From Saprospiraceae bacterium (GTDB taxonomy: Bacteria > Bacteroidota > Bacteroidia > Chitinophagales > Saprospiraceae): DNA of 44,883 nucleotides. A model generated the notes under the pieces. That model ran no database searches, was not told where the DNA came from, and saw only the letters and a list, made by a program, of their open reading frames with translations. Location: NCBI GenBank assembly GCA_019634045.1, contig JAHQWA010000354.1, positions 1-44,883 of the forward strand, read 5' to 3'. Below are positions 1 through 44,883 of this stretch, piece by piece. The position numbers and the translations under genes were made by a program. Every line of letters begins with the position of its first letter. Position 1 is the stretch's first letter.

Positions 1-1690
1 AACCATCAGCCTTACCGAAGGCTCCCCATACCGGTTTAGAAATATCAGCTGGAAAGGGAACGTTGTCTATTCTTCAGCTACGCTGAACAGAGTCTTAGGT
101 ATCAATTCTGGTGATTTCTATAACCCAATCCTACTCGAACAACGACTCCGTTTCGACCCCAAGGACCGAGATATTAGCGCCTTGTACCTGGATCATGGCT
201 ACCTCTTCTTTGACGTAGCCCCGGTCATTACCTATATGAAGAACCATGAGATAGATCTAGAAATTCAAATCACAGAGGGCCCACTCGCTAAAATTGGAGA
301 AGTAGCCATCACGGGCAATGAACAAACACATGAACATGTGATCCGCCGAGCACTTCATACCCAACCCGGGAAAGCTTTTAGTCGTGCTGATATACTTCGC
401 TCTCAACAAGCCTTAATCAATTTGGGGTACTTTAATCCCGAGACCTTAGACATGACCACCAAGGTAAATCCTGAGGATGGCACCGTCGACCTCGAATACA
501 AGCTAGAAGAAAAACCTTCTTCGAAATATGAGTTATCGGCAAGCTGGAATCCCGCCGCTAGTGATCAAGGTGGAGGTCTGGTAGGAACCATCGGCCTCAC
601 CTTAAACAATTTTTCCCTTCGCAAGCTCTTTCAAAGAGATAAGGGCACCTTCACACCGATGGGTGACGGACAAACACTTTCACTCAGAGCTCAATCTACA
701 GGTCAAGATTATCAAGGACTCAATTTTTCCTTCACAGAACCGTGGCTGGGGGGTAAAAAACCCAATAGTCTTACACTCTCCACTTTTTATCAGCGTTTCA
801 CCAATCATAGTAGTGTTACGGATGAAAACCCTTTTGCTTCCATGAGCACCATTGGAGGAAGTTTACAATTAGGCACTAGACTCAATTGGCTAGATGGCAA
901 TTTTATAACCACCTCCGAGTTAAGCTATCAACACATCGACTTGGATGGCCTGGACGATATTCTGCTCGAAGATGGAAGTACCATCAGTACGGGTAATTTT
1001 AACAACTTGTATTTTAAGCAAAGTCTGACTTATTATACGCTAACGGATCCATTCTTTCCGACCAAGGGACTCAAGGTTCAGCTTTCTGGGCAAATCACGC
1101 CTCCTTATTCACTGTTCGGCAACCAAAGCAGTCAATCATTCAAGTGGATGGAGTATCACAAATGGCGCGTTAATGCGGAATGGTATGCCCCCATCACTAA
1201 AAAATGGATTGTTAAATTAAGCGGAAAGACGGGCTGGTTGAGTGCCTACGATCAAAGTATTGGTATCCCTCCCTTTGAGCGCTTTGAAGTAGGTGGGAAT
1301 GGGACAAACACGCAACAGTTGGCTTTTGCGGGGAATGATTTGATATCCATGAGAGGATACCCCGCGGATTATTTGGAGGGCACCTTAAATGGAGGCGGAG
1401 CTTCTTTTGCCAAGTTCTCCGCAGAACTTCGGTACCCACTGATCAATTCTGCCTCATCACGCGCCTTTCTCCTGGCTTTCGGAGAAGCTGGCAATGTTTG
1501 GAAAAGCAGTAGTCAATTCAGTCTAGGGGATCTAAAGCCAGCCGTGGGTTTAGGTTTTAGAGTTCAACTGCCATTCCTAGGAATGATCGGCTTGGATTAT
1601 GGTTTTGGATTGGATCGTCCGGATCTTAGTGGGCAAAGTTGGAGCAACTATGGCACCCTAAATCTTATTCTTGGAATAGAACCGGAATAG
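1..1690 (+). CDS. bamA: BamA-type outer membrane protein assembly factor (5' truncated)
   Basis: C-terminal part of an Omp85-family protein that folds beta-barrel proteins into the outer membrane. The frame is open from position 2, so the gene begins before the window; the TTG at 182 is an internal Leu codon. The visible part holds the end of one POTRA repeat (YRFRNISWKGN to IDLEIQITEG), a complete last POTRA (AKIGEVAITGNEQTHEHVI to VDLEYKLEEK), then a 16-strand-type barrel. Barrel landmarks are FSFTEPWLGG, usual near the first barrel third in BamA, and the MRGYP form of the conserved lid-loop RGF/RGY motif. The last residues are LILGIEPE, so the usual terminal aromatic is missing. TamA or another Omp85 paralogue is possible, but two successive POTRA units running into FTEPW favour BamA. 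Confidence 0.88.
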   Translation, partial: TISLTEGSPYRFRNISWKGNVVYSSATLNRVLGINSGDFYNPILLEQRLRFDPKDRDISALYLDHGYLFFDVAPVITYMKNHEIDLEIQITEGPLAKIGEVAITGNEQTHEHVIRRALHTQPGKAFSRADILRSQQALINLGYFNPETLDMTTKVNPEDGTVDLEYKLEEKPSSKYELSASWNPAASDQGGGLVGTIGLTLNNFSLRKLFQRDKGTFTPMGDGQTLSLRAQSTGQDYQGLNFSFTEPWLGGKKPNSLTLSTFYQRFTNHSSVTDENPFASMSTIGGSLQLGTRLNWLDGNFITTSELSYQHIDLDGLDDILLEDGSTISTGNFNNLYFKQSLTYYTLTDPFFPTKGLKVQLSGQITPPYSLFGNQSSQSFKWMEYHKWRVNAEWYAPITKKWIVKLSGKTGWLSAYDQSIGIPPFERFEVGGNGTNTQQLAFAGNDLISMRGYPADYLEGTLNGGGASFAKFSAELRYPLINSASSRAFLLAFGEAGNVWKSSSQFSLGDLKPAVGLGFRVQLPFLGMIGLDYGFGLDRPDLSGQSWSNYGTLNLILGIEPE

Positions 1691-2033
1691 TTTTTCAAAT
1701 CATACAAACCTTAAAATTCATAGGTGACGATAATGAAGACGATAGCGATGCTTTTCTGTAAAATTTCGACATTGATTAAGGTTCGGACTTTATAGATAAA
1801 TAGTTTTAGTTATATATTCGGTACTTTCCCCGTACTTGATTTTCAGCACTGGTCTTCTTTCTTGACCAACACAGAGTCCCTCAAAAAATATATATTGCAC
1901 TACAAATCAAGTACATTTGCTAGGGTCTTCATCTTTGAAAATGTAGAGAGTCAAGCTTAATTGCAAAATATTGCTTGCCTTCCTACCGTTTCTGTGGTGA
2001 ATTGAACCCAACCCACAAAATGTAACCGAACAT
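1691..2033. other. Intergenic region with a -7-like box
   Basis: 343 bp without a gene. TACATTTG at 1912-1919 fits the Bacteroidota -7 consensus TAnnTTTG and lies about 115 nt before the protease start. The nearest upstream TTG (1895-1897) leaves only 14 nt of spacer against the usual 19-21, so the promoter is weakly supported. I see no hairpin terminator for bamA here. Confidence 0.35.
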
Positions 2034-3890
2034 ATGAGCAAGTTAACCATCAAAAATGGTAACGGGGAGTTAACCCTAAAGAAGAGTAAAAGCCTCGTTG
2101 GACTAAAAACCAAAGAAGATAAAGATCAAGAATTTGTTGACAAGCATATTTTCAAGAATTTAGGCGGGTTTGAGGTCGTAACGCTGAACCAAGGCGATAA
2201 CAACCTCGATGATGCCCTAGATGAGGTTAGGGGTAAAGATGAAGTAGAGTTGGGTACACATGTGTATTTCACCGAAGGTAGTGAAAGACCCTTGGTACCA
2301 ACAGGTGAAATCTATATCACCTTTGAGGAAGGCGTCGATGAAGGTGAACAGAAGATCGTATTGGAAGAATATGCTTTAGATCTAGTAGAACGTAGAGATG
2401 ATAATCGCATAATCGCCAAGGTTACCGCTAACTCCCCCAACCCCATTAAAGTTGCCAATTTCCTCCAGGCTATTTCTTTAGTCAAAATGGCCGAGCCGGA
2501 CTTAGATACCATGCTGGATGAATATGCTTTTACAGCACCACATGATGATCTAGTAGATCATCAATGGCATTTAGAAAACAATGGGTTTGTCGCAGACGTA
2601 GACTATCGTTTGCGGAAGGGAGCCGATGCCAAAATTGTAGATGCCTGGCGACGGCTAGGTGGTACTGGCTCTAGTAAGGTGACCATTGCCGTGATTGATA
2701 ATGGCTTTGATTTGACGCATCCCGATTTGAAAGGAAAAGTCACGAAGCCTTTTGACCTCTGGAATCAATCTTCTAGTCTTTTGCAAGGAGATAGTCGTTT
2801 TACGCACGGCACCCCTTGTGCTAGTGTAGCCTTAGCAGCCTCCAACGGTCAAGGCATGGTAGGAGCCGCGCCCCAATCGCGCTTCATGCCCATCAGCGGA
2901 ACCTCCTTCAGTGCACGATCTACGGAACAAATGTTTGATTACTGCATCGATAAAGGAGCCGACATTATCAGTTGTAGCTGGGGTACCACCGATGCCAATT
3001 TCCGACTCAATCGCATCAAAGAGGAAGCCATTGCTAGAGCAGCACGCAAGGGTCGAAAAGGGAAAGGCGCTGTTATTCTTTTTGCGGTAGGAAATGATGA
3101 CCTAGATTTTGTAAACTTTTATGCAGCTCATCCAGACGTTATCGCAGTAGCAGCTAGTACGAGTCAAGACTCTTATGCCTCTTACTCTAATCGAGGTAGA
3201 GAAGTATCGATATGTGCACCTTCCAATGGAGACTGGCCTATCTTAGCCGCCCGAGCTTGGTGGGATGAGGGCTTGAATTGGGAATCTGGTAATTATAAGT
3301 ATTGGAGAGATGGCCGCTCCCGTGGTAAACACTACAAGCACTTCGGAGGCACTTCCAGTTCAACCCCTTTGGTGGCTGGAATCTGCGCCCTAATTCTCTC
3401 CGCCAATCCAGACCTGACGGCAAAAGAAGTCAAGGATATCCTACAAAAAACAGCTGATAAGATTGGCTCTCCTAGTGAATACCGCAATGGTCATTCTGTA
3501 AAATATGGCTATGGCCGTGTGAATGCCGGACGAGCAGTAGCCGAAGCCCTTCGTCGCAAAGAAACCGTAGCTCCGCCTAAGGAGGTAGAAAATACGGTAT
3601 CCAATGGCCAAGGATTGTTCCTATTTGATGTACAAAAACAAACCCCATCCGGCTATGGTGTGCAAATCGGCGCCTTTTATGAATATGGGAATGTTTTGAT
3701 CCAAATCGAAAAGCTTCGTCGGAAATTTGGAGAAAAAACAGTGGTAAGCATCAATGAGCTCAATGGGAAGACAGTGTATAAAGTAGTCGTCGGAGCATAT
3801 AGTTCTAAGAGTAAGGCACAGCAACTTCAGAAGCGCATGAAGGATGCCGGCCAAGGAGGGTTCCTACGTAATCTAAAGGATCTTGCCTAG
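2034..3890 (+). CDS. Subtilisin-like S8 serine protease with C-terminal SPOR domain
   Basis: 618-residue serine endopeptidase of the S8 (subtilase) family. Residues 1-165 form an N-terminal region rich in charged residues, probably a pro-domain or chaperone-like segment. The catalytic domain covers about 190-505 and has the full triad: Asp222 in AVIDNGFD, His258 in THGTPCAS, and Ser441 in GGTSSSTPLVAG, with oxyanion Asn354 in AVGNDD. Residues about 540-618 form a SPOR repeat (GYGVQIGAFYEYGNV, then VYKVVVGAYSSKSKAQQL), a fold that in known cases binds denuded peptidoglycan. No signal peptide or lipobox is visible at the N terminus, which is odd for a SPOR protein. The ATG follows a TAA-containing stretch that excludes a longer start. 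The stop lies 4 nt from the stop of the convergent regulator. Confidence 0.9.
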   Translation: MSKLTIKNGNGELTLKKSKSLVGLKTKEDKDQEFVDKHIFKNLGGFEVVTLNQGDNNLDDALDEVRGKDEVELGTHVYFTEGSERPLVPTGEIYITFEEGVDEGEQKIVLEEYALDLVERRDDNRIIAKVTANSPNPIKVANFLQAISLVKMAEPDLDTMLDEYAFTAPHDDLVDHQWHLENNGFVADVDYRLRKGADAKIVDAWRRLGGTGSSKVTIAVIDNGFDLTHPDLKGKVTKPFDLWNQSSSLLQGDSRFTHGTPCASVALAASNGQGMVGAAPQSRFMPISGTSFSARSTEQMFDYCIDKGADIISCSWGTTDANFRLNRIKEEAIARAARKGRKGKGAVILFAVGNDDLDFVNFYAAHPDVIAVAASTSQDSYASYSNRGREVSICAPSNGDWPILAARAWWDEGLNWESGNYKYWRDGRSRGKHYKHFGGTSSSTPLVAGICALILSANPDLTAKEVKDILQKTADKIGSPSEYRNGHSVKYGYGRVNAGRAVAEALRRKETVAPPKEVENTVSNGQGLFLFDVQKQTPSGYGVQIGAFYEYGNVLIQIEKLRRKFGEKTVVSINELNGKTVYKVVVGAYSSKSKAQQLQKRMKDAGQGGFLRNLKDLA

Positions 3891-3894
3891 GCTA

Positions 3895-4947
3895 TTACTC
3901 CGCTAAGGACCTAGTCTTTCGATATTGTGTAGGGGTCATTCCAGTACTTTTTTTAAAAGCGGTATGGAAGGTAGATTTTGAATTGAACCCTACCGCATAC
4001 ATCAAGCTTTGAATGGTTCGATCGGACTGGTCTGGATCTCTTATCAAGCGCTTGCATTCCTCTATCCGATGCGAATTTACCCATTCATTAAAAGTCATTT
4101 TCAGTTCTCGATTTAGATATTGACTGAGATAATGCGATGGGACCTGCAATGCTTTAGCCAGTCGATTTAAGGACAACAGCGGATCCAGATAAACCTTGTC
4201 TTTACTCGCCAAATTTTGCAGCCTTTTTTTGATTCTTTGTTTACTTGAGGCAGATAAAATCCATTGGTTCCCCTCTTGTAAGAGACGGGGCTGCTGGATC
4301 ACTTTAAAAAACCAATAACTCAAGGTCCCTAGAAAAACAAACTCGCTGAGGATGTACAAGCCCCATGCTGTTGGTTCTTCGATCCATTGCAAGTGCAACC
4401 AAGCTAGGTATTCTATTAAACGTAGAGCGCGCCACACTACTAATCCACCCAACACCTTCCTGAGCAATTTCACTAAACCCGTGTCTCCCTCCATTACAGT
4501 AAAGGATAGCAACGCATAAACAATAAATTGCCCTTCGACCAGCAAGAGGAAGTAACGGTTATTACTTTCCACTCCACTGGTGTACAAGAACAAGCCCAAT
4601 AAGTATAGTAAAGCAGGCAAACCGTGCCACAAATATTGAGTCTTAGAGGGTAGATTAGCCTTATTAGTGGTTCGAAAGCTATAATAGAGGATAGGAGCAT
4701 AGAGTAGTTGGAGGACCACGGCCCAATTCGCAAGATTCCCTGGCAAGCCAATTAAGACCCTCAACCAACTGGTGTATTGTACAAACCCCAATAGATCAAT
4801 CATGATTTTACAGCCCAGCAAAATCATCAAACCTTTAACCAAAAGGGAAGGTTGGGGGTATCTCGTCTTTAGGTAAAGAAGGAATAGCCCCCCAAGTAGC
4901 AGGGCGGCAAAATCAAAAAGGCTCTTTATCCACAAAAGCTCTAGCAT
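3895..4947 (-). CDS. Membrane-anchored AraC-family transcriptional regulator
   Basis: 350 residues from the ATG at 4947. The N-terminal two thirds contain about seven hydrophobic segments (for example FDFAALLLGGLFLLYL and WGLYILSEFVFLGTLSYWF). The last 100 residues are an AraC-type double helix-turn-helix with LAKALQVPSHYLSQYLNREL and the second-HTH motif IQSLMYAVGFNSKSTFHTAF, followed by TGMTPTQYRK. The frame also allows a TTG start at 5010, but the ATG is preferred because a TAATTTTG box ends 5 nt upstream of it and because the first membrane helix follows directly. Such proteins are common in Bacteroidota and are thought to link an envelope signal to DNA binding; the ligand is unknown. The gene is divergent from the BNR lipoprotein, which could be its target. 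Confidence 0.85.
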   Translation of the reverse strand: MLELLWIKSLFDFAALLLGGLFLLYLKTRYPQPSLLVKGLMILLGCKIMIDLLGFVQYTSWLRVLIGLPGNLANWAVVLQLLYAPILYYSFRTTNKANLPSKTQYLWHGLPALLYLLGLFLYTSGVESNNRYFLLLVEGQFIVYALLSFTVMEGDTGLVKLLRKVLGGLVVWRALRLIEYLAWLHLQWIEEPTAWGLYILSEFVFLGTLSYWFFKVIQQPRLLQEGNQWILSASSKQRIKKRLQNLASKDKVYLDPLLSLNRLAKALQVPSHYLSQYLNRELKMTFNEWVNSHRIEECKRLIRDPDQSDRTIQSLMYAVGFNSKSTFHTAFKKSTGMTPTQYRKTRSLAE

Positions 4948-4952
4948 GTCTA

Positions 4953-4960
4953 CAAAATTA
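4953..4960 (-). promoter_or_regulatory. -7 box of the AraC regulator, leaderless-type
   Basis: On the minus strand this reads TAATTTTG, an exact TAnnTTTG match, and the ATG follows after 5 nt. This would give a transcript with little or no leader. A TTG -33 element at the normal 19-21 nt spacing is not present (the nearest leaves 11 nt). Confidence 0.4.
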
Positions 4961-5085
4961 TTAAAAGACACCAATCCATCTGGCTTAACACTTATTGAAC
5001 GTGAGTACAAGACAAAAAATCAGCCTCGGTAGTTCGGTTTAAGAAACTCGAACCTCATTTGCAGAAAAACGACTTAGTATTAAGC

Positions 5086-6369
5086 ATGAAAGTATTGATG
5101 CATCTACGGATTACTGCTTCTTGTACCTTACTGCTTTTATTGTCTTGCAAAACATTAGAAAGCCAGCCGGTCAGGGTTTCTTATCAAAGCACCATTACAC
5201 TTTCTCCCACTACGGTAAGTAGCGAATGTACCTTAAGTCGGACCACTCAAAACGATAGCTTGTTATTAGCGACAGTGCTAACTGCTGAGCCAAATCACCC
5301 TAGCCCACGCTATCATACCCAGGTTTGGCAGTCACAGGACGGAGGTCAAAGCTGGAACAATCTAAAGTATCCTCGTTTACCCCAAGCGGCTGACCCTTGG
5401 GGAGTCTTATGGGAGCATGGAACAGCACTGATTGCGGATATTAGCGAGGGCAATCGCTTTCATCTCTGCACATCCCATTATGAATCTGCAACAAACCAAT
5501 GGGCGGATCCTATCTCCTTCGGTTATGGCTTCGATCATTGTATGCTACTAAAAGGACTTGCTACTGAATCAGTTTTCCTGATCGCAACCCAAAAGTACCA
5601 GGATAGGCAAGGTCAATTTCAAAACCGTCTGTTGATAGGCCACTCAAAGGATGGTGGCCGAAGTTTCCCCAAAAAATATTGGCACGAACTCATTCATGGG
5701 CTCGAATTCAATGCTAAGCAGGCCTACTTCCACCCGAATGGGACGTTAATGATTCCAATCACCATAAGAGGATACTTTTTACAAAAAAAGGAATCGCCCC
5801 TTCCTCTCGAGCAAATGCAAAGTTGGTTGTATCCATTTTATGATCACGGAGCAAGACTTGGAACCCCTGCTTTCATGACCCATCTAAGCGGCCGGAAACA
5901 TCACTGGCTAATTGCCAACCCACAAAATCCCGAAAATCTATTTTTTGCCTTTACCGATATTAATCAACGTAAGTTGGGACTGATTCAAAGTGAGAACGGC
6001 GGGGCAACTTGGACCATTCCGACCTGGGTTTTCCAAGATAGTTCGAGCGCTAAATCCGTAGATCTGTCTGCCATGGCCATGAATTCCAGACAAGATCTAG
6101 CCATCAGTTGGACCAAGAAAACCGGAGGGAACTGCTATCGAAGGATGATCACCCTCCTTTCTCACGAAAACAGGCAGCTAGTTAATCAAGAAATAGGACC
6201 AATAACTTGCCCAGATGAATCCAATGGCTGGGTCGGAAGAGCCTGGCCCCAAGGTGGTGACTATTGCGGTTTAAGTGCCAATCCAGATGACAGTTTTCAC
6301 CTCCTGTACACGCATCCCAAGCAAGGACGATTCACCCCACATTTCACTCAAATCACCATCACACCATGA
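5086..6369 (+). CDS. BNR/Asp-box (sialidase-superfamily) lipoprotein
   Basis: 427 residues from the ATG at 5086; a TTG at 5059 is possible but would place nine extra polar residues before the signal sequence. MKVLMHLRITASC leads into LLLLLSC, a lipoprotein signal with Cys at about residue 21. At least three Asp-boxes (S-x-D/N-G-G-x-S/T-W/F) are visible: SQDGGQSWNNL, SKDGGRSFPKKYW and SENGGATWTIPTW, as found in six-bladed propellers of the sialidase superfamily. I cannot see the arginine triad needed to call a true sialidase, so the substrate is open. Its stop overlaps the next start (ATGA), which indicates translational coupling with the M20-like protein and suggests a shared task, perhaps handling of an extracellular glycan- or amide-linked compound (inference). 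Confidence 0.75.
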   Translation: MKVLMHLRITASCTLLLLLSCKTLESQPVRVSYQSTITLSPTTVSSECTLSRTTQNDSLLLATVLTAEPNHPSPRYHTQVWQSQDGGQSWNNLKYPRLPQAADPWGVLWEHGTALIADISEGNRFHLCTSHYESATNQWADPISFGYGFDHCMLLKGLATESVFLIATQKYQDRQGQFQNRLLIGHSKDGGRSFPKKYWHELIHGLEFNAKQAYFHPNGTLMIPITIRGYFLQKKESPLPLEQMQSWLYPFYDHGARLGTPAFMTHLSGRKHHWLIANPQNPENLFFAFTDINQRKLGLIQSENGGATWTIPTWVFQDSSSAKSVDLSAMAMNSRQDLAISWTKKTGGNCYRRMITLLSHENRQLVNQEIGPITCPDESNGWVGRAWPQGGDYCGLSANPDDSFHLLYTHPKQGRFTPHFTQITITP

Positions 6370-7772
6370 AATTTATCTGTTTACTCTTTCTGTTCCTTCT
6401 GGTAAACATCCAAGCTTTCAGCCAAAGCAACTTAAAACACTTGGCCCATCAACACATCGATCAATTGAGACCGTTGCTAGGAAGTATGAAGGACAGTATT
6501 GCAGTCTGGGCCGAACCGTCTTTTAAAGAATATAAAACGGTAGGTTTGTTAAAAGAAACCTTATCCGCTGCCGGCTTCCAGATCGAGGAGAAACTTGGTG
6601 GAGTCGAAACTATGTTCAGCGCCAGCTTTGGCAATAATGGCCCAACCATCGCTATCCTCGGCGAGTATGATGCGGATGTCTTTGAAGATGGTCTTAGGGG
6701 ACATGCCTCTGGACATCATTGGCTGGGTGTGGGGAGTGTAGGGGCAGCCTTGAGTCTCCAGCGATTAATTGCCAAAGGAGAAATAGTGGCGCGTATTGTA
6801 TACATCGGCAGCACTGCTGAAGGTGGTTTTGGTGGTCGTGCTCACCTAGCTAGGAAGGGCTACTTCCAAGGAATCGATCTAGCTATATTCTGGCACCCTA
6901 GTCCTGTCACCTGGGCTAGTACCCGCCCATGGGATGCCTTGATCGACCTCGAGATAGAATTTGTGGCAGAAAAAACAAAAGCCATTGAGGAATCGACCAA
7001 GTCCTCCTCATTGTTTCTACAGGTACTAGATTTTGCTAGTACCCTAGAAGATATAAAGGAAAAACTAAACGCTACAACACATCTCCATTACAGTCTCGAA
7101 TCCCCTCCGGCCTCCTACAACTATACGATGGATGCCATTGGATTGAAAATTCGGATTCAAACCGTTCAGCAGGCCCAAGCGAACCAACTATATCGAGCGA
7201 TAGAACAAAAGGTTCAAGAAATACAGGGTGAAGGCGGCGCTGTTCAGCTTTCCATCTTCAGAGCCATTCACGCCTTTCTACCGAATAATCCAGGCATGCA
7301 AATGGTAGCGAAAAACATGGAAGCCTTGGGGAGCATCCCCATCACTCCAGTAGAACAAGCTCAAGCTAAAACCATCCAAGGTGAGTTAGGACTCCCTACC
7401 TCTGGGCTACGAGTTAACCGCCTACCCTTCCAGGCATTCTCAGGCGCAAAGCAGCTACGTAAATATGCAAGCGATATCGGAGATGTGAGTTGGTGGGCAC
7501 CTACCTTATCCTTCGTCACCACTTGCTATCCTGCTGGCGTACCGATTGGCCAACCCGTTGCGGCAGAACTAGCCTTCGACGCTTATGGAGAGCAGGGTAT
7601 GCTTTATGCAGCCAAGTTAATTTGTTCGAGCATTATAGATTATCTACACAATGAAACACTTCAGGAGGCTATTCGGGCGGCATTCAAAAAGGCGATCGGC
7701 ACTCAAAGTTATTTCAACTTAGAACCTGGATCTCTTCCTACCGCAGAAAAGAATAGCAAAAGAACAAAGTAA
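6366..7772 (+). CDS. Secreted M20D-family amidohydrolase homologue with altered metal site
   Basis: 468 residues. MKFICLLFLFLLVNIQAFSQ is a clear signal peptide. The fold is that of the AbgB/amidohydrolase branch of peptidase family M20: LGEYDAD near 99-104, RGHASGHHWLGVGSVGAAL near 111, TAEGGFGGRAHLARKGYF near 150, FWHPSP at 175-180, and a C-terminal GEQGMLYAAKLI. Family members bind two metals through a Cys/His pair in H-x-C-G-H, a Glu-Glu pair, His of WHP and a late His of G-x-P-G-H. Here Cys is Ser115, the second Glu is Gly153, and the late His motif reads GVPIGQP. The first His, Glu152 and His177 remain. It may use one metal, have a different reaction, or be a binding protein. It is coupled to the upstream BNR lipoprotein by a 4-bp overlap. 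Confidence 0.8.
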   Translation: MKFICLLFLFLLVNIQAFSQSNLKHLAHQHIDQLRPLLGSMKDSIAVWAEPSFKEYKTVGLLKETLSAAGFQIEEKLGGVETMFSASFGNNGPTIAILGEYDADVFEDGLRGHASGHHWLGVGSVGAALSLQRLIAKGEIVARIVYIGSTAEGGFGGRAHLARKGYFQGIDLAIFWHPSPVTWASTRPWDALIDLEIEFVAEKTKAIEESTKSSSLFLQVLDFASTLEDIKEKLNATTHLHYSLESPPASYNYTMDAIGLKIRIQTVQQAQANQLYRAIEQKVQEIQGEGGAVQLSIFRAIHAFLPNNPGMQMVAKNMEALGSIPITPVEQAQAKTIQGELGLPTSGLRVNRLPFQAFSGAKQLRKYASDIGDVSWWAPTLSFVTTCYPAGVPIGQPVAAELAFDAYGEQGMLYAAKLICSSIIDYLHNETLQEAIRAAFKKAIGTQSYFNLEPGSLPTAEKNSKRTK

Positions 7773-7898
7773 TCCCAAACTGTCCATGACCTAATCCGCT
7801 GCTTAGACTTCAATATCCGCTCCTTAGCCTATTGGTCAAAAGAATGTGTGCTTTCCAAGGATCAAATTTCGGATCATTGCGCTAAAACCACCTGAATC

Positions 7899-8597
7899 AT
7901 GTGGAAATTATCTTCTTGTGCCACATTCCTTAAAATCGCAGCAGTTTGTTCTTTGCTAGGAGCGACAACCACCGCTCTCCTAATATTCCTTCCTCAGACT
8001 CCTGCCCCAGATTTTGAAGCCCAGCTGCTATTGCACAATAACCCGCTCTACCTCACCAAACTGTGGATACTCTTCCTGCATCCACAATTTAATCTCATCG
8101 CCAGTCTCGGTTTGGGGTTGCTATTGCTCAAACAACGCCCTTGGGCTATTGCTATCGGCAGCCTATTCTTGACATGCTGGGCCTATACCGAACTGCGTCA
8201 GCAAGCCTACCTAATCGACGCCCTAAATCAGCTGTGGCGACCAGCTTATTTAGCAGAAACTGAGGAGGGGAGGCGCCACATGTACCAGACCTTAATCCAA
8301 GGAATAAATGGTATCAATGATAGCCACTATTTCGTCGTGATTTATGCATTCGGGATGGGTAGTCTTCTCTTTGGGTGGAGCATGATCCAGGAGCAAAACT
8401 GGGGCAAATGGCTAGGGGGAGGCTTGATATTTATCGGTCTGCTTAGTATAGCCTCTTTTGGCCGTTACTATTTGGGGGCTCACTTCTTGAACCTACCTAT
8501 TGATTTTAGTTATCGCTGGATTTATCCCTATTTGCAGCCTTTAGTTCGTATCGGAATAGCCGTATGGATTTACGAGCGTTTCCTAAATATTTCCTGA
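7899..8597 (+). CDS. Polytopic membrane protein of unknown function
   Basis: 232 residues, which I do not recognise. About six hydrophobic stretches are visible, including SLLGATTTALLIFLP near 20, FNLIASLGLGLLLL near 65, FVVIYAFGMGSLLFGW near 148 and LIFIGLLSIASFGRYYLG near 175. A loop between helices 3 and 4 carries charged residues around EEGRRHMYQ. The ATG has no strong Shine-Dalgarno sequence. It stands alone, 126 nt after the M20-like gene and 238 nt before the next gene; the gaps show no clear terminator. Confidence 0.7.
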   Translation: MWKLSSCATFLKIAAVCSLLGATTTALLIFLPQTPAPDFEAQLLLHNNPLYLTKLWILFLHPQFNLIASLGLGLLLLKQRPWAIAIGSLFLTCWAYTELRQQAYLIDALNQLWRPAYLAETEEGRRHMYQTLIQGINGINDSHYFVVIYAFGMGSLLFGWSMIQEQNWGKWLGGGLIFIGLLSIASFGRYYLGAHFLNLPIDFSYRWIYPYLQPLVRIGIAVWIYERFLNIS

Positions 8598-8835
8598 TTT
8601 CATCGTCTGCTTGATGGCCTTATTCGACAATTTCTAAATACTGGTCTAACTTATTTTCAGCTCAGTGCTAAGCTCATCTATTTTAGAGTGTGAACTAGTA
8701 ATTTTCACCTACCTATTAGACTTCATTCTACGGGAAGCAACTCAAATGTCTGAATATGACATTTTGAATACAGGTTTGCAACCATTGTTTCTCCAAGTAG
8801 TCATTCGTAAAAAAAACTCGAAGAATAGATTAGTT

Positions 8836-10215
8836 ATGCAAAAACACTTCCTTCTGCTCTTTCTGATGTTCCTAAGCATCAATCTAGCTGGCCAAAATGC
8901 ACGCGAATTCTCAGCTGCTCAACTACAAGAAGATTTTCGTTTTCTCAAACAGAGCTTTGAAACGTACAACCCCGCCTTAGGCGTCTTTCACCCTAAATCC
9001 CCTTTCGAGGAAAGCTATCAGAAACTGTACGCTGAATTAGATAAGCCTCTTAGTGACGTAGAATTTTATCCTTATGTTATGCAATTAGGAGCAGCCACTA
9101 GGGAAGGGCATACCTTTGTACAATCAGATACCGTTACTCAGGTTTTCCAAGGGTTTTTCAGAAATGAATTTGCCTATCTTCCGATCACTGTCCAGGGCGC
9201 ATCCAATAAGGTTTACGTTTGGAGTAATTTCAGCCCTGACAGCACCTTAGAACGTGGGGCTCAAATTCTGAGTATTAATGGGAAATCAACCGAAGACATC
9301 GTCGAGCATCTATCTAAGTATGTGATCGCAGATGGTGATATTCAAACCTATAAATACGAAAAGGCCATTGATCGGTTTGTTAGCTATTACTTTTGGTTTC
9401 TGGAAAAACCGGAATCGTTCAAAATCAAATACATCCCTCATGGAGGAAAAGGCATCAAGGAGATCACTTTACCCGCAATGGTTCGAGATTCCATGATCGC
9501 CTGGCGAGATCGTCGATATGGCAAACCAAAACCCAGGAAGGAGGATATTTCCAGCGTATATACTTTCAAGATAGAAGGAAACACGGCTACCCTCGATCTC
9601 AATACCTTCAACCGGCAGCTCAAGGACAAGTATAAGATCAAACCTAAAAAACTGTACAAAGAGATCTTTGCCGAATTAAGACAAAAAGGGATAAAACATC
9701 TGATTATGGATGTCAGAAACAATACCGGAGGACGTCGAGAATACGCCAAACATTTGCTGCCTTACTTTATGAAAGAGCCCTATAGCGGCCCACTGCAAAA
9801 AGATCGATCCTGGAAAGGCCGCACTACACAGAAAAAGTTTCCGAAACAAAAGAAATTAGCTTTCGATGGGCAGATCTATGTATTGACCAACTGGCGTACC
9901 TTTTCCAATGGTTCCATTGTAACTATATATGCGAAAGAATTTGGTGATGCAATTGTGATTGGTCAAGAACCTGGGAGTAGATATGAGGGCTTCGCGGCGG
10001 GTTCGACACAATATGTGACACTACCCAACACCAAGATTAGAGTAGGTATTCCAAGGTACCTTCTACAGTCTACCTATCCTATTAAAAAGACTACACTGAA
10101 GAACAGAGGCCTTATTCCGGATTATCCCATTCAATACGAAATTCAAGATTATATAGATCAGAAAGACCGGGCGATGGAAAAGGCCAAGGAGTTAATCGAA
10201 GCATCAGATCAATAG
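8836..10215 (+). CDS. Secreted S41-family peptidase
   Basis: 459 residues from the ATG at 8836, which begins the signal peptide MQKHFLLLFLMFLSINLAGQ; the frame is open 57 codons further up but that stretch does not look like a signal or domain. The S41 core is in the second half: HLIMDVRNNTGGRREYAKHL, then YVLTNWRTFSNGSIVTIYAK with the candidate nucleophile Ser357, and GDAIVIGQEPGSRYEGFAAG. The segment around LERGAQILSINGKSTEDIVE looks like a PDZ-type substrate-binding edge. S41 enzymes use a Ser-Lys dyad or a Ser-His-Glu triad; I cannot fix the partner residues by eye. It is the first of three S41 proteins in the window and is probably periplasmic or outer-surface. Confidence 0.82.
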   Translation: MQKHFLLLFLMFLSINLAGQNAREFSAAQLQEDFRFLKQSFETYNPALGVFHPKSPFEESYQKLYAELDKPLSDVEFYPYVMQLGAATREGHTFVQSDTVTQVFQGFFRNEFAYLPITVQGASNKVYVWSNFSPDSTLERGAQILSINGKSTEDIVEHLSKYVIADGDIQTYKYEKAIDRFVSYYFWFLEKPESFKIKYIPHGGKGIKEITLPAMVRDSMIAWRDRRYGKPKPRKEDISSVYTFKIEGNTATLDLNTFNRQLKDKYKIKPKKLYKEIFAELRQKGIKHLIMDVRNNTGGRREYAKHLLPYFMKEPYSGPLQKDRSWKGRTTQKKFPKQKKLAFDGQIYVLTNWRTFSNGSIVTIYAKEFGDAIVIGQEPGSRYEGFAAGSTQYVTLPNTKIRVGIPRYLLQSTYPIKKTTLKNRGLIPDYPIQYEIQDYIDQKDRAMEKAKELIEASDQ

Positions 10216-10504
10216 TTAGACTGCAAAGCTTGACCCAGAATCAAAAATATAAGGTTCTGTTAAAAAATAGCCCTGGCATGATCTTGGTAGAACTTTTTTC
10301 TGAAAAAAAAGTATTTTTATTGTATATAATCTCGTTAATAGTGATGAATGCAGAATGTGTGTAGAAAAAATCGAAACCAAGATAAGCCCTTTTCACCCCT
10401 ATTCCATTTCTTTTGGTTTTCTCTACATCCTGATCATGTACTGGTTCAGACGAGCTGTTAATTCCTTCCGAATCCCGGAATAACGCAAGAAAAACAAAGA
10501 CGAT

Positions 10505-12607
10505 ATGAAAATTAAAGGCCCGATATTACTCTCTGTAAGTGCCATCTTAGTATTGGTTGCCGCCTATTTGCCACAAACCGATAGTTCAGGCAAGGAGTCC
10601 ATTTTAGTTCGAACACTGATGCGCGGTTTGGAATATATGCATTATCAGCCCGCAGATCTCAATGATGAGTTTGCTAGCAAAGCCTACGAAATTTACTTAG
10701 ACAATATTGACAGTGGTCGCAGATGGTTAACTCAGAAAGATGTAGACAAGCTGGAAGCACTCAAGACGCAGATTGACGATAATATCGAAGAGGGAGATCT
10801 AGCATTTTTTGATTTGTCTGTCGAGCTCCTCGATGCAGGTGTAACCAAAACCAAAGCTTATTATAAAGAGATTCTTGCCAAGCCTTTCAATTTCTCTAAG
10901 GACGAGTTGGTGCAGATGGACAGTGAGAAACGCGAATTTGCTAAGAATGATAAAGAACTGAAAGATTTCTGGCGTAGAAGCCTGAAATATGAAACACTGA
11001 CCCGCTATGCGAGAGCTTTGAAGGAACAAGAAGAAGCAGGTGAAGAAAAGGAGATCAAGTCGGAAGAAGAGTTAGAAGCTGAAGCTAGAGAAAAAGTAAA
11101 GGAGTTGTATGACAAATGGTACGACAGAATTAACAAACTGAAGAGAGAAGATCGCCTAAGTGATTTCCTTAATTCTTTGACTAGCATATTCGATCCACAC
11201 ACCAATTACTTAAAGCCCATCGATAAGCAGAATTTTGACATTCGATTTAGCGGTAGGTTAGAGGGAATTGGCGCCCGTCTGCAAACTGACGGCGATTACA
11301 CGAAAGTTGTGGATATCGTCATTGGAGGACCAGCATGGAAGGGCAAAGAACTTCAGGAAAATGATATTATCACCAAGGTAGCCCAAGGTGATGAGGAACC
11401 CATCGATGTGAAAGGCATGGTGGTAGATGATGTGGTACAGTACGTTCGAGGAAAGAAAGGCACGGAAGTGCGCTTGACTGTCAAATCCTTAGATGGAACC
11501 GAAAAGGTGATTTCCATCGTTCGTGATATTGTTTATTTGGAAGAGAGTTATGCCAAGTCTTTGATCCTTGATGGACCAGAAGATGGGGAAAAAATCGGAT
11601 ACTTATATCTACCTAGTTTTTATGCTGACTTCGAAAACAAAGATGGTAGGTTCTGCGCTCCTGATGTAGCCAAAGAACTGGAGAAACTAAAGGAAGAGAA
11701 GGTAGATGGCATCATCCTAGACCTTAGAAACAATGGTGGTGGTAGTTTAAGAGATGTTGTGCGCATGTCTGGCTTCTTCATCGAAGAAGGTCCTATTGTG
11801 CAAGTAAAATCTCGCTCTAAAAAAGCAGAAGTACTCGTTGATGTTGATGATAAAGTACAATATGATGGGCCATTGGTAGTCATGGTAAATGGTTTCAGTG
11901 CCTCGGCATCGGAGATCTTAGCTGCTGCGCTACAAGACTACGGCAGAGCAGTTGTGGTAGGCAGTAATTCTACCCACGGGAAAGGTACCGTTCAACGTTT
12001 TGTAGATCTTGATCGCACTATCCGTGGATATGAGGATTACAAACCTTTAGGCAACCTGAAACTTACTACGCAGAAATTCTATCGCATCAACGGAGGTTCT
12101 ACTCAACTTAGAGGTGTAGTTCCGGATATTGTACTTCCAGACAACTTCCATTATATCAAAACGGGAGAAAAGCAGGAGAAATATCCAATGAAGTGGTCAG
12201 AGATTGACCCCGTTAATTACAATCAAAACGTAATGCGCATTTCGCGCGATGATTTGCGCACCTTAGCAGATAAAAGCTCAAGTCGTGTAGATGCTAGTCC
12301 AACCTTTCAAAAGGTACTACAAAATGCGAAACGTTTCAAGCGACAACGTGACCAGAGTGAATATCCATTGAGTTTGAATTCTTACCAAAGCTTCGTGGAA
12401 AACCGTAGCGAAGAAGCGAAGAAGTACAATGGAATCTTCGATAATATCATTAATGGTGGAGTTAAAAACCTGGAAGTTGACATTCCTGCCTACACCGGCA
12501 ATGAAACCAAAGAAGCTAGAAATAAGAATTTCATAGAAGATGTTTCTAAGGATGCTTACATCAAGGAAACCTTAAATATCATCCATGATTTGATCCAACA
12601 GCAATAA
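10505..12607 (+). CDS. prc: Tail-specific carboxy-terminal processing protease (Prc/CtpA type)
   Basis: 700 residues, close to the length of Prc. An N-terminal membrane or signal segment (ILLSVSAILVLVAAYL) is followed by the N-terminal Tsp domain with the typical YMHYQPADLNDEFASKAYE and the LDSGRRWL-like run NIDSGRRWLTQKDVD. A PDZ domain lies at about 250-335 (LEGIGARLQTDG to GTEVRLTVKSLDG). The S41 core has GIILDLRNNGGGSLRDV, the nucleophile in FSASASEILAAALQDYGRA (about residues 465-469) and the general base Lys493 in THGKGTVQ. The C-terminal extension beyond PDIVLPDNFHYI is the Prc-specific domain. The enzyme degrades or processes periplasmic proteins from the C terminus. A strong terminator follows 24 nt after the stop. 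Confidence 0.93.
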   Translation: MKIKGPILLSVSAILVLVAAYLPQTDSSGKESILVRTLMRGLEYMHYQPADLNDEFASKAYEIYLDNIDSGRRWLTQKDVDKLEALKTQIDDNIEEGDLAFFDLSVELLDAGVTKTKAYYKEILAKPFNFSKDELVQMDSEKREFAKNDKELKDFWRRSLKYETLTRYARALKEQEEAGEEKEIKSEEELEAEAREKVKELYDKWYDRINKLKREDRLSDFLNSLTSIFDPHTNYLKPIDKQNFDIRFSGRLEGIGARLQTDGDYTKVVDIVIGGPAWKGKELQENDIITKVAQGDEEPIDVKGMVVDDVVQYVRGKKGTEVRLTVKSLDGTEKVISIVRDIVYLEESYAKSLILDGPEDGEKIGYLYLPSFYADFENKDGRFCAPDVAKELEKLKEEKVDGIILDLRNNGGGSLRDVVRMSGFFIEEGPIVQVKSRSKKAEVLVDVDDKVQYDGPLVVMVNGFSASASEILAAALQDYGRAVVVGSNSTHGKGTVQRFVDLDRTIRGYEDYKPLGNLKLTTQKFYRINGGSTQLRGVVPDIVLPDNFHYIKTGEKQEKYPMKWSEIDPVNYNQNVMRISRDDLRTLADKSSSRVDASPTFQKVLQNAKRFKRQRDQSEYPLSLNSYQSFVENRSEEAKKYNGIFDNIINGGVKNLEVDIPAYTGNETKEARNKNFIEDVSKDAYIKETLNIIHDLIQQQ

Positions 12608-12631
12608 GAAAAAGAGATCATACATCTCAGG

Positions 12632-12664
12632 AAGGCCTTCTACCTAAATAGAAGGCCTTTTTTT
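12632..12664 (+). terminator. Intrinsic terminator of prc
   Basis: A perfect 11-bp stem, AAGGCCTTCTA with TAGAAGGCCTT, encloses the 6-nt loop CCTAAA and runs into seven T residues (12658-12664). Confidence 0.92.
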
Positions 12665-12706
12665 GTAAATTCGCTCCCTGATTATCGCTCATCAATACCG
12701 TATACT

Positions 12707-14581
12707 GTGAATTACCTTACGCTGGAAAATGTGACGAAGACCTACGGAGACAAAGTGCTCTTCAAAGACCTTGCCCTCCAAATTAGCAAAGGACAGAAGG
12801 TAGCGTTGGTAGCCAAGAATGGAACCGGTAAAACAACCCTCCTGCGCGTAATTGCCGGCCTAGAAAGCGGCGAAGGGGAAACCTGCAAGATCCAGATCAA
12901 ACGCGATATCAAAATTGGCTCACTTGAACAAGCACCGGATTTCCTTCCCGATCAGACCATCCTGGAAGCCGCCTTTGACTCTGACAATCCACTCATACAA
13001 GCCATTATTCAATACGAAGACGCATTGCTAAAGCCCAATGACGGAGATGCAATGCAAGCCGCGCTTAATAGAATGGATGATTTAAAAGCGTGGGATTTTG
13101 AAGCCAAGATTAAAGAGATTCTTACACGTTTCAACATCGCGCGCTTTGATCAAAAAATCGAAACCCTGTCCGGAGGACAAAAAAAACGTCTAGCACTGGC
13201 AAAGCTAATCCTGGAAGAACCCGATTTCTTGATTCTCGATGAGCCTACTAACCATCTCGATTTGGATATGATCGAATGGCTAGAAGAATACCTCCAGCGC
13301 GCCAATCTAACCCTCTTCCTGGTCACGCACGACCGCTATTTCCTGGAACGAGTCTGTAATACGATCGTAGAGTTAGAGCGAGGCATATTGTATAAATACA
13401 GCGGCAACTATTCCGACTTTTTAGAAAAGAAGGCACTCCGGCATGATAACGAAACCATCGAATTAGATAAAAGCCGGAAGCTGATGAGAAAGGAATTGGA
13501 ATGGATCCGACGAATGCCGAAGGCAAGAGGCACCAAGGCCAAGTCTAGAGTAGATGCCTTTGATACGATCAAAGAAAAGGCCACTAAAAATATCCAGCAG
13601 CAGGAGATCCAGATTGACCTGAAGGGGCAACGTTTAGGGAAAAAGATCTTGGAAGCCCATAATGTTGGAAAGTCTTTCGGTGACCTTAAGATTGTCGAAG
13701 GCTTTGACTATAAATTCAAGAAAGGAGAAAGAGTAGGAATCGTAGGTCCCAATGGAGTCGGAAAATCAACCTTCCTCAATATCTTGACGGCCTTAATCCG
13801 CCCGGATACAGGCAAAGTAGTGGTAGGGGGAAATACAGTTTTCGGTTTTTATACCCAAGACGGTATTCGCTTGAAGGACGATAAACGAGTTATCGATGTC
13901 ATTAGAGATATCGCAGAATATATTCCGCTGGAGAAAGGGCAAAAACTGACAGCTCCACAATTGTTGGAGCGATTTCTTTTTGATCGCAAACAACAACAGG
14001 TATATGTTTCTCAATTGAGCGGCGGAGAAAAAAGAAGACTTTACCTGCTAACCATCCTAATGGAGAACCCTAACTTTCTCATTCTGGATGAGCCCACCAA
14101 CGACTTGGACATTGTAACCTTGAATGTATTGGAGGAATTCCTGTTGGATTTTCCAGGCTGCATTTTGGTTGTTTCGCATGATCGCTATTTTTTAGATAAA
14201 TTGGTAGATCATCTCTTTATCATGCAGGGAGATGGAAGGATCAAAGACTTTAATGGGGACTACACGGAATACCGACAGGAACAAAAGCTTTGGGATCGAG
14301 AGCAACGCAAGCAAGAAAGAATTGAGGGAAAAAAATTAAAAGAAGAGGCTGAAGCTAATAAGCCCAAAGTTGGTCTTACCCAAGAACAGAAAAAGGAAAT
14401 TAAAAGACTGGAGCGTTCCATTTCTCGATTAGAAGAAAGGAAAAAAGAGGTTACCGCCAAATTCAACAATATGGATCTCAGTCCGGCCGATATCGAGAAA
14501 TACGGCAAAGAGCTCAACGAGATCAACCAAGAAATTGAAGAAAAAGAAATGCTTTGGATGGAACTGGCAGAACAAGCTTAG
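12707..14581 (+). CDS. uup: ABC-F family ATPase, Uup-like
   Basis: 624 residues with two nucleotide-binding domains and no membrane part, typical of ABC-F proteins that act on the ribosome or on DNA intermediates. Domain 1: P-loop AKNGTGKTT (36-44, with Ala where the first Gly is usual), signature LSGGQ (154-158), Walker B FLILDEPTNHLD. Domain 2: P-loop GPNGVGKST (347-355), signature LSGGE (437-441), Walker B FLILDEPTNDLD. The linker carries the ABC-F arm and PtIM-like RKELEWIRRMPKARGTKAKSR pattern. Residues about 555-620 are a charged coiled coil of the Uup C-terminal type, which separates it from EttA. The start is GTG at 12707. Uup in Escherichia coli affects transposon excision and ribosome function; the role here is by homology. 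Confidence 0.9.
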   Translation: MNYLTLENVTKTYGDKVLFKDLALQISKGQKVALVAKNGTGKTTLLRVIAGLESGEGETCKIQIKRDIKIGSLEQAPDFLPDQTILEAAFDSDNPLIQAIIQYEDALLKPNDGDAMQAALNRMDDLKAWDFEAKIKEILTRFNIARFDQKIETLSGGQKKRLALAKLILEEPDFLILDEPTNHLDLDMIEWLEEYLQRANLTLFLVTHDRYFLERVCNTIVELERGILYKYSGNYSDFLEKKALRHDNETIELDKSRKLMRKELEWIRRMPKARGTKAKSRVDAFDTIKEKATKNIQQQEIQIDLKGQRLGKKILEAHNVGKSFGDLKIVEGFDYKFKKGERVGIVGPNGVGKSTFLNILTALIRPDTGKVVVGGNTVFGFYTQDGIRLKDDKRVIDVIRDIAEYIPLEKGQKLTAPQLLERFLFDRKQQQVYVSQLSGGEKRRLYLLTILMENPNFLILDEPTNDLDIVTLNVLEEFLLDFPGCILVVSHDRYFLDKLVDHLFIMQGDGRIKDFNGDYTEYRQEQKLWDREQRKQERIEGKKLKEEAEANKPKVGLTQEQKKEIKRLERSISRLEERKKEVTAKFNNMDLSPADIEKYGKELNEINQEIEEKEMLWMELAEQA

Positions 14582-14727
14582 CGCTCCGCTCCTACCCTTC
14601 TACTAAATAAAACAACAAATTACCGACTACCTTTTACTGATTACTAGAAAGAAAGCGCAAGGTCCGATTCCTTTGGTGAAATTGAGTGAGATGAAATCTC
14701 AATACTTATTAACTCAATTCAAACCAA

Positions 14728-15717
14728 ATGAAGAAGTACTTCGCGATCCTACTCTGCTGCTTAGCTCAATTGGCTTATGGGCAACAAGATGGGGATCTTA
14801 TCAGCCAGACCAAAATCAAGGATTTTCAAGAACTCCTGACTTATATCCGCGCTACAGAAGGGAGAGATTCAGTCTATCTCAAGCCAGAACGCTTTCATTA
14901 CTTCGAAGAAGTAGATGTATTTGGCATCACTTATTGGAGTGATGGACTTCGAATTAAAGGATTCATGCTACAACCAAAAGAGGAGGGCATCTACCCTTGC
15001 ATCATCTATAATCGAGGAGGCAGCCTTGATTATGGAACACTTACTCACCATGTATCCTCTATTGGCTTAGGAGAGTTGGCTAGGTTGGCTTCCGCCGGAT
15101 ATGTGATTGTAGCTAGTCAATATCGAGGGAATGGAGGAGGAGAAGGCCATGAGGAGTATGGCGGAGCAGATATCCGCGATGTACTGAACCTGATCCCTTT
15201 GTTGACTCATTCTACAACCGCAGATACCTCGAGAATCGGAATGTTCGGTTGGAGTCGAGGGGGAGCCATGACTTTCCAGACCTTAAAACGAACCAACAAA
15301 ATAAAAGTAGCGGCTGTAGGGGGAGCAGGAACCGACTACCTAGCCATCGCTAAGAATACTCCTTTTCTTGATAAATATTGGGCAGAATGGGTTCCGGGAT
15401 ATGCAGAAAACAGAACCGCCACCTTACAGCAGCGTTCCGTAATTCACTGGGTGGATCAACTGCCTCGCAATGTCCCTATGCTACTTTTACAGGGCAATCT
15501 GGATTGGAAGGTAAAAGCCAATTTGGTTTTAGAACTAGCCTTAGAATTTGAGAGGTATCTAATTCCTTACCGCCTAGTCATGTTTGATAAAGGTAAGCAT
15601 GCCATCAAGGAGCACCGTGAAGAAGTTTTCGAACAACTCACTCGCTGGTTCAATAGATACTTAAGGGACCGTGAGTCATTACCAGATGTGCACTATAAGC
15701 GAAGCCCATCTAATTAG
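14728..15717 (+). CDS. Secreted alpha/beta-hydrolase, prolyl oligopeptidase (S9)-like
   Basis: 329 residues with signal peptide MKKYFAILLCCLAQLAYGQQ. The rest is a single alpha/beta-hydrolase domain: PCIIYNRGG (oxyanion side), a nucleophile elbow GWSRGG within IGMFGWSRGGAM, the acid in LLLQGNLDWKVK and the His in FDKGKHAIKEH. The order and spacing match the catalytic domain of S9 peptidases and dienelactone-hydrolase-like enzymes, but the beta-propeller of long S9 enzymes is missing. It probably cleaves a peptide or ester in the periplasm. The ATG at 14728 starts the signal sequence. It lies 146 nt after the ABC-F gene with no obvious terminator between. Confidence 0.83.
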   Translation: MKKYFAILLCCLAQLAYGQQDGDLISQTKIKDFQELLTYIRATEGRDSVYLKPERFHYFEEVDVFGITYWSDGLRIKGFMLQPKEEGIYPCIIYNRGGSLDYGTLTHHVSSIGLGELARLASAGYVIVASQYRGNGGGEGHEEYGGADIRDVLNLIPLLTHSTTADTSRIGMFGWSRGGAMTFQTLKRTNKIKVAAVGGAGTDYLAIAKNTPFLDKYWAEWVPGYAENRTATLQQRSVIHWVDQLPRNVPMLLLQGNLDWKVKANLVLELALEFERYLIPYRLVMFDKGKHAIKEHREEVFEQLTRWFNRYLRDRESLPDVHYKRSPSN

Positions 15718-15895
15718 TTGGCTTATGCAAGAGGGCCCTCCATAGGAAGTTGGGTGTAACCCACCCGCTTCTTTCTGTAAAGGCAGGAGTCCCAAATCCA
15801 GGGATAGCACTAAACAATACTTGAATTCTGCGCTCATTGTACTACAAATTTGACCGGATTTGGCCTTTTTAGCCTATCTTGTTTAAGCCCAAAGT

Positions 15896-15914
15896 GTAAA
15901 AAGTTAAACAAAAG
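15896..15914 (+). repeat. Repeat element copy A, upstream of sigma factor
   Basis: GTAAAAAGTTAAACAAAAG. Its last 17 bases are identical to copy C (16103-16119), and its first 17 are identical to the reverse complement of copy B. It lies about 210 nt before the sigma factor start. Confidence 0.75.
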
Positions 15915-16050
15915 CCCTCTTCTTTCAATTTTTATTGAAAATTTAATATTTCAGACTATATGACATAATTAGCTGATAATCAGTGTAAAACTAGTCCTAA
16001 ATCAGAAATGTCGCCTTTTTATCAAAAAACGATAGCCCATTATATTTCCA

Positions 16051-16068
16051 CTTTGTTTAACTTTTTAC
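16051..16068 (-). repeat. Repeat element copy B, inverted
   Basis: On the plus strand CTTTGTTTAACTTTTTAC. It abuts the TATATTTG box at 16069, so a protein bound here would touch RNA polymerase. It is inverted relative to copy C and could pair with it (15 bp, 36-nt spacer). Confidence 0.75.
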
Positions 16069-16076
16069 TATATTTG
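16069..16076 (+). promoter_or_regulatory. -7-like box TATATTTG of the sigma factor gene
   Basis: Exact TAnnTTTG match 46 nt before the start codon. The TTTG at 16052-16055, inside repeat copy B, leaves 13 nt of spacer, shorter than the usual 19-21, so recognition by an alternative sigma or an activator is possible (inference). Confidence 0.45.
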
Positions 16077-16101
16077 TTTCAACAAAAGAGGGTAACATCT
16101 A

Positions 16102-16119
16102 CAAAAAGTTAAACAAAAG
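16102..16119 (+). repeat. Repeat element copy C, over the ribosome binding region
   Basis: CAAAAAGTTAAACAAAAG ends 3 nt before the sigma factor ATG, covering the place where ribosomes bind. Confidence 0.75.
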
Positions 16120-16122
16120 ATT

Positions 16123-16668
16123 ATGTCTCAACTGGAATTTCACGATCGTTTTTACCAAATGGAGTCTTTACTCCAGGCTTTCGCCTACAACCTCACTAAA
16201 AATGTTGAGGATGCTAAGGATCTGTTTCAGGAGACAGCCTTTCGAGCGTTAACCAACAGAGAAAAATTTAACCCAGGCACTAATTTCAAAGCTTGGCTTT
16301 TCACGATAATGAAAAATATCTTCATTAATAACTACCGTAAGAAAACCAAGGCAAATACAATCATGGATTCAACGGACAATTTGTTCTATTTGAATTCTGG
16401 TCGTAACTCAATCGCTAATAGTGGTGAATCCAATGTCATGATGCAGGAATTAACAAAAATGGTAGAAAAATTGGATGATAGCATTAAGGTGCCATTTCTC
16501 ATGCATTACAAAGGATATAAGTACCAAGAGATTGCCGAAGAACTTACATTGCCTCTTGGCACTGTAAAAAGTAGAATTTTCTTCGCTAGAAAAGAGTTGA
16601 AGGATCAGATCAGAAAGCATTACAAGCTATCTAGAAATCTGAAAATGATCGGGCCAGCTAGCGAATAA
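16123..16668 (+). CDS. ECF-type RNA polymerase sigma-70 factor
   Basis: 181 residues. Region 2 is seen at about 15-85: LQAFAYNLTKNVEDAKDLFQETAFRAL with the core-binding and -10-recognition pattern, then NFKAWLFTIMKNIFINNYRK. Region 4 at about 110-165 has VPFLMHYKGYKYQEIAEEL and the helix-turn-helix LPLGTVKSRIFFARKEL. No region 1.1 or 3 is present, as usual for ECF factors. No anti-sigma gene lies next to it: the next gene is mutY behind a terminator. Control is therefore likely transcriptional, and the three repeats upstream are the candidate sites. It is a stand-alone sigma of a kind common in Bacteroidota; the signal is unknown. Confidence 0.93.
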   Translation: MSQLEFHDRFYQMESLLQAFAYNLTKNVEDAKDLFQETAFRALTNREKFNPGTNFKAWLFTIMKNIFINNYRKKTKANTIMDSTDNLFYLNSGRNSIANSGESNVMMQELTKMVEKLDDSIKVPFLMHYKGYKYQEIAEELTLPLGTVKSRIFFARKELKDQIRKHYKLSRNLKMIGPASE

Positions 16669-16711
16669 ACAATAAAATTTTTGTCCCCTTTTTTAACTAT
16701 TTCGATATAGG

Positions 16712-16753
16712 AATACTCCTTTTCAATAATTTGGAAAGGAGTATTTTATTTTT
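16712..16753 (+). terminator. Intrinsic terminator of the sigma factor gene
   Basis: Perfect 11-bp stem AATACTCCTTT with AAAGGAGTATT, 12-nt loop, followed by TTATTTTT. The T-tract also contains the -7 box proposed for mutY. Confidence 0.85.
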
Positions 16754-16754
16754 G
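16747..16754 (+). promoter_or_regulatory. -7 box of mutY, leaderless-type
   Basis: TATTTTTG fits TAnnTTTG and ends 6 nt before the ATG at 16761. It sits within the T-tract of the preceding terminator. Confidence 0.4.
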
Positions 16755-16760
16755 GCCATT

Positions 16761-17861
16761 ATGACAAACAAAGCGCAGAAAAGAGAGATGGATATCTTCC
16801 AGAATCAGTTAATGGACTGGTATCAACAACACGATCGTCCTTTACCTTGGAAAGAAGAAAAAGATCCATACCTCATTTGGCTATCTGAAATCATCCTGCA
16901 ACAAACTCGGGTAGCCCAGGGTCTGCCCTACTTCGAAAAGTTCAAAGCGCATTATCCAGATGTGACCAGCCTCGCCAACGCAGCTGCTGATGAAGTCATG
17001 AAACTTTGGGAGGGGCTAGGCTACTACTCCCGGGCCAGAAACATGCATGCCACTGCAAAGTATATCAGTCAGGACTTAGGAGGCCATTTCCCGACCACTT
17101 ACAAAGACATCCTATCCTTAAAGGGGGTGGGGCCATACACTGCTGCTGCCATTTCTTCCTTTGCTTTTGGCCTACCTCATGCGGTAGTTGACGGCAATGT
17201 ATATCGCGTATTGGCCCGGTATTTTGGCATTGACACACCAATAGATCAAACGCCAGGGAAAAAGCGTTTTGCTGAGTTAGCCCAGGCATTGCTCGACACC
17301 TCCCAACCCGGCCGCTACAATCAAGCCATTATGGACTTTGGCGCTGTACAATGCGTCCCAAAATCACCAAAATGTACAGCTTGCCCCTTACAAGATTGCT
17401 GTCAGGCCTTTCAGGAAGACCAGATCGAACGCTATCCCGTAAAATCCAAAAAGTTGGTAAAAAAAGATCGGTTCTTTCATTTCTTGGTGTTCGAGCATGA
17501 GGATACCACTTTTATACAAAGGCGAGAATCCAAAGATATTTGGCTGCACCTCTACCAATTCCCTTTGATCGAGAGTGATCAATTTATCAAGACCTTTTCA
17601 GCGCTACAACAGCAGTCAGATTGGCCGAATTGGATACCTCAACCAACTGTTGGAGAGTGGAGTCTTTCCAAGCCATTCAAGCAGGAATTAACCCATCAGC
17701 GCATCCATGCTTTTTTCTTCAAAATCTCCTTAAAAGCGGCCCCAAAAAGCATTCCTACGGAAATTGTCACAACTGAAAGAGAAAACTTGACTAAATTCGC
17801 CTTCCCGAAAATCATAGATTTGTATTTAAAGGATAATTCGCTATATTTAAAATTGCTTTAG
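16761..17861 (+). CDS. mutY: Adenine DNA glycosylase MutY
   Basis: 366 residues. Base-excision repair enzyme that removes adenine opposite 8-oxoguanine. The catalytic domain has LSEIILQQTRV with Glu43, the helix-hairpin-helix LKGVGPYTA (about 120-128) and VDGNVYRV with Asp144. The 4Fe-4S loop is intact: Cys198-x6-Cys205-x2-Cys208-x5-Cys214. The C-terminal 140 residues form the NUDIX-like domain that reads 8-oxoguanine. The ATG at 16761 is preferred because of the TATTTTTG box 6 nt upstream; ATG at 16788 (after AAAAGAGAG) also fits the family's N terminus. A TTG at 16731 would lie in the terminator stem. mutY-ssb-gldE-gldD is an order known from other gliding Bacteroidota. Confidence 0.95.
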   Translation: MTNKAQKREMDIFQNQLMDWYQQHDRPLPWKEEKDPYLIWLSEIILQQTRVAQGLPYFEKFKAHYPDVTSLANAAADEVMKLWEGLGYYSRARNMHATAKYISQDLGGHFPTTYKDILSLKGVGPYTAAAISSFAFGLPHAVVDGNVYRVLARYFGIDTPIDQTPGKKRFAELAQALLDTSQPGRYNQAIMDFGAVQCVPKSPKCTACPLQDCCQAFQEDQIERYPVKSKKLVKKDRFFHFLVFEHEDTTFIQRRESKDIWLHLYQFPLIESDQFIKTFSALQQQSDWPNWIPQPTVGEWSLSKPFKQELTHQRIHAFFFKISLKAAPKSIPTEIVTTERENLTKFAFPKIIDLYLKDNSLYLKLL

Positions 17862-17988
17862 GTCAACCGAATATAGGCGAGATTGATGCAGCAGGGATCG
17901 GTAAAAGAAGCCTTATAGCGATGGTCTTTCCCTATCAAAAAAGAGGAAACTCCGGATTCATCATTGAACCAAAATCAAATTAAAAATA

Positions 17989-18474
17989 ATGGTAAATCGT
18001 GTGATATTGATTGGAAACTTGGGGCGTGATCCAGAAGTACGCCGTTTGGAGAATGGTGCAGTGGTAGCAAAGTTTTCAGTGGCCACCAATGAAAACTACA
18101 AAGACAAAAGTGGAGAATGGCAAACGCAAACGGAGTGGCATGATATCGTGGTATGGCGTTCGTTAGCAGAACGTGCCGAGCAACAGTTAAAAAAAGGAGC
18201 TCAAATATATCTTGAAGGTAAATTAACCCACCGAAGTTGGCAAGATCAAGAGGGCAATAATAGACGTACGACCGAAGTGGTAGCCAACTATTTCAGAATG
18301 ATTGGTCGGCGTGAAGGTGGAGGTGATCAGGGAGGTGGTTATTTCCCTTCTGCTACTGATGAGCAGCAAGCTAATACAAACCTCTCAGCACCTAGTGCTC
18401 CAACTGCTACACCTGCCCCTACAACTACTAATCAAGAGGCCGGTGCTCCAGCTGATGATGATTTGCCATTCTAG
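17989..18474 (+). CDS. ssb: Single-stranded DNA-binding protein
   Basis: 161 residues. The OB fold covers about 1-110: MVNRVILIGNLGRDPEVRRL, FSVATNENYKDKSGEW, TEWHDIVVWRSLAE and GAQIYLEGKL are characteristic. A Gly-rich then Thr/Pro/Ala-rich linker (about 112-150) ends in the acidic tip DDDLPF that recruits repair and replication partners. SSB covers single strands in replication, recombination and repair. It lies 127 nt after mutY and 65 nt before gldE, so a shared transcript with gldE-gldD is likely. Confidence 0.97.
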   Translation: MVNRVILIGNLGRDPEVRRLENGAVVAKFSVATNENYKDKSGEWQTQTEWHDIVVWRSLAERAEQQLKKGAQIYLEGKLTHRSWQDQEGNNRRTTEVVANYFRMIGRREGGGDQGGGYFPSATDEQQANTNLSAPSAPTATPAPTTTNQEAGAPADDDLPF

Positions 18475-18539
18475 ATTGAGCCATAGCCAATCTGCTAACG
18501 GCATCTCTTACATTCATATGCCTAATAACCACCAATCCC

Positions 18540-19997
18540 TTGGATACAGACCCTGACAGCTTGCTTTCCATTCTGTTTCTTTTGGTACTCCCCAGTGGAG
18601 AAGTCTTTCTTGGCATTGCAACAGTCGTACTGTTGTTGCTAGCTTCTGCCCTAATTTCTGGATCCGAGGTGGCTTATTTTTCGCTGACTGAAAACGATTT
18701 GGAGAAACTGGATAGCGATAATAACCCAAGTAGTGATCGAATTTTGTTCCTAAAAGAACATCCGAGAACACTTCTTGCGACGATACTGATCAGCAATAAC
18801 TTCATCAATATTGCTATCGTCATCATCTCGGAATTTGTACTCCGACAGCTACTACCAGAAACCCTATTCGAACAATGGGCATTAGGGCTCAAGAATATCG
18901 TAGCTGGCACTAGTCTTTCTCCTAGCTGGTACGAGCCCTACTTCAGTATCGCCGGCACAGCTCGCACCTTTAGTTTTCTCATCACCGTGGTTGGCGTTAC
19001 TTTTCTTTTGGTCCTCTTTGGCGAAGTGGCACCTAAAGTCTACGCCAGTTTGAACAACATCCATCTGGCTCGGATTATGTCTGCGCCTTTAAAGCTGCTG
19101 ATGCGCGCCTTTAGCCCTATTAGTCGCATTTTAGTAAACTGGACTAACAAGATTGAATTACGCTTAGAAAAGAGTACACAGACTGGCAACTTGACCAGCA
19201 GAGAAGAAATTGATGAAGCGATAGAGTTAACCGTGAGTAACACGCAGGATGCCAATCAAGAAATAGATATTTTAAAAAGTATCGTAAAATTTGGAGAAGT
19301 TTCGGTTACGCAAATCATGCGATCACGTCTAGACATTATTGCCGTGGATTTCCGCTTTGACTATGGTGCTTTATTGGATGTTATCAAGGATTCCGGCTTT
19401 TCTCGAATTCCTGTCTACGATGAAGACATTGATAATGTTACCGGCATACTCTATGTGAAGGACCTACTGGGCCATTTACATGAGGAACCTAGTTTTGAAT
19501 GGCAGGAACTCATCAGAACAAACGTTTTATTTGTACCAGAGGCTAAAAAGATTGATGACCTCCTACGTGAATTTCAACTGCAACGCCTACATATGGCTGT
19601 CGTAGTAGATGAATATGGAGGTACTTCAGGGATTGTGACGCTAGAAGATATCATGGAGGAGATCATCGGGGATATTAAAGATGAATTCGATGATAAACCC
19701 GAAGTGATTTACAAACAGATCAGTGACAATGAATATGCCTTTGAAGGTAAGACCCTGCTAAATGATTTTTGTCGCGTTCTAGGTATCAACACCAGTACCT
19801 TTGATGATGTAAAAGGAGAAGCTAATTCCCTAGCTGGATTGATTTTGGAAGTTTTGGGAGAGCAACCTGAAGAGGGCTCAAGCCTGGCCTACGATCGTTT
19901 TGTCTTCAAAACCAGCTCTGTCAACGAACGAAGGATTGAAGAGATCATCGTTATCGTGACGCCGGAAGCAGAAGAAGCCACTGAGGACAATAATTAA
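18540..19997 (+). CDS. gldE: Gliding motility-associated protein GldE (CNNM/CBS membrane protein)
   Basis: 485 residues. The N-terminal CNNM-like part (about 1-200) has several membrane helices (GIATVVLLLLASALISGSE, TFSFLITVVGVTFLLVLFG). A CBS pair follows (about 255-380, MRSRLDIIAVDF and GFSRIPVYDEDIDNVTGILYVKDLL, then MAVVVDEYGGTSGIVTLEDI), and a CorC/HlyC domain ends the protein (about 390-475). This is the HlyC/CorC architecture, and its place directly before gldD identifies GldE, an accessory gliding/T9SS factor. The start is TTG at 18540, which gives MDTDPDSLLS, like other GldE N termini; no in-frame ATG lies close upstream. Confidence 0.88.
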   Translation: MDTDPDSLLSILFLLVLPSGEVFLGIATVVLLLLASALISGSEVAYFSLTENDLEKLDSDNNPSSDRILFLKEHPRTLLATILISNNFINIAIVIISEFVLRQLLPETLFEQWALGLKNIVAGTSLSPSWYEPYFSIAGTARTFSFLITVVGVTFLLVLFGEVAPKVYASLNNIHLARIMSAPLKLLMRAFSPISRILVNWTNKIELRLEKSTQTGNLTSREEIDEAIELTVSNTQDANQEIDILKSIVKFGEVSVTQIMRSRLDIIAVDFRFDYGALLDVIKDSGFSRIPVYDEDIDNVTGILYVKDLLGHLHEEPSFEWQELIRTNVLFVPEAKKIDDLLREFQLQRLHMAVVVDEYGGTSGIVTLEDIMEEIIGDIKDEFDDKPEVIYKQISDNEYAFEGKTLLNDFCRVLGINTSTFDDVKGEANSLAGLILEVLGEQPEEGSSLAYDRFVFKTSSVNERRIEEIIVIVTPEAEEATEDNN

Positions 19998-20087
19998 GGA
20001 GCTCTCTAGGTTATCTCAAAAGAAAAAATGACTCTCGATGTTTTGGAGTCAATGATTGAGCTGAAAAGGGATAAAATCAACACCAAC

Positions 20088-20675
20088 ATGCGAATTCTAT
20101 ATTTTGTTTTGGGAATCTGCCTGCTTACCGCTTGTGGAAGTGAAATCAATTATACACCCAAACCACGTGCTTTCCCCAAGGTCGAATACCCAAGTCGGGA
20201 CTATCAGCCCTTCGATCAGGAAAGTTGTCCTTTTACTTTTACCAGCCCGACCTACGCCAAGGTCATTCGGGATACGAGCTTTTTCGATGAAACGCCGGAA
20301 CATTCCTGTTGGTTTGATCTTTACATCCCTGCATTCGATAGTCGATTGCATTGCACCTACTCCCCCATCACTCCCAGTCAAACTTTCCAGGAACTGAAAG
20401 AAGAGTCCTTTCGTTTAGTGGACTGGCACAATAAGCGTGCGAACTACATCGAAGAGATCAACATCCGCAATGCCAATGGTGTGAGTGGTTTTGCTTTTGA
20501 CATTCGAGGCCCCGCTGCCTCCCCTTTCCAGTTTTACTTAACGGATAGTACCGATCACTTCCTACGAGCTGCGCTGTATTTCAATACCCAGGTACAACCT
20601 GACTCCTTAGCTCCCATCTATGACTTTGTCAAAGAAGACCTTCTGACGATGATTGAGACCTTTCAATGGAAGTAA
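20088..20675 (+). CDS. gldD: Gliding motility lipoprotein GldD
   Basis: 195 residues from the ATG at 20088, which begins the lipoprotein signal MRILYFVLGICLLTAC (Cys16). The frame is open to 20028 but those 20 residues precede the signal and are not likely translated. The mature protein shows the GldD pattern: YTPKPRAFPKVEYPSRDYQPF, then CPFTFTSPTYAKV, a conserved C-x-F-x-L middle and GVSGFAFDIRGPAASPFQFYLTDS. GldD is needed for gliding and for T9SS function in Flavobacterium johnsoniae. It follows gldE in the usual order; its 3' end overlaps the serpin-like gene by 10 bp. Confidence 0.9.
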   Translation: MRILYFVLGICLLTACGSEINYTPKPRAFPKVEYPSRDYQPFDQESCPFTFTSPTYAKVIRDTSFFDETPEHSCWFDLYIPAFDSRLHCTYSPITPSQTFQELKEESFRLVDWHNKRANYIEEINIRNANGVSGFAFDIRGPAASPFQFYLTDSTDHFLRAALYFNTQVQPDSLAPIYDFVKEDLLTMIETFQWK

Positions 20676-21631
20676 ATATTGTGATGAATAAGCCTTTAGA
20701 CACCCATCCATTAACCGGATCCTTTTGGAAAGACAATTATGTCTGGGCAATCGGTATGCAGCTCTGCTGGAATCAGTTGTACAATGACTTCCTTCATGGC
20801 CCGATACAGTTGAAGAAAGAGGGCCAAAAAGCCCAAAAGTTGGCCTCGCTCTTTAATCTGCGAAGATTTGATCAATCTGCTGTTTCTCCCAAAAGTGTAT
20901 ATGCTAATGCTGGATTTGGGCCGCAGCTCATTAAGGCTATCCAGGAAGATTTGGCCAGAGATTTCCCTAATCGCACAACGGATACTTTGAGTGGTCTAAC
21001 CCCAGGGTTGATGGATTTGATCTGTTTTAGCTATCTCTACAAAAACTTTCAACACCACAGTCGATTCAAGGAAATTGAGATGCTATTTCTAGGCTCTAAA
21101 GTGAAGGGGTTTGCTCCAGAGGTTTCAGGCTCCCCAGGAATCGAGTTATTAGATTATGACGATGATGATAATTTCGTTTTGCGATTGTTATCCAAATCTG
21201 GGCAGGATGAGATTGTTTTGATCAAAGGAAATGAAACAGCAAGGATGGAGGACATTCTACAATTCCTAAGTGGTACAATGCGTGGATCCACACCTGCAGC
21301 AGCCGATACCATCCAAATCCCCAATATTACACTGGAAGTCGATAGAGAGTACCATGAGCTACTTGGCGGTCGCTTGGTAGCTGAAGGAAATGAATTGGAT
21401 AATTACGTACTGACTGGGATGGAAGAACAGATCCGACTTTCTTTGAATTATCTAGGTGCTACCGTTGAGAACGAAGCTGTAATGGCATTTGCTAGAGGAG
21501 GCGTGGCCAATCCTAAACGCTTGGTTTTTGACCAGCCCTTTTGGCTCGTCTTGAAAGAGACACAATCCCCTCAACCGTACCTAATGTTAAAAGTGAACAA
21601 TACGGCGGTTTTAGAAAAGAAGATCTCTTAG
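20666..21631 (+). CDS. Serpin-like protein, probably non-inhibitory
   Basis: 321 residues, no signal peptide. I read it as a distant serpin because several landmarks occur in serpin order: LSGLTPGLMDLICFSYLY near 108-125 (the L-x-x-x-N-A-x-Y-F breach region), IQIPNITLEVDREYHELLGG near 217-235 (the LPKF-type strand and LxxLG helix), VENEAVMAFARGG near 267-279 (hinge position), and LVFDQPFWLVL at 286-296, which fits the serpin signature at all but one position. The hinge lacks the run of small residues that inhibitory serpins need, and the reactive loop is several residues short. The protein is also shorter than the usual 370-400. It starts inside gldD (ATG 20666; ATG 20684 is an alternative), so it is probably co-transcribed with gldE-gldD. 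Confidence 0.5.
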   Translation: MEVNIVMNKPLDTHPLTGSFWKDNYVWAIGMQLCWNQLYNDFLHGPIQLKKEGQKAQKLASLFNLRRFDQSAVSPKSVYANAGFGPQLIKAIQEDLARDFPNRTTDTLSGLTPGLMDLICFSYLYKNFQHHSRFKEIEMLFLGSKVKGFAPEVSGSPGIELLDYDDDDNFVLRLLSKSGQDEIVLIKGNETARMEDILQFLSGTMRGSTPAAADTIQIPNITLEVDREYHELLGGRLVAEGNELDNYVLTGMEEQIRLSLNYLGATVENEAVMAFARGGVANPKRLVFDQPFWLVLKETQSPQPYLMLKVNNTAVLEKKIS

Positions 21632-21700
21632 CACATGTCACCTATTTTTCACCGCAATACTACACATTTGATGCACTAGCCTATGAATATCCTCCCACTG

Positions 21701-22138
21701 CTAGTTCGCCTCCAATATTGACTTGATATTTCGCAAATCCTTGTTATTCGCTCTACGCATCATCATAGCCATGAACGGAGCAAAGAGCTTGGAAAAACCA
21801 GTAGGCTCTCCCCTATTCCTAAGCGTCATTTTAGTAGCACTTTTATCCACTACAGACCAAGTGTAAGTAGTTTCCATCAGAAAAGGTCCATCAGCGGTCC
21901 GCATTACTAGCTTCTCATTAGGAATTAACTCTGGGATCTCATAGACATAAGCCAAACTCCTACCCATGAATTGGGCTTTAAATGCAATTTGAGAACCCAA
22001 GGCTAAGGGTTTGGATGTGCGCCATTCAGCTGAATCAATATTCACGTACCATTCCGGAGCATTATCGGGATTCGTGGCATAGGCAGCAACCGTTTCTACC
22101 GGCTGATTGATCACGATTTCGGTAATTACATCAACCAT
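21701..22138 (-). CDS. SRPBCC-fold small-molecule binding protein
   Basis: 145 residues of the SRPBCC/START-like (polyketide cyclase) superfamily: the N-terminal [22 protein letters not shown]-type strand and helix, [10 protein letters not shown], a central antiparallel sheet and a long C-terminal helix ([21 protein letters not shown]). The fold forms a cavity for hydrophobic ligands. It is the last gene of a four-gene minus-strand set (NTF2-like, ABM, ABM, SRPBCC), starting 4 nt after the stop of the upstream ABM gene. Ligand and reaction are unknown; neighbours suggest aromatic or quinone-type compounds (inference). Confidence 0.8.
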
Positions 22139-22142
22139 AAGA

Positions 22143-22442
22143 TTACATTGGCGGGATTTCTGCTAAACTTCGAGCCTCAGGAGATTGGCTACACAAGGGG
22201 TACAATTTCTTCACGAAGGAGGAACAATAACTAGAATCTCTGTGTAGCTGTTGTGCTTCAGCATTAGCAAAAGTCATGATATGATAAAAGTGGTAAGGCT
22301 TATCTACTTCCTGGAAAGAGCGATATAAAAGCGTATCCGGCTCGTTTTGTCTTATAGCAACAATGAATTCCTGAATGATCTGTTTTACCACTTCCAAGGA
22401 ATTAGCCGGATCGATAGTGAAGGTAATGATCACATGTACCAT
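22143..22442 (-). CDS. Antibiotic biosynthesis monooxygenase (ABM) domain protein
   Basis: 99 residues, a single ABM ferredoxin-like domain: [22 protein letters not shown], then [25 protein letters not shown] and [18 protein letters not shown]. The pattern resembles YgiN-like quinol monooxygenases, which act as dimers without cofactor, and the S-x-x-C-x-x-F region corresponds to the H-x-x-S/T-x-H-F part of the family. The start is ATG at 22442. A 141-nt gap with two inverted repeats separates it from the previous cistron. Confidence 0.82.
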
Positions 22443-22494
22443 GGCAGGCCTGCTTTAAAGTTTTTAAGGTCGGGTAATAAGGCCCAAGATTAGC

Positions 22495-22538
22495 TTGAAG
22501 ATCTTCAATCTCAAGCGGATTTCAAAATGACTTCCGCT
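22495..22538. repeat. Inverted repeats between the two ABM genes
   Basis: The perfect palindrome TTGAAGATCTTCAA (22495-22508) is followed by a second inverted repeat, AGCGGA (22514-22519) with TCCGCT (22533-22538). Neither has a T-tract. They could be an operator or an internal RNA processing or stability element. Confidence 0.5.
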
Positions 22539-22583
22539 AAGGCTTTGACTGCCAGACAACAGTTCAATCAGATAGTAATCCAT

Positions 22584-22871
22584 CTAGGGCTTGACTTCAA
22601 AAATCTGAGAACGTTGCTTCTGCCAGCGATAAGGAGTTAGCAATCCTAAAATATACTCATGATCTTCCGAAGCCGCCCAAGCTCTCAGTAATGGTAAAGT
22701 TTCAAACCTTAGTATCAGCCAAGTTGCCTCCGGCTGTTCTACTTTTTTAATGCGCTGCAGATTGATGAACCCCGGCCATCTATCTAGTACCTTTTCTACC
22801 TCCTCTACCCACTCTGGGAAATATGTTTGTCCGGCCTCATTCAAAAAATGCTCCACTATTACAATGATCAT
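22584..22871 (-). CDS. ABM-fold (antibiotic biosynthesis monooxygenase-like) protein
   Basis: 95 residues: IIVIVEHFLNEAGQTYFPEWVEEVEKVL as strand and helix, GFINLQRIKKVEQPEATWLILRFE as central hairpin, then LLRAWAASEDHEYILGLLTPY. This is the ABM dimeric alpha/beta-barrel shape; the second copy in the operon has low similarity to the first. The gene starts 15 nt after the stop of the NTF2-like gene, so the two are co-transcribed. Function is inferred only from the fold. Confidence 0.72.
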   Translation of the reverse strand: MIIVIVEHFLNEAGQTYFPEWVEEVEKVLDRWPGFINLQRIKKVEQPEATWLILRFETLPLLRAWAASEDHEYILGLLTPYRWQKQRSQIFEVKP

Positions 22872-22886
22872 AGTTATGCCGCTAAG

Positions 22887-23288
22887 TTATGCCAGTTGCC
22901 AGGGATCTTCGACGTGCTGATCGTAGATTTTGGTGACGATCTGCCATCTACCTTCCATATTAAGTAAAGTGATAAAATCCGTAAAGATGGGTGTACCTTT
23001 TCTCAAGAGTCTCAACTTAACAAAAGCGGCTTGTCCACTCACCTCTATCTGTAGGAATTCTGCTTCCAATTGACGCAGGGCAATTCTATCTATCCCTTTG
23101 CTTTTATCTTTCTCGATTAGATCTATCCATGGCTTAAGCGGTAATTTTCCCAATTCGCCTTTCGCAGCAGGGAAGAAAATAGCAAAATCTGGATGATAAG
23201 CCTCGGGCATGCGCTCTGTCTGCATCTCATTTAGTGCGCCCTGTAGATAGCTTCTTTCGATCAATTGTCGGATGGCATCCTTGCTCAT
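22887..23288 (-). CDS. NTF2/SnoaL-like (putative lumazine-binding) protein
   Basis: 133 residues. An N-terminal helix pair (AIRQLIERSYLQGALNEMQT), then HPDFAIFFP, and four strands including AAFVKLRLLRKGTPIFTDFITLLNMEGRWQIVTKIYDQHVEDP, the pattern of bacterial NTF2-like proteins of the lumazine-binding type. Such proteins are binding proteins or small isomerases. It is the first gene of the minus-strand operon and starts 18 nt from palindrome O1, behind a consensus promoter, so it is the prime target of the MerR regulator. Confidence 0.8.
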   Translation of the reverse strand: MSKDAIRQLIERSYLQGALNEMQTERMPEAYHPDFAIFFPAAKGELGKLPLKPWIDLIEKDKSKGIDRIALRQLEAEFLQIEVSGQAAFVKLRLLRKGTPIFTDFITLLNMEGRWQIVTKIYDQHVEDPWQLA

Positions 23289-23306
23289 TTGTAGGTTTTA
23301 AGCACA

Positions 23307-23327
23307 AATTGTAAATTATTTACAATT
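23307..23327. promoter_or_regulatory. Operator O1, 21-bp perfect palindrome
   Basis: Core ATTGTAAATTATTTACAAT (23308-23326) extends by one pair on each side, giving 10-bp arms around a single central base. It lies directly downstream of the operon's -7 box, over the likely transcription start, which is a repressor-like position. A second copy with one difference is at 23365-23383. Confidence 0.85.
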
Positions 23328-23328
23328 G

Positions 23329-23359
23329 CAAAACTAAGCTTCTTTTTGTAGATTAACAA
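23329..23359 (-). promoter_or_regulatory. Promoter of the NTF2/ABM/SRPBCC operon
   Basis: On the minus strand, TTG (23357-23359), 20 nt of spacer, then TAGTTTTG (23329-23336). Element sequences and spacing match the Bacteroidota consensus TTTG-N19-21-TAnnTTTG well. Confidence 0.7.
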
Positions 23360-23364
23360 CCTAC

Positions 23365-23383
23365 ATTGTAAATAATCTACAAT
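23365..23383. promoter_or_regulatory. Operator O2 next to the merR start
   Basis: ATTGTAAATAATCTACAAT, one mismatch from perfect symmetry and from O1. It ends 2 nt before the MerR ATG, so binding should shut off merR itself (autoregulation, inference). Confidence 0.8.
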
Positions 23384-23385
23384 TA

Positions 23386-23706
23386 ATGCCTGAAGAAAAT
23401 AATCTCTATCTGGATTATGAGTTCCTGGACAAATTAGTCGTGGGCATTGGAGAAGTTTCAAGCATCACTGCTGTGCCTACCCGACAGATCCGGTATTGGG
23501 AAGACAAAGGTATTATCAAGAGTCTTTCGGATGAAAAGGGCAAGAATCGGAGGTATGATTATGCCAATATCAAAAAGATACTGCTCATTAAAGAATTGAT
23601 GGATGATGGGTATAGCTTGGATGGGGCGGTGAAAAAGGTAGACAATAGAATAAAGCTGATTGAAGAAACCTTAGCCAAACTCAAACAACAGACAAAAAAA
23701 GACTAG
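23386..23706 (+). CDS. MerR-family transcriptional regulator
   Basis: 106 residues. The winged helix-turn-helix is at about 20-90: GIGEVSSITAVPTRQIRYWE, DKGIIKSLSDEKGKNRRYDY and IKKILLIKELMDDGYSLDGAV, with the family's R-x-I-R-Y-W-E. A short dimerisation helix (RIKLIEETLAKLKQQ) ends the protein; there is no cysteine-based metal site or effector domain, so it probably senses nothing directly or binds a small ligand at the dimer interface. It is divergent from the NTF2/ABM operon with two 19-bp palindromes between. The GNAT gene follows after 20 nt and may share the transcript. Confidence 0.92.
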   Translation: MPEENNLYLDYEFLDKLVVGIGEVSSITAVPTRQIRYWEDKGIIKSLSDEKGKNRRYDYANIKKILLIKELMDDGYSLDGAVKKVDNRIKLIEETLAKLKQQTKKD

Positions 23707-23726
23707 GAACTGATATTTGACCCGAT

Positions 23727-24233
23727 ATGAAAGATCTAGAAACCCCACGACTCAACTTCCGGGAGTGGCGCGAAAGTGACTTTGAAGCCGTTGCTCAATT
23801 CTTTTCGGATCCAATAGCCGTCCAGTATTTAGGAGGACAGAAATCTTCCGAGGAGACCTGGCGACTCATAGCTGCCTACATCGGCCACTATCAGTTACGT
23901 GGATATAGCTACATGGCTATAGAAGAAAAACACACTCATCACCTAATTGGTAGCATTGGGCTTTGGAATTCAACACCCTGGCCTGAATTGGAACTAGGCT
24001 ATTGGTTATTCACTGCCTTTAGAGGGAAAGGCTATGCGCATGAAGCGGCTAAAGCCGCACAGGATTTTGCTTTTACACAACTACAAAGAAAGACTTTAGT
24101 CAGCTATATTGACGACGAGAACATTGCCAGTGCCAGGCTTGCTAAAAGCTTAGGTGGAGCTCCTGAAGAAGAGATACAATTATTGGACTTCGGACCACAT
24201 CAGGTTTATCGTTATTTTAACACAACTAAATGA
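23727..24233 (+). CDS. GNAT acetyltransferase, RimJ/RimL-like
   Basis: 168 residues of the RimJ/RimL branch: ETPRLNFREWRESDFEAVAQFF at the N terminus, LIGSIGLWNSTPWPELELGYWLF, then the acetyl-CoA-binding FRGKGYAHEAAKAAQDFAF (R-G-x-G-x-A) and SYIDDENIASARLAKSLGG. It transfers acetyl to an amino group of a protein or small molecule; the acceptor is unknown. It sits 20 nt behind merR, with a near-consensus box GATATTTG just before the ATG. Confidence 0.87.
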   Translation: MKDLETPRLNFREWRESDFEAVAQFFSDPIAVQYLGGQKSSEETWRLIAAYIGHYQLRGYSYMAIEEKHTHHLIGSIGLWNSTPWPELELGYWLFTAFRGKGYAHEAAKAAQDFAFTQLQRKTLVSYIDDENIASARLAKSLGGAPEEEIQLLDFGPHQVYRYFNTTK

Positions 24234-24344
24234 TGTCGTTTTGCATCTATTGAGTAACTATCGAGTCTTTAGGATAGTGGCCGCTTTAAAGCTTGTCATT
24301 TATAGGCAAAAAATTTAGAGCAGATACGTTAGCAAAATACAGAG

Positions 24345-25208
24345 ATGCGATATCAGGAACAAGCAGCACAAGCTCACTTTTCCCGTCATATTGAGTGCTT
24401 CTGGGAATTAGACCTCCACCCCGATGAGGCGCAGAGTCCCTGTGAACTTTTGGTTCCAGACTGCACTTTCGATCTCATATTCTGTTCCACCCCAATTCGT
24501 TTCTCACTAGTTGGACAAAGTTGCACCGAACGAATGTCGATCGGAGCTAACTTTATTGGCCAAAAAACAACGGGGCTATACTTGTGTCCCGAAGAACCAC
24601 AACGAATCTTTGGTGTTCGATTCAAACCTTTTGCGCTGGCTCATCTCTTCCCTATCCCTCCGCAACAATTGACAGATAAAGTGCTCCCTTTACAGCAGCT
24701 ATTCCAAATCCGTACAAAGGAGAAAACGCTAATCGAAGATATCCTCTCCCATGACAATTTGGATGAAAAGGTCCGTTGTGCGGAGTGTCTGGTCCTTTCT
24801 CTCTTTGATGAATTAAACTATCTGGACCAACAATTTCGGGAGCAACTTAACTATATTCTGGAACGAAAAGGCATACTCAAAATCCAGGATCTTTTTGGAG
24901 CATTTGGGGTAAGTAAGGTAACCCTTCATAAGCATTTTCTCAATAAAATGGGACTATCTCCAAAACAGGTATCCCGCATCTGGCGCCTCAATTACTTCCT
25001 ACAACTTCAGCGCAATACCAATAAAAGTAAACTTACCGACCTAGCTTTGAAAGCAGGCTACTATGACCAAGCTCACTTCATTAGGGAGTTTAATCGGTTC
25101 TTCCCCTATAGTCCACATCGCTTACTACAATCCAAAAGTCAACTCTTGCAGATTTCACAAGAAATCATCGATCGGCGTTTCTCCAATCTTTATGATCCGA
25201 TCGCTTAG
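24345..25208 (+). CDS. AraC-family transcriptional regulator
   Basis: 287 residues. The N-terminal half (about 1-150) is a cupin-like ligand domain of the type starting YQEQAAQAHFSRHIECFWEL with LLVPDCTFDLIF and VRFKPFALAHLF, seen in Bacteroidota regulators. The C-terminal half carries two helix-turn-helix units: IQDLFGAFGVSKVTLHKHFLNKMG and LTDLALKAGYYDQAHFIREFNRFF, ending YSPHRLL. Unlike the regulator at 3895, it has no membrane helices. No divergent neighbour is present; the closest downstream target candidate is the S41-TPR protease. Confidence 0.9.
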   Translation: MRYQEQAAQAHFSRHIECFWELDLHPDEAQSPCELLVPDCTFDLIFCSTPIRFSLVGQSCTERMSIGANFIGQKTTGLYLCPEEPQRIFGVRFKPFALAHLFPIPPQQLTDKVLPLQQLFQIRTKEKTLIEDILSHDNLDEKVRCAECLVLSLFDELNYLDQQFREQLNYILERKGILKIQDLFGAFGVSKVTLHKHFLNKMGLSPKQVSRIWRLNYFLQLQRNTNKSKLTDLALKAGYYDQAHFIREFNRFFPYSPHRLLQSKSQLLQISQEIIDRRFSNLYDPIA

Positions 25209-25310
25209 CAGCCTCAAGCCCCCTTCACGCTTACCCCCCTTTACTTTTTTACAATTATTATAGCACTGGTCCTCCTATTTTTACTCCATAATCATTCAAA
25301 TCAATTGCTT

Positions 25311-26711
25311 ATGAAGAAGTTACCCGACTGTATCAACAAACTAGCTATCCTAGTATTTTGCTTGCTATCCAGCCAATTCGGCATCGCTCAGACTATTGAC
25401 AATACCTATCATACGAAAGTCATTGAGCGGTTGAACACCTTGCTGGAAGCCAATTATGTATTCAAGGATGTCGCACTAAAGACCAGCGCTCACTTGAATA
25501 AACAGCTCAAGGCCGGTGCTTTCGAATCCAAGACAGACCTATCTAGTTTTGCAGAAGCACTGACCAAGGAAGTACAATCCATCAACCAGGATAAGCATAT
25601 GCGGATCCGGCCTACGCCTCCCTACGAGGCTCCTGAAAACACACCAGAACGGCTGGTGGAAGAGCACCTGAATCGACTCGAACGAGGTCGATCAATGGTG
25701 GGAGGATTCAAATCGGCTAAAAAATTAGATGGCAACGTGGGCTATTTTGACCTACGAGGATTTGCACCAGTTTCGATTGGAGCGCCAGTTGCTGACCAAT
25801 ACATGAATTTATTATCTACTTCTGATGCCATTATCGTAGATCTACGAAAGAATGGTGGCGGAAGTCCGGCTATGGTACAGTATTTATGTAGCTATTTCTT
25901 CGACGAGCGGGTTCACCTGAATAGTCTCTATTGGCGTCAAGGAGATCGCACCCAGGAATTTTGGACATTGGACGAGGTGGGCGGAAAGAAGCTCCCTAAG
26001 GTTCCATTGTTCGTTCTCACTAGTTCACGAACGTTTTCTGGTGCGGAGGAGTTTTCGTACAATATGCAAACCCGAAAAAGAGCCACGCTTGTCGGAGAAA
26101 CCACCGGAGGAGGCGCCAATCCGGGCGGTGGATTTGACATCAATGCTGATTTAACCGTATTCATTCCAACGGGAGCCGCCGTAAATCCGGTCACAGGTAC
26201 CAATTGGGAAGGTGTAGGTGTGATTCCTGAAGTAAAGACGAGTGCAGAAGATGCTTTGGAAAAAGCCTTGGAACTGGCAAAGGTAGAAGCGGAGGAATAT
26301 CGAACCAAAAGGAATACAGAAGGAAAGACCCTTTTATTGGGCATGGTAAAATTGCTCGGTAAAACTGATGCAAATACGGATCAAGATGAAATCGTGGCGA
26401 AGGTAAAAGCTGCTTACAAATCCGAGTTAGTTGGGGAAAATGATATCAATCAACTTGGCTATATGTATATGCAAGATTTCGGTAATAGCTTTGCCGCTGA
26501 AGCTCTTTTTAAGAGCAATATCGTTCTGTTTCCGGATTCCCCGAATGTGTATGACAGTTATGCAGAGGCGCTCATCAAGAATGGTAAATTGGAATTAGCA
26601 GTAAAGAGTTACAAAAAGGCCGTAAAACTAGCTGAAGCCCATAAAGATCCTAATATGAACATTTTCAAAGAAAATCTAGTTAAGGCGGAGCAGAAGCTCA
26701 ATAAAGATTAA
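25311..26711 (+). CDS. Secreted S41-family peptidase with C-terminal TPR region
   Basis: 466 residues from the ATG at 25311 (a TTG two codons earlier is less likely). Signal sequence KLAILVFCLLSSQFGIAQ. An N-terminal helical domain with HMRIRPTPPYE leads to the S41 core: AIIVDLRKNGGGSPAMVQYL, LTSSRTFSGAEEFSYNMQTR with candidate nucleophile Ser243, VGETTGGGANPGG and GVGVIPEV. This resembles the interphotoreceptor retinoid-binding-protein-like branch of S41. From about 395 on there are TPR-like helices (AAEALFKSNIVLFPDSPNVYDSYAEALIKNG). It is the third S41 protein of the window. A bidirectional terminator separates it from recA. Confidence 0.88.
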   Translation: MKKLPDCINKLAILVFCLLSSQFGIAQTIDNTYHTKVIERLNTLLEANYVFKDVALKTSAHLNKQLKAGAFESKTDLSSFAEALTKEVQSINQDKHMRIRPTPPYEAPENTPERLVEEHLNRLERGRSMVGGFKSAKKLDGNVGYFDLRGFAPVSIGAPVADQYMNLLSTSDAIIVDLRKNGGGSPAMVQYLCSYFFDERVHLNSLYWRQGDRTQEFWTLDEVGGKKLPKVPLFVLTSSRTFSGAEEFSYNMQTRKRATLVGETTGGGANPGGGFDINADLTVFIPTGAAVNPVTGTNWEGVGVIPEVKTSAEDALEKALELAKVEAEEYRTKRNTEGKTLLLGMVKLLGKTDANTDQDEIVAKVKAAYKSELVGENDINQLGYMYMQDFGNSFAAEALFKSNIVLFPDSPNVYDSYAEALIKNGKLELAVKSYKKAVKLAEAHKDPNMNIFKENLVKAEQKLNKD

Positions 26712-26808
26712 TTATCTAACCAATATCCAACGCAGACTACTTTCATCTAAAACCTTAAGCAAAGTTTAGACTGTTAAGATTACAAGCAGTATTCCAGTTA
26801 AACTGAAA

Positions 26809-26839
26809 GAAGCCTGTCGAAAGATGATCGACAGGCTTC
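26809..26839. terminator. Bidirectional terminator between the S41 gene and recA
   Basis: Perfect 12-bp stem GAAGCCTGTCGA with TCGACAGGCTTC, 7-nt loop, in a convergent gap. Pyrimidine-rich tails follow on both strands (TCCTTTC on plus, TTTCAGTTT on minus). Confidence 0.8.
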
Positions 26840-26909
26840 TCCTTTCATAATTTCAAAGTAAAACCTTATTGTAAATGCGTCTAGCTTGTAAGAGCATGTC
26901 TAAGTCTAC

Positions 26910-27980
26910 TTATTTGGCAGCCATCTTGGCAGCCTCTTTTTTAGAAGGCTTTCCATTCTTCTCCGGCGCAGGCTCATCTTCACCTGTGATTTTCGCCTTG
27001 ATCTTTCGCTCTATCTCCAAAGCCAGCTCTGGATTATCTAATAAGAATAACTTAGCTGCTTCTCGCCCTTGAGCGATCTTAGCATCCTTATAAGAATACC
27101 ATGCACCACTCTTACCGATAATATCATGATCTACCCCTAAATCTACAATCTCACCAGATTTAGAGATGCCCTCTCCATAAACGATATCAAACTCTGCAAT
27201 ACGGAATGGAGGTGCCAATTTGTTCTTTTGTACTTTCACCTTGACGTGATTACCTACCACATTCCCCTCTTTATCCTTAATAGCTGCTCCCGTCTTACGG
27301 ATATCCAAACGCATAGAAGCATAAAACTTCAAAGCATTACCACCCGTTGTCGTTTCAGGATTACCAAACATCACACCAATCTTCTCCCGCAACTGGTTAA
27401 TGAAGATACAGCAAGCGCCTGTCTTACCAATCGTAGCGGTCAATTTCCGCATCGCCTGAGACATCAAACGAGCCTGCAAGCCCATTTTCGAGTCTCCCAT
27501 TTCTCCTTCAATCTCACTTCTAGGCACCAAGGCCGCCACTGAATCCACCACTAAAATATCAATCGCACCTGAACGAATTAAGTTTTCAGCAATCTCAAGC
27601 GCTTGTTCTCCATTATCTGGCTGAGAAATCAAAAGGTTCTCTGTATCTACACCTAATGCCTCAGCATAAAATCGATCAAAAGCATGCTCCGCATCCACAA
27701 AGGCAGCAATTCCTCCCTGCTTTTGACACTCTGCAATCGCATGGATAGCTAGCGTTGTTTTACCCGAAGATTCTGGACCGTATATCTCAACAATACGCCC
27801 CTTAGGAAAACCATTAATCCCAAGTGCTATATCAAGGCTCAAGGAACCACTTGGAATAGTTTCAATTTGGATGACTTGTTTGTCTCCCAAACGCATTACA
27901 GTACCCTTTCCGTATGTTTTTTCCAAACGATCAACCGTAAGTTGAAGGGCTTTTAATTTAGCATCTTTATCATTTGACAT
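26910..27980 (-). CDS. recA: Recombinase RecA
   Basis: 356 residues. Central enzyme of homologous recombination. N-terminal helix [21 protein letters not shown], Walker [10 protein letters not shown] (about 69-77), Walker [13 protein letters not shown], loop 1 [20 protein letters not shown], loop 2 [22 protein letters not shown], and the Ala-Pro-Pro-Phe segment KLAPPFR. The C-terminal tail is unusually basic ([15 protein letters not shown]) after a short acidic patch GEDEPAPE; many RecA tails are acidic. It stands alone with its own consensus promoter and long leader. I see no LexA-type box. Confidence 0.98.
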
Positions 27981-28096
27981 GGAGTGGAAATTTTCTCGTT
28001 AGGCAGGAGGGAAAAACAAATTAAGGGCCATGGCGTCTAATCGACTATCGTTTGCTTTTTCATCCGTGCAAATCAACTTTTAGTTTTAAATCTACG

Positions 28097-28128
28097 CAAA
28101 TATAAATTTTTTGTTGCTTTTCAGCAAA
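28097..28128 (-). promoter_or_regulatory. recA promoter
   Basis: On the minus strand TTTG (28125-28128), a 20-nt spacer and TATATTTG (28097-28104): a full match to the Bacteroidota housekeeping consensus. Transcription should start near 28090, leaving a leader of roughly 110 nt before the ATG at 27980. Confidence 0.8.
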
Positions 28129-28480
28129 TATATCAACAAAAAGTTTGCACTTATTTTTCTATTCCCTTCGAATTGTTTTAAAAATTAAATCTCGATAGAT
28201 ATCTCTTCAGGAAATCGCCTTTCACCTCTCAACTATCTACCAATCAGTATATTAAAACAAAAATCTACTTATTAGATAAAGGCATAACAAGTACATACTT
28301 TAGGAATTGAGTGTCATTTTCGCCTCATTTTCTCAAGCTTTCCAAAAGTAAGATTTGTTTACCGATTGTTGCTACTTTTATCTTATCAACTTCTGTTTAT
28401 AGCCACAAAATAGGATTAAATAGCTGTGGTCCAGTACGATCAAAATATACAAAACAAGACTAGTCAATCTCCTAAATCAG

Positions 28481-28514
28481 AGAAGCCCTTAGCGCATTTG
28501 CACTAAGGGCTTCT
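28481..28514 (-). terminator. Hairpin after the small anti-sigma-like gene
   Basis: Perfect 12-bp stem AGAAGCCCTTAG with CTAAGGGCTTCT and a 10-nt loop, 22 nt after the stop of the minus-strand gene at 28536. There is no strong T-tract, so it may act as a 3' end stabiliser as well as a terminator. Confidence 0.6.
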
Positions 28515-28535
28515 TCAGACTAATTCAGTGTTGTA

Positions 28536-28775
28536 TTATTTACAGCAGCTTTCCTGTGCTGTCATTTCGCTGTAACGCAAAATGTTCTGGATGCTACTAC
28601 CTTTAGCACTAAAAGTAACCTTAGGTAATTGCTGGTAAGCACTGTTAAGCGCTTTGAATTCTTGACGCAATGCTGCATCTTGCTGTAACTCTTCGCGAAT
28701 CGCTAAAGTTTCGGATGCAGAGGTCTCATGATACAAGAACTGAATAAGTTGATTAGGTGTAAAGTTTTTCTTCAT
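28536..28775 (-). CDS. Small helical protein resembling an anti-sigma N-terminal region
   Basis: 79 residues. The N-terminal 50 residues (NQLIQFLYHETSASETLAIREEL, then LRQEFKALNSAYQQLP) follow the pattern of the cytoplasmic N-terminal region of Bacteroidota anti-sigma factors: a short helix, an E-T/S-S-x-x-E turn, a helix with L-x-x-D, and a third helix. A linker leads to SIQNILRYSE and the tail ends in CCK. There is no membrane helix and no zinc motif. Such stand-alone small proteins occur in this phylum; whether they bind a sigma factor is unknown. A hairpin follows the stop. Confidence 0.75.
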   Translation of the reverse strand: MKKNFTPNQLIQFLYHETSASETLAIREELQQDAALRQEFKALNSAYQQLPKVTFSAKGSSIQNILRYSEMTAQESCCK

Positions 28776-29028
28776 AAAGAACTTTTAGTTGTGTAGATAA
28801 ATTACACCAATAAAACAACTATCTCACTAAAAATATTGCGTGCAGTTTAAATTTTTTCTGATCCGTCAAATAAAGTTTGGATAAACTGGCTCCTGACCAT
28901 CTTTTACTCTTGCATGTATTCTTTGACAAACATTTATTGTCCACCCTTCCTAAGCTTTTTTATATCTAGTACATTCTTCGCATGAATCCTCCGAGAGAAG
29001 TTGACAAAACAATGAGTACAATCGGGCG

Positions 29029-30159
29029 CTATCCCCCCAACAGAAAGGTTCGGAGCAAAAAAATCGTCAACATCCCCCAAAAAGTTCCCGTTGCCATACT
29101 GAGGATAGCTAATAATATTGCATGGGACATCCATCGGGGCTCATAAGCCGCGGTCACTGCTGGTGCTGTAGCAATCCCTCCTACATTCGCCATACTTGCG
29201 ATAGGTACCCAGGCCGTATTCACATTCAATAGTTTTGCTACGAACAACATGATCACAAAATGGCTGACCAGCCAAACGATCAAGAACCAAAGAAAACTCA
29301 TCTCAAAAGCAATTAAATCAAATTGCAGCTTGAGGCCCAAAATGGCCATAATCAAGAGAATCAATAGGCTCCCCAGCTTTAGTACAAACTTTAAATTCCA
29401 GCGAAGAAATAGATTACTAAATACTAATCCGATTCCGGACAGGGCAATCACCTTCACAACAAACTGTGCCACTACAAAATTTACTAGAACGACGGTCCCG
29501 AGTAAGATCAGAAAGCACCACACTCCCTTTATTTTTTCTCCACTACGCCCCTCGATTGGAGCAGGCATCTCCAATTCAGAAATACGCAGGAAGTGATTCA
29601 GTTGATTGCTTTTTTTAATCCCCTGGAACATCAATATGGTCCAAATGTTTACCAATATGTTATCCAGCACCAGAATGGTTAAAAAGACATTCTCTGGGCA
29701 CTCCACCAGCTCCTTCAACACCAGTTGGCTCGTACTCCCACCGATCCAGCTCCCCACTATGGGCGGTAGCCCCTTCCAATAAGCCTCGTCTAAAAATAAA
29801 GACTGCACCAGTTCACCATCCAGTAAGAGCAAAGCCAAGGCTACTGGGAAAATAGCAATCCAGCAAGAACCTGCAACAAAGACCGCGATGGGTTTCCAAC
29901 CTATTGCTTTCAGCTGTTGCAAGGACAAACTACTCATCACTGCCACAATCGCTAATGGAATGAAATAAGATTTACTGTAGGTATGAATGGAATGCGCAGA
30001 AAAGTCTTTTCCCAGGAAGGAAGAAATTAAGGCTGGAATGAGATAAGCCAGTAGAATAGCGGGTACCCAGTCAAATACAGATTTAAGGTATCGATTTTCG
30101 AGGCGATCTAAATAGTAAACTACAGCGACTGTAAAAATAGCAACCAACCAAGGAACCAT
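29029..30159 (-). CDS. DUF819-family integral membrane protein
   Basis: 376 residues with ten or so hydrophobic segments. Family landmarks are VGSWIGGSTSQL near 135 and ASMANVGGIATAPAVTAAY near 325, two similar glycine-rich reentrant-like motifs placed about symmetrically, as in transporters with inverted repeats. DUF819 proteins (YjcL-like) are predicted transporters with unknown substrate. The ATG at 30159 places the first helix near the N terminus; the protein may lack one helix relative to longer members. It is monocistronic, with 253 nt of empty sequence before the next minus-strand gene. Confidence 0.87.
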   Translation of the reverse strand: MVPWLVAIFTVAVVYYLDRLENRYLKSVFDWVPAILLAYLIPALISSFLGKDFSAHSIHTYSKSYFIPLAIVAVMSSLSLQQLKAIGWKPIAVFVAGSCWIAIFPVALALLLLDGELVQSLFLDEAYWKGLPPIVGSWIGGSTSQLVLKELVECPENVFLTILVLDNILVNIWTILMFQGIKKSNQLNHFLRISELEMPAPIEGRSGEKIKGVWCFLILLGTVVLVNFVVAQFVVKVIALSGIGLVFSNLFLRWNLKFVLKLGSLLILLIMAILGLKLQFDLIAFEMSFLWFLIVWLVSHFVIMLFVAKLLNVNTAWVPIASMANVGGIATAPAVTAAYEPRWMSHAILLAILSMATGTFWGMLTIFLLRTFLLGG

Positions 30160-30472
30160 CCGTGTGCATTTAATTCATGAACTGTCCGGCTTCCAAGGTA
30201 AGAAAATTGTTGCCTTTGTCGTCGCACCTATATAGCCCCTCACCAACCCAGGCCATTCTACTGCTTAGCTTTTGGCTTAAGAGTGCGACAATAGCAATGG
30301 TGTCGCTTCTGATACTGAATTTCGCAGCAAGGCGAGGCAGAAAATTCGTCCCCCTTTGAGGGCCCGCCAAGCGGGATAGCCTTAGGCTATAAATAAGGTT
30401 TTTCCTAACGAAGCCTGGTCGCAAAAGTCTCAGCAGAAAAACGGAAGTATCTATTGTCGCACTACTTGTATG
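30160..30472. other. Intergenic region with tandem hairpins
   Basis: 313 bp between two minus-strand genes. An open frame crosses it but has no recognisable protein. At 30363-30390 two hairpins stand side by side: CCCGC-CAA-GCGGG and ATAGCC-TTA-GGCTAT. The dense palindromes resemble a dispersed intergenic repeat, which one window cannot prove. Confidence 0.45.
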
Positions 30473-30904
30473 TTAGCTCTTGACTCGGTACCAAGTCTGT
30501 GTACGATACAATCCGCTCCAATGCTTTCCTCTTACTTTCAATACCTCTTTATTTCCTTCATCGAACCAGATACTACAGCCGTAATCATTGCCAGTTTCTG
30601 GATCAAGGATAGAACCACCTTTCCAAAAGTCTTTATGGGATTTCATATTTTCGATAATCACTAGGCCTAAAATCGGTTGGTTCTTTTTGTCTCCTTTACA
30701 TTTATCGCACAAGGTTCCAGGGTCTGCTTCGAGCAAATTGGTAATTTTGCCAAAGTATTTCCCACCTTCTTCATAAATCTCAACATAAGATCTGGCTTCT
30801 CCAGATTGATCATCAACCGTTTTCCACGTACCCACAGGTCCCTGCGCGCTTACATATGCACTGAGTCCTAGAAATAGGATTAGACTGAAACAAATTTTCT
30901 TCAT
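30473..30904 (-). CDS. DUF2147 secreted protein
   Basis: 143 residues with signal peptide MKKICFSLILFLGLSAYVSAQ. The mature part is a lipocalin-like DUF2147 domain: GPVGTWKTVDDQSGEARSYV, YFGKITNLLE, CDKCKGDKKNQPILGLVII, GGSILDPETGNDYGCSIWF and LKVRGKHWSGLYRTQTWYRV. The Cys-x-x-Cys pair before KGDKKNQP is common in this family. Periplasmic or outer-membrane-associated; exact role unknown. An AGGAG sequence lies upstream of the ATG. Confidence 0.92.
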   Translation of the reverse strand: MKKICFSLILFLGLSAYVSAQGPVGTWKTVDDQSGEARSYVEIYEEGGKYFGKITNLLEADPGTLCDKCKGDKKNQPILGLVIIENMKSHKDFWKGGSILDPETGNDYGCSIWFDEGNKEVLKVRGKHWSGLYRTQTWYRVKS

Positions 30905-31071
30905 TATACAAGGAGTTTAAGTTACTGATGAAAAAGACAGGAAGTAGAACAGGGTAAATGCTACAGCTTCATATCAAGCTCCGCCCTACCACTTTCTTAC
31001 TTTTAGTCTGCCACACAAGTAACGATCCTGAAAATCAAATTGTTGCCAGTTTTTTACCCAAACTTAGCGCA

Positions 31072-31398
31072 TCAATAGCCATCAAGTTCTTCAGGATGCC
31101 AAAATATATCCTTGAAATCTTTCACTTTATCGTTTTCAACCTTTACCCCTTCCTGCTCTAAAAGGTCTTGCATCATGATCGGAGTAGGAAAGTGATTTCG
31201 GCCGGATAGTTCTCCTTTTCGGTTCACCACTCGATGAGCCGGCACACCTTGCCCACTACAATTGTTAAGGGCCCAGCCGACCATTCGGGCCGAGCCCAGG
31301 GCTAGATAATCTGCTATTGCGCCATAGGTACTTATCCGACCATGGGGTATCTGTCTGGTTACTTCAAAGACCATCTCATAATAATTGGGTAGTGCCAT
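31072..31398 (-). CDS. Alkyltransferase-like (ATL) protein, MGMT family without active cysteine
   Basis: 108 residues: the DNA-binding domain of O6-alkylguanine-DNA alkyltransferases. YYEMVFEVTRQIPHGRISTYGAIAD contains Tyr25, which rotates the base; ARMVGWAL has the arginine finger Arg38. The active-site P-C-H-R is here P-A-H-R (Ala54), in VPAHRVVNRKGELSGRNHF. Proteins with Ala or Trp at this place (ATL) bind alkylated guanine without repairing it and hand the lesion to nucleotide excision repair. So it is a damage sensor rather than a transferase. It is divergent from the TrpF-like gene, with 59 nt between. Confidence 0.9.
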   Translation of the reverse strand: MALPNYYEMVFEVTRQIPHGRISTYGAIADYLALGSARMVGWALNNCSGQGVPAHRVVNRKGELSGRNHFPTPIMMQDLLEQEGVKVENDKVKDFKDIFWHPEELDGY

Positions 31399-31445
31399 AC
31401 TGATATTTCATATTTTAATCGCATTCCAAATTTGAAGGCATTGCT

Positions 31446-31453
31446 TACCTTTG
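31446..31453 (+). promoter_or_regulatory. -7 box of the TrpF-like gene, leaderless-type
   Basis: TACCTTTG, an exact TAnnTTTG match, ends 4 nt before the ATG at 31458. No TTG lies at standard -33 spacing. Confidence 0.45.
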
Positions 31454-31457
31454 CCTT

Positions 31458-32108
31458 ATGCTAACAACTAGAGTAAAAGCCAGTTCGATCACTAACCTCA
31501 CGGATGCCCGATATTTTGCGGCATGGGAGGTAGAATGGCTCGGATTCAACTTAAACCTTGGCTCCGCAGATTATATCGAACCTCACCTCGTCAAAGCTAT
31601 TAAAGAGTGGGTAGATGGCGTAAAAATTATAGGAGAATTTGATCTCTCTTCAGCCGACCATATCAATGAAATGGTACAAGCCCTCGGGCTAGATGGTGCA
31701 CAACTCGGTATGTTCACCGCCATTGAGACCTTTCAGGATTTAGAGTATGCGACGACTCTTTTCAAGGAAATCGTGGTTGAAAAGGAAACGACGGAGACAA
31801 GTATAAGAGAGCACATGACCGATTTTGCGCCCTACGTAAAGGCATTTGTGTTGAACTTCGAGAAAAATCACATTACCCTTCCGGACCTGGGAGCAGGAGC
31901 GAAACTAAACAAAGAGGAATTGATTCTGCTATGCAAAAGTTTTCCGGTGCTAATCAATATGCCTATTGACGCCGTGGAACTCGCGGACTTGATGGGAGAA
32001 CTTAGCCCTTTAGGATTGAGTGTTAAAGGTGGGGCCGAGGAGAAGGTGGGGTATAAATCATTTGATGAATTGGATGAACTATTCGAATTGCTAGAGGTAG
32101 AATCTTAA
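31458..32108 (+). CDS. TrpF-like (phosphoribosylanthranilate isomerase fold) protein lacking catalytic residues
   Basis: 216 residues. The N terminus, RVKASSITNLTDARYFAAWEV followed by LGFNL, matches the first strand and helix of TrpF (V-K-I-C-G-I-T-N-x-x-D-A), and GLSVKGGAEEKVGYKSFDEL matches its last phosphate-binding part (D-V-S-S-G-V-E-x-x-P-G-x-K). The catalytic Cys (K-I-C-G) is Ser9, and the catalytic Asp of the L-L-D strand is Asn133 (VLNF). Tryptophan synthesis by this copy is therefore unlikely. No other trp gene is near. It may bind a phosphorylated ligand, or be a diverged isomerase. Confidence 0.65.
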   Translation: MLTTRVKASSITNLTDARYFAAWEVEWLGFNLNLGSADYIEPHLVKAIKEWVDGVKIIGEFDLSSADHINEMVQALGLDGAQLGMFTAIETFQDLEYATTLFKEIVVEKETTETSIREHMTDFAPYVKAFVLNFEKNHITLPDLGAGAKLNKEELILLCKSFPVLINMPIDAVELADLMGELSPLGLSVKGGAEEKVGYKSFDELDELFELLEVES

Positions 32109-32121
32109 GTCGATCTTCTTT

Positions 32122-32166
32122 TCAGATATCCGGAACTTGGCCTTCGGGCAAACTCCGGATATCTGA
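32122..32166. terminator. Long hairpin between convergent genes
   Basis: Perfect 13-bp stem TCAGATATCCGGA with TCCGGATATCTGA. The 19-nt loop contains a second stem GCC-TTCG-GGC, a UUCG-type tetraloop. It lies between the convergent TrpF-like and permease genes. No T-tract follows on either strand, so Rho-independent action is uncertain. Confidence 0.6.
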
Positions 32167-32194
32167 ACAATCCATCCCCTATCTTATACCTAAG

Positions 32195-34597
32195 TTATTC
32201 ATATCGCAAAGCTTCAACTGGGTTACCTTGAGCGGCTCGCAAGGCGTGATAACTGGTTGTGAGCACGGTAACCACTGCTACTACCAAGAAAGCCACGCCA
32301 TAAAGCCAAAAATTCATACTGGTATGGTAGCTGAAAGTACCTAGCCATTGATTCATAAAGTAAAAGGCGGCCATGAATGCCGGTATGGTTGCAATAGCTA
32401 CCAACAATACAAAGTTTCGAGTTAATAGGTAAACAATATCTGTCGTCTTGGCTCCGAGTATGCGACGCACCCCAATCTCTTTAGTCCGTTGCTCTGCGGT
32501 AAAGGAGGCCAAGCCCAATAAGCCCAAACAAGCTACCATGATCATCAATACGCTAAAGAGGGTAAAAATCCGGGCCCTTACCTGATCCGCCTCATACAAT
32601 TCCATAAAGGATGCATCTACAAAATCAAATTCAAAAGGAGTATTGGGAAAAACCTCTCGCCATTGCTCATTCACAAAAGCGATGGTAGTGCGTAGTGATT
32701 CAGGATTCTGTGGCGTTAGGCGAAGGTGTACCTGTTGATTATTAAAGCGAGGATAGAACATTAATGATTCGATCGGGTCGTAGAGGGACCTTTGATGAAA
32801 ATCTTTAACCACTCCGATCACCTTGGCCATGGGCAAGGTGTCTACTGGCGCAAACTGAACACGACGCCCCAAGGGGTCATCCCAGCCCATACGTTCCACC
32901 ATGGATTCATTTACCACCACCGATAAGGTACTGTCCGCACCAAATTCACTATTGTAGTCACGGCCCGCCACGAATTCGATCCCCATGGTCGAAAAGAAGT
33001 CAAAATCTACTGCGTAACCATCTATACCATATTGCTCCATTACCCCTTCGCCATTTTCTACGTTCATCACCTGCTTTCCTACTCCTTCTCCCAATGTGGC
33101 AGAGGTGGTCGCCATCTTTAGTACTTTGGGGTTCTGGAGAATTCGTTCGCGAATCACAGGATACTTCTCCCTAGCTGCCCTACCTTGTAAGTTGAAGGTT
33201 AGAACGTGCTCTTTTTCAAAACCTAAGTCTTTATTTCGAAGATAACTCATCTGATCATAGATCACGCCTGTACCAATGATCATAAATAGAGTTACCGCAA
33301 ACTGAACGGATACCAGTACCTTTCTAAGGATAGGATTTCCGGATCCTCGGCTTAATTGCCCTTTTAGCACTGTAATTGGCTTAAAGGCAGAAAGATAGAA
33401 GGCCGGATAGCTTCCCGCCAAAATTCCGGTTAAGCCAACTAAACCTACAGCGCCTAAGAGCACTGGTTTCGACCACAACAAAGCTCGCTGTAAGTTCAAA
33501 TTGAAGGTGCTATTGAAGAGCGGTAGAACGATGATCACCAATAGGAAACTAAGGGCTATGGCAACCAAGGTAAATAGCAAAGACTCGACCATAAATTGCC
33601 AGATCAACTGACTACGCTCAGAGCCTAGTACCTTTCTAACACCAACCTCCATCGCACGTTTGGTAGCACGTGCTGTAGATAAGTTCATATAGTTGATACA
33701 AGCTAGTAGGATCATAAACAAAGCCACTACTCCAAATATATATAGGAAACCTACTTCTCCGAGCGGCTCCGGCTCTCCCTCAAAGTCTGACTTCAAATGG
33801 ATATCAGTTAAAGGAATCAACTCATATTTGACCTTAATATCATATTCATCAAAGATGACTGCTACGTAATTCTCTACGATAGTGGGCAGTTTGGCAGCAA
33901 AGTTCTCTGGGACAGTTCCTTCCTTTAAAAGCACGTAGGTATATAAATTAAACCCTCCCCAAGCTCCTGCGGTAGGATTGCCTAAACCTGGGATCGTATT
34001 ACTAGAGACCATCGCGTTCGCGATTAAGTGCGAATGCTTAGGCATGTCTTTGTAGACTGCTGTTACATTGTAATTTCGGCCGCTGGGTGTGATCAGGGTT
34101 TCGCCAATGGGATTATTCTTCCCAAAAATGCGATCCGCGACAGACTCACTCAAGGCAATAGAGTTAGGCTCTTTCAGAGCAGAGGCTGCGTCGCCTTGTA
34201 CGAAATCAAAACTAAAAACTTCCGTCACCGTGGAATCCACCAAAAAGACCTTCTCCTCAAAGAAGAAATTGTCCTTATGCTGCAGATTAGTGCGACCGTT
34301 GGGAATAAATCGTACATACTGCTCAACTTCAGGATAATCTTCCTTCAATTGCATGGCTAAAGGAGTCTGCGTCACTGCCCATTTAAAAGCATTATCGGGT
34401 TCAGTGATATCAGCCGAGATTCGAAATATGCGGTCCGCCTTTTCATGATAGGTGTCAAAGCGGCTCTCTTCTGTGATAAATAACATGATCAATAAAGCAG
34501 CAGCAATTCCCAAGGTAAGGCCAGCAATATTGAGTAAGGTGTAAACGGGTTGTCGACGAAAGTTCCGCAAGGCAATCGTTAGGTAATTACTTAACAT
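32195..34597 (-). CDS. MacB/FtsX-type ABC transporter permease
   Basis: 800 residues. The N-terminal motif YLTIALRNFRRQPVYTLLNIAGLTLGIAAALLI is standard for the Bacteroidota double-length permeases. The order is: helix 1, a large periplasmic MacB-like domain (about 45-275), three helices with the FtsX core (FMILLACINYMNLSTARATKRAMEVGVRKVLG), a second half with one helix near 425, a second periplasmic domain, and a last FtsX core (SFTAEQRTKEIGVRRILGAK). Eight helices in all. Such permeases pair with a LolD/MacB ATPase and act by mechanotransmission on lipoproteins or peptides; no ATPase gene is in the window, so it must be supplied elsewhere. Confidence 0.92.
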   Translation of the reverse strand: MLSNYLTIALRNFRRQPVYTLLNIAGLTLGIAAALLIMLFITEESRFDTYHEKADRIFRISADITEPDNAFKWAVTQTPLAMQLKEDYPEVEQYVRFIPNGRTNLQHKDNFFFEEKVFLVDSTVTEVFSFDFVQGDAASALKEPNSIALSESVADRIFGKNNPIGETLITPSGRNYNVTAVYKDMPKHSHLIANAMVSSNTIPGLGNPTAGAWGGFNLYTYVLLKEGTVPENFAAKLPTIVENYVAVIFDEYDIKVKYELIPLTDIHLKSDFEGEPEPLGEVGFLYIFGVVALFMILLACINYMNLSTARATKRAMEVGVRKVLGSERSQLIWQFMVESLLFTLVAIALSFLLVIIVLPLFNSTFNLNLQRALLWSKPVLLGAVGLVGLTGILAGSYPAFYLSAFKPITVLKGQLSRGSGNPILRKVLVSVQFAVTLFMIIGTGVIYDQMSYLRNKDLGFEKEHVLTFNLQGRAAREKYPVIRERILQNPKVLKMATTSATLGEGVGKQVMNVENGEGVMEQYGIDGYAVDFDFFSTMGIEFVAGRDYNSEFGADSTLSVVVNESMVERMGWDDPLGRRVQFAPVDTLPMAKVIGVVKDFHQRSLYDPIESLMFYPRFNNQQVHLRLTPQNPESLRTTIAFVNEQWREVFPNTPFEFDFVDASFMELYEADQVRARIFTLFSVLMIMVACLGLLGLASFTAEQRTKEIGVRRILGAKTTDIVYLLTRNFVLLVAIATIPAFMAAFYFMNQWLGTFSYHTSMNFWLYGVAFLVVAVVTVLTTSYHALRAAQGNPVEALRYE

Positions 34598-34723
34598 GTC
34601 GGGTAATTTTTTAGGTGGTCCTTCTAAAAGTTACACTTCAATAGGAAGTAGACCCAGCAGTTTCTCATGTATAGTGCTTCCGTAAATTGGACTACAGGTC
34701 TCTGCACTGTTAGCCCGTTTGTG

Positions 34724-34806
34724 AAATCGGAAACCTGCCTGGCGTTCGCCAGAACAGACAGGTACGAAGGCGGAAAACCCTCCGATTTAGGACCTTTTTC
34801 CGATTT
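34724..34806. repeat. Palindrome-rich element
   Basis: Outer 10-bp arms AAATCGGAAA (34724-34733) and TTTCCGATTT (34797-34806) enclose a second palindrome CTGGCG-TT-CGCCAG (34739-34752), and an extra TCCGATTT (34781-34788) repeats the arm. It looks like a mobile or dispersed intergenic palindrome. Confidence 0.5.
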
Positions 34807-34971
34807 CCGACTTTCAACCAGATTTAGCCTGGAAAACAAAAGTCAAAAATATGTAAACACCTTACAGGAGAAACTGCTGAAGTAGACCACTACTTATCCG
34901 TGCTGTTATTAGCAGTCTACCTGACTGAAAGGAAGTCCTTCTATATTAAATGGTTGCACGAAGTGACTGAA

Positions 34972-34993
34972 AAATACGAAAGGCTTCGTATTT
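34972..34993. repeat. Short perfect hairpin
   Basis: AAATACGAA-AGGC-TTCGTATTT, 9-bp stem and 4-nt loop, isolated in the intergenic region; no following T-tract. Confidence 0.6.
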
Positions 34994-35493
34994 AATCGCC
35001 AAGAATCCTGCCAAATAGCTCAAAAAGGCTGGGAAAACAACAAAGTGTTAAGAAAATCTTAAAATACACACATTGAAAAAATTTACCTTATATAAATAGC
35101 TTTAATATAACAGCAAGACCCCCAGCTTGCTTCCATAGTCACCGCTTTACGATTAAACTTGTTTTACTACATCTTCGTAATATTTTACCACCTAGTGGTA
35201 CCATTTGCCAATGGTATATTACCGGATTCATAGTACCAACTCCTAAGCTTTCTCGTACAAGCAAACCCCCAATCCAAAATAAACTTCGATTATCCCTGCA
35301 CATATCAAAATTGGGTCAATTCGTGGGAATTGGCATGCCAAGCTAATGCCTAGCCTAAACCATCGGCTATTGAGTACATTGTCTGCCTATATAGTGTATT
35401 CGTAGCCACAAGTTTGGGCCGAGTCAGCTTATCCATGCATCCATTGACCATGGTCGACCTATGGATTTTTTAAAATTTTAAGACCGAAAACCG

Positions 35494-37767
35494 ATGACAT
35501 CCACACGCCAATCAAGGAAGGGCATCCCTATGCTTATGCTCATCCTTTGTCTGCCTTTCGCCCTTGCAATAGCGAGGACCACCCCGTCTAATCATCCCAA
35601 TGAAAAGGTGCATAAGCACCGCCACTTTCATCCTCATAAAAAGCGCTGTAATGCACACAAGCATGAGGAACACCATCATCCTACAAGACCCTACCAGGCA
35701 CAGCTTGATCAACCTTACAAGCTATCCTCCCCCCCGCTCAACTCCTGCGACAATATTGGATTTGAGCAGAACAATTTCAGTGGCTGGGTCGGTATGACGG
35801 GAGCTGATGGTGTCATTACTGCCGAGGGTATTGCGGAAGGCAGACACACTATCACAAGAGTAGGCTTTGACCCGATCGTTCCCACTATCTCCACTGTGGC
35901 TCCCGGCAGCACCTATTCCGTCAAACTCGGCAATGATGGTACTGACTATGAGGTCGATCGACTGACCACCTCCTTCGAAGTCACTCCTTATAACACACTG
36001 TTTTCGTATCAATTTGCCGTTATCCTTGAAGATCCAAACCATACCGCCGAAGAGCAACCTCGGTTCGAAATCGCGGCCTTCGATGAAGCAGGAGAGCTCA
36101 TTCCTTGCACCTACTATCTGGTAATAGCCGCCGAAGAGATTGAGGGTTTTCAATCGCAAGGAGATATTCGGTATCGGGATTGGTCTACGGTAAGTTTGGA
36201 TTTGTCTCAATACATCGGCCAGGAAGTCACTATTCGCTTTACCACCGTAGACTGTGCCAAGGGGGGACATTTCGGCTATGCCTATATCGATGCAGAATGT
36301 CTAATAGCAGAACTGGGTCTAACGTGTAACGACGAAGAGATCTGCGCGGATCCCAATGCTTTCTGTGCAGAGGCAAGCAGCTATACGATCACTGCCCCAC
36401 CAGGGTTCAATAACTACGAATGGAGTACCGGAGAAACAACACGATCGATCGAAATCAACGATCCCTTCCCCGGCGCCTTCTATTCTGTATCATTTAATAA
36501 TTTTACAACCGGAGAGTTTGGAGATTGTATGGTGAGTCTAGGTATTTCCTTACCCAATCCCACTCCGCCTCCCGTTATTCCCATTGAAGATAACGTCTAT
36601 ATTTGCCGAGAAGAAGCTATTACCCTGGATGCTGGTTCAGACTTTGCTCAGTACAATTGGTCGACAGGCCTCGACACCCAATACATTGTTGTTCAAAACA
36701 CAGGAAACTACAGCGTCACTGTAACCGATGCTAATGGTTGCATTGCACAAAAAGACATTCAGGTTCGAAAAGGTAGCTTACCAGAAATCGAAGTAGACAA
36801 GACAGATGCCTCCTGCGTAAACCAATCTGATGGAACGGCTTCATTCACACTCTTGAATGACCTGGAAGGAATTCAGGTAGAATGGAGTCATGGAGCCAAT
36901 ACCCCCTCCGTAGATGGGCTTGCTGCAGGAGAGTACTGTCTTACTGTATCGGATGCCATCGGATGTTCCGTGACGGAATGCCTCCAGATCAATACTCCTC
37001 CCCCACTGAGTATGGCCACTGAAGCTGTTGATAATATTTGCTATGGTTTTGCGGAAGGCCAATTAAACATTAGCACCAGTGGCGGAACACCTCCGTATTT
37101 ACACGCCGTGAAAGATGAGATTTTCTACCCAACCAATAACTTTGGAGGCTTAGCTGCCGGAGAATACACCGTGGTGGTACAAGATGCCAATGGTTGTATT
37201 CTGAGTCAGCAAGTCAGGGTGAATGAACCGCCTCAGCTGTTAGTTGACGCAGGTCCAGATCTCAAAATCAACCTGAGTGAAAGTATAGACCTGCAGGCTA
37301 TTCCCAATTTCCCAGTCATCGACTATAGTTGGGAAGGTGAATTCATAGAAGAATGCCAGGATTGCCCCGATCCCACTGTTCGTCCCTTTTATTCCTCTAC
37401 TTACAAGGTTACGGTCATAGATGAAGACGGTTGTGAAGCGGTTGACTATGTGGATGTGTTGGTAGGTAAACCGAGAAACGTATACATTCCGAACGTATTT
37501 TCGCCCAATAACGACAGCAGTAACGACTCCTTTTTCATTAATGCTAGTGGAGAAGTAGCGAGTGTTCGATCTTTTCAAATTTTCAGTAGGTGGGGAGAAT
37601 TAATCATGGAATTGAAAGAGTTTCAGCCCAATGATCCGCAGTTTGGCTGGGATGGTCGTCATAAAGGTAAACTAGTAAACCCAGGGGTTTACGTTTATAC
37701 AGCGAATATAGAGTTTATTGACGGTGTTAATTTAATATTCAAGGGAGATGTCACCCTTGTCCGCTAA
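35494..37767 (+). CDS. T9SS type-B sorted secreted protein with histidine-rich N-terminal segment
   Basis: 757 residues. Signal peptide with hydrophobic MLMLILCLPFALAIA. Directly after it comes a His-rich stretch at about 39-66 with motifs such as HKHRHFHPHKK and HKHEEHHHP, a possible metal-binding segment. Residues 85-270 form a lectin-like beta-sandwich (IGFEQNNFSGWVGMTG, VTIRFTTVDCAKGGHFGYAYID). Three or more Ig/PKD-like units follow, with repeated YNWSTGLDTQYI- and YSVTVTDANGC-type motifs and SprB-like repeats (SGGTPPYLHAV). Residues from about 665 to the end are the gliding-motility-associated C-terminal domain (YIPNVFSPNNDSSNDSF to GVYVYTANIEF), the type-B signal for export by T9SS. A large cell-surface or secreted adhesin-like protein. 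Confidence 0.93.
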   Translation: MTSTRQSRKGIPMLMLILCLPFALAIARTTPSNHPNEKVHKHRHFHPHKKRCNAHKHEEHHHPTRPYQAQLDQPYKLSSPPLNSCDNIGFEQNNFSGWVGMTGADGVITAEGIAEGRHTITRVGFDPIVPTISTVAPGSTYSVKLGNDGTDYEVDRLTTSFEVTPYNTLFSYQFAVILEDPNHTAEEQPRFEIAAFDEAGELIPCTYYLVIAAEEIEGFQSQGDIRYRDWSTVSLDLSQYIGQEVTIRFTTVDCAKGGHFGYAYIDAECLIAELGLTCNDEEICADPNAFCAEASSYTITAPPGFNNYEWSTGETTRSIEINDPFPGAFYSVSFNNFTTGEFGDCMVSLGISLPNPTPPPVIPIEDNVYICREEAITLDAGSDFAQYNWSTGLDTQYIVVQNTGNYSVTVTDANGCIAQKDIQVRKGSLPEIEVDKTDASCVNQSDGTASFTLLNDLEGIQVEWSHGANTPSVDGLAAGEYCLTVSDAIGCSVTECLQINTPPPLSMATEAVDNICYGFAEGQLNISTSGGTPPYLHAVKDEIFYPTNNFGGLAAGEYTVVVQDANGCILSQQVRVNEPPQLLVDAGPDLKINLSESIDLQAIPNFPVIDYSWEGEFIEECQDCPDPTVRPFYSSTYKVTVIDEDGCEAVDYVDVLVGKPRNVYIPNVFSPNNDSSNDSFFINASGEVASVRSFQIFSRWGELIMELKEFQPNDPQFGWDGRHKGKLVNPGVYVYTANIEFIDGVNLIFKGDVTLVR

Positions 37768-37801
37768 ATGAAGAGGGGAAACTGTGTATTCGAGAAGTTG
37801 G

Positions 37802-37930
37802 TTCTCCGACAATTTTTGTGTTCTTGAGTCAGCCTTTTAGCTGAAAGCCCTGCTTCCCTTGGTCGCGAGTCTTCCATCTAAAACGCTACCTGTCTAGCTG
37901 CCAGATAGAACCACAAAAATTGTCAGAGAA
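37802..37930. repeat. 19-bp inverted repeat enclosing about 91 nt
   Basis: Left arm TTCTCCGACAATTTTTGTG (37802-37820), right arm CACAAAAATTGTCAGAGAA (37912-37930), 18 of 19 positions complementary. Inside lies TCAGC-CTTTTA-GCTGA (37829-37844). It could fold as one branched RNA or be the ends of a miniature element. Confidence 0.7.
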
Positions 37931-38039
37931 GGGAGAAGTTTTATTGCTGCGAATGAATGTGTTTCCCTTTTCTTTTTGCTCAGCGGCATCAGTATTGCCA
38001 CTAATATGCGTTTTACCATAGATCAATTTTGACAACAGA

Positions 38040-38074
38040 AGCTGCCGTTTAGCGTGTTTACGGCAGCTCTTTTT
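38040..38074 (+). terminator. Orphan intrinsic terminator
   Basis: Stem AGCTGCCGT (38040-38048) with ACGGCAGCT (38060-38068), 11-nt loop, then CTTTTTATT. It lies 273 nt after the T9SS gene stop and has no nearer plus-strand gene, so it ends either a long 3' untranslated region or a small RNA. Confidence 0.75.
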
Positions 38075-39006
38075 ATTGATGCTATTATGGATAGTAAATA
38101 GGAAAGTAGGCGATTGGACGTACATGCTGGCCGGTATACTGCGAAAATAAGACAGGCTACAAAGTAACCCATACTATTTCCGCACTACACCGAAAGGGGC
38201 TGAATGTTTACCCCCCTTTCCAACCAGGAGGCGGTCTTAAGTAGTAGCAGCGTTGTTGGGTTCTCAAGGAGAGTAATAGCGTACCTATTGCCGATTATTA
38301 AAATGACTTAAGCCATTTCTCAAACCGGCAACAGTTTCAAAGCTTAATATGTTAACGAACGACACATGAGGCACAATTTTAATAGAAAGTTGTATCTTAA
38401 ACCAATATTTTCTAAAAAAGCAGGCCTGCAATTTAAATAGCGCATGTCTCTAACTACGTTAGTTCCGTGGAAAGAAACATTTAAAACAATTACTTCCTAA
38501 AAAAGAAAGTCGTATCTAGAAAAGAACCCGGGGATCAATCCGGGTCCCTACGCATGTTAAAACAAACTTTTTAAATATATTTAAAGATAACAGGATCGGC
38601 TCTTGAAAGCTAAGACAAAAAAATAGGTTTTCACAAAAAAACCAAGCTCTCTTCAACAGTAGTCAATTTAATATCAGCTATTTAGGCAATAAAATTTCCT
38701 AAGAAAAAAACTACTTTTCTTCTATTTTTATATCTTCGCAAATAATACTACTGTTGATGATGCTACGATAGCTCCATCAATCTCCGTTTAGAATAGACTT
38801 GTGTTTTCTTTTTGTCGGCTAAATACTATTCGACGAAAGCAAATAACGAGATAAGGTGGGGATTATGCAAAGACAGTTTTATAAACCTCCATAAGAAATT
38901 TTAGATAACAAAGCAGCTTACTTGCTCATAATCAAGAAGAAGCATCTAAAAAAGTCCTTAAATTAAATTAATACATTCTCATTCTCGCCTAACAACTATA
39001 TTACTC

Positions 39007-40464
39007 ATGCTTAAATATAGGGCCATCCAAAATCTACAGAATCTAAACAAAAAGGACCTTTCCGAATTAAACAAATGGCTAAAACCAGGCTGGGCGAACA
39101 GTAACAAGAAGCTTTTTGAGCTTTTTGAAGTCTTACGGAGCTTCTATCCCACCTTTACATCTCAGAAGCTTACCCTGCAACACTTACATAAAAAACTCTA
39201 TCCTGCTAAAAGCTTCAAGGAAAAAGACTTGCTTAATCTACTCTCAAAATTATCCTTAGCTATAGAAGATTTTTTAGTCCATCGACACCTTCGAGGGAAT
39301 TCAGATTTATACGCGCTTATTCTATTAGAAATAAATAAAAACCGGGCCATTTCAAAAAAAAAAGAAGCAAAACAGGTTGACAATCAGATATTAAACATTG
39401 AGAAACGCCCCATAAAGTCGATAACGGATTTGCAAGAACTTATTAGACTCAACAAAATCAAGGCAGCAACCATAAACCCCAAAAGTGGTGACACAGGTAA
39501 AAATCCTTTTCTACTAAAGCTAAACAAGTACTTGGATCAATATTATACTACTTCAAAAGCTAGAAACGCAATGGAATTGCTGGAGATGGAGAGAAAGTTT
39601 GGCGAAAAAACCGATAGAACTCCGTGGTATGAGGAAGTACCAGCCCATTGTAAATCTCTTCCTGCTGTCCGATTTTATGAACTATATGAAAAGGCTGGAA
39701 ATCCAATCACTAAAGAGCAATTCAGGCAACTCCAGGCCCTCTTCTTTCAAATATATGACAAAATCGACTCAAAGGATCAAAGGAATATCTATCTCCTATT
39801 GGTCAACTCTGCTGCTAGAATCACGAATCAGAGGATTACTGAAATACTTCAAGAGCTCATAGAACTTAACCAATTAGCTATTCGAGAAGGTTTTATTCTT
39901 GAAGACAATTTGATCACACCTCATTCCTATGTAAATGTGATTAATGTAGCCTGTCAACAAAAGCAATTTACTTTTGCCCAAGGTTTTCTGGAAAGCCACA
40001 CCCAATTCCTACCGCCCAATATGCAGCAGGATGGTATGGATTGGGGAAGGCTATTTATCGATTACAAGCAAAATGCCCCAAATGCTTTTCAAAAAGCCAA
40101 GAACCTTGACAAGCACAAGCGAGCTTATACTGTGTTTTCTTTAAGAATTAGGGTGCTAATCACGCAAATTCTTTTTGATGCTTATCAAAAGGATTTATAC
40201 CAAGCTGATGATCGTTTTGAATTTCACGTCGAGGCTTTTGAAAGAAAACTCTTAAGAGAAAAGAAGTATCCCAAAAAGCACTTAGAAGGTCTCAAGACGT
40301 TCCATAAATATTGCAAAGCTCTTGCCAGCTATTTTCCAGCTTTCCGTCTAACTGAAGTAGAAGCGGATTCTCTTCGCAAAGAAATCAGTAAAGAAGGGCA
40401 AATTCATGCAAAGCCTTGGCTTATGAAGAAAATAGCAGAAATGGAAAAAGGAGACCATCGTTAA
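39007..40464 (+). CDS. All-helical protein of unknown function
   Basis: 485 residues, no signal or membrane segment. I recognise no named domain. The pattern of L-x-x-L-x-K and repeated amphipathic helices (IQNLQNLNKKDLSELNKWLKP, LFELFEVLRSFYPTFTSQKL, LLNLLSKLSLAIEDFLVHRHL) resembles a family of helical, TPR-like proteins common in Saprospiria-type genomes, whose N terminus says that a protein unit ends in F-L-x-x-x-x-L. The sequence is very Lys-rich and its DNA is visibly more A-rich than the flanking genes. A run of ten A residues at 39354-39363 lies within codons for S-K-K-K-E and could cause slippage. The gene has its own terminator, partly inside the coding end. Neighbour: a double-glycine leader peptide on the other strand. 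Confidence 0.75.
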   Translation: MLKYRAIQNLQNLNKKDLSELNKWLKPGWANSNKKLFELFEVLRSFYPTFTSQKLTLQHLHKKLYPAKSFKEKDLLNLLSKLSLAIEDFLVHRHLRGNSDLYALILLEINKNRAISKKKEAKQVDNQILNIEKRPIKSITDLQELIRLNKIKAATINPKSGDTGKNPFLLKLNKYLDQYYTTSKARNAMELLEMERKFGEKTDRTPWYEEVPAHCKSLPAVRFYELYEKAGNPITKEQFRQLQALFFQIYDKIDSKDQRNIYLLLVNSAARITNQRITEILQELIELNQLAIREGFILEDNLITPHSYVNVINVACQQKQFTFAQGFLESHTQFLPPNMQQDGMDWGRLFIDYKQNAPNAFQKAKNLDKHKRAYTVFSLRIRVLITQILFDAYQKDLYQADDRFEFHVEAFERKLLREKKYPKKHLEGLKTFHKYCKALASYFPAFRLTEVEADSLRKEISKEGQIHAKPWLMKKIAEMEKGDHR

Positions 40465-40478
40465 AGGGTCTCCTTTTT
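40445..40478 (+). terminator. Terminator overlapping the 3' end of the preceding gene
   Basis: Perfect 12-bp stem AAAAAGGAGACC (40445-40456) with GGTCTCCTTTTT (40467-40478). The left arm encodes the last residues K-G-D of the helical protein and the loop contains its TAA stop; the right arm ends in five T. Confidence 0.88.
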
Positions 40479-40502
40479 AAGTCTTTGTTCTTTAGTAGAA
40501 TA

Positions 40503-40616
40503 CTAAAAAATAATATCCTCTTCGGTAATTCCTCCTTTCACCTGCTTCTGCTCGTTTACATTCAATTCTGCAGTTGAGAAATCTTCGATCGTAATATCTT
40601 TTTGATCTTTTTTCAT
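40503..40616 (-). CDS. Double-glycine leader peptide, RiPP-precursor-like
   Basis: 37 residues from the ATG at 40616. The frame is open to 40745, but the extra 43 residues look non-coding and the natural start MKKDQKDITIEDFSTAEL has the usual Bacteroidota precursor opening. The leader ends in QKQVKGG (Gly28-Gly29), the site cut by C39-type peptidases in peptide exporters, and leaves the short core ITEEDIIF. The layout matches Bacteroidota natural-product precursors with GG leaders (lanthipeptide, graspetide or unmodified types). The core has Thr and three acidic residues but no Cys or Ser, which would favour ester or amide cross-links over lanthionines (inference). No modification enzyme, exporter or immunity gene is in the window. 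Confidence 0.6.
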   Translation of the reverse strand: MKKDQKDITIEDFSTAELNVNEQKQVKGGITEEDIIF

Positions 40617-41073
40617 GACACAATAGATTTTAGGGAACTGTAAAGGCGCTTGACCTGTACAGACCATGTTTGAAAAATGGTTAATGATTACCCTCCGAAG
40701 AGGGAAAGCAATCCATTCCCTAAGAATCATGTGCACCTGATCCAAAGGCTGCTACTCTGCGTGAGTGAGAAGCTTCTTATCTAGCAAGTATGTAATGGAA
40801 TGTCTTATGTATACTTCAAATGTAGAGAGAAAAACCGCGCCCATCCAGGGCTAACTCATGAACGGTACGTTTGAACCAATGAATCGATTGTTTCGGTGAG
40901 GGAAGCCAATTTTTACGGCATAATAATGTTACTAAAAACCCAGAGCAATAGTCCCAACAAAAAAAAGGGGCACCAGCCACGACAGCCGATACCTCCTATC
41001 CCTATTAAAATAGGGTCCTAATTACCAAATTTTATATCCGATACTGTTCTTTCCGGTTTGCTAGCGATTCCAG
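40617..41073. other. Intergenic region
   Basis: 457 bp between two minus-strand genes. A hairpin CCCTAT-TAAA-ATAGGG (41000-41015 region) lies about 60 nt after the methyltransferase stop, without a T-tract. I see no other gene or repeat. Confidence 0.5.
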
Positions 41074-42015
41074 CTAAACAGTGGAATTTGCTTGAAAAAA
41101 GCCATTACAAATGTGTTCGATATGGGAGTGATCCGTTCCGCAACAGCCACCCACCACTTGTAAGGCTGGCAAAATACCCCGCAATTGGCCGTAAGCATCA
41201 GCCAGCTGGCTAGGATTACCCCTATCTAAGCTTGTAGCCTCGTCCAACTCTGCATGGCTTTTCATAGAGGCATTGGCGCGGATCCCTCTGATTCGATCTA
41301 ACCAAGCCCCCGAAGACTTGAAGAGGTCTTGGAAATGTGCAGGATGTGCACAGTTTATCATGTAGTGAGTAACATACCCATCTGTCAATCTATCCGTTCG
41401 TTCTATGGCATCTCGTAAAGATTCACCATTTGGTAGCCGGCCATCCGTCTCAACAGTAAAAGAAATAACGGCAGGAAGTGTTTGTGCTTGCGCTGCCCGC
41501 ACAATTCCGATGGCTTCATCTACGTAGTTGATCGTCATAGCCGTTACCAAATCCACTTTACTCCTGGCGAAGGCATCCACTTGCAAGCGATGATATTGCG
41601 CTGCTTCTTCAGTCGTCATCACTTGACCGGGTACGTAGCCATCTCCTCTTGGGCCAATATTTCCACTGACTAATACCTCTATATCCTGTTCTATGTAAGC
41701 TGAACCTAGTGCTCGCACAAATCGCACGGCACGTTGATTGATCGCAGCCAACTCGGAAGGGCTAAATCCTAATTTAAAACCCCAATCTTCATTGGCTCTC
41801 CAAGTGGGTGTCTCGAGGATGAAGCCCGAACCATATTCCTGCGCTAATTGGAGGTAGGGTAAATAGTACTTTTGCAAGGCTAACCTCCCTTCAGGGTATT
41901 GCAATAAGGTAAAGGCGGCAAAATGAGGCAGTTCAATGCCATACTGGAATATCAAAGTCGTTTCCAGTCCACCGTCGGTGAGATAGAATTCCGATTCTAA
42001 AAAATGCTGTTCCAT
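41074..42015 (-). CDS. Homocysteine S-methyltransferase family protein
   Basis: 313 residues, a TIM-barrel of the Hcy-binding family. The zinc ligands are intact: Cys222 in MINCAHP and Cys291/Cys292 in VVGGCCGT. The N-terminal YLTDGGLETTL corresponds to the D-G-G-x-x-T motif that binds homocysteine, and ETPTWRANEDW matches the E-T-x-T-x-x-A-N segment. Such enzymes move a methyl group from S-methylmethionine or a related donor to homocysteine or another thiol or selenol. No cobalamin or folate domain is attached. It is the last gene of an operon with a GNAT and a sterol desaturase-family enzyme. Confidence 0.9.
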   Translation of the reverse strand: MEQHFLESEFYLTDGGLETTLIFQYGIELPHFAAFTLLQYPEGRLALQKYYLPYLQLAQEYGSGFILETPTWRANEDWGFKLGFSPSELAAINQRAVRFVRALGSAYIEQDIEVLVSGNIGPRGDGYVPGQVMTTEEAAQYHRLQVDAFARSKVDLVTAMTINYVDEAIGIVRAAQAQTLPAVISFTVETDGRLPNGESLRDAIERTDRLTDGYVTHYMINCAHPAHFQDLFKSSGAWLDRIRGIRANASMKSHAELDEATSLDRGNPSQLADAYGQLRGILPALQVVGGCCGTDHSHIEHICNGFFQANSTV

Positions 42016-42040
42016 GAATATTCAATTTGAAGGGTTGGAA

Positions 42041-42862
42041 CTAGAACTCGAAGATCCAGTTCTGACGTTGATAAGCTATTTCAAATCCTACTCTTCGCAT
42101 ATTTCTGGCGCTCGTCACTGTTTTACCATTGATCTCTTCCGCCGTCTCACTCACTAAGTATCGGCAGCCTAATTGGCGGGCCACTTCTATTCTCTTTTGC
42201 AAAAGCTGTTGCTGTATCCCCAGCCCTCTATAAGTGGGAAGTGTAGCTGCAAAAGCCATAGAGGCGCACTCTCCTTCTACATGTAATGCTCCTACTCCCA
42301 CTATCTGTTCGTCCATATGCACCGCATAATGCTGGTACCCCGGAGCACCGACACTCTGGTTCAGCCAATGATCTAGCTGATCATACTTCCAATCAAAACA
42401 GGTACAAATCAGTTTACCGAATTGTGAAACATCTTCCAACCCAAGCTTTAGGATCGGAAAGCCTTCTTGGGCAGTGTTTAGATCCTTTGCCGTCGGCCGG
42501 AAGTGCTTCGTCCAATTGTTATAGTGTCTAAAACCGCTTGCTTGCAAGATTTCGAAGGTCGTCTCATCCAGGGTCTGGGGACTCAATTGGATAAAGAAGC
42601 GCTTCACTCCTACTTTTTGGTAAAAACCTACGATAGTACGTAGTTGCTCCCTATTAATCGAGTAGTCCAATCCTAAACCAACTACTCGATTCATGGCAAG
42701 AACAGGTATTCCTGGTACGGCAAAAGCCATTCCCCCTCCAATCACACTCGCATAACTCTTCAGAGGAGCCGTTTCACGATAGTATTTCTTCCAATACTGC
42801 ACTTCGCTATACTCTAAGGCTCGTACTATATCTAAGTCGATTGTTGCTGTCGGATTCTTCAT
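42041..42862 (-). CDS. GNAT acetyltransferase (two-domain)
   Basis: 273 residues. The first 130 residues look like a degenerate GNAT half (GVKRFFIQLSPQTLDETTFEILQASGFRHYNNW). The C-terminal half is a proper GNAT domain with HVEGECASMAFAATLPTYRGLGIQQQLLQKRIEVA, containing R-G-L-G-I-Q, and the last strand SARNMRRVGFEIAYQRQNWIF. Acceptor unknown. The gene starts 3 nt after the stop of the sterol desaturase-family gene and ends 25 nt before the methyltransferase, so all three are expressed together. Confidence 0.85.
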   Translation of the reverse strand: MKNPTATIDLDIVRALEYSEVQYWKKYYRETAPLKSYASVIGGGMAFAVPGIPVLAMNRVVGLGLDYSINREQLRTIVGFYQKVGVKRFFIQLSPQTLDETTFEILQASGFRHYNNWTKHFRPTAKDLNTAQEGFPILKLGLEDVSQFGKLICTCFDWKYDQLDHWLNQSVGAPGYQHYAVHMDEQIVGVGALHVEGECASMAFAATLPTYRGLGIQQQLLQKRIEVARQLGCRYLVSETAEEINGKTVTSARNMRRVGFEIAYQRQNWIFEF

Positions 42863-42865
42863 CGT

Positions 42866-43675
42866 CTATCCCTGAGGTGTTTTATGGAATTCGCGAATTG
42901 ATGAATCTACCAGTTCCTGATTAGCAGAATTGTCAGAAATATTCTTAAAGAGCAGCATATCTCCTATTTGATCCGATGCCCCTAAGTAGAAGCCTGTTTC
43001 AACCTCATACCCGCTCGGATTATCAAACGTCCCAAATAGGATATCGAAAATGGGCAAATCAGAATAATTGTGTTTGTGTATGCCTTGCCCGTGGTGGATG
43101 GTATGACTTTCTGGTCTCTGCACGATATAACCTATCCAAGCCGGCGTTCGGATATTTGCGTGTTGAAAAATGGCCAAAAAATTGGTGACCAGTAACACAA
43201 CCGTAATAGCCTGCGGGCTCAATCCGATCAACAGGGCAAAACAGGCACTCCCTAGCAAGGTGAAACCAATCATATCCATCGGGCTAAAGAAGAATGCCCC
43301 ATAGGTATCCATTCTTTCCGCACTGTGATGCATTTGATGAAAGGTTCTCCATAAGAAATCAGAGCTGTGCATAGCCCTGTGCCAAATGTATAAAGCTAGC
43401 TCATAGATCAATAAACCGACCGTTGCGCCGGTGATCGTATCTAAGGAGGAAAGATCCAAAAGCCGGTAAGGCTCCAAATAGGGATCTGTCCATAGGGGAA
43501 GATAAGAGGACAAATAAAAGAATACAGCAAAGGCCGTCAGGCCTTTTAGTTTCCAAAACCGAACCGCTGGTAAAGGGCGAGCAGGAAATAGGCCTTCCCA
43601 AATCATCAACCCTACATACATTGCTATTACGGTAAGGGAAATGGGATCTAGTAAAATTTCAATTGGTGTTGGCAT
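42866..43675 (-). CDS. Sterol desaturase/fatty acid hydroxylase family membrane enzyme
   Basis: 269 residues, non-haem di-iron membrane oxygenase. Histidine boxes are seen at 99-103 (HRAMH), 113-117 (HQMHH), 172 (FQHAN) and 191-195 (HTIHH), followed by HKHNYSDLPIFDILFGTF, the conserved end of the family. Four or five membrane helices flank them (AFAVFFYLSSYLPLW, ATVGLLIYELALYIW, FTLLGSACFALLIGL, ITVVLLVTNFLAIF). It hydroxylates or desaturates a lipid or sterol-like substrate, using O2 and an electron donor. First gene of a three-gene operon. Confidence 0.92.
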   Translation of the reverse strand: MPTPIEILLDPISLTVIAMYVGLMIWEGLFPARPLPAVRFWKLKGLTAFAVFFYLSSYLPLWTDPYLEPYRLLDLSSLDTITGATVGLLIYELALYIWHRAMHSSDFLWRTFHQMHHSAERMDTYGAFFFSPMDMIGFTLLGSACFALLIGLSPQAITVVLLVTNFLAIFQHANIRTPAWIGYIVQRPESHTIHHGQGIHKHNYSDLPIFDILFGTFDNPSGYEVETGFYLGASDQIGDMLLFKNISDNSANQELVDSSIREFHKTPQG

Positions 43676-43776
43676 CTTTAGTTTTTTTAAGGGTTAAAAG
43701 AAAACATTCACCCTTAAAGCGTGAGCCTTGACCTCACTTTGTGAGGCTACCCAATAGAAAAAACTCACAACTCGAC
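43676..43776. other. Spacer with two hairpins between two minus-strand genes
   Basis: TTAAGGGT (43687-43694) pairs with ACCCTTAA (43710-43717), and CCTCAC-TTT-GTGAGG lies at 43732-43746. They probably mark the end of the TPR regulator transcript; no T-tract follows on the minus strand. Confidence 0.5.
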
Positions 43777-44883
43777 TTACACCGTCCAGTTCATCTCTTT
43801 TTCTGGTGTATATTCACAAACTAAGCCCGTCTTGATCGTATTCTTTAGATGCTTGCCTAAGGTGGGATGGACCTGGCTAATCTTCTTAATGGCACTCCTA
43901 ATTCGCCAAGTCACGGCAGTGCGAGCTTTTTCAATACTACCGGAAACCTTACGGGCACGGCCTCCTATGCCCATCGATTGCGACAAATGGTCTAGCAGTT
44001 GATCATATTCTCTCCGAAGCAACTCCAACTGCTCTGATTGTTGTAATAGCTCGGCTTCTTCGATCGAGGCTTGCAAGACGGAAATCCGTCGTTGATAGCT
44101 CTTCTTTGCCTTGTCATCAAATACGGCCTCTCCTTTCTGTATCAAGGTCGCCTTCATCAAATCTGTACAATGGATTCCTTGATGAGGTATCGCTAAAAGT
44201 TTAACCAAATCGTGATACCCTTTTACCTCCTTTAGTCGTACCTCTTGCCCATCAAAACGCAGCGTCCACAACTCTCCTTCCTTGATAAAATGATGATCAT
44301 CCAATTCAGTTTTTATTTTCAGCTGGGGAGTGCGCTTGATTTCACCTAAACCAATATATTTCCAAAACTCCTGTAAGTAGGTTTTAGATTTATAGGGATT
44401 CACATCAATCGTCCACCGCAAAGCTTCCGCTGAGGTAGTAGACTGTCCTTGTTTGATTTTTTCTTGAAAGCACGAAATAAAATCATCCCAATAGCGCTGC
44501 ATTTTTTCAAAATCCTTCTGATAGTAGCAGGCGGCTGCCATAACTGCGGAGAAATCAACCCAACCTAGCCCTTTCTCTTGTCGCTCACCTAACTGTAGCG
44601 CTTCCTCAAAACGTCCCAATTCGAATAAGATGAAAGCGCCTGCCGTTAGAAATGCATCGTCAATGGGCTTGAGTAAGCATGCTTTTTCATACAACTTATA
44701 CGCCTCCTGTGGGTAGCCTAGAAAAGTCAATCCACATGCTATTTGGATCAGGTTTTCCGCGTCGCTGGCGTTAGTACGTAAAGCTTTTCGGAGGTAGTGT
44801 TCCGCCTTGTCATAGACAACATTGGCATCAGTCAACTGCATAGCCTTCGCAGAGATATCAACGGAATCCACCCGCTCCGCCCC
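43777..44883 (-). CDS. TPR protein with C-terminal winged-helix-type regulator domain (5' truncated)
   Basis: The frame is open to the window end (codons for G-A-E-R precede V-D-S-V-D), so the gene begins beyond 44883; the GTG at 44869-44871 is an internal codon. The visible N-terminal half has three or four TPRs (AEHYLRKALRTNASDAENLIQI, AYKLYEKACLLKPIDDAFL, FEEALQLGERQEKGL). The C-terminal half shows LWTLRFDGQEVRLKEVKGYHDLVKLL with H-C-T-D-L, and ends RTAVTWRIRSAIKKISQVHPTLGKHLKNTIKTGLVCEYTP. This is the domain found at the end of large ATPase/adenylate-cyclase-like and TPR regulators (pattern W-x-x-x-F-D-G-x-x-x-x-L-x-D-x-K-G, then V-T-x-x-I-R-x-A-I-x-x-I, and C-x-Y-x-P). The upstream part probably carries an ATPase or cyclase domain. 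Confidence 0.8.
   Translation of the reverse strand, partial: GAERVDSVDISAKAMQLTDANVVYDKAEHYLRKALRTNASDAENLIQIACGLTFLGYPQEAYKLYEKACLLKPIDDAFLTAGAFILFELGRFEEALQLGERQEKGLGWVDFSAVMAAACYYQKDFEKMQRYWDDFISCFQEKIKQGQSTTSAEALRWTIDVNPYKSKTYLQEFWKYIGLGEIKRTPQLKIKTELDDHHFIKEGELWTLRFDGQEVRLKEVKGYHDLVKLLAIPHQGIHCTDLMKATLIQKGEAVFDDKAKKSYQRRISVLQASIEEAELLQQSEQLELLRREYDQLLDHLSQSMGIGGRARKVSGSIEKARTAVTWRIRSAIKKISQVHPTLGKHLKNTIKTGLVCEYTPEKEMNWTV

Follow-up and report, generated by a model that had tools for sequence, protein, structure and literature searches.

A short double-glycine peptide gene and a convergent helical-protein gene as a candidate signalling pair in Saprospiraceae

Results

The short peptide gene

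The window analysed in this work is the whole of a 44,883-nucleotide stretch of DNA from a member of the Saprospiraceae, a family of marine bacteria; the source genome amounts to 10.16 Mb in 644 contigs. Its features of interest are listed below (G, C and L numbers denote genomes, contigs and loci).

40503-40616, minus strand: propeptide gene with a double-glycine (GG) leader, 37 aa, ATG at 40616 and TAG at 40503-40505
40530-40616, minus strand: double-glycine leader MKKDQKDITIEDFSTAELNVNEQKQVKGG, kept in G001 and G002; putatively cleaved by a C39 peptidase
40506-40529, minus strand: core or C-terminal tail ITEEDIIF, with the motif that paralogues keep (IIxE[ED]I[IV]xx)
40614-40738, minus strand: structured 5′ UTR element with a closing stem that pairs with the start codon and has the invariant AGGTGCACAT (40738-40729) at its beginning
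40817-40824, minus strand: putative Bacteroidota -7 promoter box TACATTTG, 208-210 nt 5′ of the ATG in the three orthologues
39007-40464, plus strand: partner protein and putative receptor, 485 aa, all-helical, with a weakly winged-helix-like N-terminus followed by a predicted alpha-solenoid

The open reading frame that a first-pass annotation had placed at 40503-40616 is indeed there, on the minus strand, and its 37-residue product is MKKDQKDITIEDFSTAELNVNEQKQVKGGITEEDIIF, with the VKGG motif encoded at 40530-40541. Syntenic orthologues that keep both the ATG and the leader exist in two congeneric genomes (G001:C9 and G002:C24, with products MKKDQKDITIEDFSTVELNVNEQKQVKGGEIIEEDIIE and MKKDQKNITIDDFSIIALNVNEQKQVKGGEEIIEEDIID), and codon changes in the leader are mostly synonymous (7 synonymous to 1 nonsynonymous, 8 to 5 and 6 to 5). 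The synteny and the synonymous bias bear out the claim that this is a genuine GG-leader peptide gene, beyond chance. DNA identity at the locus amounts to 90-97% in the 5′ UTR, 83-92% in the leader codons and 62-80% in the core. A longer frame of 80 codons starting at TTG is excluded, since both orthologues have a 1-nt indel 5′ of the ATG that disrupts it, while the ATG and the leader stay aligned. The description of the core as very short holds for ITEEDIIF itself but not for the type, as in related cores the GG and the tail can be separated by as many as about 20 residues of acidic or flexible kind. Elsewhere in the window, about 1.1 kb at 37951-39107 lack a long ORF, have no Rfam match and show 76% identity between the congeneric genomes, which matches coding DNA.

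Export and maturation

Further members of the peptide family, which the first-pass annotation had proposed to look for in the rest of the genome, are present at C540:8221, C540:7866 and C313:255, and so are three C39-peptidase ABC proteins (739-760 aa, over cut-off), all away from the window locus. The peptide has a GG motif and its genome encodes C39 exporters, as expected of a C39 substrate. Since the genome holds these three proteins as well as the related GG peptides on C540 and C313, the proposed service in trans by an exporter encoded elsewhere becomes plausible, though cleavage and export themselves are what we infer. The NCBIfam leader models for RiPPs and lanthipeptides scored well under their cut-offs, with NF038153 scoring 13.6 bits against the short ORF (cut-off 22) and TIGR04149 scoring 16.6 bits against a paralogue (cut-off 25). 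No maturation enzyme was noticed beside the gene among the ORFs of 35-44.9 kb that were inspected and the three neighbours that were scanned.

Two other kinds of GG peptides also occur. Tandem peptides at C64 of the source genome and its orthologous loci (L070, L065 and L075), with poly-Arg and acidic cores ending in DPGCPPDY[DE]x, form a separate orphan family conserved in three congeneric genomes. At L003:1208-1396, a Cys-rich GG peptide (beginning INGGRPGCLSNCSGQPNGTMCCMGG) is flanked by a C39 transporter on one side and a vitamin K epoxide reductase/thioredoxin-like protein on the other.

The 5′ UTR element

From the TACATTTG box, which resembles the TAnnTTTG consensus of the Bacteroidota -7 box, to the ATG, the DNA is 90-97% identical among orthologues and exceeds the ORF itself in conservation. 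The last 125 nt of this 5′ UTR fold well beyond shuffled sequences (z -4.1, -5.3 and -3.8), and the AGGTGCACAT start with a similar fold recurs in two paralogous peptide genes (L057/L060 and L147/L209), making three gene groups in total. In the shared fold, a stem bearing a hairpin and a further hairpin lie inside a closing stem on the start codon, and both keep their pairing as their sequences vary. The automatic consensus on a sequence alignment recovered the closing stem with little covariation, so the inner helices rest on comparison by hand.

The element has no Rfam match at the gathering score or at E ≤ 1, and as DNA its significant matches in 60 genomes are limited to the two orthologues. 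A covariance model run on 40 genomes matched within the genus only, ahead of the three gene groups already known; another match (G003:C1132, E 0.058) has no tail ORF after it and was taken as chance. The shared 5′ UTR is a candidate new cis-regulatory RNA. At L057:8359-9583 the surroundings of a tail-peptide/receptor pair include an ECF-type sigma factor and an anti-sigma-like gene, and at L060 a sigma-like gene adjoins the tail peptide.

The tail and its carriers

The last 8-10 residues of the peptides follow a common pattern of two to three aliphatic residues, one to three acidic ones, two aliphatic ones and a short end. An incomplete list of such tails includes ITEEDIIF, GIISEEEIIT, SIIIEDFLDL, FIIEDFVME, RIVVEDLVVN, GIVVQDDIVN, YIGTEDIVGF, GIIIEEDFIG, FITEEIIDS, YIIIVEEIFD, GIIIEEVVVG, FIIEDIIES, FVTGTDDIITG and PIIIDDMLDG. 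The N-terminal carriers vary. Some have GG leaders, often with an acidic linker ahead of the tail; one is a lipoprotein of 170 aa ending in SIVVEEVIVN (L049/L100); others are Sec-signal proteins ending in IIVEEIIIA or IIIEEVLDL, of which that at L194 has an fn3 domain above the Pfam cut-off; and at L187-L192 the tail sits on bare peptides of 22-34 residues. Most partners of the receptor family have 22-77 aa (37 in the window), and a few carriers reach 110-170 aa. Exchange of carriers is seen even between close sister receptors, which are accompanied by a bare RIVVEDLVVN peptide (L103), the SIVVEEVIVN lipoprotein and a GG peptide ending in GIVVQDDIVN (L147).

Since the tail rides on GG peptides, lipoproteins, Sec and FN3 proteins and bare peptides alike, the constant element is the tail and not the GG leader, and the idea of a core conserved only within a GG family can be rejected. 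In addition, different loci write the same motif in different codons, and the tail is therefore selected as protein. Most simply, the helical protein would recognise the tail, and the remainder would serve for delivery.

The convergent partner

The first-pass annotation regarded the peptide as an orphan and singled out the helical neighbour at 39007-40464 as worthy of attention; the peptide is no orphan, since that neighbour turned out to be its recurrent partner. In the window the two genes converge with their stop codons 38 nt apart, and peptide matches in other genera lie repeatedly in convergent position beside a homologue of the same protein. The partner belongs to a large, paralogous and unnamed family of Saprospiraceae, found by profile search in 55 of 60 related genomes, with at least 19-26 copies in each of the larger genomes (scoring covered the 26 best candidates of each genome). 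Neither Pfam, NCBIfam nor PADLOC has a family for it, and anti-phage defence was set aside for want of a PADLOC match. Within the genus the partner is 49-54% identical, as opposed to about 75-90% for neighbouring proteins, which indicates fast evolution.

The fixed tail pattern occurs in 22 of 126 convergent downstream ORFs, and the remaining three flanks show it in none of 285 ORFs. Of the 99 family genes fetched through the protein, 27 have a tail ORF in convergent position no more than 330 nt away, compared with 2 of 397 others (Fisher p 1.5e-18); some of the 27 are duplicate loci first found via the peptide, and one of them (L198) looks like chance. All eight loci from named genomes fetched by the protein alignment A4 have a tail ORF, and these are the fairest sample, with half of the A4 rows already known to be tail-bearing; the rows of profile A3 were themselves genes adjacent to peptides, so its ranked family list is inflated at the top.

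In the basal part of the family a tail ORF is nearly always convergent at the 3′ end, and in a FastTree phylogeny of 94 proteins it accompanies 29 of the 30 members outside one nested clade of 64 leaves, as against 1 of 58 in the core of that clade, so that the majority of the family stands without an adjacent tail. For the same reason, two GG-tail peptides of the source genome (VILEDIVF and IMVIIEDVVM, C540:7866-8337, L006), which adjoin no helical-family gene, are possible ligands for receptors encoded elsewhere. At E ≤ 1e-30 the family turned up in seven of 247 genomes searched across the phylum, with no tail outside the source genome except one chance-looking ORF. Where pairs exist, receptor distance and tail similarity go together (Mantel r -0.32, p 0.0002, 28 non-redundant pairs), which is supportive rather than decisive because shared descent alone could produce it. 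A second unnamed family of about 510 aa (LREIVQIVNSxRLK...) also occurs near GG peptides, at L048:8971-10497 (plus) and L054:995-2560 (minus), with the similar tails GIIEQDILVG and GVIVVDIIAPL, and is possibly a second receptor family.

Predicted fold of the partner

An AlphaFold2 model of the partner, built on eight sequences, predicts an all-helical solenoid (pLDDT 82.8, pTM 0.67). Foldseek returned nothing for it at E ≤ 0.001, solved structures searched by sequence gave no convincing match, and Pfam TPR models did not match the window protein up to E = 1. The top VIA rows were NprR with NprX (Z 10.0), pLS20 Rap, MalT domain III, apo NprR, RapF and AimR; RRNPP receptors (NprR, Rap and AimR) make up 8 of the 18 best rows with Z 8.7-10.0, tied with unrelated TPR proteins. 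Given that Z below about 13 is common among helical repeats, these model-based matches lie in an ambiguous range and are consistent with kinship to RRNPP receptors without proving it. Modelled by themselves (pLDDT 79.9), the first 119 residues came closest to the DNA-binding domains of CovR, CadC, YycF, ToxR and RegX3 and to sigma region 4, at Z 4.0-5.2; these matches are weak but agree with one another, and on them the N-terminus may be called weakly winged-helix-like.

Discussion

A possible peptide/receptor module

The peptide and the helical protein look like a signalling pair that has not been described before. We give roughly even odds (about 0.5) to their forming a two-gene module of a peptide and a cytosolic receptor that works like the RRNPP pairs of Firmicutes. 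The claim is limited to a similar way of working, as at the sequence level no relationship to RRNPP is detected. In such a module, translation of the propeptide would be regulated, and a mature C-terminal tail of some 8-10 residues would be released from it, here by one of the three C39 ABC transporters, which would cut after the GG and export the tail, and at sister loci by a lipoprotein signal, a Sec signal or other means of taking it out. The freed tail could then re-enter the cytosol of its own cell or of a neighbour and bind in the solenoid groove of the cognate protein (39007-40464 here), and binding could alter the winged-helix-like N-terminal domain, its contact with DNA and hence the transcription of a regulated target. 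The earlier suggestion that the product may be a signalling peptide thus fits the recurrent pairing of tail and receptor and the swapping of carriers, with signalling itself as the part that we infer. Several points count against the module: the window protein has no Pfam TPR match, its structural scores fall where helical repeats can match by chance, the winged-helix rows are weak, the majority of the family stands without an adjacent tail, some tail ORFs are bare peptides with no known export signal, and we know of no proven case of re-import across two membranes in Bacteroidota.

The carriers without export signal (L189, L190, L192 and L103) speak for recognition inside the cell, where the helical protein would be an escort, export or turnover adaptor gripping the C-terminal tail of a cargo, and no signal would pass between cells. 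The tail is invariably C-terminal, and such tails are often bound by solenoids; however, the cargo mostly consists of little beyond the tail, all carriers of a clear type are secretory, and the N-terminal domain, as modelled, looks less like an adaptor for export or proteolysis than like a DNA-binding fold, so that we consider this explanation rather unlikely. It seems improbable, too, that the peptide is an exported antagonist, toxic or membrane-active, with the helical protein as an immunity or antitoxin-like protector of the producer. Bacteriocins typically have GG leaders and C39 exporters, the one-to-one pairing is strict, and conflict would fit the fast divergence of the helical protein; yet the mature parts are short, acidic and non-amphipathic, and lipoproteins and FN3 proteins carry the same tail. 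To our knowledge, immunity proteins of 480 aa, or convergent immunity genes that are not co-transcribed, would be unusual.

The first-pass annotation saw in the peptide the layout of a RiPP or natural-product precursor, which would have to be modified in trans. The weak leader matches are what speaks for this, and every one of them is under its cut-off; next to the gene no modification enzyme was noticed, the orthologous cores EIIEEDIIE and EEIIEEDIID are devoid of Ser, Thr, Cys and Lys, and the logic of RiPP leaders predicts none of the lipoproteins, FN3 proteins and leaderless peptides that bear the same tail. The RiPP reading therefore finds no support, and a precursor of this kind has very poor odds. 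Still less can be said for an incidental ORF, with the 5′ RNA element or a terminator region between the convergent genes as the object of selection: no other DNA of the locus is as well conserved as the 5′ UTR, but dozens of paralogues keep the tail motif in different codons, the leader shows synonymous bias and some paralogues do without the RNA element, which makes this idea scarcely credible.

If the peptide/receptor reading is right, then C39 substrates, lipoproteins, Sec/FN3 proteins and leaderless peptides would be carriers among which a signal tail swaps freely. It is tempting, if tentative and somewhat short of an even bet, to go further and see in the Saprospiraceae an expanded and independently evolved system of peptide pheromones and cytosolic solenoid regulators of transcription, the first RRNPP-like one outside Firmicutes, with the tail swapped among carriers and with some propeptides gated by an undescribed RNA that sequesters the start codon. 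Almost nothing is known of peptide communication in Bacteroidota, peptide signalling through cytosolic receptors having been described from Firmicutes, and the open-access literature gave us no account of a system of this kind from Bacteroidota. A family that reaches at least 26 copies in some genomes has probable ligands encoded alongside, so the pairs are directly testable with synthetic 8-10-mers. On this reading, Bacteroidota peptides called ‘RiPP-like’ for their double glycine may instead be propeptides of signals.

Comparison with known systems

RRNPPA receptors have been reported from Firmicutes, nearly all of them Bacilli (PMC9765709). In size and adjacency of propeptide and receptor the window pair fits what RRNPP_detector looks for (PMC10075063), with a propeptide of 37 aa (10-100 sought) and an adjacent receptor of 485 aa (250-500 sought); the receptor does not match TPR HMMs. 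The chemistry of the tails likewise agrees with that of RRNPP pairs. Because the TPR sequence test fails and no homology is detected, we do not file the pair as RRNPP. It shares with Rap-Phr, NprR-NprX, PlcR-PapR and AimR-AimP a small propeptide adjoining a helical-repeat receptor of 250-500 aa, a putative active part in the C-terminal 5-10 residues and paralogous cassettes within one genome, and such receptors are among the best structural rows of the partner model. It differs from them in its Saprospiraceae host, in the absence of a sequence match, in its convergent genes, and in its GG, lipoprotein and FN3 carriers, where Phr peptides use Sec.

With the Bacteroidota double-glycine precursors of RiPP or bacteriocin-like kind (TIGR04149, NF038153, NF047798) the peptide has in common the leader MKK...L..EQ..VKGG and the putative dependence on C39, whereas its core is too short, acidic and lacking in modifiable residues, and its tail also occurs without a GG leader. 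Leaderless communication peptides (LCP/SIP, recognised by RopB) are adjacent to their receptor, very short and devoid of an export signal (PMC10518010), and the peptides at L189, L190 and L192 resemble them in these respects; however, LCPs have about 8-10 aa, are usually divergent from ropB and occur in Firmicutes only.

The streptococcal Rgg/SHP group III offers a parallel in gene arrangement. Rgg proteins differ in having about 280 aa with an Xre-type HTH, their SHPs leave via PptAB, and no homology to them was found. Even so, the group III peptide gene is likewise convergent with its receptor, overlapping its 3′ end (PMC13361665), and the peptides are acidic and hydrophobic in both cases, the tails described here resembling such known pheromones as DIIIIVGG and EGIIVIVVG (PMC13361665).
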